Shown here: piece by piece, positions 1-46,967 of the stretch | How positions within the stretch are numbered: the stretch's first letter is position 1 | Layout: every line of letters starts with the position of its first letter | Assembly (NCBI RefSeq): GCF_000613905.1 | Contig: NZ_BAJW01000023.1 | Location: 1-46,967, forward strand | DNA: 46,967 bases | DNA from: Acetobacter persici JCM 25330 | GTDB taxonomy: Bacteria > Pseudomonadota > Alphaproteobacteria > Acetobacterales > Acetobacteraceae | Reading direction: 5' to 3' | The notes under the pieces: generated by a model | What the model saw: only the letters and a program-made list of their open reading frames with translations | Told to the model about the DNA's origin: nothing | The model's database searches: none | Program-made: the position numbers and the translations under genes

Positions 1-402
1 CATAACCGCTGTTGCCTGAGCAAGCGGATGGTCCTGCTTCGCCCCTCCGACATCCGCAAAAGGTCGGGTCAAATGACAGCAATCATACTTTGAGCACCTG
101 AGATGCTGAGCTTGCCATCCTCAGCCACACAAACCCACCACCCAGCCCCCTTGCATATGAGGCGCATATTATATGAGGCCGTTTTATGGTCTCGCGCACG
201 CTGAACTCCGCGCTTGTGTGATCACGAAAAACCTGTGCTGGCGGCTCAGCCCCGCTCCGGACGGCCTTGACTATATTGAGGCTGCCACGATTTGTGCATG
301 TGTGCAGGTTATCCTGCCGCATAGAAACTGGCTGATGAGGCACCCGATGACGCAAGCAGACACGGCGGATCATGCCTCAACTCAAGAGGTGTTATTCTAC
401 TG
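1..402. other. Leader region without a recognisable gene
   Basis: No frame here gives a protein I recognise. The longest reading on the plus strand ends at 401-403 in a TGA that overlaps the ATG at 403, the same overlap style seen between real genes downstream. It could therefore be the end of a frame-broken upstream gene, but its composition is not protein-like. Two copies of ATATGAGGC lie at 155-163 and 171-179 in a locally AT-richer stretch, and may belong to a promoter or operator of the lipid operon. No convincing -35/-10 pair was found. An AGAGGTG sequence about 11 bases before 403 can serve as ribosome binding site. Confidence 0.4.
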
Positions 403-1532
403 ATGCGCGTTCTTTTCCCTTACATCGCACAGCCGCACCAAACCTTGCATTCTCTGCCTATTGCAATGGAAATTGCCAGCAGACACCCTGAGGCAGAAGT
501 CCACATTGCCTGCGCCACACAGGCGCATCTGGATTACGCGCAGTCCCTCGCCTCCTACTATCCGGAATCGCGCGCCAGCTTCGAGCTTCTGCACCTCCCG
601 AACCTGATCCGGGAGCGCGTTGAACGGCACGGGCACACCGTTTTTTCCCGCTTTGCGAGCCTTTTCTTCAACAAGAAATATTTCTCTACGTTTCAGGGCA
701 TCGTCGTCCCGGAGCGTACTTCACTCTATTTAAGGAAGCTTGGTGTCCGCCAGCCCCGCCTGATCTGGACCCGCCACGGGGCGGGTGACCGGGCCATTGG
801 CTTTGCGCGGGATGTCAAAAATTTTGACTACGTTCTGATGGCGGGCAAGAAGGTTGAGCAGCGCCTTCTGGCTCAGGGTGCCATTCGCCCCGGCCATTAT
901 CATACGGGTGTCTACGCGAAGTTCGACATGGTGCGCCGGATGCGCAGCACGAGCTCCCGCCTCTTTAATAACAACCGGCCGACCATTCTTTATAACCCGC
1001 ATTTTAATGCCCGCCTTTCGTCCTGGCCCAATATGGGGCTGAATATCCTGAGTCATTTTGCCAATCAGGATCGCTACAACCTTATCTTTGCCCCCCATTA
1101 CCGGCTGTTCGATAACCGGCGGACTGAGGCTGCTCAGCTAAAGCGCGCTTTTGGCGGCCACCCCCACATGATTGTCGATACCGGCAGCACCCGCAGCATT
1201 GATATGACCTATACCTCTGCTGCGGACCTCTATCTGGCGACGCCAGCTCACAGATTGCAGAATTTTTAATCCACCCCCGTCCGTGTGTTTTCCTGAACGC
1301 ACATGACGTTGCCTGGCAAGGGGATGAGAACTATCGGTTCTGGACTTTGGGCCCGGTTCTGAACCAGCTTGAGACGTTCTCGGAAGACATTGATGCCGCA
1401 TTTTCTTCACATCATGCTTTCGTAAATCTCCAAAAAGACTATATACGCGACACGTTCGATCTCACGGGAGACGAACCAACCGCGCCGGTAGGGGCCGACG
1501 CAATTGTTGATTTTCTTCGAATGGCCAGCTGA
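403..1532 (+). CDS. CDP-glycerol glycerophosphotransferase-like protein (one frame break)
   Basis: The protein of about 376 residues resembles the C-terminal catalytic region of the TagB/TarF family, which transfers glycerol phosphate or a similar group from a CDP-activated donor. Visible family features are ILYNPHFN near residue 195, FAPHYRLFD near 230, the stretch TGSTRSIDMTYTSAADLYLG, and then DASSQIAEFL, the usual signature where the donor pyrophosphate is held. The frame is broken at about 1237: CTGGCGAC should read CTGGGCGAC, and one added G restores YLGDASSQIAEFL and carries the frame to the TGA at 1530-1532. No wall teichoic acid exists in this kind of cell. The next gene starts inside the stop codon (TGATG), and the sphingolipid genes that follow suggest it decorates a lipid or capsule head group. 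The family assignment is fairly firm; the acceptor is inferred. Confidence 0.72.
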
Positions 1533-3307
1533 TGAACGTTTTAAATCCTGCATCTTCACCTTCTAACGAAGAGGCTCTGCAACCGGTTCCCACCGGTTCT
1601 GGTCAGCAGCGCCGTTATGGCGATTTTGCAACATTCCCCGAAGCGCTGGACTATGCGGCACAGGGTGAGGCTGGCTTCAATATCTATTCCGGCAAAGGCG
1701 TTCTGCTGGAAGCCCTGCCGTATCGCAAACTGCGTGAGCAGGCGATTGAAACCGGGCTGCGCCTTCTTGGAATGGGCCTGCAGCCGGGCGATCGCGTAGC
1801 GATTGTCGCGGAAAGCGATGGCGACTTTGCCCGTATCTTCTTTGGCTGCCAGTATGCTGGTCTGGTTGCAGCCCCCCTGCCCCTGCCCGTCGCCTTTGCC
1901 GGGAAAGAGACCTATCTGACCACGCTGCGCGGTATGATTACCAGCGCCGGGGCCAGCGCGGTGATTATTCCGCAGATTATTGAAGGCTGGACGGACGATA
2001 TCGTCAGCGGCATGGGACTGGCTTTTGCTGGCTCCCCCACTGAACTGATGGAACGCCCGGTGCCGGATATGGTTCTGCCAACCATCCATCCGGAAGCTCT
2101 GTCCTACCTTCAGTTCTCGTCCGGCAGTACCCGCTCCCCTATGGGTGTGTGCGTCAGCCAGCGTTCTGGCATGGCAAATGTGGCCGCCATCGCGCATGAT
2201 GGCCTGTGCGTGCATGAAACCGGCGACCGCTGCGTCTCCTGGCTCCCGCTTTATCATGACATGGGACTGGTCGGGTTCTTCCTGACCCCCATGACCTGCC
2301 AACTAACGGTTGATCTTCTCCCCACCCGTGAATTTGCCCGCAGGCCCCATGTCTGGCTGGATCTGATCAGCCGCAATCGCGGGACAATCGCTTACAGCCC
2401 GTCTTTCGGATACGAACTCTGCGCACGCCGCCCCGCCTCCGCCGAACTGGACCTGTCCTGCTGGCGTGTCGCCGGGATTGGCGGCGATATGATCCGTCCG
2501 CATATTCTCAAAGAATTTTCTGAGCGGTTTGAAGCTGTTGGTTTTAACCCCAAAGCATTTGTCGCCAGTTACGGCATGGCGGAAGCCACTCTGGCCATCA
2601 GCTTTGTGCCGCTTGATACTGGTATTGAAACCGATACGATTGATCTCCCGGCTCTGGAAAGCGAAGGGGTGGCGCGTGCGGCAACTGATCCTTCCACCCC
2701 CACCAGAACCTTTGTTGTCTGCGGCAGAGTTCTGCCCGGGCATGAGATGGAAGTGCGTGACCCGGAAGGACGTGTTCTGGAAGACCGCCAGACCGGTACG
2801 ATTTTTGTCCGTGGCCCGAGCCTGATGAATGGCTACTTCCGCAAGCCCGCCGATACGGCACAGGTGCTGGATCAGGATGGCTGGCTGAACACGGGTGACC
2901 TTGGTTACATGCTGAATGGTCAGATTGTGGTCACAGGCCGTGCCAAAGATCTGATTATCATCAATGGCCGGAATATCTGGCCGCAGGATCTGGAATGGTC
3001 AGCCGAAAGCCATATCCCGACCCTGCGCAGCCGCGATGTTGCCGTGTTCTCCATGGAAAAGGGAGACCATGAGGAAATTGTGGCGCTTATCCAGTGCCGC
3101 GCAACGTCACCGGAAGCACGTGAAGCCCTCCAGGCCGAAGCCACCAGCCTCTTCCGTCGCCTGCATGGCGTGGATGTTTCCGTGGTTCTTGTGCCGCCGC
3201 ATGCCCTGCCGCAAACCTCATCCGGTAAACTGACACGCGCCAAAGCCCGCAAGATGTTCCAGACCGGCATGTTTGAACCGCAACCTGAAGCAGCTTCTGC
3301 CTGCTAA
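1532..3307 (+). CDS. Fatty acyl-AMP ligase (AMP-binding enzyme)
   Basis: This 591-residue member of the adenylate-forming superfamily should activate a fatty acid with ATP and load it onto the acyl carrier protein encoded next door. Seen in order are the ATP-binding loop YLQFSSGSTRSPMG (about residues 190-203), WLPLYHDMGLVG, YGMAEATLA (about 349), the GDLGYMLNGQIVVTGRAKD hinge region, IIINGRNIWPQDLE, and the C-terminal lysine motif LPQTSSGKLTRAK. The IIINGRNIWPQDLE form is typical of long-chain acyl-AMP ligases that act with ACP rather than CoA. The ATG shares its A with the upstream stop codon. Equivalent ligases accompany spt and acp in alphaproteobacterial ceramide loci, where they supply the acyl chain. 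Confidence 0.88.
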   Translation: MNVLNPASSPSNEEALQPVPTGSGQQRRYGDFATFPEALDYAAQGEAGFNIYSGKGVLLEALPYRKLREQAIETGLRLLGMGLQPGDRVAIVAESDGDFARIFFGCQYAGLVAAPLPLPVAFAGKETYLTTLRGMITSAGASAVIIPQIIEGWTDDIVSGMGLAFAGSPTELMERPVPDMVLPTIHPEALSYLQFSSGSTRSPMGVCVSQRSGMANVAAIAHDGLCVHETGDRCVSWLPLYHDMGLVGFFLTPMTCQLTVDLLPTREFARRPHVWLDLISRNRGTIAYSPSFGYELCARRPASAELDLSCWRVAGIGGDMIRPHILKEFSERFEAVGFNPKAFVASYGMAEATLAISFVPLDTGIETDTIDLPALESEGVARAATDPSTPTRTFVVCGRVLPGHEMEVRDPEGRVLEDRQTGTIFVRGPSLMNGYFRKPADTAQVLDQDGWLNTGDLGYMLNGQIVVTGRAKDLIIINGRNIWPQDLEWSAESHIPTLRSRDVAVFSMEKGDHEEIVALIQCRATSPEAREALQAEATSLFRRLHGVDVSVVLVPPHALPQTSSGKLTRAKARKMFQTGMFEPQPEAASAC

Positions 3308-3330
3308 GGCGGGAAATTAAGGATTTTAAA

Positions 3331-3582
3331 ATGAGCGAAACTGTTGAAAGCGTTTCTGCGCTGATCATCCAGAAACTTCTCGCCAATCCGAAAGTGCCGC
3401 GCGACATCGACGGTAACTGCAAGATCATGGACGATCTGGCTTTTGATTCTCTGGCTGTCATGAATTTTGTCATGGAAGTGGAAGACAGCATGGATGTGTC
3501 CGTGCCGCTCGACAAGCTGGCCGATATCCGGACCATTAACGACCTTGCCGCCTGCGTGGTTGATCTGAAAAACAAAGGCTGA
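3331..3582 (+). CDS. Acyl carrier protein dedicated to sphingolipid synthesis
   Basis: An 83-residue acidic protein with the phosphopantetheine attachment site in LAFDSLAVMNF, serine near residue 37. It differs from the housekeeping AcpP, whose motif is normally GADSLDTVE, and it sits between an acyl-AMP ligase and serine palmitoyltransferase. It is therefore most likely the specialised carrier that presents the acyl chain to that synthase. An AAGGATTTTAAA stretch just before the ATG provides the ribosome binding site. The gap to the next gene is 6 bases, so all three are cotranscribed. Confidence 0.87.
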   Translation: MSETVESVSALIIQKLLANPKVPRDIDGNCKIMDDLAFDSLAVMNFVMEVEDSMDVSVPLDKLADIRTINDLAACVVDLKNKG

Positions 3583-3588
3583 GCGCGC

Positions 3589-4797
3589 ATGACGTCTCTT
3601 TTTTCAAAATTTGACGGCACGGCCGGAGCCCTTGGGTCCCTGGTAGAAGCAGGCGGACGCAACCCGTTTTCTGTCGTCATTGAAAAGCCGGTTTCTTCCA
3701 CGGTTGGCATTATCGAAGGCCGTGAGACCCTGCTTTTTGGCACAAACAACTATCTGGGGCTAAGCCAGTCCCCACGCGCCATCAAGGCTGCGCAGGATGC
3801 CGCCGCGACCTGTGGTGTCGGCACAACCGGCTCCCGCATTGCCAATGGCACGCAGTCCCTCCACCGGCAACTTGAACGTCGCATTGCCGACTATTTTGGC
3901 CGCCGTGACGCCATGGTCTTCTCCACCGGATATCAGGCCAATCTGGGCATGATCTCCACGCTGGCTGGCAAGGACGACTATCTGATTCTGGACGCAGACA
4001 GCCACGCCAGCATTTATGATGGCAGCCGCCTGAGCCCCGCACAGGTTATCCGCTTCCGTCATAATGATGCGGATGATCTCTATAAACGCCTGAAGCGTCT
4101 GGACGGTACGCCGGGTGCGAAGCTGATTGTTGTGGAAGGTATTTATTCCATGACCGGCAACGTCCCGCCGATTGCCGAGATGGTCGCCGTCAAGCGTGAA
4201 ACCGGAGCCTATCTGCTGGTGGATGAAGCCCACTCCTTCGGGGTGATGGGCGAACGCGGTCTGGGCATTGCAGAACAGGCCGGGGTGGAAGCGGATGTGG
4301 ACTTTATTGTCGGCACCTTCTCCAAGAGCCTCGGCACGGTTGGCGGATATTGCGTCTCCGATCATCCGGAACTGGAACTGGTCCGGCTGAACTGCCGCCC
4401 GTATATGTTCACCGCATCCCTGCCACCGGAAGTCATTGCCGCGACCTTGGCAGCGCTTGAAGATATGGCTGAACACCCGGAACTGCGCACGCAACTGAAG
4501 GACAACGCGGCCCGGCTACATGCCGGGTTCCACGGACTTGGCCTGAATGCCAGCAAGCAGGTCAGCCCGGTGATTGCCGTTACTCTGGAAGAAATCGGGC
4601 AGGCCATTGTGATGTGGAACCGCCTGCTGGACCTTGGGGTTTACGTCAATCTCAGCCTGCCGCCTGCTACACCGGACTCTCGTCCGCTGCTGCGCTGCTC
4701 TGTCATGGCAACACACACGGCTGAGCAGATTGATAAAGCAATTGAGATCTTTAAGCAGGCCGCTCTGGACGCCAAAGCACTTCCGGCAGCCGCCTAA
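3589..4797 (+). CDS. spt: Serine palmitoyltransferase (alpha-oxoamine synthase family)
   Basis: A 402-residue fold-type I PLP enzyme that condenses L-serine with a long-chain acyl thioester to 3-ketosphinganine, the first step of sphingolipid synthesis. Visible features are FGTNNYLGLSQSP (residues 48-60), the glycine-rich GVGTTGSRIANGTQ, DADSHASIYDG with the histidine that stacks on PLP, VVEGIYSMTGN, VDEAHSFGVMGERGLG, and the Schiff-base lysine in GTFSKSLGTVGG (about residue 245). The length matches the family. Relatives in this family are KBL, BioF, HemA and CqsA. The neighbouring ACP and acyl-AMP ligase and the absence of biotin or heme genes favour SPT. Its stop codon overlaps that of the convergent gene. 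Confidence 0.88.
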   Translation: MTSLFSKFDGTAGALGSLVEAGGRNPFSVVIEKPVSSTVGIIEGRETLLFGTNNYLGLSQSPRAIKAAQDAAATCGVGTTGSRIANGTQSLHRQLERRIADYFGRRDAMVFSTGYQANLGMISTLAGKDDYLILDADSHASIYDGSRLSPAQVIRFRHNDADDLYKRLKRLDGTPGAKLIVVEGIYSMTGNVPPIAEMVAVKRETGAYLLVDEAHSFGVMGERGLGIAEQAGVEADVDFIVGTFSKSLGTVGGYCVSDHPELELVRLNCRPYMFTASLPPEVIAATLAALEDMAEHPELRTQLKDNAARLHAGFHGLGLNASKQVSPVIAVTLEEIGQAIVMWNRLLDLGVYVNLSLPPATPDSRPLLRCSVMATHTAEQIDKAIEIFKQAALDAKALPAAA

Positions 4798-5780
4798 GAG
4801 CGTTTAAACGCCCCCCTGCGCCACAACCGCCAGAGCAAGGGCGGCGCGGCCAGCAGGGGGTGCTTTTCTGCAAAAGGTGTCAGTGGCACCCTGATCCCGC
4901 TGTGCCGCTCGATTTTCCACGCGGCATAGCGGGCACCGCCTGTAAAGGTATAAGCCGCCTTGATCAGCCGCAGGATGTTGAGCGGACGCCCCATTCTGCG
5001 CCGCACCTGCCATGCCTGCTCTTCCCGGAATTTCTGGGCGGAAGAGAGACGCGGCCGGACTTCCTCCCCATCCGTTTCGTACCCTAGTCCCGCAGCCTGC
5101 CAGCACGGCAGCAGCAGATCCCTGTATCGCTCCTGATAGCTGGCGACGATCCCGGCACCGCGGCCTGCCTTTTCTACCCGAAGCTCTGTCTGATAGGTCT
5201 GGCGATAAAGCGCATTCCAAAAATCCTCACGCTGCCCTTTTTCCGGCCCGAGAAAGGCTGTCCAACGGGCGGCGGTCACGGTGGCGCGCATGACGCAGCG
5301 GCGTAATGTCTGGGCCGCAGCGGCGTCCCGTTGCCAGACCAGCCGCACAGGCTGAGAAAACCGGGCCCAGACTGTTGTGTCCATAGCGCTGAAGCCGGTC
5401 AGTCTGCGGAACTGGGCGAGAGACAGAATGGCCACTTTGGCGCGTAACTGCCGCCCCTCAACAGTCAGTTCATGATATTCGACATTGGGGGGCAAAAGTG
5501 CATTCGCGAGGCAGGCCAGCCGCCCGCGTGGCCAGTCAGACTGTTTTTTCACAATCACATAAAAATCGAGCAGCGTATCATCCTGTATGCCACCCCGCAG
5601 GCCGGAGCCGTAGAACAGCACGCCGAGCGGCTCGGCCGTGTCGACCATCTGCTCTACAAAATCCAGAACGGCGGGGCTGACGCGCGTTGTCAGCTCACGC
5701 AGGATCTGTTCATCAAGGAACCGGACTGCGCTGGCCTGCTGGCCGGACAGAGGTTCTTCAGGACGCTGCTGCTTGGCCAT
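4794..5780 (-). CDS. TAM41-like nucleotidyltransferase, probable CDP-lipid synthase
   Basis: A 328-residue protein. Around residues 65-90 it reads VLFYGSGLRGGIQDDTLLDF followed by YVIVKKQSDW. This resembles the nucleotidyltransferase core of mitochondrial TAM41, the non-CdsA phosphatidate cytidylyltransferase (G-S-G then a D-F catalytic strand, then a tryptophan). Further along are NVEYHELTVEG, RAKVAILSLAQF and FSQPVRLVW, which match the layout after the TAM41 core; the C-terminal part is basic and may contact the membrane. The ATG at 5780 lies one base after the stop of the lipid kinase gene, so the two are coupled. My inference is that it makes a CDP-lipid from the kinase product. Low similarity makes another nucleotidyltransferase role possible. 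Confidence 0.55.
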   Translation of the reverse strand: MAKQQRPEEPLSGQQASAVRFLDEQILRELTTRVSPAVLDFVEQMVDTAEPLGVLFYGSGLRGGIQDDTLLDFYVIVKKQSDWPRGRLACLANALLPPNVEYHELTVEGRQLRAKVAILSLAQFRRLTGFSAMDTTVWARFSQPVRLVWQRDAAAAQTLRRCVMRATVTAARWTAFLGPEKGQREDFWNALYRQTYQTELRVEKAGRGAGIVASYQERYRDLLLPCWQAAGLGYETDGEEVRPRLSSAQKFREEQAWQVRRRMGRPLNILRLIKAAYTFTGGARYAAWKIERHSGIRVPLTPFAEKHPLLAAPPLLWRLWRRGAFKRS

Positions 5781-5781
5781 T

Positions 5782-6761
5782 TTATGCCTGTAGGAAAGAG
5801 AGAATCGGTCCTGCGGAAATTTCCAGACTATGTGCGGGGCCTGTTTCCAGAACCTCACCATCGAGCACAAAGGATTGCTCTGTGTTCAGCACAAGACACT
5901 GCACCGACCCGCTGACATAAGACGGATCGGCCTTAGCCATGCCGGGCTCCGCCCGCGCAGCAGACTCCAGAGTGCGCGCAGCAGCTTCTGGGGGTTGGCC
6001 GCGACGTCCAGATAGCTGATGCCCTCATCCGCCAACCCATCTGCTCTCCAGAAAGGCCAGAATCCGTGCGGCAGGCACTGCAAGCCGGTGCACAGGAACA
6101 GGAAGCGGTTGTGGGCCTCTGCGTCCCTTCCGTTCAGGCTTAACCCAACGGGCGTACCGTCCAGCCAGCTCTGCCGCAGACGGGGCGTGATAATCTGCCG
6201 CAGCGTTTCCGCCAGTGTGATGAATACGGCGGTATCATGCGCATAATTTTTAAGAATGGCAGGCGAGTGGGCAATTTCTATGCCGCGCGTAAAAGCCCCA
6301 AGACCGCCGAAAAAACCCAGAACCGCAGCACGGTCCTGCCCCGGCCATGAGACAACCAGCGGCTGACGCTGCTTGACGTCTGACACCAGACGGCCGGACT
6401 GAGCCCTGTCCTGAAGCCGTTGCAGGGCTTCCTCCCCCCGCAGGCCAAACCCCACATCTGCGGCAATCAGATTCGTATTGCCGGACGGCAGCACCGCAAT
6501 CATGGGTAATCTGTCTTTGGGGTAAGATGATGCGTAGAGCGCACTCAGCACATTGCCGACCGTGCCATCCCCTCCGTCAATCACCAGACACCCCACGTCC
6601 TGCCGCGCCAGATTTTCTATGACGTCATGCAGTGCGCCCTGAGAGTCCGGGGAAAAGAAGAGCGGCCCCAGGATGCGGCGGGCGCAGTCCAGATAACGAC
6701 CATCCGCCTTGAGATTGCGTCTGCTGCGGGAATTGTGAATCAAGGCGAAACGATCAGGCAC
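5782..6761 (-). CDS. DAGK-family lipid kinase, candidate ceramide/sphingoid kinase (one frame break)
   Basis: About 326 residues of the diacylglycerol/sphingosine kinase fold. The N-terminal ALIHNSRSRRN, the nucleotide-binding VIDGGDGTVGNVL (near residue 61) and VLPSGNTNLIAADVG (near 90) are the family hallmarks. The break is at about 5943: adding one G in AGCCCGGCATGG carries the frame on through a beta-rich C-terminus (QCLVLNTEQSFVLDGEV) to the TAA at 5782-5784, the usual end of these kinases. The start is GTG at 6761. The adjacent spt and TAM41-like genes suggest a sphingolipid substrate; bacterial ceramide kinases of this fold are known from Caulobacter. Diacylglycerol or undecaprenol as substrate cannot be excluded. 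Confidence 0.72.
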
Positions 6762-6800
6762 TCGGAAACTCTTGCTTTTGCAGATACGGTGCCAGCGCTT

Positions 6801-6828
6801 TTGCCCCGGCTTATGGCGGTGGTATAAT
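6801..6828 (+). promoter_or_regulatory. Probable sigma-70 promoter of the 6.8-12.8 kb operon
   Basis: TTGCCC at 6801-6806 and a perfect TATAAT at 6823-6828 are separated by 16 bases, in the spacer between the divergent lipid kinase and metallophosphoesterase genes. Transcription would begin near 6835. That leaves almost no leader for a start at 6843 and favours translation from 6891. Confidence 0.5.
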
Positions 6829-6890
6829 TAGAGTCAGCACACTTGTCACATACTGTCCTGTCAGGCCCCCTGCGCCGGAGACTTTCTTCC

Positions 6891-7790
6891 TTGCCCTCTT
6901 TTCAGATTGCGCACCTGTCCGACCCCCATCTGCCACTGGCGGAATACCCGGCTCTGGATGAAATTCGCTTCAAACGTCTCCTCAGCCTTCTGTCCTGGAC
7001 ATTAAAACGCCGCCATCTGCACAAGGCCGCCCCTCTGGCACGGGTGATGGACGATATCCGGCGGTTTCAACCGGAACTGGTCGCTCTGACGGGGGATCTC
7101 ACCAATCTTGGACTGCGTTCGGAATTCCGGCGCGCCCGACAATGGATGCAAGAGCAGACATTGCCCCCCACCCTGCTGGTGCCCGGCAACCATGATGCCC
7201 TGATCCGCCAGAACGCGGCCGGAAAAGCGGCTTTGTGGGCAGACTGGCTTAAAACCGGGGCGTCATTCCCGTCTCTGCTGGTCAAAGACCATATTGCCCT
7301 GATCGGGGTGAACTCCGCCGTGCCTACACGCCCCTTTTTTGCGTCCGGCAAAGTCGGGGCTGCGCAGGCTGAACGGCTCCGTGCGGTCCTTCTTAATGCA
7401 GGGCAGGACGGACTGTGCCGCGTCGTCTTGATTCATCACCCCCCGGTGGCCAATCTGGTCAGCCGTCGGAAGGGGCTGGACGATATGGACCTGTTACAGT
7501 CTGTTCTGCGCGATGCAGGCGCCGAACTGGTGCTGCATGGACACTCGCACCGCGCGACTCTCGCCTGCATTCCGCACACGGAAATTCCGGTTGTCGGCAC
7601 GACCTCCGCCTCGCATAGTGCGGGCAGCCCGGACACCGCAGCCGGATGGAACGCCATTGCCGTCCATCCGCAGGCCGGGCACTGGGCAATTACCGTTCTG
7701 CGGCGGGAACTTGGAACGGATGGCATCATGCGGGATGGCCCCACGCACACGTTCACACCCCATCGCCTTTCCGCATCAATCCGGCTATGA
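6891..7790 (+). CDS. Calcineurin-like metallophosphoesterase
   Basis: A 299-residue phosphoesterase with all five metal-ligand blocks of the family: HLSDPHL, ALTGDLTNLG, VPGNHDALI, VLIHHPP and LHGHSHRA. I chose the TTG at 6891 because GGAG lies ten bases upstream (6877-6880) and the protein then begins PSFQIAHLSDPHL. An in-frame TTG at 6843 has no ribosome binding site and lies only about eight bases after the expected transcription start. The stop codon overlaps the ATG of the LptF-like gene (ATGA). The substrate is unknown. In this operon a phospholipid or nucleotide-activated head-group intermediate is plausible, by analogy with LpxH-type hydrolases, but nothing in the sequence decides this. 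Confidence 0.78.
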   Translation: MPSFQIAHLSDPHLPLAEYPALDEIRFKRLLSLLSWTLKRRHLHKAAPLARVMDDIRRFQPELVALTGDLTNLGLRSEFRRARQWMQEQTLPPTLLVPGNHDALIRQNAAGKAALWADWLKTGASFPSLLVKDHIALIGVNSAVPTRPFFASGKVGAAQAERLRAVLLNAGQDGLCRVVLIHHPPVANLVSRRKGLDDMDLLQSVLRDAGAELVLHGHSHRATLACIPHTEIPVVGTTSASHSAGSPDTAAGWNAIAVHPQAGHWAITVLRRELGTDGIMRDGPTHTFTPHRLSASIRL

Positions 7791-9004
7791 CACCTTCCAT
7801 GCCGAACACGCCCCTGTTGCGCCGACTGCAAGCGTTCTTCACTCCAGGCACTCTGGACCGCTATCTGATTGCGCAGGTTATCCCGCCTTTTATGGTCGCC
7901 CTGTCCGTCGTGATGGCGGCTTTGCTGCTTGAGCGCCTGCTGGTGCTGTTCAACCTGCTGGCCGCGGGCAATAACCATCTGGGCGTTTTTGTTGAACTGC
8001 TGACAACACTCCTGCCGCATTATCTGGGGCTGGCCATTCCGGCGGCGCTCTGCGTGGGCGTGTTTTCCATCATCCGGCGCATGAGCCAGAATGAGGAAAT
8101 TGATGCCATCACCAGCAGCGGCATTTCTCTGACACGCATCACGCGGCCCTACATTCTGCTGGGCGCTGCGCTGAGTCTCGTGACCTTTCTGCTGTACGGT
8201 TTTGTGCAGCCACATGCGCGCTATGACTTCCGGGCGACATTTTATATGGCCAGCCACACCGGCTGGGCACCCCGGCTACAATCCAACATGTTTGCCAGCC
8301 CCTCCTCCACGCTGACCATTGTCGCGGACAAGGTGACGCAGGGCGGCTCCGATCTGCATGGCGTGTTTATCCGGGATACCTCGGACAATCAGGAACGCGA
8401 CATTACCGCCCGGCACGGCCATATCCGGCTAGCTTCAGACAGTTCCGCCGTGGAAATTGCGCTGGAGAACGGCACAATCCTGACCGACACCGGCAAAGGC
8501 GTGCCCACCCTGACGACTTTTGAACACGCCACACGCCTGCTGACCCGCGCCAACCACATCACTCCCTTCCGTGAACGTGGCGAGGACGAGCGGGAACTGA
8601 CATCCCCCGAACTTGTCAGCAGACTGCTGCATCAGGACCCGTCGATCTCCCGCCCGCATATGCGCTCGGAAGTGCATTTCCGGCTGGCCCGCAGCCTCAC
8701 CATTCCATTCATCCCGGCCCTCGCCGCCGCCCTTGCCATTATGCGCAAGCGGCAGCGTAGCAGCGCTGGTCTTGTACTGGCTTTTATCATCATGGTCGGG
8801 TTCGATCACATGCTCCAGTTCGGGCACAGTATGGTCGCCACCAAAAAAGCCTCTCTGCTGATTATCTGGGGGCCAGCCCTCATTTTTGTCGCGATGAGTT
8901 CTTTACTGCTGCTGCACAAATCCGGCACGTTCCAGACACTTAAAGCCCAGTGGATGAGCAAAAAACGCGCCAGACTGGCCGACAGTCAGAAGGCCGCGCC
9001 GTGA
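7787..9004 (+). CDS. lptF: LptF-like lipid export permease
   Basis: A 405-residue YjgP/YjgQ-family membrane protein. Three helices at about residues 28-52, 65-92 and 118-140 come first, then a periplasmic beta-jellyroll of about 140 residues (ADKVTQGGSDLHGVFIRDT, VEIALENGTILT), then three more helices beginning at SLTIPFIPALAAALAIM. This is the LptF/LptG architecture. In the lipopolysaccharide system such a pair works with the ATPase LptB to lift lipid toward the outer membrane. It does not sit in the usual lptFG-lptD-surA-pdxA context of alphaproteobacteria but inside a lipid-modification operon, so it is probably a second set for another lipid. The ATG at 7787 overlaps the upstream stop, and its own stop overlaps the next start. 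Confidence 0.83.
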   Translation: MTPSMPNTPLLRRLQAFFTPGTLDRYLIAQVIPPFMVALSVVMAALLLERLLVLFNLLAAGNNHLGVFVELLTTLLPHYLGLAIPAALCVGVFSIIRRMSQNEEIDAITSSGISLTRITRPYILLGAALSLVTFLLYGFVQPHARYDFRATFYMASHTGWAPRLQSNMFASPSSTLTIVADKVTQGGSDLHGVFIRDTSDNQERDITARHGHIRLASDSSAVEIALENGTILTDTGKGVPTLTTFEHATRLLTRANHITPFRERGEDERELTSPELVSRLLHQDPSISRPHMRSEVHFRLARSLTIPFIPALAAALAIMRKRQRSSAGLVLAFIIMVGFDHMLQFGHSMVATKKASLLIIWGPALIFVAMSSLLLLHKSGTFQTLKAQWMSKKRARLADSQKAAP

Positions 9005-10095
9005 AAACAAAATCGCACGCCCCAACCCATGTTCTGCTGCGCTATCTCTCTGGCGTGCTGTTCAACCGTGTTCTGTTCAGTTGCGCCATTCTGGTCGGGC
9101 TGATGGAAATTCTGGCTCTGCTTGAACAGACCACCCCCATCCTGCAGCGGCATCTGGGTATTTCTGGTATCCTGACCTATGCGGGGATGCGGCTGCCCTT
9201 CCTGATGGCAGGTGCTTTGCCGCTTAGCGTGCTGATTGGCGCGCTTGTCATGCTCTCCCAGATGACGCTCGCCAGCGAGATGGCCATCCTCCAGGCCTCC
9301 GGCCTTTCCATGTGGGGCCTGTATAAGCGGCTTCTGCCAGCCACGCTGCTGATTGGTGTGATGGGCGTGATGCTGGATGATCAGGTCACCCCCCGGTCAG
9401 AACAGGCTCTGGCGGCGTGGTGGAACCGGACGGACCCGCACCCGGAAAACGGTCATGCCTTCTGGTTCCATGAAGGCGGGCGCATTGGCCATGTGAAATA
9501 TGTTGCGGATGGCGGGAACATGCTCTCGGGGCTTGATCTCTATACCCGCACGCCAGACGGCATGCTGCAGGAAGCCCTGCATGCGGACCGCGCGGATTAT
9601 ACCCATGCGCATGGCTGGCAGTTGCGCACCATCCGCCGTGTTCAGGTTGATGGGGATAAGACCGCCAGACTCCCGGTGGAGGACGATACCTCATGGCAGA
9701 CCACGCTGCATCCGTGGGACTTTATCCGTCTTTCGGCTGAAAACCCGCCTCTGTCCTCCGGCACCATTATCGGCATGCTGCGCGGGCGGCTCCCGTCTGA
9801 TTCCAGTCCCGGCTTCCTTCAGGCTGGCCTGCTGGAACGCTTCCTGCGCCCGGCCGCCATGATGGTATTGTTGTTGCTTGCCATGCCGGTAATCTATATT
9901 CCACCCCGGACAGGCACACGAAGCTGGGTCCCGGTCTGGTGTCTCGGGGCTGGCCTGCTGTTTATTATCGCGCAAGGGCTGTTACGGGCCATGGGCAACG
10001 CCGGACTTCTGCCCCCACCTGTTGCGACCATCCCCGGGTTGATTATTTTCACTCTGGGGGCAGTCACCGCGCTCCTGAGGAACGAAGCAAAATGA
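9001..10095 (+). CDS. lptG: LptG-like lipid export permease
   Basis: A 364-residue partner of the preceding gene, with the same six-helix and periplasmic jellyroll plan. Helices are visible at VLFNRVLFSCAILVGLMEIL, LPFLMAGALPLSVLIGALVM and LLPATLLIGVMGVML; the periplasmic part contains HVKYVADGGNMLSGLDLYT; three C-terminal helices start at AAMMVLLLLAMPVIYIP. The start is the GTG at 9001, which overlaps the upstream TGA as GTGA. The gene ends in ATGA with the hydroxylase. F/G pairs are obligate partners of an LptB2-type ATPase. None is encoded in the window, so the pair may share the housekeeping LptB. Confidence 0.83.
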   Translation: MKTKSHAPTHVLLRYLSGVLFNRVLFSCAILVGLMEILALLEQTTPILQRHLGISGILTYAGMRLPFLMAGALPLSVLIGALVMLSQMTLASEMAILQASGLSMWGLYKRLLPATLLIGVMGVMLDDQVTPRSEQALAAWWNRTDPHPENGHAFWFHEGGRIGHVKYVADGGNMLSGLDLYTRTPDGMLQEALHADRADYTHAHGWQLRTIRRVQVDGDKTARLPVEDDTSWQTTLHPWDFIRLSAENPPLSSGTIIGMLRGRLPSDSSPGFLQAGLLERFLRPAAMMVLLLLAMPVIYIPPRTGTRSWVPVWCLGAGLLFIIAQGLLRAMGNAGLLPPPVATIPGLIIFTLGAVTALLRNEAK

Positions 10096-10895
10096 GCGGC
10101 ACTCTGAATAACGCGACCATCCGCACGGGCCGGAGCTTTGATCTTGGCAAGATGAACCTCCGCCAGTTGTGGATCGCTTATCTGACCTACCCGACCATTC
10201 TGTTATATTTCGCGCTGGTTATTGCCAGCGTTGCGGCGGCAACCTGGTTTTTTGCCGGGTGGGGGCCGACGCTGGTTTCCATTCTGGCCGTCATACTGGT
10301 GTATCCGCTGGCGTGGTACTTACTGCATCGCTACGTGCTGCACGGGCGCGTTCTCTACAAAATGAAATGGACAGCCTCCCTGTGGAAGCGCATCCATTTT
10401 GACCACCATCAGGACCCGCATCTGCTGGACGTTCTGTTTGGTGCGCCCGTCACCACCCTGCCGACCATTGCCGTCATCACCATACCCATCGGGTATCTGA
10501 TTGGCGGCTGGGGCGCTGCGGCCACGGCTTTTGGCACCGGCGTGGCCATCACCTGCATTTATGAATTCTTCCACTGCATCCAGCATCTGAACTACAAGCC
10601 GCGCTCCGCATGGATCCAGCGTATGAAGGCGCGCCACGTTCTGCACCACTTCCATGATGAAGACGGTAATTTTGGCATTACCAGCTTTGTGGTGGACCGC
10701 GTGTTTGGCAGCTACTATCTGGACGCCAAAGCGCGCCCGCGCAGCCCGACGGTGTTCAATCTGGGATATGACGTCAAAGAAGCGCAGCGTTTTCCGTGGG
10801 TGATGGATCTGACAGGCTCCCCCCCGCGGGACCGGCCCGATGGCGCCCGCCCGGAAGCCAAACTGATGCGCGATACGTCCCAGCACGCTGCATGA
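10092..10895 (+). CDS. Fatty acid hydroxylase / sterol desaturase family membrane oxygenase
   Basis: A 267-residue integral membrane di-iron enzyme. The eight-histidine pattern of the family is present: HRYVLHG (near residue 77), HFDHH (near 99), HCIQH (near 160) and HVLHHFHD (near 181), with hydrophobic helices between. Members hydroxylate or desaturate acyl chains; fungal and bacterial relatives act on the 2-position of ceramide acyl chains or the 4-position of the sphingoid base. Sphingolipids of acetic acid bacteria are known to carry 2-hydroxy acyl groups, which makes ceramide 2-hydroxylation the most attractive role here. That is inferred from context. Both ends overlap neighbouring genes by four bases. 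Confidence 0.83.
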   Translation: MSGTLNNATIRTGRSFDLGKMNLRQLWIAYLTYPTILLYFALVIASVAAATWFFAGWGPTLVSILAVILVYPLAWYLLHRYVLHGRVLYKMKWTASLWKRIHFDHHQDPHLLDVLFGAPVTTLPTIAVITIPIGYLIGGWGAAATAFGTGVAITCIYEFFHCIQHLNYKPRSAWIQRMKARHVLHHFHDEDGNFGITSFVVDRVFGSYYLDAKARPRSPTVFNLGYDVKEAQRFPWVMDLTGSPPRDRPDGARPEAKLMRDTSQHAA

Positions 10896-11680
10896 CAACG
10901 GCACACGTGCCTCTGTCCGCCCTTATTCTGGCAGGCACGCGCCCCGGTGCGCCGGACCCCATGGCGCAGGCCGCGGGTGTTTCCCACAAAGCCATTCTGC
11001 CCGTAGGCGGCACGCCGATGATCCTGCGGGTGATCTCGGCACTTCAGGCCACACCGGGTATCGGGCGGATTGTTGTCTGCATTGATAACCCGGCTGTACT
11101 GGCCGGGATAATCCCGCCAGACATTGATATTCTCCCCGCAAGCCCGCATGGCCCCAGCGCCAGTGTGCTGGCGGGGCTGACACAGATGGGCACGCCCCTG
11201 CTTGTCACGACGGCGGACAATGCCCTGCTCCGCCCTGCATGGATTAGCGAATTTCTGGACAAATGCGGCCCTGATACGGATGTCGCCGCGGCCGTAGCGC
11301 CTGAAGCTGCTGTGCTGCGGGATGTGCCCGGTACGCGCCGCACCTTTATCCGGCTGGCCGATATGGCGTTTTCCGGATGCAATCTGTTCCTCTTCCGCAC
11401 ACCCGCGTCCTTGGCGGTTGCGGAACTCTGGCAGCATGTTGAAAAAAACCGCAAACATCCGTTGCGGATAGCCTGGCTCCTTGGTCCCGGCGTTTTGCTG
11501 CGTGCCCTGTGCAAAAAACTCACACGCGCGGCCCTGTGCAACCGCATTGGGGCGCTAACGGGCACAACGGCTGAACTGATTCCGCTTTCAGACGGACGGG
11601 CCGCCGTGGATGTTGATAAACCGGCTGATCTGGACCTGACGGAAAAGCTGATTGCCGCGGACGCCAGAGCGAACCCCTGA
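10892..11680 (+). CDS. MobA-like NTP transferase
   Basis: A 262-residue protein of the glycosyltransferase-A-fold nucleotidyltransferases. The N-terminal LSALILAGTRPGAPDPMA is a divergent form of the nucleotide-binding loop, followed by SHKAILPVGGTPMILRV (near residues 31-47, with the catalytic lysine), TTADNALLRP (near 105, metal-binding aspartate) and VDVDKPADL near the end. It would activate a small molecule with CTP or another nucleotide. Together with the CDP-alcohol-type transferase at 403 this could form a head-group activation and transfer pair; a phosphoglycerate cytidylyltransferase of this class has been proposed in Caulobacter ceramide head-group synthesis. The start overlaps the hydroxylase stop. 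Confidence 0.68.
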   Translation: MTTAHVPLSALILAGTRPGAPDPMAQAAGVSHKAILPVGGTPMILRVISALQATPGIGRIVVCIDNPAVLAGIIPPDIDILPASPHGPSASVLAGLTQMGTPLLVTTADNALLRPAWISEFLDKCGPDTDVAAAVAPEAAVLRDVPGTRRTFIRLADMAFSGCNLFLFRTPASLAVAELWQHVEKNRKHPLRIAWLLGPGVLLRALCKKLTRAALCNRIGALTGTTAELIPLSDGRAAVDVDKPADLDLTEKLIAADARANP

Positions 11681-11686
11681 TCTGCC

Positions 11687-12772
11687 ATGCGCATTGCTTA
11701 CCTTATCAATTCGACCGAAGGCGGCGGGGCGGCCTTCCCGGTGCCTGCCATTACCCGCGTGCTGCGCAACGCAGGGCATGAGGTTGCTGTTTTTGCGCTG
11801 ACCCGGCGGGATGGCAGAGCCATCAAACCCATGCAGGATGCCGGGCTGGAGCTGCGGGTGCGTGAGGGCGGCCGGAAAGACCATCTGGCGGCCCTGCTCT
11901 GGCTGAAACGCCAGATGGACCTCTGGCAGCCCACGCATTTATGGACATCTCTGACCCGTGCGACTTTGCTGGGGCAGATCATCGGGCAGATGCGGGGCAT
12001 CCCGGTGGCAAGCTGGCAACATTCCGCGCGGCTCCGCCCCCCTAACGGCACCTTGCTCCGGCTGCGGCGCAACGCCTCCTGCCTCTGGGTCGGAGATTCG
12101 CAATACGTGACGGATATCACCCGGCAGCAACTCCACATCCCGGCGGACCGCCTGATGTGCTGGCCAATTTTCCATGCCCGCGCCGATGGCCCTCAGGCCC
12201 GCCCATGGCAACAGGGAGAGCCTGTGCGTCTTGGGTCTCTGGGCCGCCTGCATCCGGTAAAAGGCTTTGATACCCTCTGCCTTGCGCTGGCCCGCCTCCA
12301 GCAGGCCGGACACACTCCCCCTTTCCATCTGACACTGGCGGGCGAAGGGGAAGAACGCCCGGCGCTGGAAGCCCTTATCCGGCAGCATGGATTACAGAAC
12401 CACGTCTCCCTGCCCGGCTTTTGTGACCAGACAGGGCCGTTTCTGGCAGCGCAACACCTCTACCTTCAGCCCTCCCACTGGGAAGGATTCTGCATGGCGG
12501 CGCATGAGGCCATGCAGGCAGGCCTCCCGGTGATTGCCTCTGCGGTCGGGGAACTTACCCATTCCATCCAGAACGGCGTTACCGGCTGGACCGTCCCGCC
12601 GAAAGACCCGGATGCGCTGGCAACAGCCCTCGCAATTGCCCTGGCTCAGCCTGAGCGGCTGGCGGACATGGGTCAGGCCGGACGAACCTATGTGCTGACC
12701 CATTTTAGTGAGGAAGCTTTTACGCATGCCGGGGAAGCCGTCCTGCACCGATTTGCCGCGCTGACAGCCTGA
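11687..12772 (+). CDS. Family 4 glycosyltransferase
   Basis: A 361-residue GT-B enzyme. The N-terminal acceptor domain begins IAYLINSTEGGGAAFPVPAI. The donor domain carries LGRLHPVKGFDTL (near residue 184), LAGEGEERPALEALI, and the E-x7-E motif in SHWEGFCMAAHEAMQAG (near 266). The gene follows the nucleotidyltransferase by six bases and ends the operon. A sugar transfer onto the lipid made by this locus is the simplest reading; acetic acid bacteria do make glycosylated sphingolipids. Donor and acceptor cannot be told from the sequence. Confidence 0.82.
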   Translation: MRIAYLINSTEGGGAAFPVPAITRVLRNAGHEVAVFALTRRDGRAIKPMQDAGLELRVREGGRKDHLAALLWLKRQMDLWQPTHLWTSLTRATLLGQIIGQMRGIPVASWQHSARLRPPNGTLLRLRRNASCLWVGDSQYVTDITRQQLHIPADRLMCWPIFHARADGPQARPWQQGEPVRLGSLGRLHPVKGFDTLCLALARLQQAGHTPPFHLTLAGEGEERPALEALIRQHGLQNHVSLPGFCDQTGPFLAAQHLYLQPSHWEGFCMAAHEAMQAGLPVIASAVGELTHSIQNGVTGWTVPPKDPDALATALAIALAQPERLADMGQAGRTYVLTHFSEEAFTHAGEAVLHRFAALTA

Positions 12773-12826
12773 CGAACTGACATATCCAGCAGGCGTGCAC
12801 AGACGGCAGGCGCGTCCGGCAGCCTC

Positions 12827-13498
12827 TTACCCCAGCAAAGCCATGACCTTTCCGGGCACCTCCGCCATACCCGTGGCACTTGCATCGGCTTCACGAGCAA
12901 AAGCAGGGTCACCATACCCCCACGCAGCAAACAGAGAACGGACGTTGCTGCCCCGTGCCGCGAGCAGATCGGGCATCATGTCTCCAATCATGACGGTAGA
13001 GGCGCGCTGCCCTCCGGCCAGCGCGATTGTCCCCAGCAGATGCGCCGGGTCAGGCTTTCTGGCTGAAAAACTATCCCCGGCCCCAATGCTGGCAAACAGC
13101 GGGGTCAGGTTGAAGGCATCAAGAATATGCCGGGCAGCCGCTTCCGGCTTGTTTGTACAAACCGCAAGCGTCCAGCCATGTTTCCGTAATGTCTCCAGTG
13201 CGTCTTCCGTGCCGGGAAACAGACGGGAAAGCCGTGTTGCACGAGGGGTGTAAAGGCTGAGAAACTGGCTCACGGTCTGTTCGGCGTTCAGTCCGGCACG
13301 TCCGTCCGGATCTGTGAGACGAATCAGGCTCTCCACCAGAGCATGCACACCATTGCCAATCATGCCGCGCACTGCCACGTCCGAAACCGGAGGCAGGCCG
13401 TGAGAGGCGAGGATTTCCCGCACACAGTCGGCAATATCCGGCAGGGAGTCCAGCAAGGTGCCGTCCATATCAAACACGGCCAGTCCTGACTGCGTCAT
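12827..13498 (-). CDS. gph: HAD-family phosphoglycolate phosphatase
   Basis: A 223-residue HAD hydrolase of the Gph/PGP type, which dephosphorylates 2-phosphoglycolate arising from DNA repair or oxygenase chemistry. All four HAD motifs are present: FDMDGTLLDS (nucleophile aspartate near residue 10), the CTNK threonine block, ARKPDP (lysine) and GDMMPDL (acidic pair), with a helical cap between the first two. AAGGATAAGAG precedes the ATG. It is divergent from glmU across a 110-base spacer containing the palindrome TTTTCGAAAA (13520-13529). Another small phosphate monoester could be the substrate. Confidence 0.8.
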   Translation of the reverse strand: MTQSGLAVFDMDGTLLDSLPDIADCVREILASHGLPPVSDVAVRGMIGNGVHALVESLIRLTDPDGRAGLNAEQTVSQFLSLYTPRATRLSRLFPGTEDALETLRKHGWTLAVCTNKPEAAARHILDAFNLTPLFASIGAGDSFSARKPDPAHLLGTIALAGGQRASTVMIGDMMPDLLAARGSNVRSLFAAWGYGDPAFAREADASATGMAEVPGKVMALLG

Positions 13499-13608
13499 CC
13501 GCTCTTATCCTTCTGTAAATTTTCGAAAAGTTTTATGATACACTCATAACATTATTCCCCGGCCAGACGTTTGACACCTGCCTGAGCTTGGCTTACCGCA
13601 AAGGGATC

Positions 13609-14955
13609 ATGACGTCTCCTTCCGCATCCCGTCCCGCCACTGCCGTCCTGCTTGCTGCCGGACTTGGCACCCGTATGAAATCCTCCCGTCCAAAGGCCAT
13701 GCAGCGTCTGGCAGGCAGGCCCATGCTGGCCCACCTGATAGCCAGTGCCGCAGAGGTTTTTGACCGGCTGGTCGTCGTCATAGGCCCGGAAATGGGCGAT
13801 GTGGCGGAACTCGCCGCACCCTACCCGGTTGTGATCCAGCATGAACGGCTGGGCACGGCACATGCCGCCTTGCAGGCCGAAGCCTATTTTGGCGATGGGG
13901 ATGTCGCTGTTCTGTATGCGGATAACCCGCTGATTTCCTCTGAAACGCTCACTCGCCTGCTGGAAGCGCGCCATGCGCCGGAAGTCGGGCTGGCCCTGCT
14001 GGCCATGCGCCCGGCAGAACCGGGCCGATACGGCCGCGTGATTGCGCAGGACGGGCTTGTAGAGCGGATTGTGGAATGGGCGGACGCCACGCCGGAAGAA
14101 CGGGCTGTGGATCTGTGCAACGCCGGGGTCCTGTGCGCGGACGCCTCCACCTTCCGCCGCTGGCTGCACAGCGTAAAAAATGACAACGCCAAGGGTGAAT
14201 TCTACCTGACCGATGTAGTGGATTGCGCTGTGGCCGATGGTGTGCGCGTCCATGCTGTGGAAGCGGCTGAAGATGAATTACGCGGTATCAATTCCCGCAT
14301 GGAACTGGCCGAGGCGGAAGCCGCTCTGCAAGCCCGCCTGCGCCAGAAGGCCATGGAAAACGGAGTAACGCTGGTTGCGCCGGAAACGGTGTTCTTCTGT
14401 GCCGACACAACACTTGCACCTGACGTTCTGGTAGAGCCCCATGTTGTCTTTGGTCCGGGTGTGACGGTGGAAAGCGGTGCCGAAATCCGGTCCTTCAGCC
14501 ATCTGGAAGGCTGCACCGTGCAGAAAGACGCCATTATTGGCCCGTATGCCCGCCTGCGTGCCGGCACCAGCATTGGGACCGGAGCCCGCGTCGGCAATTT
14601 TGTGGAAGTGAAAAACACCACACTGGGTGACGGCGCAAAAGCCAACCATCTGACCTATCTGGGGGATGCGTCCATCGGCGCACGTTCCAACATTGGCGCA
14701 GGGACCATCACCTGCAATTACGATGGCTTCTTCAAACACAAAACAACCATTGGGGACCGCGTTTTTGTAGGCTCCAACGCCATTCTGGTTGCCCCCGTCA
14801 GCATCGGCACCAATGCGCTGGTGGCGGCTGGCAGCGTGATTACCAAAGACGTGCCGGAGGACGCCATGGCCTTTGGCCGCCCCCGGCAGGAGAACAAGCC
14901 TGAACTGGGCAGACGCTTCAAGGAAACCCTGAAGGCCAGAAAGGAAAACGGCTGA
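13609..14955 (+). CDS. glmU: Bifunctional GlcN-1-P acetyltransferase / GlcNAc-1-P uridylyltransferase
   Basis: This 448-residue enzyme makes UDP-GlcNAc for peptidoglycan and lipid A. The N-terminal pyrophosphorylase domain shows LLAAGLGTRMKSSRPKAMQ (residues 12-30), GTAHAA and the YADNPL metal site. The C-terminal left-handed beta-helix has regular hexapeptides and the acetyltransferase block FVEVKNTTLGDGAKANHLTY with the catalytic histidine, then GAGTITCNYDG. The start at 13609 has AAAGGGA just before it, and an in-frame TTG at 13588 is less likely. The stop shares its last base with the ATG of glmS, giving tight coupling of the two hexosamine steps. Confidence 0.94.
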   Translation: MTSPSASRPATAVLLAAGLGTRMKSSRPKAMQRLAGRPMLAHLIASAAEVFDRLVVVIGPEMGDVAELAAPYPVVIQHERLGTAHAALQAEAYFGDGDVAVLYADNPLISSETLTRLLEARHAPEVGLALLAMRPAEPGRYGRVIAQDGLVERIVEWADATPEERAVDLCNAGVLCADASTFRRWLHSVKNDNAKGEFYLTDVVDCAVADGVRVHAVEAAEDELRGINSRMELAEAEAALQARLRQKAMENGVTLVAPETVFFCADTTLAPDVLVEPHVVFGPGVTVESGAEIRSFSHLEGCTVQKDAIIGPYARLRAGTSIGTGARVGNFVEVKNTTLGDGAKANHLTYLGDASIGARSNIGAGTITCNYDGFFKHKTTIGDRVFVGSNAILVAPVSIGTNALVAAGSVITKDVPEDAMAFGRPRQENKPELGRRFKETLKARKENG

Positions 14956-16776
14956 TGTGTGGCATATGCGGCGTTGTCGGCCTGCGACACGCAACCCCGA
15001 TTGTGTTTGAAGGTCTGCGCCGGCTGGAATATCGGGGCTATGACTCCGCAGGGATCGCAACGCTGGTGGATGGACGGGTTGAACGCCGCCGGGCAGCGGG
15101 CAAGCTGGATAATCTGGGCCGCCTGCTGGAAGACAATCCGCTGGCGGGTACCACCGGCATCGGCCACACGCGCTGGGCGACACACGGCGCACCCACAGCC
15201 TGCAACGCGCATCCGCACGGCACGGAACGCGTCGCCATTGTGCATAATGGCATTATCGAAAATTTCGAGACGCTGCGGCGTGAGCTTGAAGCCGTCGGCC
15301 AGGTTTTCCAGACGGAAACGGACAGCGAAACCATTGCCCTGATGGTGGATTTTTATCTCACGCAGGGTTACGCGCCGAGAGAAGCGGCCCTTAACACGTT
15401 AAAACGCCTTGAAGGCGCGTATGCCGTGGCCATGATTTTTGCGGGCCATGAAGGCTCATGATCGGGGCCTGCCATAGTGCCCCGCTGGCTGTCGGTTATG
15501 GCGACGGGGAAATGTTCCTGGGTTCTGACTCCCTCGCCCTAGCCCCGCTGACCCGCCGCATCACCTACATGGAAGACGGAGATTGCGTGGTGATCACCCC
15601 GTCCGGGGCTGAGTTCATCACCTTTGATGGCACGCCCGTCACCCGCAAGGAGCAGACGACGGCACTGGCCGCAGGCTCCATCGGGAAAGATGCTACCGCC
15701 ATTATATGGAAAAAGAGCTGCATGAGCATCCGCTGGTAATCGGCCAGACGCTCCAGCGCATGGTGGACCCGGCCAGCCGCCGCGTCATGCTGCCAGAAAT
15801 GCCGTTTGATCTGGCCTCCGTGCCCCGTGCCGTCATTACGGCCTGTGGTTCAGCGTTTTATGCGGGCATGATTGGCCGCTACTGGCTGGAAGACATTGCC
15901 CGCCTGCCGGTGGATATCGATGTCGCCAGTGAGATGCGCTACCGCAATCCGCCGCTGACGGCAGGCTCCCTCGGCCTGCTGATCTCCCAGTCCGGTGAGA
16001 CAGCGGATACGCTGGCCGCTCTGCGCAGCCTGCGGGAAAAAGCTGTCCATATTCTCTCTGTGCTCAATGTGGAGCACAGCACCATGGCGCGTGAGAGCGA
16101 TGTTGTGCTGGGCACTGTGGCCGGGCCGGAGATATCCGTCGCCTCCACCAAAGCCTTTACAGCCCAGCTTACCGTTCTGGCCTGCCTGAGCATCGCCGCT
16201 GCACGGGCCCGTGGCACGCTGGATGAAGCCGGGGAAGACGCTCTGGTTTCCGCCCTGCTGGATCTGCCAAGCCGTGCCGCGGAAGTGTTCACGCAAGGCC
16301 CCGCAATCCGCCGCATGGCACAGATTGTCGTGGAAGCGCGGGACGTGCTTTATCTGGGCCGTGGCAGCATGTTCCCCGTCGCGATGGAAGGGGCTCTGAA
16401 GCTCAAGGAAATCACCTATATCCATGCGGAAGCCTACGCGGCTGGCGAGATGAAGCACGGGCCGATTTCCCTGATTGACCGCACTGTGCCGATTGTTGCC
16501 AGCGCCCCCTACACGCCGCTCTTTGATAAGACGCTCTCCAACCTCCAGGAGGCGAAAGCACGCGGTGGTCGTCTGCTGGTCTTTACCGATACAAAAGGCG
16601 CGGACCGTGTTTCCGCTATTGCGGAAGACATGGTCATGCTGCCTCATGTGCATGATTTTGTAGCCCCCATCCTGCAAACCATTCCTGTGCAGATGCTGGC
16701 CTATGAGGTTGCCGTGCTGAAAGGCACGGACGTGGACCAGCCACGGAACCTCGCAAAGTCGGTCACAGTGGAATAA
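14955..16776 (+). CDS. glmS: Glutamine-fructose-6-phosphate aminotransferase (two frame breaks)
   Basis: Repaired, the protein has about 607 residues, normal for GlmS, which makes glucosamine-6-phosphate from fructose-6-phosphate and glutamine. The N-terminal nucleophile cysteine (MCGICGVVG), the glutaminase loop GHTRWATHGAP and VHNGIIEN are intact. Two SIS domains follow, with CGSAFYAG, SQSGETADTLAAL, GRGSMFPVAMEGALKLKE, EMKHGPISL and the C-terminal PRNLAKSVTVE. Frame breaks occur at about 15454 (GAAGGCTC, needs one more G) and about 15692 (GATGCTAC, needs one more G to read DGYRHYMEKE). GlmS is essential for wall synthesis, so the breaks are probably sequencing errors. No glmS ribozyme is expected or seen. 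Confidence 0.92.
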
Positions 16777-16795
16777 TACCCACGTAATACCCACG
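16774..16795 (+). repeat. Tandem 11-bp duplication at the glmS stop
   Basis: TAATACCCACG occurs twice back to back. The first TAA is the glmS stop codon, so the duplication adds a second, out-of-use copy directly after the gene. It is probably a slippage product. Confidence 0.6.
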
Positions 16796-16801
16796 TCCAG
16801 A

Positions 16802-16833
16802 GCCAGCCCCCGGTTCCAGTGTCCGGGGCTGGC
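16802..16833 (+). terminator. Hairpin after glmS
   Basis: The arms GCCAGCCCCCGG and CCGGGGCTGGC pair over 11 bases with one bulged C, around a nine-base loop. The sequence continues GACAGAATTTTA, so the T run is short and set back. It lies 25 bases after the glmS stop and is a likely transcription terminator for glmU-glmS. Confidence 0.6.
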
Positions 16834-16851
16834 GACAGAATTTTACGTCTG

Positions 16852-16910
16852 AAAAGCGTGCTGCGCGTAATACGCTGAGAATCCTCTCAGCATGCACGCC
16901 GCACGCTTTT
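16852..16910 (-). terminator. Nested hairpin after the DUF3108 gene
   Basis: The outer arms AAAAGCGTG (16852-16860) and CACGCTTTT (16902-16910) enclose an inner GCTGAG/CTCAGC hairpin. Read on the minus strand it starts six bases after the DUF3108 stop and ends in TTTT. The symmetric A/T ends would let it work in both directions between the convergent genes. Confidence 0.55.
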
Positions 16911-16915
16911 TCCGT

Positions 16916-17751
16916 TTAAGTTGTCTGCTGAGGCGGACAATCCAGAATGATGGTGATGCGGCCCATTTTCGGGTGATCAATTTCCACCCGGACAGCCACA
17001 AAACCCGCCTCTCCCACCTTTTCAAACCAGGCACGGCCCGGCTGAGGGTTCCGGAGCTTGCTGTTCTCGCTATTGAACTTGAAGCCTTCTGTCTGTTGCG
17101 CCACAAAATCACACCGCAGCGCATCATCCCCCCATTCCAGCGGTCCACCTGAGGGAATCCGCTGTAACCCTCCGGAATGCATGGAGAGCGTGCTCAGGCG
17201 CATCCCGTCGAATACTTTGGCTTTCCCGTCACAACTCTGGGTCGTACGGACCTGATGCAGCAGGTCCATCAGCACAGCGAGGGTATCAATCGCCCCTTTT
17301 TTGTCTGCATCCGGCACAGACTCGCGGTCTGTCTCCGCAGGGTCGAGTGTTGTGACTTCGGGCATCTGGTCCCGATATGTCAGAGAGACATGCCGATTCC
17401 TGCCACGGGACCAGCCCACACTGTCATAGGCTGAGGCTCGACGGCCTGCCCGTTAAAATGCCCCTGCGCGCTGGTCTGCAAATTGGTCTTCATGAACAGG
17501 CCGAAAAATCCGCCTGTTTTAATATGCGCCGCAACACCATACTGCGTCTCACTCAGGCGGTAGGATGCCTGAATATCCATCACCTTAAAGCCGTGCGCAT
17601 AGACACGATACTGAACCTGAGTCTGTGGCAGAACGCCTTCAGCTCGTGCCGCAGGTCCTGCGCCTCCGGCCAGCAGAAAACCGGCGCACAGGCCCGGCAC
17701 AAGAGACCTGAGAAGAGTGGTCCCACCGGACAGCAGACGTGAATGCTGCAT
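16916..17751 (-). CDS. DUF3108 exported protein (one frame break)
   Basis: About 278 residues. The N-terminus (RSLVPGLCAGFLLAGGAGPAA, then RAEG) is a classical signal peptide cleaved near ARA-EG, so the protein is periplasmic. The rest is the beta-rich DUF3108 fold with VQYRVYAHGFKVMDIQASY, GGFFGLFMKTNLQTSAQG and a C-terminal strand AVRVEIDHPKMGRITIILDC. Function is unknown; the fold is often compared with lipoprotein-carrier-like barrels. The frame breaks at about 17416, where one G added to TGTGGGCTGG gives VWGWSRGRNRHVSLTY. I chose the ATG at 17751 because AAGGA (17757-17761) lies five bases before it; the TTG at 17766 lacks a site. The gene starts 21 bases after the IclR gene ends. Confidence 0.75.
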
Positions 17752-17772
17752 AATATTCCTTTTCAAACGAGA

Positions 17773-18570
17773 TCAGACAGAATCGGCGTGTGCAGCACGA
17801 TACCCCAGCCTGCGGGAAAGTGCCTGTGCCAGCGCCAGAGCCATATGCCCAAGCTGGCTGACCTCATACCGCCCCAGCTCCGTCTGCGGCAGGCTGAGCC
17901 CGACCCCTGCCACCATGCGGCCGGAATGGTCCTTCACCCCGGCCCCGAAGCACCACAGGCCATCATGCACCTGCTCATCATCCACCGCGTAGCCACGCTC
18001 TCTGATTTCCGCAATTTCACGCACCAGAGTCGTGACGGACCGAATCCCGTTAGGAGTCAGAGGTTCGGGCCATGTGGAGGCCGGATGCAGGGTCAGCCAT
18101 TCACGGAACGCATTATCATCCATCTCGGCCAGCATGGCGTTTCCTGTGGCCGTAAAGATGGCAGGCAGACGCATCCCGACGCGGAAAGACGCCCCGAGCA
18201 CCGTCGCGCTGTTGCGGCAGGCCATATAGACCACATCCGTATCTTCCAGCACCGTCAGCGTGACCGTAAAGGCTGCAAGGTCTGAAGCACTTTCCAGAGT
18301 CTGGTAGAATTCCGTCACCAGATCGCGCTGTTCCGTCACCCCGCCGCCCCAGTCCAGCAGGCGTGCACCCAGCCGGTAACCTTGTGTGACCGTCTTTTCC
18401 AGCAACCCCAGCTCGACCATCACCGCGACCAGCCCGTGCACGGTGCTGCGCGGCAGGTCGAGCTGACGCGCGATATCCGCGGCAAGCGGTGGCCGCTCCG
18501 TGCTTTTCACCAGATCCAGAATACGCACGGCGCGGCGCAAGGCGGGCACGGAGTCATGAGGTTTGGACAT
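17773..18570 (-). CDS. IclR-family transcriptional regulator
   Basis: A 265-residue regulator. The N-terminal winged helix-turn-helix (ALRRAVRILDLVKSTERPPL, ADIARQLDLPRSTVHGLVAVM) is followed by the IclR effector-binding domain, with LPAIFTATGNAMLAEM and RGYAVDDEQVHDGLWCFGAGV, the usual effector-pocket block. The effector cannot be predicted. The ATG at 18570 is preferred over an in-frame TTG at 18597. It is followed by the DUF3108 gene on the same transcript and is divergent from glutathione peroxidase. The inverted repeat at 18629-18673 in the shared upstream region is a candidate operator. Confidence 0.87.
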   Translation of the reverse strand: MSKPHDSVPALRRAVRILDLVKSTERPPLAADIARQLDLPRSTVHGLVAVMVELGLLEKTVTQGYRLGARLLDWGGGVTEQRDLVTEFYQTLESASDLAAFTVTLTVLEDTDVVYMACRNSATVLGASFRVGMRLPAIFTATGNAMLAEMDDNAFREWLTLHPASTWPEPLTPNGIRSVTTLVREIAEIRERGYAVDDEQVHDGLWCFGAGVKDHSGRMVAGVGLSLPQTELGRYEVSQLGHMALALAQALSRRLGYRAAHADSV

Positions 18571-18628
18571 GTCGTTTCTTATTTTCCTTGTTGACAAAGA
18601 GGGCCCTTACCCTCATATTCCAAATACG

Positions 18629-18673
18629 GGATCGAGTTCAATATAATGAACAATAAAAATCAGAACTCGATCC
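18629..18673. promoter_or_regulatory. Perfect 11-bp inverted repeat upstream of iclR, candidate operator
   Basis: GGATCGAGTTC at 18629-18639 and GAACTCGATCC at 18663-18673 form a perfect inverted repeat separated by 23 AT-rich bases that include TATAAT (18642-18647). The centre-to-centre spacing of 34 bases is close to three helical turns, fitting a protein that binds both half-sites. It lies 59 bases upstream of the IclR start. A hairpin in RNA is also possible. Confidence 0.5.
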
Positions 18674-18688
18674 TCTGACAGAGACTAT

Positions 18689-18746
18689 TCTGGTGGAAGC
18701 CTGACAAGAACCCGGAACAGGGCAGCAGGCTTCCCCCCGGACCAGA
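18689..18746. repeat. Long imperfect hairpin in the iclR-gpx spacer
   Basis: The arms TCTGGT-GGAAGCCTG (18689-18703) and CAGGCTTCC (18726-18734) with ACCAGA (18741-18746) pair over 15 bases, with a six-base C-rich bulge on the right side. The central 22 bases are unpaired. It lies about 100 bases before the glutathione peroxidase start and could be a leader structure, a small RNA or a terminator. No T run follows on either strand. Confidence 0.4.
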
Positions 18747-18848
18747 CCTTACAGACCCATCTCCCCTTCGCACTCGCACCGCCTTCTGTCTTACGCTACA
18801 CAGGTTTGCAACGCGCCCTGTTCGCACATGAGAGATGAGTGTCTGACC

Positions 18849-19333
18849 GTGACCACAATCTATGATTTTACACTCCCTGCCCTTGAAGGCGGTGACATCA
18901 ATCTGGCGGACTACCGTGGCCGCCCTGTCCTGATTGTCAACACAGCGTCCAAATGCGGTTTCACCCCGCAATATGAAGGCCTGCAAGCCTGTGGTACCAG
19001 TTCCGCAGCATGGGTCTGGTCGTGATCGGCATCCCCAGTAACGATTTTGGGGCGCAGGAACCCGGAACGTCCTCAGAAATCGCCTCTTTCTGCCACCGCA
19101 ATTATGGTGTCAGCTTCCCTATGGCAGCGCGCTCTGTGGTGAAAGGTCCGCAGACTATTCCTCTGTTCCGATGGCTGGACAAGGAATGTGGTTTTCTGGC
19201 CCGTCCGCGCTGGAATTTCTATAAATATCTGACAAACCGGACCGGCGCGCCCGTAGCGTGGTTTTCCAGCGTTACCACGCCAACCTCTGCCCGCGTGACC
19301 AAAGCGGTTGAGCGCGTGATCCTGAATCCCTGA
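18849..19333 (+). CDS. Glutathione peroxidase (one frame break)
   Basis: About 161 residues, the normal size for bacterial glutathione/thioredoxin-dependent peroxidases that reduce hydroperoxides. The peroxidatic cysteine is in NTASKCGFTPQYEGL, the second block is VIGIPSNDFGAQEPG, and the tryptophan is in RWNFYKYL; no selenocysteine is used. The usual glutamine and asparagine of the second block (CNQFG) read SNDFG here, a slight departure. The frame breaks at about 18989, where one added C gives LQALWYQFRSMG. The GTG at 18849 fits the family N-terminus (TTIYDFTLPALEGG); an ATG at 18828 is the alternative. Confidence 0.85.
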
Positions 19334-19386
19334 TCAGGCACGCTCCCTCTCTAATTCCGGGCTGAGACTCCTAGACGGTATTTACC

Positions 19387-19408
19387 GCGGGACGATCAGC
19401 CGTCCCGC
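19387..19408 (-). terminator. Hairpin over the lolD stop codon
   Basis: The eight-base arms GCGGGACG and CGTCCCGC pair perfectly around a six-base loop that contains the lolD stop codon (19396-19398). A small palindrome, CGGTATTTACCG, follows at 19376-19387. The T run is missing, so termination is likely but not certain. Confidence 0.45.
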
Positions 19409-20064
19409 AATGTTACCACACGGTCCATGCGGCTCAGCAGTTCTTCATTATGGGTAGCGACCAGAGCAGCAAGCCCCTGCCCGCGCACGGCCGCCATCAG
19501 TTCTGAAAAGACGGCATCGGCTGTCCGTACGTCCAGATTGCCAGTCGGTTCATCCGCCAGCAGCACAGCCGGGTTATTGGCCAGTGCGCGCGCTATGGCC
19601 ACACGCTGCTGCTCACCGCCGGACAGTTTACCCGGCAGGTGAGACACCCTGTGCCCCAGCCCAAACAGTCCCAGCAGCCTTTCCGCTTTCTGGCGGGCAT
19701 CCGCCTTCCGCACACCGGCAATCATCTGCGGGAGCATCACGTTTTCACGCGCTGTAAACTCGGCCAGAAGATGATGAAACTGATAGACAAAGCCAATCTG
19801 GTCACGCCGCAACGCGGTCCGGCCGACTTCCGGCAAGCCATGCGTGCGCTGACCGCAGATTTCAATCTCACCTTCATCGGGCGTATCCAGCAGGCCAGCC
19901 AGATGCAGCAGCGTGGATTTTCCTGTGCCAGAGGGCGCAACAAGGGCCACAATCTCCCCTGCATGCAGGGTGAAGTCCACGCCCTGCAAAACGGGCAGAA
20001 CGCCATCTTCCCCGCTCCGGTAGGTCTTCTTTACGCCACGCAGGCTGAGGGCGACATTACTCAT
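19396..20064 (-). CDS. lolD: Lipoprotein-releasing ABC transporter ATPase LolD
   Basis: A 222-residue ATPase that powers release of outer-membrane lipoproteins from the inner membrane. Walker A is [11 protein letters not shown] (near residue 39), the signature is LSGGEQQR, and Walker B is [12 protein letters not shown], followed by the switch histidine in VATHNEE. The [14 protein letters not shown] stretch is the LolD-type Q-loop region. The ATG at 20064 overlaps the end of lolC by eight bases. It is the last gene of the long minus-strand train; the pairing with lolC and proS is standard in alphaproteobacteria. Confidence 0.93.
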
Positions 20065-21305
20065 GGCGCAATGCCTCCACAGGATCAGTTTTTGCCGCAC
20101 GCCATGACGGATATAGCGTTGCCAGCAGAGAGAGGCTCAGAGCAATCAGGATCACTTCACCAACCTGCCCCCAGACCAGCTTGGCCGGAAGATGTTCAAG
20201 GTAATACACTTCCGGGTTGAAGAGATTGGTGCCGGTCAGCTTCTGCAAGGCCTGACGGATACGCTCGATATTCTTGCAGAAGACCACACCCAGCAGAGTA
20301 CCGGCACGGTGCCTGTCACGCCGACTGACGCCCCGCACATCAGGAAGATGCGCATAATGGCCCCGCGGCTGGCCCCAATGGTGCGCAGCACGGCAATATC
20401 GCCCGTCTTGTCCTTCACCATCATGATCAGGGAGGAAATGACGTTAAAGGCCGCCACAAGGATGATCAGAGTCAGGATCAGGAACATCACGTTCTGTTCC
20501 ACCTGCACCGCACCAAACAGGGCATTATTGGCGTTGGTCCAGTCCAGCACACGCAGGCCCGGCTCCCCGACGGCATTCACAATCCGCATCGTCACCGGAC
20601 GGATGTTCTGCTCGTCCTTCGCCATGACCTGAATCTGCGTGACCTTGTCCGGCATCTGGAAATAGATCTGCGCCGCATGCATCGGCAGAAAAACGTAGCT
20701 AGAATTATAGTCGTTCACGCCCGCATCGAAAATGGCGACAACCCGGTACGCCCGCACACGAGGCACGGTACCAAAGGCCGTTGCCGCGCCATTCGGGGAG
20801 ACCAGTGTGAGACGGGAACCAATGGACAGCCCGGCGCGGTCTGCAAGCGTTACGCCAATGGCAATCGAATCATCACTACCAAAATCATCCAGTGTGCCCG
20901 CAACCAGAGAGGAGCTGACACCTTTCAGGTCCAGCAGCCCCTGCCGGGTCATGCCATGCACCACCCCGCCGGAACTGTAAGACCCGGCGCTGAGCAGCAC
21001 CTGCCCTTCAATAAGCGGGGTCGCGCTGATCACACCGGGCACCTTACGCACACGCTCGACCACATCCTCATACTGAGAAATCGTGCGGCCCGCGCCATAA
21101 ATGCTCAGATCACCATTCAGCCCGAGGATGCGCCCCATCAGGTCAGCCTGAAACCCGTTCATCACCGCCATGACGATGATGAGCGTGGCCACCCCGAGGG
21201 CAATCCCCACAAGCGAGAAAATGGCAATCACGGAAACAAAGCGTTCTCCGCGCCGTGCCCGAAGGTAGCGGCCTGCCACGGCCCGCTCGAAGGGACCAAA
21301 CATCA

Positions 21306-21306
<1 letters not shown>
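20057..21306 (-). CDS. lolC: Lipoprotein-releasing permease LolC/LolE (one frame break)
   Basis: About 416 residues. One N-terminal helix ([20 protein letters not shown]) and a large periplasmic MacB-like domain are followed by three C-terminal FtsX-type helices ([20 protein letters not shown], the region around [19 protein letters not shown], and [16 protein letters not shown]), ending [11 protein letters not shown]. The motif [13 protein letters not shown] is in the periplasmic part. The frame is broken at about 20304: one more G in ACCGTGCCGG gives TVAGTLLG. Alphaproteobacteria commonly have a single LolC/E-type permease acting as a homodimer with LolD. The ATG overlaps the proS stop. Confidence 0.9.
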
Positions 21307-22622
<1,316 letters not shown>

Positions 22623-22714
22623 GATGCACTCAGCCTTGTCTGGCAGGTGAGACCACGGGCGGCCTCACTCTGAAATTTTAGTCTGTTATCTGCTCTAAAA
22701 CAGTGCGGCGACAA

Positions 22715-22735
22715 AGAAAACCCGCATCATGCGGG
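22715..22735 (-). terminator. Rho-independent terminator after rnj
   Basis: The self-complementary CCCGCATCATGCGGG (22721-22735) is followed on the minus strand by TTTTCTTTG. It lies between the rnj stop and the proS start, so proS-lolC-lolD may have its own promoter or depend on readthrough. Confidence 0.7.
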
Positions 22736-22788
22736 CCTCCTTTAAGTCGCCGGATCGACCCTGCCCGAAGCAGGGATGGTTCTGCGCC

Positions 22789-24435
22789 TCAGACGCGCAG
22801 AACGTGAACATCCACCAGCGGACGCTTCTGCAATTTACGGCCCAGTGCGCGACGCAGAGCGGTTTTAGCCGCATCGCGGAAGGACTGATCATCATTCCGC
22901 AGTTCATCCGGAATGACGTCAATCGCGTTCGCGAACTCTTCGCGCACGCGCACACTTTCCAGATCATCCGGGTCCAGCAGACCGGGGGCGCTGACTTTGG
23001 GCTCACCAATCACGAAGCCTTCATCATCCACCGCGAAGCTGGCAATCACCACGCCGTTGAACAGCATCTTGCGGCGGGCAGCCAGAACGCCACCGTTCAT
23101 GGGCAGCAGACGACCCGCATCCAGAGCCAGGCGGCCGCTGGGCGCCGTATCAACCACTTCCACCTTACCCGGAGCAAGCCGCAGAATATCGCCATCTTCC
23201 AGCAGGATCGGCGCGATATCCTTTTCCTGAGCCAAAGCCGCATGGGCTGTCAGGTGGCGCCATTCACCATGCACAGGCACGGCATATTTCGGCCGGACCA
23301 GATCATACATGGTGCGGACATCATCCCCGGTGGCGTGACCGGACACATGCACGAAGGCGTCTTTATCCGTAATCACGCGCACGCCGCGGCGGGACAGGTT
23401 ATCCTGCACGGCCATAATGGCGCGTTCATTCCCCGGAATCATACGGCTGGAATAGATCACCGTATCGCCCTCACCCAGGGAGACATTCGGGTGCATATCC
23501 AGAGAAATACGGGACAGAGCGGAGCGTGGCTCACCCTGACTTCCGGTGATGATCATGACAATCTGATCATCCGGCACGTCATTCACGTCCTGTTCCGTCA
23601 GGAACGGCAGCACACCGGACAGATAGCCGCACTCACGCGCCGCCACATCCAGATTACGCAGGGAACGGCCAACCAGAACCACGGTACGGCCCGCAGCCTG
23701 TGCGGCCATGGCGATGGTTTCCACGCGCGCCACGTTGGAGGCAAAGCAGGTGACCGCAATACGCCCTTTCAGCCCGCTGATCAGGTCCGTCATGCTGCGA
23801 CGCACTTCGGCTTCCGAGCGGGAGGGGCCGGAACTCATGACGTTGGTACTGTCACACACCAGCGCCAGAACGCCTTCATCCCCCACTTCCTTCAGACGTT
23901 TGACGTCTGTCGGGGGGCCCACCAGCGGGTCCGGGTCCAGTTTCCAGTCACCCGTATGCACAATCACACCATCGGGCGTACGCAGCACAACAGCCTGCGC
24001 TTCCGGCACGGAGTGGGTCACGGGGATGAATTCCAGATCAAACGGCCCGACCTTGAAGTCCCCACCGCACGGAATCACGTGGATCGGCACCTGCTGGAGC
24101 AGGCGCGCTTCCCCCAGCTTGCGGCGCAGCACGGCCCCGGCAAAGGGTGTCACATACACAGGGCACTGCAACAGCGGCCAGACATGGGCCACAGCGCCAA
24201 TATGGTCTTCATGCGCATGGGTGATCACGAGCCCTGCGAGCTTATCCTTGCGCTCGGCAATAAAGGTCGGGTCCGGCACCAGAATTTCGGCTTCCGGCGT
24301 ATCGTTCCCGCTAAAGCCAATACCGCAATCTATCGCCAGCCAGGTTTCCCCAAGGCGATAGAGATTCAGATTCATGCCGATCTCGCCCGTTCCGCCCAGG
24401 GGCAGAAAGACGAGATCGCCGTTCTGTTCTGTCAT
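22789..24435 (-). CDS. rnj: Ribonuclease J
   Basis: A 548-residue metallo-beta-lactamase/beta-CASP ribonuclease with 5'-exonuclease and endonuclease activity in RNA decay and rRNA maturation. The zinc motif ITHAHEDHIGAV is near residue 73; PVTHSVPEAQAV and HTGDWKLDPDPL follow. The beta-CASP blocks include CFASNVARVETIA, GSQGEPRSALSRI and VSGHATGDD, with VHGEWRHL toward the end. The C-terminal domain ends with EFANAIDVIPDELRNDDQSF. The gene is intact, unlike its neighbours birA and coaX. The start at 24435 lies nine bases after coaX ends. Confidence 0.95.
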   Translation of the reverse strand: MTEQNGDLVFLPLGGTGEIGMNLNLYRLGETWLAIDCGIGFSGNDTPEAEILVPDPTFIAERKDKLAGLVITHAHEDHIGAVAHVWPLLQCPVYVTPFAGAVLRRKLGEARLLQQVPIHVIPCGGDFKVGPFDLEFIPVTHSVPEAQAVVLRTPDGVIVHTGDWKLDPDPLVGPPTDVKRLKEVGDEGVLALVCDSTNVMSSGPSRSEAEVRRSMTDLISGLKGRIAVTCFASNVARVETIAMAAQAAGRTVVLVGRSLRNLDVAARECGYLSGVLPFLTEQDVNDVPDDQIVMIITGSQGEPRSALSRISLDMHPNVSLGEGDTVIYSSRMIPGNERAIMAVQDNLSRRGVRVITDKDAFVHVSGHATGDDVRTMYDLVRPKYAVPVHGEWRHLTAHAALAQEKDIAPILLEDGDILRLAPGKVEVVDTAPSGRLALDAGRLLPMNGGVLAARRKMLFNGVVIASFAVDDEGFVIGEPKVSAPGLLDPDDLESVRVREEFANAIDVIPDELRNDDQSFRDAAKTALRRALGRKLQKRPLVDVHVLRV

Positions 24436-24443
24436 AAGTTGTC

Positions 24444-25254
24444 TTATCCTTCTGTCAAAAAGTCTTTTTCGATTGTGAGACGCGGCAAGGGATTCCGCCC
24501 CGCCAATATCCGCAGCCCGTTAAGGGTCAGCATTGAATCCACGTGATCAAACACTGTCGTGCCTTCCGAGAAGAGCGGAGCCAGACCGCCAGTTGCGAGC
24601 ACCTTCATGGTCTGCCCGACTTCCTGCCTGATCCTCTCGACGATCCCCTCGATCAAACCCACATAACCCCAGAACACGCCTGACCGCATGGCCGTAACCG
24701 TATTCCGCCCGATGACGGAATCCACCGCCGGGCGTCCAATTCCTATTCTCGCAGCCGGGCGGCTGCCTGATGCAGGGCTTCAACCGAAAGATTGATACCC
24801 GGTGCAATCACCCCGCCACAATAGCTGCCTTCTGCATCCACCACATCAAAGGTGGTGGCCGTGCCAAAATCAATCACCGTCAGCGGCCCACCATACAGAT
24901 GGTGTGCGGCAAGCCCGTTTAACAGGCGGTCCACGCCAACTTCATCCGGATTATCCATTTTAATGGAAAATCCCCAGTCCAGCCGGGCGGAGGCCAGCAG
25001 AGGCTCCACCGAAAACCACTGCCGGCACAGAGTGCGCAGGTGATAGAGCGCCGCCGGCACCACGGTGCCAATCACAGCGCCTTCAATATCCTCCGCCGCA
25101 ATCCCCTGCATTTTCAGCAGGGCCAGAAGCCAGACGGCATATTCATCAGACGTGCGCTGGGCCTGCATGGTAATGCGCCACACGCCCCGCCATTTTTCAC
25201 CATCATGCACGGCAAACACAACATTGGTGTTGCTGCATCAATGACGAGAAGCAA
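24444..25254 (-). CDS. coaX: Type III pantothenate kinase (two frame breaks)
   Basis: About 270 residues after repair. CoaX phosphorylates pantothenate, the first step of CoA synthesis, using an actin/ASKHA fold. Seen are [19 protein letters not shown] at the N-terminus, [37 protein letters not shown] and [14 protein letters not shown]. Breaks are at about 25231 (one A missing before ACACC) and about 24750 (one C missing, giving [15 protein letters not shown]). The probable start is the TTG at 25254, overlapping the birA end by 17 bases. No ATG lies between it and the first break. Confidence 0.88.
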
Positions 25255-26025
25255 CGTCAGCCCCCTGTTCTGCCAGCAGGATATCCCCTGTTGCGATCGT
25301 TTTCATGCCCTGTTCCGTCTCAAGCAGCAGCCGTCCATCAGCGGCAAGCCCTGCAAACTGGCCCTTTTCATAAGTAGTCCCGCCGCTTACGACAAGAGGC
25401 GTGCCAACAGGATGTGCACGTTTCCGCCATTCCGCACACAAAACAGCAAAGTCATCCTGCCGCCAGACGGTACACCAGTGCGCCAGTTGTGCAAGGATGG
25501 CCTTTGCCACATCGGCTGGCGGCGGCACCGGTCCGCACTGCCCGAGCGAGGCCGCTGTCCGGCCGATCTGTGCTTCCTGTGGCGGCTGCTGAAGGTTCGC
25601 CCCCATGCCAATCACCAGCATCCGACCTTCACGCTCTATCAGAATACCGCCGAGTTTCTGGCCGTCGAGCAGGATATCGTTTGGCCATTTGATCATCAAC
25701 CGCGCCCGCGCTGCGGGAACACTGGTCGCCAGTCCTTCAAAAAAAGCCAGAGACGCCACAAAAGGCCAGCCGCCCAGCGCGTCCTGCCCTGCCTGCCCCG
25801 CGTCCAGCAAAACAGAAAAGGCGAGGCTCTGCCCGGCGTTAGCCAGTTGCGCCCCCGGCTGCCCCGCCCTTTTGTCTGGCGCAAAGCCAGTAACGCCAGA
25901 CCTGGAGCCTCTCCCTTACGGGCGCGCTCCAGACAGATATCAGACGTTGATGTCAGTTCCTCGTAACATTCCAGCCGCCAGTCCCCATACCTGTCAGTCC
26001 AGCAGTCCGTCGTCTGCTCACTCAT
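25238..26025 (-). CDS. birA: Biotin-protein ligase (one frame break)
   Basis: About 262 residues. This is a group I ligase: it has the catalytic and C-terminal domains but no N-terminal DNA-binding helix-turn-helix, so it biotinylates carboxylase carrier proteins without acting as a repressor. Seen are LTSTSDICLERARKGEAPGL, the biotin loop KGRGSRGRNWLTP, IKWPNDILLDGQKLGGILIE and VIGMGANLQQ. The frame breaks at about 25836; one more C gives TPGQSLAFSVLLDAG. The ATG overlaps the nuoN stop (ATGA). nuoN-birA-coaX-rnj is a common alphaproteobacterial order. Confidence 0.9.
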
Positions 26026-27462
26026 CCGCCAAGGGCCAGAGCGGCCTGTCGGGCCATGGTCATCAGCGGGCCAAGTGCGAGAATGAAGAACACCGTCGCC
26101 AGCCCCATACTGCCAGAAACAAACAGCAGGCTGCGCGCTGGCCGGTCCAGTCCCTCCGCAGAGGCATCAAAATACATCACCTTCACCACCCGCAGATAAT
26201 AATACGCGCCAACAATGCTTGAGACTGCCCCGATCACGACCAGAACGTAAAGGCCAGATTGCCATGCGGCGGCAAAAACCATCAATTTCCCAAAAAAACC
26301 AGCCAGAGGCGGCGCGCGACCATGCTGAACATGAAGATTGCCAGCACAGCCGCCAGACCGGGGTCCGTCCGGCCCAGACCGGCGAGGTCAGCAATGGACG
26401 TGACTTCCCGCCCCTTCCGCCGCATGGCGGTAATAACGGCAAACACCCCGGCGTTCATCACCAGATAGGCAGCCAGATAAATCAGGGTTGCGCGCACACC
26501 GCTGGCAGACGCTGCGGCAAGCCCCATGAGCGCATACCCCATATGGCCAATGGATGAATACGCCATCAGTCGTTTGATATTGGTCTGCGGGATAGCTGCG
26601 AACGCGCCATACACCATCGAGAGGATGGAAAGGACTTCAATCAGCATTTGCCAGCGCGGAGCCATAGCGCCAAACGGTCCGCTCATCACACGCAGGAAGA
26701 GGGCAAAAGCTGCAAATTTGGGCGCTCCGGCCATGTAGGCCGTAATGGGTGTTGGCGCACCCTGATAAACATCGGGCGTCCACATATGGAACGGCACGAC
26801 TGAAAGCTTGAAGCTAAGCCCGACCAGAATAAACACCAGACCGACCATCAGCCCCGCTGGCAGCGCGCTTGTCTGCTGAATGGCCGCAATCAGGCCCGTA
26901 TAGGCCATGGTGCCCGCGTAGCCATACACCAGAGACATGCCATACAGCAGCAGGCCAGAGGCGAGAGACCCGAGAACAAAATATTTCAGCCCGGCTTCGG
27001 ACGACGTCACATCATCCCGCTCCAGCGCACAGAGGATGTAAATAGAGAGAGAGGAGAGTTCCAGCCCGACAAACAACGTCATCAGATTGGCGGAAGACGC
27101 CATGATCAGCGCACCGAGGTGGAGAACAGGATCAGCACTGCTGTTTCAAACGGCAGCGGCTCACGCTCTTCCGTGCGGTAGCTGAGTGTCAGCACGAGAG
27201 CCGCAACCCCGCCTAGCAATGCGAGCATTTTCATGAAGCGGGCAAAGCCGTCATTCACAAACGTCCCGGCATAAGCCACGCCATCAGGCGAGGCGGCCAC
27301 AAGCACACCACACCCGATAAAGGCCGCCACAGTCAGCAGGGTGCAGGAAACAATCCCCTTCCCTTCGCGCTGGAGCACGCCAAAGACGAGAATAACCAGT
27401 CCGGCCAGCCCGAGAGCAATTTCCGGCAAAGCCAGCGTCCAGTTCACCGATGTCACGCTCAT
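26022..27462 (-). CDS. nuoN: NADH-quinone oxidoreductase subunit N (two frame breaks)
   Basis: About 480 residues after repair. This antiporter-like membrane subunit takes part in proton pumping by complex I. It begins MSVTSVNWTLALPEIALG at the ATG at 27462. Typical blocks are SSLSIYILCALERDD, SEAGLKYFVLGSLASGLLLY, LSFKLSVVPFHMWTPDVYQG and KRLMAYSSIGHMGYAL. Breaks are at about 27118 (one base missing in a C pair, giving FSTLGALIMAS) and about 26320 (one base missing, giving APPLAGFFGKLMVF). The ATG overlaps the stop of the short nuoM remnant as ATGA, which looks like the original nuoM-nuoN junction. Confidence 0.9.
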
Positions 27463-27515
27463 GCCGCAGCACTCCATTCAGAGCAGGAGAAAACAGATAA
27501 GACAGCAAGGGTCAT
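27459..27515 (-). pseudogene. nuoM: Remnant of nuoM: 18-codon ORF where the subunit M gene should be
   Basis: In nearly every nuo operon a gene of about 1.5 kb for subunit M lies between nuoL and nuoN. Here only 66 bases separate the nuoL stop from the nuoN start. They contain a good ribosome binding site (GGGAGGGGCTGAG) and an ATG at 27515, then the ORF MTLAVLSVFSCSEWSAAA, which ends in a TGA overlapping the nuoN ATG. Both borders look original, so this reads as an internal deletion that kept the first and last few codons. Whether it is natural, an assembly error or strain-specific cannot be told here. Confidence 0.6.
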
Positions 27516-27528
27516 CTCAGCCCCTCCC

Positions 27529-29480
27529 TCACCCACAGAGTGCAACAGTCAGCACCACAACCAGCCCCGCCAGCATGGTGAACGCATACAGCGCGATAGA
27601 CCCGGTTTGCAGACGCACAGCATCCGACGCACCATTGGCAGCAGCCTGCACCAGATCCCGCGGGAGGCCCTCCACAGCGCCTTCCTCTCCGTCTTTCCAG
27701 AGAATACGGGCGATGGCGCCGTAGGGCCGGACAAAAATCCGGTCATACAGCTCATCAAAATACCATTTGTTGAGCAGGAACCGGTAGAGCGGGCCACAGG
27801 AGCGCGCGAGTGCTGCAGGCATATCCGGCCGGGCTACGTAAAACAGATACGCCACAGCAATGCCCAGCAACCCGACCACAGATGGCAGAAGAGCAATCAG
27901 GCCCGGAACATGCTCGAAGGTTTCCATGATGCTGTTATCAGGAGCATTGAAGATGCTGCCCTGCCAGAAAGCCGCCTGCTGCGCGCCGATATAATACGGG
28001 GCCAGCGCAATGCCACTCACGACGGCACCAATGGCCAGCACCACCAGTGGCAGAGCCATGGAAAGCGGGCTTTCATGTGCAGCATCCCGGGCGTGCGCAT
28101 CGGCAGGGGCACCATGAAACACCAGAAAAATCAGCCGCCAGCTATAAAACGCAGTCAGGAAAGCCGTAATGACACCAAGAACCCACGCATAATGGCTCAT
28201 GCCACTATCAGCCGCCCACAGAGCGTTCAGAATAGCATCTTTTGACCAGTAGCCTGCAAAAGGGAAAACACCGGCCAGAGCAAGACTGCCAATCCACATG
28301 ACAGCGTATGTCAGCGGCAGTTTTTTCCACAAGCCGCCCATACGGAACATATTCTGTTCGTCATGCAACGCATGAATCACGGAGCCGGCCCCCAGGAACA
28401 GGAGCGCTTTGAAAAAAGCATGTGTTGTCAGGTGGAAAACGGAAGCCTGATAGGCGCCGACACCAACGGCTGCAAACATATAGCCAAGCTGTGAGCAGGT
28501 GGAATACGCAATGCTGCGTTTGATATCCGGCTGCACCATGCCGACTGTTGCTGCAAAAAAGCAGGTTGTGGCACCGATGAAAATCACAAACAGGCGGGTG
28601 TTGGGCGCAGCCTCCAGCAGAGGGGACATCCGCGCCATCAGAAACACACCGGCTGTCACCATGGTCGCGGCGTGGATCAGCGCGGAAACGGGAGTTGGCC
28701 CTTCCATCGCGTCCGGCAACCATGTGTGCAGGAACAGTTGCGCCGATTTCCCCATAGCGCCGACAAACAACAGAAAGCTGATAACCTCCGCCATCCGGAA
28801 GGGCTGCCCGAAGAGCGTATAAGGTGCTCCGGCAACCTGCGGCACAGCGGCAAAAATCTCTTCATACCGCACGGAATGAAAGAGGACGTAAATCAGCCCG
28901 ATCCCGACGAGGAAGAACAGATCTGCCACGCGGTTGACGACAAAGGCCTTGATGGCTGCGGCCGTGGCGGACGGCCGGTCATACCAGTAGCCAATGAGCA
29001 GATAACTGGCGAGCCCCACGCCTTCCCACCCGAAAAAGAGCTGGATGAGATCAGAGGAAGATACCAGCATGAGCATGGCAAAGGTAAAGAGCGACAGATA
29101 CGCAAAAAATCGGTAAACCGGCATGGTCTCATGGCTCATATAGCCAAGGTGTAACAGTGAACCAGCAGCGAGACACAGAGCACCATGGCCGTCATGGTCA
29201 CGGAAAGCGTGTCAAACCGCAGCGTCCATGTGGCATGGAAGCCACCGGCGTTAATCCAGTCGGCCAGAGGCACGGAAAAAGGCCCGAACCCGGTGGTCCA
29301 GCCGCCATATAAAGCCCCCACACCACACAGAGCGGCAACGCTCATGCACGCAAGGGTTACGACTTTCGCCAGTGTATCGCCCATCAGGCGGCCACCCAGC
29401 CCCGCCACAACCGCACCGGCCAGAGGTAGTGTGACGGCGGCGGCAAACAGGTGAAGATCGGTCTGCATGAGTCCGCTCAT
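27529..29480 (-). CDS. nuoL: NADH-quinone oxidoreductase subunit L (one frame break)
   Basis: About 650 residues, the largest antiporter-like proton-pumping subunit of complex I, including the long lateral helix near the C-terminus. Seen are [75 protein letters not shown] and [14 protein letters not shown]. The frame breaks at about 29145, where a missing base in the C run (TAGCCAAGG) separates VHCYTL from [17 protein letters not shown]. The ATG overlaps the nuoK stop by four bases. The C-terminus appears complete. Confidence 0.93.
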
Positions 29481-29800
29481 CCCTTCATCATCGTAACGTC
29501 TTCGACCTGGATCGACCCACGGTTACGGAAATAGACCGTGACAATCGCCAGACCGATAGCGGCTTCCGCTGCGGCAATGGTCAGCACGAACAGCACCATC
29601 ACCTGCCCGGACAGATCCGCATGAGCTGAGGAAAACGCGACAAAATTCAGATTTGCCGCCAGAAGAATGAGTTCCATGGACATCAGGATGATGATGATAT
29701 TTTTCCGATTGAGAAAAATACCCAATACCCCCAGCACCAGCAGCGCGGCACTGACCACAAGATAAGGCCCAAGCCCGACAGGAGCGATTGCTGGTGTCAT
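29477..29800 (-). CDS. nuoK: NADH-quinone oxidoreductase subunit K
   Basis: A 107-residue membrane subunit with three helices. The family core [20 protein letters not shown] carries the conserved helix-2 glutamate, and a second glutamate is in [15 protein letters not shown]. Both are part of the proton path between the quinone site and the antiporter subunits. The length is normal and the frame intact, with four-base overlaps at both ends. Confidence 0.96.
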
Positions 29801-30519
29801 GCGCCAGTCTCCTCTTTTTCCGCCTCTTTATGCTGCTCGGCAGAACCATAGGACCCGGGAACAGCAATTTCGTAATAGGAGCTTCCGGGGCGCAGGAAAC
29901 CACCCTGCTCCAACACGTTTTCGCCAAGTGGCAGTTGCACCAGCTCCAGCGTGTCTTCACGTGTGCGTGCATGCTGTTTTTCAATATTCTGGCGCCGTCC
30001 GCTGCCCGTCTGGCGCAGCGTCAGCACAATAGCCCCGATCATGGCGACCAGCAGCACAAGCCCGCAGGCCTGAAACAGCAGCACATAATGCGTATAGATC
30101 AGCGTGCCTAACGCAGCCGTGTTGGTCAGACCGGGTGCAGCCTGTACCGATGCAACTGCACTAGCCGGGGCCATCGTCCAGTTGCTGAAGGCCATGACCA
30201 GTTCTGCAAACAGAATGGCGCCTACACAGGCCCCAATGGGGGCATTGCGCTGCAAGCCTTCACGCAGTTGCGTGAAATCAACATCCAGCATCATGACGAC
30301 GAACAGAAACAGCACCGCCACCGCACCGACGTACACGATGACAAGCAGCATCGCCAGAAACTCGGCCCCTGCTATCAAAAACAGACCGGCTGCATTGAAA
30401 AATGCCAGAATGAGAAACAACACGGCATGAACCGGATTGCGCACACTGATGACCATGGTCCCAGATAGCAGCAACACAGCGGCAAAAACGTAAAAAACAA
30501 CCTGCGCCAGCATCAGCAA
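29797..30519 (-). CDS. nuoJ: NADH-quinone oxidoreductase subunit J, with C-terminal extension
   Basis: A 240-residue, five-helix membrane subunit. The pi-bulge helix of the E-channel is in [20 protein letters not shown], and the last helix is around [15 protein letters not shown]. After it comes a hydrophilic tail of about 60 residues rich in charged residues ([31 protein letters not shown]), longer than in most bacterial NuoJ. The frame is intact, so the tail is not a frameshift product. It would lie on one face of the membrane arm. The next start overlaps its stop. Confidence 0.93.
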
Positions 30520-30549
30520 GCCTCCTGCCCCTGCCGGGGCTGCACGGGA

Positions 30550-31037
30550 TTAACGATACGGGGCATCGTATTCCAGCCGACGGGCCAGCAAGGCTTCCCA
30601 CCGGTCTCCATTCGCAAGGAGCTTATCCTTGTCGTACAGCAACTCTTCCCGTGTTTCTGTGGCAAATTCGTAATTCGGCCCTTCGACAATCGCATCAACC
30701 GGGCAGGCTTCCTCGCACAGGCCGCAATAGATGCATTTTGTCATATCAATATCGTAGCGCGTGGTTCGGCGGGAGCATCATCACGTTCCTCGGCCTCAAT
30801 AGTGATTGCCTCCGCCGGGCATGTTGCCTCACACAGCTTGCAGGCAATGCAGCGTTCTTCCCCATTCGGGTAGCGCCGCAGCGCGTGTTCTCCACGAAAA
30901 CGCGGAGAAAGCGGGCCTTTTTCATAAGGGTAGTTCAGCGTGACTTTTGGCTGAAACATCATCCGGAACGTCGCGGCCATACCTCCCACAAGTTCTGTCA
31001 GCAAAAACGAGCGGAATGTGCGTGTCAGAGCGCCCAT
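30550..31037 (-). CDS. nuoI: NADH-quinone oxidoreductase subunit I, two 4Fe-4S clusters (one frame break)
   Basis: About 162 residues. The subunit carries clusters N6a and N6b, which hand electrons toward NuoB. Both ferredoxin motifs are present: [12 protein letters not shown] near residue 62 and [12 protein letters not shown] near 101. The N-terminus has the basic amphipathic region and [20 protein letters not shown]. The frame breaks at about 30770: one more base gives [15 protein letters not shown] and joins the two halves. The ATG shares one base with the nuoH stop. Confidence 0.93.
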
Positions 31038-32064
31038 CAGTTTACGCCTCCCACCTGCGGCAACAGACCTGTCGCCATCAGGAAACCTGCCGTTGCAATC
31101 ATCCAGACCAGTGAGAGCGGCAGGAAAACCTTCCAGCCCAGACGCATCAGCTGGTCATACCGGAACCGCGGGAAAGTCGCCCGGATCCAGATAAAAACAA
31201 AGAGACAGAAAAGAATTTTGAAAATCAGCCAGAGCGGACCCGGCACCCATGTAAACGGTGCCAGCCGAGCGGCGGCAGCCAGCCCCCAAGGAACAGGATG
31301 CTGATCATGCCTGACATCAGGATCATGTTTGCATATTCCCCAAGGAAGAAGAGGCCAAAGGCCAGAGAGGAATATTCCACAAAGAACCCGGCCACGAGTT
31401 CACTTTCCCCTTCCGGCAGGTCAAATGGTGCACGATTGGTTTCCGCCAGAGCCGAGATGAAGAAGACGATAAACATCGGAAACATCGGCACGCAGAACCA
31501 GATATGGCGCTGCGCCAGCACAATATCATTCAGGTTCAGGCTCCCCACAGCCAGAAGCACCGAGACAATGACAAGCCCGATCGAGACTTCATAAGAGACC
31601 ATCTGCGCCGCAGACCGCAGCCCCCCAAGAAAGGCGTAGCGGGAATTGGAAGCCCACCCGGCAATCAGAATGCCGTAAACCCCGAGGGAGGAAATGGCGA
31701 GGAGATATAAAATCCCGACATTGATATCCGCCACAGCCAGCCCGTTCCCGGTCGGGATCACTGCCCAAGCCAGCATGGCGAGAGAAAATGTAAGAAACGG
31801 TGCGAACAGAAACAGTGCCCGGTTGGCCCCGGCGGGAATAACTGTCTCCTTCGTAATCATCTTGATGGCATCGGCAAAAGCCTGAAGCATCCCGAAGGGG
31901 CCGTTCACGTTCGGCCCCCGGCGGCGCTGCATGGCCGCCATCACCTTGCGTTCCATGAGCGTCAGATACGCCACAGCAATCAGCAACGGCACCAGAACGG
32001 CCAGCGTTTCCAGCAGCATCAGAATAATCTGGCCCGCCAGTGTATGATAAAAAAACTGCGCCAT
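31037..32064 (-). CDS. nuoH: NADH-quinone oxidoreductase subunit H (one frame break)
   Basis: About 342 residues, the membrane subunit that forms much of the quinone chamber. Seen are [20 protein letters not shown] near residue 35, [28 protein letters not shown] and the quinone-site loop [20 protein letters not shown], then [19 protein letters not shown]. The frame breaks at about 31276, where one added base gives [13 protein letters not shown] and continues to [12 protein letters not shown]. It starts seven bases after nuoG ends. Confidence 0.94.
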
Positions 32065-32070
32065 CTGCCT

Positions 32071-34167
32071 TTACTCCGCCGCTACTGCACGCGCAGGCCC
32101 GTAAGTGCGGGAACACTCCGCCATTGTCGGGCTGGCCCGGCTGATGGCGTTGGTCTGGTAATAATCCTGCACCACAGGCCTGAAAGGATGCGCGTCCTGT
32201 CCGTCCTGCTGCGTGCCGGGAGACTCTTCTGGCTGGAAAGCAGGAGTGCTCTGGCCGGTTGTCTGCGCGTTCGGCTGATGTGCCGCGCCAATTTTACGGA
32301 ACACCGGATTGATCTCCGCCATACGCTCCCGCACGGCCTCCAGCGTGTCATACGGCAGGGTTTTGCCAATCACTTCTGAAAACGCGCGCACAATTCGCCA
32401 GTCTTCCCGCGCCTCACCCGGTGGGAACACCGCGCGGAAGCTCCGCTGGACACGCCCCTCTGTATTCACATACGTGCCCGGCTTTTCCGTATAGGCCGCG
32501 CCGGGCAAGATAATGTCGGCCCGTGCGGCAGCAGCGTCTCCGTGATGCCCCTGATAAACCACGAACGTCTCCGCGCCGATTTTATCAACTGGAAACTCAT
32601 CCGCCCCCAGCAGCCAGAGAACATCCACCCCGCCCCGAAGCATTCCGCTGGCTGTCCGCCCCCGTGTGCCCGGCAAAAAGCGAGATCAAGAGCTCCAACG
32701 CGTGACGCCGCCGTGTGCAGACAGTTCAGCCCGTTCCAGCCCTCAGCAATCACGCCGGTCTGTTCAGCCAGCTTTTGGCAGGATGCGTAGAGAGCTGCAG
32801 CATCAGGCCGCGTCAGAGCACCATGCCCAAGGATAATCATGGGCCGTTTTGCGGTTTTCAGTGTGTCCGCATAAGGGTGGCTGCCATCAAGCAGCTTTTC
32901 CAGCGCTTCTGGCCCCTCACCCAGCAGTTCGGCCGGATAAGTCGGGTCCGTCAGCGGGGCGCCAATCATGGCGATAGGGAAACCGCCACGCCCGGCATCC
33001 AGAAAGCGTTTGCGAATACGGGCATTCAGCACGGGAGCTCATGCCGTGGATGCGTGCCGACCAGCAGAAGCGCGTCGGCCTCCTCAATCCCGAGAATGCC
33101 GCTGTTAAACAGATAGCCTTCCCGCGTGCTCAGATCATACCACGCATTATCCTGACGGCAGTCAAAATTGGGGGACCCCAGAGACGCCATCAGATCTTTC
33201 AGGGCGCACAGGCTTTCCGCGTCACACAGATCACCCGCGATGGCCCCGATCTGATACCCGGCCACACCATCCAGCCGCCGCGCCAGCGCAACAAACGCAT
33301 CCTGCCAAGAGGCTTCCACCAGCTTGCCATGTACCCGCACCCACGGGCGGTCAAGCCGCCTGCGCTTGAGGCCATCAACTGAAAAACGGCCTTTATCAGA
33401 CAGCCATTCTTCATTCACTTCATCATTCACGCGCGGCACAATCCGCATGACTTCACCGCCACGCGCCTGAATCTGGATATTTGTCCCGACCGCATCCATC
33501 ACATCAATGCTGTCAGTTTTTTGTATTCCCAGGACCGGGCATGGAACGCTGCCGGTTTGGAAGTCAGAGCGCCTACGGGGCAGATATCAATCAGATTGCC
33601 GGAAAGTTCCGAAGTCAGGGCCTTTTCCACATAAGTCGTGATCTCGGCATTTTCCCCGCGTGAGACCATTCCCAGTTCTGGCGTACCCGCAACTTCCGTC
33701 GTAAACCGCACACAGCGCGTGCACTGAATGCAGCGTGTCATGACGGTTTTAACCAGCGGCCCGAGATCTTTATCCGTTACCGCCCGCTTGGCTTCCTGAT
33801 ACCGGGACACGCCTGAGCCATAGCCATAAGCCTGATCCTGCAAATCACACTCGCCACCCTGATCACAGATCGGGCAGTCAAGAGGGTGATTGATCAGCAG
33901 AAATTCCATCACAGCCCGGCGGGCACGACGCACCACTTCCGTATCCGTCAGAATTTCCATCCCTTCGGAAACTGGAAAACCGCAGGACGCAACCGGCTTT
34001 GGCGCACGCACCACCTGCACAAGGCACATCCGGCAGTTGCCTGCTACAGAAAGCCGCTCATGGTAGCAAAAACGCGGGATTTCCTTGCCTGCGGCCTCAC
34101 AGGCCTGCAACGCGCTAAAACCGGGCGGCACATCTACAGGCGTGCCATCAACAATCACCCTTACCAT
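32071..34167 (-). CDS. nuoG: NADH-quinone oxidoreductase subunit G (three frame breaks)
   Basis: About 699 residues after repair, the large iron-sulfur subunit of the complex I arm. The N-terminal 2Fe-2S domain has [17 protein letters not shown]; the His-Cys cluster motif and the [16 protein letters not shown] stretch follow, then the 4Fe-4S motif [10 protein letters not shown]. The rest is the degenerate molybdopterin-oxidoreductase-like domain. Breaks are at about 33519 (T run, gives [13 protein letters not shown]), about 33032 (gives [14 protein letters not shown]) and about 32677 (A run, gives [14 protein letters not shown]). Three breaks make it the most damaged gene of the window. The tail after about residue 640 is Gln/Pro-rich and not conserved in the family. 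Confidence 0.92.
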
Positions 34168-34172
34168 CGCCC

Positions 34173-35498
34173 TTACTCCGCAGCCACTGGAACGCCAGAT
34201 GCAGGAACCTGAACCAGCCCCGTGCCGCCATGCGTTGCTTTATAGTGGCGGATGCGTTCTTCCATTTCCTGCCGGAAATGGCGGATCAGCTTGAATAGGC
34301 CATGCCGCAGCATCCCCCAGCGCGCAGATGGTATGCCCCTCCACCTGCCGCGTGACCTGTTCCAGCAGGTCGATTTCATCCAGTTCGGCCCGGCCCTGCA
34401 CCATGCGGTCCATCATGCGCATCATCCAGCCGGTTCCTTCCCGGCAGGGCGTGCATTGCCCGCAGCTTTCATGTTTGAAAAAGCGTGAGAAACGCGCAAT
34501 CGCCTCGATAATATCAGTCGATTTATCCATCACGATCATGCAGCCGGTGCCCAGACCGGAGCGTTCAGCACGCAGGCTGTCATAATCCATAAGGACAGTT
34601 TCACACACAGATTTTGGCAAAACGGGCACCGAGCATCCACCGGGAATAACTGCCAGAAGATTATCCCAGCCGCCCCGCACACCGCCGCCATGTTTTTCAA
34701 TAATTTCTTTCAGCGGCACGCCGAGTTCTTCTTCAAAAACACAGGGCGTGTTTACATGGCCGGAAATAGCCATCAGCTTACTGCCCGCATTGTTCGGGCG
34801 CCCCAACCCGGCAAACCACGCCGCCCCGCGGCGCAGAATGGTGGACGTCACCGCAATGCTTTCCACGTTATTCACGGTCGTCGGGCAGCCATACAGACCC
34901 GCCCCCGCAGGGAAAGGGGGCTTCATACGGGGCTGGCCTTTTTTCCCTTCCAGACTTTCCAGAAGGGCGGTCTCTTCCCCGCAGATATAAGCCCCGGCAC
35001 CACGATGAATGAAGAAATCAAAATCCCACCCGGACCCGGAAGCATTTTTACCAATCAATCCGGCCGCGTAGGCTTCATCCACCGCGCTCTGCAAGTGAGC
35101 GGCTTCATTAAAAAACTCACCACGGACATAAATATACGCGGCATGCGCGCCCATCGCGAAGGAGGCTATCAGAGCACTTTCAATCAACTTGTGCGGTTCA
35201 TGCCTTAAAACTTCACGGTCTTTACAGGTTCCGGGTTCTGATTCGTCCCCATTGATCACCAGATAATGCGGCCGCCCGTCAGACTGTTTGGGCATGAAGG
35301 ACCATTTCAACCCGGTAGGGAAGCCTGCCCCCCCGCGGCCGCGCAAGCCGGAGGCCTTCATTTCCGCAATAATGGCATCCCGTCCTTTTGCCAGAATTTC
35401 GGCTGTGTTCTGCCAGTCACCCCGCTGCGCGCGCCCTCCAGCCGCCAGTCATTCTGACCGTAGAGATTTGTGAAGATCCGGTCCTTGTCCTGCAACAT
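34173..35498 (-). CDS. nuoF: NADH-quinone oxidoreductase subunit F (two frame breaks)
   Basis: About 442 residues, the flavoprotein that oxidises NADH. Seen are [16 protein letters not shown] (the NADH-binding glycine loop, near residue 62), [16 protein letters not shown] (FMN site), [20 protein letters not shown] and the N3 cluster motif [13 protein letters not shown]. Breaks are at about 35421 (C run on the plus strand, one base; gives [15 protein letters not shown]) and about 34289, where two bases are missing (AAGGCCTG has become AAGCTG) and repair gives [15 protein letters not shown]. The start is the ATG at 35498. nuoG starts six bases after its stop. Confidence 0.93.
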
Positions 35499-35509
35499 GC
35501 CCGTTTCTC

Positions 35510-36151
35510 CTACTTGTTTTCAGCAATGGAATGGACTGCGTCCATCAGTGTCTTCCGGCCGCCTTCCGGTGCGGAACCGCACCGGTTGATTGTCGGCCCG
35601 GCAGGCGGACGTTCTCCCCGCCGCAAGGCTTCAATCAGCGCGACTGTGCGCGGGCCGTCCATATCTTCATAAAAATCATCGTCCACCTGCAGGATTGGCG
35701 CGTTGGAGCAGGCTCCAAGGCATTCAACCTGAGTGAGGGTAAACTGCCCGTCCGCACTGGTTTCCCCAAAGCCGCTAATACCAGTCGCCCGTTTACAGGC
35801 CGTAACAACATCATCAGACCCACGCAGCCAGCAAGGCGTTGTGGTGCACACCTGCAAATGGTAGCGCCCGACAGGCTTTGTGTTGAACATGGTGTAAAAA
35901 GATGCGACCTCATAAACGCGGATCGCCGCCATTTCCAGCCGACGCGCAATGTCGTCCATTGCGGCCACAGGCACCCATGCGCTCCCTGTCTCACGCCCCA
36001 TCTGCCGCTGAGCAATATAGAGCAGCGGCATCACTGCACTGGCTTTCCGCTCTGCCGGATATTTGGCGAGGACCGTCCCGATCTCAGCCTCTGATGCGCT
36101 GTCAAACACAAACGTATCGGGCTGTTCCTGCGGTGTCTGCTGTGTGGTCAT
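35510..36151 (-). CDS. nuoE: NADH-quinone oxidoreductase subunit E
   Basis: A 213-residue thioredoxin-fold subunit carrying cluster N1a beside NuoF. The four cysteine ligands are in [10 protein letters not shown] (near residues 101-106) and in [11 protein letters not shown] (near 142-146). The N-terminal helical part starts [19 protein letters not shown]. The frame is intact; the ATG overlaps the nuoD stop (ATGA), and nuoF follows after 11 bases. Confidence 0.95.
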
Positions 36152-37431
36152 CGGTCAATCTCCCCGAAGACAAGATCGAGAGACCCGAGAACTGCGACCA
36201 TATCGGCCAGCATGGAACGGCGGGTCATTTCATCCAGCGCCTGCAAATGCGCAAAGCCGGTGGAGCGGATTTTGCAGCGATATGGCCTGTTACTGCCATC
36301 AGCGACCAGATACACGCCAAACTCGCCTTTCGGGCTTTCCACAGCAGTATAAGTCGCGCCCGGCGGCACGTGATAACCTTCACTGAACAGTTTAAAGTGA
36401 TGAATGAGCGCCTCCATGGAGCGCTTCATTTCCGCACGCGGTGGCGGACTGAATTTGGGATCCTGCACTTTCACCGCACCGGGCCGGATCTGGCTGAGGC
36501 ACTGCTCAATAATGCTGACACTCTCCCGCATTTCCGTAATCCGGACGAGATAGCGGTCATAGCAGTCTCCATGCCGGGCAACCGGGACGTTGAAAGTCAC
36601 CTTATGGTAATTGTCATAAGGCTGGGTGCGGCGCAGATCCCACGGCACACCGGACGCCCGCAGGCATGGACCACTGAACCCCCAGGCCAGAGCCTGCTCC
36701 GCCGTAAAAACCCCAATCCCGACGGTGCGCTGCTTCCAGATCCGGTTTTCAGTCAGCAGCGTTTCCAGTTCATCAATCCATGCAGGGAACTCTTTGGCCC
36801 ATGCGCCAATTTTATCTTCCAGACCTGCGGGAATATCCCGCGCCACACCACCGGGGCGGACATAATTGGCGTGGAACCGTGCGCCGGAAGCGGCCTCGTA
36901 AAACTCCAGCAGCTTTTCGCGCTCTTCATATCCCCACAAAGCCGGGGTCACGGCGCCGCAATCCAGGCCGAGTGCTGTGATATTCAAAATATGATTAAGA
37001 ACACGCGTAATTTCCGCAAACATAACCCGCAGCCAACGGGCGCGTTCCGGAGCTTCTATCCCCAGAAGTTTTTCTGTTGCCAGAGCAAAAGCCTGTTCCT
37101 CACACATCGGGGAGACATAATCGAGCCGATCAAAATACGGCAGAGCTTTCTGATAGGTTTTATATTCTATCAGTTTTTCCGTGCCACGATGCAAAAGCCC
37201 GATATGCGGCACAGTGCGCGCCACAAGCTCGCCTTCCATTTCCAGCACAAGGCGCAGCACACCATGAGCGGACGGATGCTGAGGCCCGAAATTCAACGCA
37301 TGGGAATCAATTTCCAGCGTCTTGCGTTCCCGTTCTTCCACCTGCTGCGTAGGCAGCAGACTTTCCGGAATGTCCGTCCGCACAATGTTTTCCGCATCCT
37401 GCAGCAGAGTATTTCTGTCCGCGTCTGTCAT
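36148..37431 (-). CDS. nuoD: NADH-quinone oxidoreductase subunit D
   Basis: A 427-residue subunit of the quinone-reduction module, related to NiFe hydrogenase large subunits. Seen are [19 protein letters not shown] with the quinone-contacting histidine, [46 protein letters not shown] and the C-terminal [10 protein letters not shown] used the ATG at 37431, which overlaps the nuoC stop as ATGA; the frame also stays open upstream, but that part lies inside nuoC. nuoC and nuoD are separate genes here, not fused as in enterobacteria. Confidence 0.95.
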
Positions 37432-38092
37432 CCGCGTGACCTCTTGATATGTTGCCGGACCTCGTGGGCCTTTTCGTCCCCCGGCAAGGTCAGCATACCT
37501 TCCCACGGGGAAACGAAATCAAAATTCCGGAAATCCTGCACGAGAGAGACCGGTTCTTTCACCACTTCCCGCCGTTCCACATCGTAACGGACTTCCTCAT
37601 AACCGGTCAGGGGGAAGTCCTTACGGAGCGGGAAGTCTTCAAATCCGTCATCCGTCAGAATACGGCGCATGTCGGGGTTGCCTGAGAACTGCACGCCGAA
37701 CAGATCATAACACTCCCGCTCCCACCAGCATGCCGAAGGCCACAGCCCAGCGACAGACGCGACGGGCGTGGCTGCATCCGTCGTGATGATCACGCGGATG
37801 CGCTGGTTATGGGTGACGGAGAGGAGGTTATAAACCACATCAAAACGCTCAGCCCGACTTGGGTAATCCACTCCGCACAGATCCATCATCTGCTCAAACC
37901 GGCAGTGCGGGGCATCCCGCAGGAAGGTCATGAGCGGCAGAAGTTGATCCCGTGTGGTGCGCACCACCAGTTCACCCCCCTCCAGCCCGGCGGAAGAAAT
38001 ACCCGGCCATGAGGTTGCGAAAGAGAACGCCAGAGCCCGAGCCGCCCCTGAAGGCGAGCCTGCTGCGGTGCGGGCAGACTGACCTCAGCCAC
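37428..38092 (-). CDS. nuoC: NADH-quinone oxidoreductase subunit C (one frame break)
   Basis: About 221 residues of the connecting fragment. The conserved 30-kDa-subunit signature is around [20 protein letters not shown], followed by [20 protein letters not shown] and GYEEVRYD. The N-terminal third was recovered by adding one G at about 38037 (CTCGGGCTC), giving [13 protein letters not shown] and [19 protein letters not shown]. The likely start is the GTG at 38092, which overlaps the end of nuoB by eight bases. No ATG is available in the frame. The N-terminal assignment is less certain than the rest. Confidence 0.87.
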
Positions 38093-38648
38093 GGAGAATG
38101 GTCCCTGTCCGGCGAATTTTCTTCTGGAGCAGCATAATGCCGTAGATCAGCGCCTCCGCTGTCGGCGGGCAGCCGGGCACGTACACGTCCACAGGCACAA
38201 TCCGGTCACACCCGCGCACTACGGAATAAGAGTAATGGTAATACCCTCCCCCATTGGCGCAGGACCCCATGGAAATCACCCAGCGCGGTTCCGCCATCTG
38301 CTCGTAAAGCCGACGCAACACAGGGGCCATTTTATTGGTCAGCGTGCCCGCAACAATCATCACATCCGACTGACGCGGTGACCCGCGCGGGATGATGCCC
38401 ATACGGTCCAGATCATAGCGCGGCATGTAAGCGTGGATCATCTCCACAGCGCAGCAGGCCAGCCCGAAGGACATCGGCCACAGGCTGCCTGTACGGCCCC
38501 AGTTGACCAACTTGTCGAGATTGGCGACCACAAAGCCCTTCTCGGCAATGGCGCCGGTAATACCCCGCACCACGGCGTCCTGTTCCGGACCGGGGGGCAG
38601 AGCATCGCGATTCCACAGAATGGTTTCGTCTTGCGGATTTATAGACAT
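38085..38648 (-). CDS. nuoB: NADH-quinone oxidoreductase subunit B
   Basis: A 187-residue subunit carrying the terminal cluster N2, which passes electrons to quinone. Ligands are visible as the paired cysteines in [14 protein letters not shown] and the cysteines in [14 protein letters not shown] and [14 protein letters not shown]. The start at 38648 ([12 protein letters not shown]) is preferred because the upstream extension overlaps the nuoA end. The frame is intact. Confidence 0.96.
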
Positions 38649-38659
38649 CGGCGGCTCCC

Positions 38660-39025
38660 TCAATCCCAGTCCAGCGCGCCTTTGCGCCACTCATACAGAA
38701 AGCCAATTCCCAGAACGCTCAGGAACCCGAGCATGGACAGAAAACCGAACAGCCCTATGCGGGACAGGCTGACAGCCCACGGGAAAAGAAACGCGACCTC
38801 AAGATCGAAAATAATGAAGAGGATCGCGACAAGATAAAACCGCACGTCAAAACGACGGCGCGTGTCATCAAAGGCCTCGAACCCACATTCATAAGCCGTT
38901 ACTTTTTCCGGATACGGTTTCTGATGGCCACATAACAGGGCCATGCCAAGCATTGCGGCCGCAATCACGACTGAAATCGCGCCGAATACCAAAACGGGTG
39001 CGTAATCACCAAGAACAGACTGCAT
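38660..39025 (-). CDS. nuoA: NADH-quinone oxidoreductase subunit A
   Basis: A 121-residue, three-helix membrane subunit and first gene of the complex I operon. Seen are [20 protein letters not shown] (family loop with cysteine) and [20 protein letters not shown]. The ATG at 39025 is chosen because AAGGA (39032-39036) lies six bases before it; an in-frame ATG at 39040 has no such site. The region upstream to tRNA-Val should hold the operon promoter. Confidence 0.95.
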
Positions 39026-39117
39026 CTGTATTCCTTGCATGAGGAAGATCATGAAGATCAAACGTCATGTCAGGGAGAGTAGACCCAAGCCCTTAGAACA
39101 ACCATGCCCCAGCACCA

Positions 39118-39145
39118 GTAATAACGGGCACTTTCCCGTGATTAC
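39118..39145. repeat. Hairpin or operator-like palindrome upstream of nuoA
   Basis: GTAATAACGGG and CCCGTGATTAC pair at 10 of 11 positions around a six-base loop, 93 bases before nuoA. With no T run on either strand it is not a typical terminator; it could be an operator for the nuo operon or a leader structure. The surrounding 39062-39276 stretch has no gene. Confidence 0.45.
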
Positions 39146-39276
39146 TCGGCCAAATAGCGCCAAAACAGGGGAAACATGGCAGAAAACTACAGATTTTTAA
39201 GGGGAATTCATAAAAACGAGAGCATCTCACATCCTAGTGCTCTGCGCGGGAACCATGACAACATTGAAAGAAATCA

Positions 39277-39351
39277 TGGTGGGCGATGACGGGGTCGAAC
39301 CGCCGGCCCTCTCGGTGTAAACGAGACGCTCTACCTCTGAGCTAATCGCCC
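39277..39351 (-). tRNA. tRNA-Val (anticodon TAC)
   Basis: A full cloverleaf can be drawn: acceptor GGGCGAT/ATCGCCC, D stem GCTC/GAGC, anticodon stem TCTCG/CGAGA with loop TTTACAC, T stem GGCGG/CCGTC with TTCGACC loop. The discriminator is A, and CCA is encoded at 39277-39279. It reads valine codons GTA and GTG. Confidence 0.95.
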
Positions 39352-39380
39352 GCTGGATGCGTATGTGTCACAAACAGAAG

Positions 39381-39417
39381 CGGCCGGCAACCCTTCCTGT
39401 GGAAGTTTTACCGGCCG
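39381..39417 (-). terminator. Hairpin between hup and tRNA-Val
   Basis: The outer arms CGGCCGG (39381-39387) and CCGGCCG (39411-39417) enclose an inner CTTCC/GGAAG pairing. It lies 30 bases after the hup stop on the minus strand. No strong T run follows, so it may terminate weakly or serve as a processing site before the tRNA. Confidence 0.45.
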
Positions 39418-39447
39418 AAACCAAAAAACTATCAGTCCGGGGGACTT

Positions 39448-39732
39448 TTAGCTTACGGCATCCTTCAGAGCCTTGCCGGGCTTGAAGCGCACAGACGTAG
39501 AGGCAGGAATATCAATTTCCTCACCCGTACGGGGGTTACGCCCTTTGGCAGCCTTACGTGAGGCCGTGACAAACGTGCCAAAACCAACCAGACGAACTTC
39601 CTGCTTCTTGGAAAGCGCCTTTTCGATTGCACCGAATACGGCGTCAACCACTTCTCCAGCCTTCGCCTTGGGCAGAGCTGCCTCGTCGGCTACTGCCGCT
39701 ACGAGTTCCTGCTTGTTAAGCGGCTTCTCCAT
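39448..39732 (-). CDS. hup: HU family DNA-binding protein
   Basis: A 94-residue histone-like protein. N-terminal helices (NKQELVAAVADEAALPKAKA), the conserved VRLVGFGTFVTASRKAAKGR core and the DNA-inserting arm GRNPRTGEEIDIPAS with its proline are all visible. It bends and compacts DNA as a dimer. Downstream of lon is the usual alphaproteobacterial and gammaproteobacterial position for this gene. Confidence 0.95.
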   Translation of the reverse strand: MEKPLNKQELVAAVADEAALPKAKAGEVVDAVFGAIEKALSKKQEVRLVGFGTFVTASRKAAKGRNPRTGEEIDIPASTSVRFKPGKALKDAVS

Positions 39733-39875
39733 ATTACGCCTCTCTCTAGTTTATCGTGACTGGAGCGGCGGGCGGCTTTACGTCCGCCTCTCCGCTTCCC
39801 GCTCGCACTATGCAGCCGTTTTCCGCCACGTCAACTGAGCAACGGTAAACTTCGGCCACATAGTAAAAATTTCCC

Positions 39876-42395
39876 TCAGTGCGGCAGCACCGGGGCCGCG
39901 CCAGCTCCTTCCGGGGTCGGAACAGCTTCTGAGACATCCTCCCAGTGAATGGCCTGCGGTTTGCGCACCAGTGCGCGGCCAATCACCTCATCCACATGGG
40001 ATACAGGAATGATTTCCAGATTATTCTTTACGGAATCAGGGATTTCCGCGAGGTCTTTCTCATTTTCCTTGGGCAGGAAAACAGTCTTGATCCCGGCGCG
40101 CAGGGCTGCCAGCAGTTTCTCTTTCAAACCACCAATCGGCAGCACACGCCCCCGCAGCGTGATCTCACCCGTCATGGCGACATCACGCCGGACAGGAATG
40201 CCCGTCATGACGCTAACCAGTGCCGTTGCCATGGCAATACCGGCTGAAGGACCGTCTTTAGGAGTCGCACCTTCAGGCACATGCACATGGAAACTGTGCT
40301 TATCAAACAGAGTCGGCACGATCCCGAAAGTCGTCGACTTGCTGCGGACGTAAGAGAATGCCGCAGAGACACTTTCCTTCATCACCTCACCAAGTTTACC
40401 TGTCTGCACCACAGCGCCCTTGCCGGGCACCATAACGCTCTCAATCGTGAGGATTTCCCCCCCGACCTCTGTCCAGGCCAGACCGGTAACAATGCCGACC
40501 ATATCTTCCGCTTCGGTCTCGCCGTAGCGGAAGCGTTTAACGCCAGCCAGCTTTTCAAGATTGCGCACGGTAATGGCGACTTTCTTCGCCTTACCCGTCA
40601 CAAGCTCTTTCACCACCTTACGGGCAAGATTCGCAATTTCACGCTCAAGGTTACGCACCCCGGCTTCACGTGTGTAATAGCGGATCAGATCCCGCAGGGC
40701 TTCATCACTGATCGACCATTCTTCCGGCTTGAGGCTATGCGCCTCGGCCTGCTTGGAGATCAGGTGACGGCGGGCAATCTCAACCTTTTCATCTTCCGTG
40801 TATCCGGACAGACGAATGACCTCCATACGGTCCAGCAGTGGCTGGGGCATGTTGAGGCTGTTTGCCGTGGTAACGAACATGACGTCCGACAGATCATAAT
40901 CCACTTCCAGATAATGGTCTGCAAACGTGCTGTTCTGTTCGGGGTCCAGCACTTCCAGCAGGGCAGAAGACGGGTCACCACGCCAGTCGGCGCCAAGCTT
41001 GTCAATTTCATCCAGCAGAAACAGCGGGTTGGACACCTTCGCCTTTTTCATGCCCTGAATGACCTTGCCCGGCATGGAGCCGATATAGGTGCGGCGATGC
41101 CCCCGGATTTCAGCTTCATCCCGCACGCCACCCAGAGACATGCGGACGTAATGGCGGCCTGTCGCTTTAGCGATGGATCGTGCCAGAGAGGTTTTCCCCA
41201 CGCCCGGCGGCCCTACGAGGCACAGAATCGGCCCTTTCAGCTTCTGGGAACGGCTCTGGACGGCCAGATACTCAAGAATACGCTCTTTGACTTTCTCCAG
41301 AGCATAGTGATCAGAATCCAGCATTGCTTCCGCCGCAGCCAGATCATTCTTGACCTTGGTGCGCTTTTTCCACGGGATACCCAGCAGCCAGTCCAGATAG
41401 TTCCGCACCACCGTCGATTCAGCCGACATGGCACTCATGCCTCGCAGCTTTTTAAGCTCCGCGACGGCCTTTTCCCGCGCCTCTTTTGAAAGCTTGGTTT
41501 TGGCAATCCGCTCTTCAATCTCGGCAGTTTCGTCCTTGCCGTCTTCGCCTTCGCCCAGTTCCTTCTGAATGGCCTTCAACTGCTCATTCAGATAATATTC
41601 CCGCTGGGTTTTCTCCATCTGGCGCTTTACGCGATTGCGGATTTTCTTCTCAACCTGCAACACGCCGATTTCCGCTTCAATATGCGCGAAAACCTTCTCA
41701 AGCTGCTCCGCGACGGACGGCGCTTCCAGAATTTCCTGCTTTTCGGAAATTTTCAGATTGAGATGGCTGGCAACCGTATCCACCAGCTTGGACAGATCAC
41801 TGATCTGGTTAAGAGACACCAGAACTTCCGAGGCGATCTTTTTGTTGAGCTTAATATACTGCTCAAACTGAGACACGATCGATCGACCCAGTGCCTCGGC
41901 TTCCGCGCCAACAGCCGGTTCTTCGACAACATCCTCAATTTCTGCCTCAAAATGCCCGTCAATATCGTGCAAGGCTTTAACGCGCGCACGGCGCACGCCT
42001 TCCACCAGCACTTTGACAGTCCCGTCCGGCAGTTTGAGCAACTGCAAAATGGTGGAGACGGTGCCAAACCGGTACACGTCGTCCACGCCCGGATCATCCT
42101 GCGCAGCGTCTTTCTGCGCGATCAGGAGAATTTGCCGGTCTTCCCGCGTCACGGATTCCAGTGCTTTGACGGACTTTTCACGCCCGACAAACAGAGGAAC
42201 AATCATGTGGGGGAAAACAACAATATCGCGGAGCGGTAACACGGCAATACGACCGCCGCCCTGCTGCGCCACGTTTTTATCAGCAGGTGCGCTTTCCACA
42301 GCCACAACCGCATTTTCGGCCGGAGCAACCGCCGCTGGTGTTTTTGCCGGGGATTTACGCTTACGTTTTACTGCTGGTTTTTCATTATCAGCCAT
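39876..42395 (-). CDS. lon: ATP-dependent protease Lon
   Basis: An 839-residue serine protease with its own AAA+ ATPase. The N-terminal substrate domain begins [20 protein letters not shown]; Walker A is [17 protein letters not shown], Walker B is [11 protein letters not shown], and the catalytic serine lies in [19 protein letters not shown] with the lysine in [17 protein letters not shown]. The N-terminal 40 residues are Lys- and Ala-rich and variable. The start [10 protein letters not shown] is set by the strong ribosome binding site seven bases before it; an ATG six bases earlier would be too close to that site. Confidence 0.96.
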
Positions 42396-42402
42396 AACCA
42401 TG

Positions 42403-42410
42403 ACCTCCTT
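42403..42410 (-). promoter_or_regulatory. Strong ribosome binding site of lon
   Basis: A near-perfect AAGGAGGT on the minus strand, seven bases before the ATG at 42395. It decides between the two close ATGs, which are both in frame. Confidence 0.75.
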
Positions 42411-42581
42411 CAAGGACGATCCAGGCCGGGCACCCGTACCGTGGCGTACCCAGACCCGCGAGAACCTGCCAACAGGCTCCCACTCTCTACCATGTCGTTA
42501 CGAACGCCCCATTCTGCAATGGGTTAACCAGAAAACCCGGCCAGCAGAGACTTATCCCCGCTGGCAGTTATTTTGCAGTTC

Positions 42582-43850
42582 TTAGGCTGACTGTTCCGCC
42601 GGAACTTTCTTCCCTTTGCCGTACACATAAACCGGGCTTGTCTTTTCCTCGGCTACGTCACGGTTCACCACCACTTCCTCCACGTTATCAAGACCGGGGA
42701 GGTCAAACATGGTGGACATCAGGATGCTTTCCATAATGGACCGCAGACCACGGGCCCCCGTCTTACGGGTGATGGCACGGTCCGCAATGGCTTTCAGCGC
42801 ATCATCCGTAAAGGACAACTGCACATCTTCCATCTGGAACAGGCGCTGATACTGCTTGACCAGAGCGTTTTTCGGCTCGGTCAGAATACGGATCAGAGCG
42901 GCCTCATCCAGATCCCCCAAAGTTGCGAGAACCGGCAGACGTCCGATAAATTCGGGGATCAGCCCAAATTTCATCAGATCTTCCGGTTCAACATCATGGA
43001 GGATTTCACCGGTTTTCCGCTCATCCGGAGACCGCACATCCGCGCCAAAGCCGATGCCAGTCCCTTTACCACGGGCGGTGATGATTTTATCCAGCCCCGC
43101 AAAAGCCCCGCCACAGATGAACAGCATATTTGTGGTATCCACCTGCAGGAATTCCTGCTGCGGATGCTTGCGCCCACCCTGCGGCGGCACAGAGGCCACA
43201 GTGCCTTCCATCAGCTTCAGCAGAGCCTGCTGAACGCCCTCCCCACTCACATCACGGGTGATGGACGGGTTGTCAGATTTGCGGGAAATCTTGTCAATTT
43301 CATCGATATAAACAATGCCGCGCTGCGCCCGCTCAACATTATAGTCAGACGCCTGCAACAGCTTGAGGATGATGTTTTCCACATCCTCACCCACATAACC
43401 GGCTTCGGTCAGGGTAGTGGCATCCGCCATTGTGAAGGGCACATCCAGAATACGCGCCAGCGTCTGCGCGAGCAGCGTCTTACCGGAACCCGTGGGGCCT
43501 ACCAGCAGAATGTTGGACTTTGCCAGTTCAACATCATTGCCTTTGGTGGTTGCCTGCGTGAGCCGCTTGTAATGGTTATGCACCGCAACAGAGAGGACCT
43601 TTTTGGCCTCAAACTGCCCGATGACATAATCATCCAGAACTTTACAGATTTCACGCGGAGTCGGCACACCTTCGCGCGACTTCACCAGTGTCGTTTTGTG
43701 CTCCTCACGGATAATATCCATGCAAAGCTCAACACACTCATCGCAGATAAACACGGTCGGGCCGGCAATGAGCTTGCGCACCTCGTGCTGCGATTTACCG
43801 CAGAAAGAGCAATAGAGCGTGTTTTTGGAATCACCGGACTTTGCGTTCAT
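42582..43850 (-). CDS. clpX: ClpX, ATPase subunit of the Clp protease
   Basis: A 422-residue unfoldase. The N-terminal zinc-binding domain has [18 protein letters not shown] and [11 protein letters not shown]; Walker A is [16 protein letters not shown], Walker B is [11 protein letters not shown]; the arginine-finger and sensor blocks include [13 protein letters not shown]. It feeds substrates into ClpP, encoded immediately upstream. GGGGAG precedes the ATG. The 117-base gap from clpP leaves room for its own promoter. Confidence 0.97.
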
Positions 43851-43967
43851 CAGCCCACTCCCCTGAACGTCCCGGACCTCAGAAAACCAGGAACCGGGTT
43901 ACCAACTCTATCTGCCTTACTGCGGGCAGACCACCCCTGATGAACAGGGCCTTTAGTGTACACCAGA

Positions 43968-44630
43968 TTAAGGATGGCTTTTATCCTTCTTTCCAGTTTC
44001 TGTGGCCTTGTGGTGGCTGATCACTTTATCAACAATCCCGAAAGACTTTGCTTCCTCGGCGGACATATATGTGTCGCGCTCCAGCTTCTGCTCGATATCT
44101 TCAAGCGTCTGGCCGGTATGCTCACGGTAGATCTCATTCAGCCGCTGCCGGATAATCAGGATTTCTTTGGCCTGAATTTCGATATCACTGGCCTGCCCCT
44201 GCGCACCACCGGACGGCTGATGCACCATCACGCGGGCATTGGGCAGAGCAAAACGACGCCCGGCTTCACCACCCGCCAGCAGCAGAGACCCCATGGAGGC
44301 CGCCTGACCGATGCAGACCGTGCTGACCGGGCTGCGGATATACTGCATCGTGTCGTAAATCGCGAGACCTGCGGACACAACGCCACCCGGGCTGTTGATG
44401 TAGAAAGAGATTTCTTTCGTCGGGTTTACGCTTTCCAGATAAAGAAGCTGGGCGGAGATCACAGACGCAACCTGATCATAGACCGGGCCTGTCAGAAAAA
44501 TGATCCGTTCCTGAAGCAGGCGGGAATAGATATCAAATGCCCGCTCGCCCCGGGAGGTCTGCTCGACCACCATCGGCACCAAAGCGTTGCTGAAAACCTC
44601 AACGGGATCACGATCCCTCATGTCAGTCAT
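43968..44630 (-). CDS. clpP: ClpP, proteolytic subunit of the Clp protease
   Basis: A 220-residue serine peptidase. The oxyanion region [20 protein letters not shown], the catalytic serine in [19 protein letters not shown] and the catalytic histidine in [16 protein letters not shown] are intact; the aspartate follows in [13 protein letters not shown]. The ATG at 44630 (MTDMRDRD) or the one at 44621 ([10 protein letters not shown]) may be used; neither has a strong binding site. It precedes clpX and follows tig, the classic order. Confidence 0.96.
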
Positions 44631-44754
44631 TCCCGTAAAAAACCTGCACCATCCCTCACCGGCTTCCGTCCGAAGACGCAAACCACTTCAGGCACTCTCC
44701 ATCAAGATAGAGATAAAGTGGCAAGATGCCACCCCGGAAAAGAAAATCTGCCCT

Positions 44755-44792
44755 GAAAAAGAGTGTCCCGCCGGTTCACACCGGCGGGACAC
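44755..44792 (-). terminator. Rho-independent terminator after tig
   Basis: A perfect 12-base stem (GTGTCCCGCCGG with CCGGCGGGACAC) and six-base loop, followed on the minus strand by TCTTTTT. It lies just after the tig stop and separates tig from clpP transcription. Confidence 0.9.
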
Positions 44793-44799
44793 GATTTTC

Positions 44800-46132
44800 T
44801 CAGATATCAGCCGGAGGAATATCCGATAACTCTTCCGGAGTAACTTCCTTGTCCTCCACTTTCGCGAGTTCAATCAGATAATCGACAACCTTGTTCTCGA
44901 AGATCGGACCGCGAAGGGATTCAATGGCCTGCGGGTTATTCTGGAAGAAAGCGAAGACTTCCTTTTCCTGACCCTGATAGCGCATGGCTTCGGCGCGCAT
45001 GGCGCGGCCCAGTTCATCCTGCGTTACCGTGATCGCGTTCTTACGCCCGATTTCAGCCAGAAGGAGACCAAGCTTCACGCGGCGTTCGGCAATCTTGCGA
45101 TAGTCGGCACGCAGGGTGTCTTCGTCTTTATCCTTGTCTTCATCGTCAAGCTGACCAGCTTTACGGTCGGCTTCAACGCGCTGCCAGATCTGTTCGAATT
45201 CCGCATCGACCATGCCCTGAGGCGCCTGGAAATCGGTTTTCGTAGCCAGAGCGTCCAGCAGGTCACGCTTGATGCGCAGACGGGTCAGCTGCTCATATTC
45301 GCCTTCAATCTGCTTACGGACGAGGTCACGCAACTGATCCAGCGTTTCAAAGCCAAGCTGCTTTGCCAGTTCATCATCAATCGGGGCATCAACCGGCTTT
45401 TTCAGCGCTTTGACGGTGATGTCAAAGGTTGCTTCCTTGCCAGCCAGTTCTTCCGCGCCGTAGTTTTCAGGGAACGTGACGGTGATGATTTTTTCTTCAC
45501 CGGCCTTCATGCCTTCAATCTGCTCGGCAAAGCCGGGGATGAAGCCTTCGCCACCGATTTCGACATTAACGTCCTGCGCCGTGCCACCATCAAACGGCAC
45601 ACCATCGCGCTTACCAACGAAATCAACGGAAACAACGTCACCCTGCACAGCCGGACGTTCTTCTTCGACCGTTTCAAAGGTGCGCTGACGCTTAGCAACA
45701 TCGGCCACGATCTTGTCGATCGCTTCATCACTGGCGACTGCCTTCAGGCGCGTCAGGGAGAGGTCGGACAGATCCGGCACGGTGATTTCGGGCAGAATTT
45801 CGGTTTCGATCTTGAATTCCAGATCCTTACCGTCATCTTCCTGACCGGAGACCAGCTCAACCTGCGGCTGGCCAGCCGGACGCAGACCACGCTCTTCCAG
45901 AACGGAACGCAGTGCTTCGGACACAGCCTGTTCCAGCACTTCTGCGCGCACTGCTTCACCATGACGCTGGCGCGCCAGAGAAACAGGCACCTTACCCGGA
46001 CGGAAACCGGGGAGTGTCAGATTGGCAGCAACCTCTTTCAGGCGAGCATCGCGCTTCTGTGCAAGCTCTGCTGCCGGAACGGTAATGGTGAAACCACGCT
46101 TCAGCTTCGGAGAGGGTCTCAGTAACCTGCAT
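44800..46132 (-). CDS. tig: Trigger factor (frame break near the start)
   Basis: About 444 residues of the ribosome-bound chaperone and peptidyl-prolyl isomerase. The ribosome-docking signature is LTLPGFRPGKVPVSLARQRH (near residue 43), the FKBP-type domain contains VSVDFVGKRDGVPFDGGTAQ and ITVTFPENYGAEELAGKEA, and a helical C-terminal domain follows. The natural start is the ATG at 46132 (MQVTETLSE). Two bases are missing at about 46105 (GAAGGCCTG has become GAAGCTG); repaired it reads TLSEGLKRGFTITV. Because of this break the frame also runs open upstream through the tRNA-Leu gene, which is not coding. Confidence 0.93.
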
Positions 46133-46223
46133 CGGCCAGGCCTTCCTTTCGGTACAAACTCAAATTCCCCGCTGCAATGCGCCGAAAGGCTGCTGCGGAA
46201 CTGGACGGGAACACCATGAAAAA

Positions 46224-46308
<85 letters not shown>

Positions 46309-46339
46309 ACGGTAAAACCCCGTCGCAAGTTGCGAGGAC

Positions 46340-46967
46340 TTAGCCAGAGTGTTGCTTCCGGCAAGAGACCGTCTGCACATCTCTCCATATTCCTGCTGCA
46401 ATCGGGTCGCTTTTTCCCGCGCAGGGCCAAGATAACGGTCCAGATCCTCCGCAATTGGCCAGCTTCCGGCCTGAATTCCGGCCTCACCATGCAGCCAGAC
46501 CCCGGCACAGGCGGCCTCCCACGCAGGCATGCCCGCAGCCAGAAGAGCCGCAATGACGCCAGAGAGCGTATCACCCGACCCGGCCGTACCCAGCGCGGGA
46601 CTCGCGTGGTCATTGATCGCCAGCCTCCCGTCTGGCGCGGCAATCAGCGTTGACGCGCCCTTGAGCACCACAACGGCGTTAATCCGGACAGCCGCTTTGC
46701 GCACGGAGTCTGGCGGATTTGCCCCCGGCGCGCCAAACAGCTTTGTGAATTCACCACTATGCGGCGTGATAACCGCAACCCCTTTCAGACTTTCAGGCCG
46801 CCCTGCCGCAGCCGAAAGTGCGCCTGCATCCGCCAGCACACATTTCTGAGCGCTCAGAAGAGCCGGAAGCGTCTCCGCCACCTCACTCTCTGTCAGGCCC
46901 GGACCACAGACCCATACGGCGCGGCGTTTATCGGAAAGCAGACTTTCCAGCGGCCCGTCGTCAATCA
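46340..46967 (-). CDS. nnrD: ADP-dependent NAD(P)H-hydrate dehydratase, partial at the window edge
   Basis: A ribokinase-fold enzyme that repairs hydrated NADH and NADPH. Visible are VCGPGLTESEVAETLPALL, the PHSGEFTKLFG block, VVLKGASTLIAAPDGRLAIN and the catalytic GTAGSGDTLSGVIAALLAAG, then VWLHGEAG. The gene enters from beyond the right edge, so the N-terminal NnrE epimerase part or the start of a stand-alone NnrD is not seen. The 3' end is unsure: the frame stays open into tRNA-Leu, so a base may be missing; the stop used here (46340-46342) lies in a shifted frame. Confidence 0.8.

Follow-up and report, generated by a model that had tools for sequence, protein, structure and literature searches.

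Gene content and conservation of the locus

Twelve genes occupy positions 403..12772 of the window, by which we mean the whole stretch of 46,967 nucleotides analysed from Acetobacter persici JCM 25330, and sequence-level annotation of the window confirmed that all twelve genes reported by the first-pass annotation are real. A TagF-like GT-B protein (403..1531; plus strand, as are all others unless stated) is followed by an AasR-like fatty acyl-AMP ligase/acyl-ACP synthetase (FAAL; 1532..3307; NF006624, 887.6 bits), an AcpR-like acyl carrier protein (ACP; 3331..3582; PF00550, DSL motif) and a serine palmitoyltransferase (SPT; 3589..4797), which passed the NF047599 cut-off of 500 with 622.8 bits. 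The minus strand carries a TAM41-like nucleotidyltransferase (4794..5780), predicted to make CDP-ceramide, and a DAGK-type lipid kinase (5785..6761; PF00781, GGDGT motif), predicted to be a ceramide kinase. Downstream lie a calcineurin-like phosphoesterase (6891..7790; PF00149), the LptF and LptG paralogues LptF2 (7799..9004) and LptG2 (9001..10095), both with PF03739, a fatty acid hydroxylase (10092..10895) with predicted action on the N-acyl chain, a MobA/CofC-like nucleotidyltransferase (10892..11680; PF12804) and a GT4 glycosyltransferase (11687..12772; PF00534).

The ten genes from FAAL to the MobA/CofC-like gene, which closes the conserved block, are complete and collinear in 60 of 66 acetic-acid-bacterial loci, a subset, sorted by record title, of 80 loci that were themselves the best 80 of 394 SPT matches. 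FAAL, ACP and SPT with an adjoining TAM41-like gene and lipid kinase likewise recur in 60/66, and in G117 the block is still intact where it is located away from SPT. The GT4 gene is loosely linked, being found in only 26/66 loci. The assignment of the locus to sphingolipid synthesis, head-group formation and export stands, given its collinearity with the Caulobacter anionic-lipid cluster, and the glycosylated ceramide also envisaged was dropped as the common product in view of the GT4 count. Inositol phosphoceramide was rejected for the window, among whose called genes an inositol-phosphate-synthase-like gene is absent. In G100 and G068, as judged from sequence starts, an inositol-phosphate-synthase-like gene accompanies nucleotidyltransferase and CDP-alcohol-transferase-like genes in the stretch that holds SPT.

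GT-B, hydroxylase and transport proteins

The gene at 403 had been read as a CDP-alcohol transferase, a candidate now rejected because the fold of its model is GT-B; the gene, annotated as TagF-like, is split by a frame change. In the draft sequence its tblastn pieces (403-1266 and 1206-1529) fall in different frames; full-length single-frame matches in 46 of the 80 loci indicate a gene that is whole in relatives. In the fold search the TagF match was tied with UDP-GlcNAc 2-epimerases, and a profile search of the GT-B alignment against PDB sequences gave no helpful relative (best E 0.021). The fatty acid hydroxylase contains a PF04116 domain, and its PDB matches were to yeast SCS7 only and weak (E 0.01 and 0.023). 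LptF2 and LptG2 score below the housekeeping equivalog cut-offs (189 bits against 230 for TIGR04407; 191.9 against 240 for TIGR04408) and represent a second pair, another LptF-family gene, 25% identical, being located at G000:C194.

Head-group genes

The protein encoded at 4794..5780 matched 0 Pfam families up to E 10 and was for that reason filed as TAM41-like only. Its AlphaFold model (pLDDT 89.8) had Tam41 as the top fold match upon structure comparison, and a profile search of its alignment against PDB sequences yielded no helpful relative (best E 0.17). Ceramide-1-phosphate is predicted as its substrate, given that the neighbouring gene is a lipid kinase and the locus one for sphingolipids. 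The kinase match is spread over two frames, with a frame change near 5907-5991, and its PDB search returned YegS only (E 0.0064).

Using CpgA, CpgD and CerR queries taken from loci G102, G211 and L106 and named by position and family hits, we found the CpgA (CDP-alcohol phosphotransferase) type in 0/66 loci and, among 120 family genomes sampled from a larger set, in 3, with G000 not among the three. CpgA in acetic acid bacteria was rejected on the family-genome search. A CpgD-like cytidylyltransferase was detected at E <= 1e-15 in 16/120 genomes, strongly in 3, and in none of the 27 genomes holding both SDR and SPT. Since neither type was found here, a head group simpler than CPG2 is predicted. 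The CofC-like gene is kept in 61/66 loci; the predicted simpler head group leaves this retention unexplained, the Caulobacter counterpart being needed for CPG2 according to the excerpted text of PMC11324152.

Ceramide synthase and a probable ketosphinganine reductase

Neither CerS nor, between FAAL and ACP, CerR was found in any of the 66 loci. A CerS homologue is encoded outside the window (G000:C215:17077-18192), paired with a classical SDR. For CerR, a search of G000 in which each of the 8 first-look candidates was scored gave no match at E <= 1e-15. The earlier supposition that the pathway is split over the chromosome is thus upheld for CerS, whereas CerR looks replaced rather than moved.

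Wherever a strong SDR match occurs (5.3e-58 or better, the next being 1.6e-39, with ten rows below this gap examined), the SDR adjoins CerS, 108-584 bp apart, in 30/30 genomes. Across 36 genomes with SPT (E <= 1e-100; CerS 1e-20; CerR 1e-15), 27 have the SDR without CerR, 8 CerR without the SDR, none both and one neither (Fisher p = 3e-7, overstated if the split is a single evolutionary switch). This count uses one row per genome, with the second CerS row of G102 left out, and sets aside 15 of 25 CerR rows, the weaker ones (2.4e-19 to 8.1e-16, one in G042). Up to 22 candidates per genome were scored in the SDR search and 20 in the CerR search, and a weak or second copy may therefore have escaped notice, most easily in the class search, where up to 9 were scored.

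All 36 genomes contain a CerS match, and the listed CerS is the SDR-linked one in 27. The SDR-linked CerS proteins form their own clade (support 100/100 in a 30-sequence tree and 100/99 in a 40-sequence tree, both hand-picked from fetched loci). A second oxoamine synthase (AOS2), the SDR and CerS are contiguous in G056, G010 and G105, and in G056 this trio adjoins the head-group block. The SDR itself carries nucleotide-binding and Tyr-x-x-x-Lys motifs without a hydrophobic leader. From these arrangements we infer that the SDR beside CerS is probably the ketosphinganine reductase.

Several observations count against this assignment. SDRs constitute a large, promiscuous superfamily, with some match at E <= 1e-18 in 92/120 genomes, and some Sphingomonadales encode SDR homologues that are 55-56% identical. 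G021 has SPT and CerS with neither a strong SDR nor CerR, and a weaker SDR match on the same contig; the SDR genome G042 shows a weak CerR-type match (7.2e-16).

Proposed pathway and alternative explanations

With moderate confidence, we read the locus as the acetic-acid-bacterial version of the Caulobacter locus, which would provide the front end, head group and predicted export of a likely anionic and likely hydroxylated ceramide, with CerS elsewhere and the CerR step likely taken by the SDR beside it. In this scheme, AasR and AcpR would load the acyl chain and Spt would form 3-ketosphinganine in the cytoplasm, where the SDR would reduce the ketone before or after N-acylation by CerS; the hydroxylase may modify the N-acyl chain. 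The kinase would yield ceramide-1-phosphate, from which the TAM41-like enzyme and CTP would give CDP-ceramide, the CofC-like enzyme and phosphoesterase may help to finish a phosphoglycerate-type head group simpler than CPG2, and LptF2 and LptG2 would hand the lipid on towards the outer membrane. The chance is somewhat better than even that the pathway is chimeric, Spt, kinase, TAM41-like activator and LptF2/G2 stemming from a Caulobacter-type locus, and CerS and a cytoplasmic SDR-type reductase from the AOS2-SDR-CerS operon type that survives intact in relatives. Periplasmic CerR would have been discarded, so that the ketone would be reduced inside the cell in a eukaryote-like way, and a pared-down head group would be built on CDP-activated ceramide.

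The reductase could instead be a distant NDUFA9/epimerase-type protein, such as GOX1849 of Gluconobacter oxydans, leaving the SDR another role. The excerpted text of PMC9386255 lists GOX1849 as epi, mentions good homologues and describes CerR-type proteins as frequently unlinked in other lineages; however, both the lack of a CerR match among the candidates scored in G000 and the adjacency of the SDR to CerS, and in three genomes to an oxoamine synthase, make this explanation unlikely. We see a slim chance that CerS and the SDR serve a different pathway, for an amino-ketone or a second sphingoid lipid, with ceramide N-acylated by another enzyme. In G005, G088 and G016, CerS-like genes do have AOS2 and PKS-like neighbours, and the AOS2 proteins of G056 and G010 score highest against BioF, below the cut-off, but a CerS match accompanies every SPT genome, is SDR-linked in most and adjoins the head-group block in G056 together with its SDR, and PMC9386255, as excerpted, names a CerS homologue for Gluconobacter.

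As to the head group, the TagF-like GT-B protein and the CofC-like enzyme might replace CpgA/CpgD and add a second unit, giving a product no simpler than CPG2. TagF is a CDP-glycerol-using polymerase, and the broad retention of the CofC-like gene would fit; the GT-B gene, however, is found in only 46/66 loci, although some of the 20 others end just upstream, and the epimerase tie weakens the TagF match, so we hold this possibility doubtful and retain the simpler head group.

The place and timing of bacterial ceramide reduction are disputed, and the CerR of Caulobacter resides in the periplasm, a compartment lacking free NADH (PMC11087976, as excerpted). A clade that has seemingly swapped CerR for a predicted cytoplasmic SDR offers a natural test of the two-step order, singles out one candidate reductase gene in tractable industrial bacteria and makes CDP-ceramide a predicted intermediate worth looking for.

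Comparison with known systems

The core enzymes are stated to occur in all sphingolipid-making bacteria (PMC11087976, excerpted text). In Caulobacter crescentus, anionic ceramide phosphoglycerate lipids depend on the genes of the phosphosphingolipid cluster, and CpgA and CpgD, along with the CofC-like counterpart, are needed for CPG2 (PMC11324152, as excerpted). Likened by gene order, FAAL, ACP, SPT, TAM41-like gene, kinase, phosphoesterase, LptF2, LptG2 and CofC-like gene are collinear between the window and the CPG/CPG2 cluster CC_1168-CC_1152 as given there, whereas the window's locus is without CerR, CerS, CpgA and CpgD, has an extra fatty acid hydroxylase, and has CerS elsewhere with the SDR. 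Loci L105, L106, L108 and L110 carry the same gene frame plus CerR, CpgA and CerS, as in the Caulobacter order. By gene order, then, the core locus appears as a variant of the published Caulobacter kind and is less new than first thought; the new part is the CerS-SDR arrangement outside the window.

Similar comparisons extend to individual enzymes. The TAM41-like protein is 12-16% identical to the Tam41 CDP-DAG synthase, and differs in its setting, a sphingolipid locus where its gene adjoins that of a lipid kinase. Likened by family and motifs, the acetic-acid-bacterial SDR shares the SDR family and its nucleotide-binding and YxxxK motifs with Tsc10/FVT1 and with Bacteroides BT_0972, which has ketosphinganine reductase activity (PMC9278070, as excerpted); unlike these, it is linked to a bacterial CerS, and its activity is a prediction. 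Among the papers listed in literature searches, titles and abstract openings pointed to PMC9386255 alone as dealing with acetic-acid-bacterial sphingolipid genes; its excerpted text gives the Gluconobacter oxydans set as GOX2058-2056, GOX2417 (CerS homologue) and GOX1849 (epi, reductase). That set and the present proposal agree in keeping FAAL, ACP and SPT together with CerS unlinked, but differ in the reductase, an epimerase-type protein being named for Gluconobacter and the SDR beside CerS being proposed here.

Conserved block and assembly

All twelve genes named for the sphingolipid locus (403..12772) in the first-pass annotation were found in the window, which is one complete contig of a 236-contig draft assembly and whose serine palmitoyltransferase (SPT) is 99% identical to that of A. 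orleanensis and 98% to that of A. malorum. Across 66 named acetic-acid-bacterial loci (Acetobacter, Komagataeibacter, Gluconacetobacter, Novacetimonas, Gluconobacter, Commensalibacter and Saccharibacter, among the best 80 of 394 SPT matches), the ten genes from the fatty acyl-AMP ligase (FAAL) to the MobA-like gene form a complete block of single order in 60; the co-occurrence in relatives proposed for all twelve genes holds for this block, to which not all twelve belong. One of the six incomplete loci (L059) lacks FAAL alone, and five lack the post-SPT part within the stretch examined. In G117, a genome of the same genus, the post-SPT part is intact on a separate contig from SPT, and therefore this part moves as a unit.

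Frame changes affect the first gene (GT-B, 403-1531) and the kinase (5785-6761). Because both are whole in relatives and the downstream glmS (14955-16776) is likewise spread across several frames, these splits, together with that of an oxoamine-synthase-like gene elsewhere in the genome (C198:20989-22048), are probably draft or indel errors of the assembly. Many draft Acetobacter contigs (upstream ends of L041-L058 and the window) stop just upstream of the locus, which suggests a repeat there.

A dehydrogenase beside ceramide synthase

Ceramide synthase (CerS) matches (query from L118) occur in 49 of 120 family genomes, including all 36 SPT genomes. The N-acyltransferase and reductase noted as missing from the locus were sought elsewhere in the A. 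persici genome: the former was located outside the window, as CerS at C215:17077-18192, and the latter returned no match as the epimerase-type reductase CerR at E <= 1e-15 (query from L106), this genome not being among the 23 positives of the 120, ten of them strong.

In each of the nine initial CerS neighbourhoods, all taken from CerR-lacking genomes, a short-chain dehydrogenase-type gene (SDR) lies divergently next to CerS, and strong SDR matches in 30 genomes of the family search have CerS 108-584 bp away in every case. Among the 36 SPT genomes, 27 carry the SDR without strong CerR, eight CerR without the SDR, none both and one (G021) neither (Fisher p 3e-7, the relatives being non-independent). 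Furthermore, CerS lies within 30 kb of SPT in 0/27 SDR genomes, compared with 7/9 remaining SPT genomes. A class sample of 289 genomes yielded CerS in 40 and SDR (E <= 1e-36) in 14, the two side by side only in the four Acetobacteraceae, by listed coordinates and with the best nine or fewer SDR candidates per genome scored. The best 120 of 400 protein matches include SDR homologues from Komagataeibacter, Novacetimonas, Gluconacetobacter, Acetobacter, Gluconobacter and Acidisoma, as well as four Sphingomonadales entries at 55-56% identity. The SDR bears TGxxxGxG and Tyr-xxx-Lys motifs; its N-terminus falls at or close to the Rossmann fold, and by hydropathy no hydrophobic leader precedes it.

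For Gluconobacter, the published set consists of GOX2058-2056 together with an N-acyltransferase, GOX2417, and a reductase, GOX1849 (PMC9386255). Among titles and abstract openings, in a search mostly of non-subscription papers, no proposal of the SDR beside CerS as the acetic-acid-bacterial reductase was found. Since a glucokinase-like gene, so labelled from sequence, follows the SDR in several loci, and GOX2419 is presumably glucokinase, the SDR may be GOX2418.

Possible alternative front ends and head groups

In G056, G010 and G105, a second oxoamine synthase gene (AOS2), the SDR and CerS stand in this order with no intervening gene. These AOS2 proteins share 30-36% identity with the SPTs compared, and those of G056 and G010 fall under all listed cut-offs, with BioF as top score. 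At L174 of G056 the trio adjoins TAM41-like, kinase, LptF, LptG, hydroxylase and MobA-like genes, and stands in place of FAAL-ACP-SPT, an apparent swap of the ceramide front end. In a 40-sequence tree, all 14 SDR-linked CerS cluster together (support 100/99), separate from CPG-locus CerS and PKS-linked relatives; a 30-sequence tree gives the split at 100/100.

Elsewhere, in three loci (L198, L199 and L200, in G005, G088 and G016), a PKS-like gene (a reading of sequence), AOS2 and a CerS-like acyltransferase are consecutive, and one more conserved gene comes after them; the set may serve to make polyketide-based sphingoid-like lipids. The SPT stretches of L157 and L162 (G100 and G068) contain genes read as inositol-phosphate-synthase-like, nucleotidyltransferase-like and CDP-alcohol-transferase-like, which suggests that other Acetobacteraceae make a head group of inositol type. 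Additionally, in L063, L084, L096, L105 and L174 the TagF-like GT-B gene has a gene read as Wzx-type-flippase-like either immediately upstream or close by.

Proposed mechanism and comparison with the Caulobacter cluster

Alongside the observed gene content, order, linkage, SDR/CerR exclusion and folds, a mechanism can be proposed in which the SDR would reduce 3-ketosphinganine or ketoceramide in the cytoplasm, an activity ascribed to the SDR BT_0972 of Bacteroides (PMC9278070). Hydroxylation by the SCS7-like enzyme, CDP-ceramide formation and lipid transfer via LptF2/G2 are the further predicted steps.

Earlier work already describes the Caulobacter cluster, ceramide kinase CpgB, cytidylyltransferase CpgD and the LptF2/G2 proposal (PMC11324152; PMC12275187), eleven genes being needed in Caulobacter to form phosphosphingolipids (PMC11324152). 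More distant loci, from a Caulobacteraceae MAG (L106), Oleisolibacter albus (L105) and Methylopila (L108 and L110), share the gene frame of the window and add CpgA, CerS and a gene whose sequence reads as HIT-like, with CerR additionally in L105 and L106; their order is that published for Caulobacter (PMC11324152). Relative to this Caulobacter-type locus, that of the window is a shortened version.
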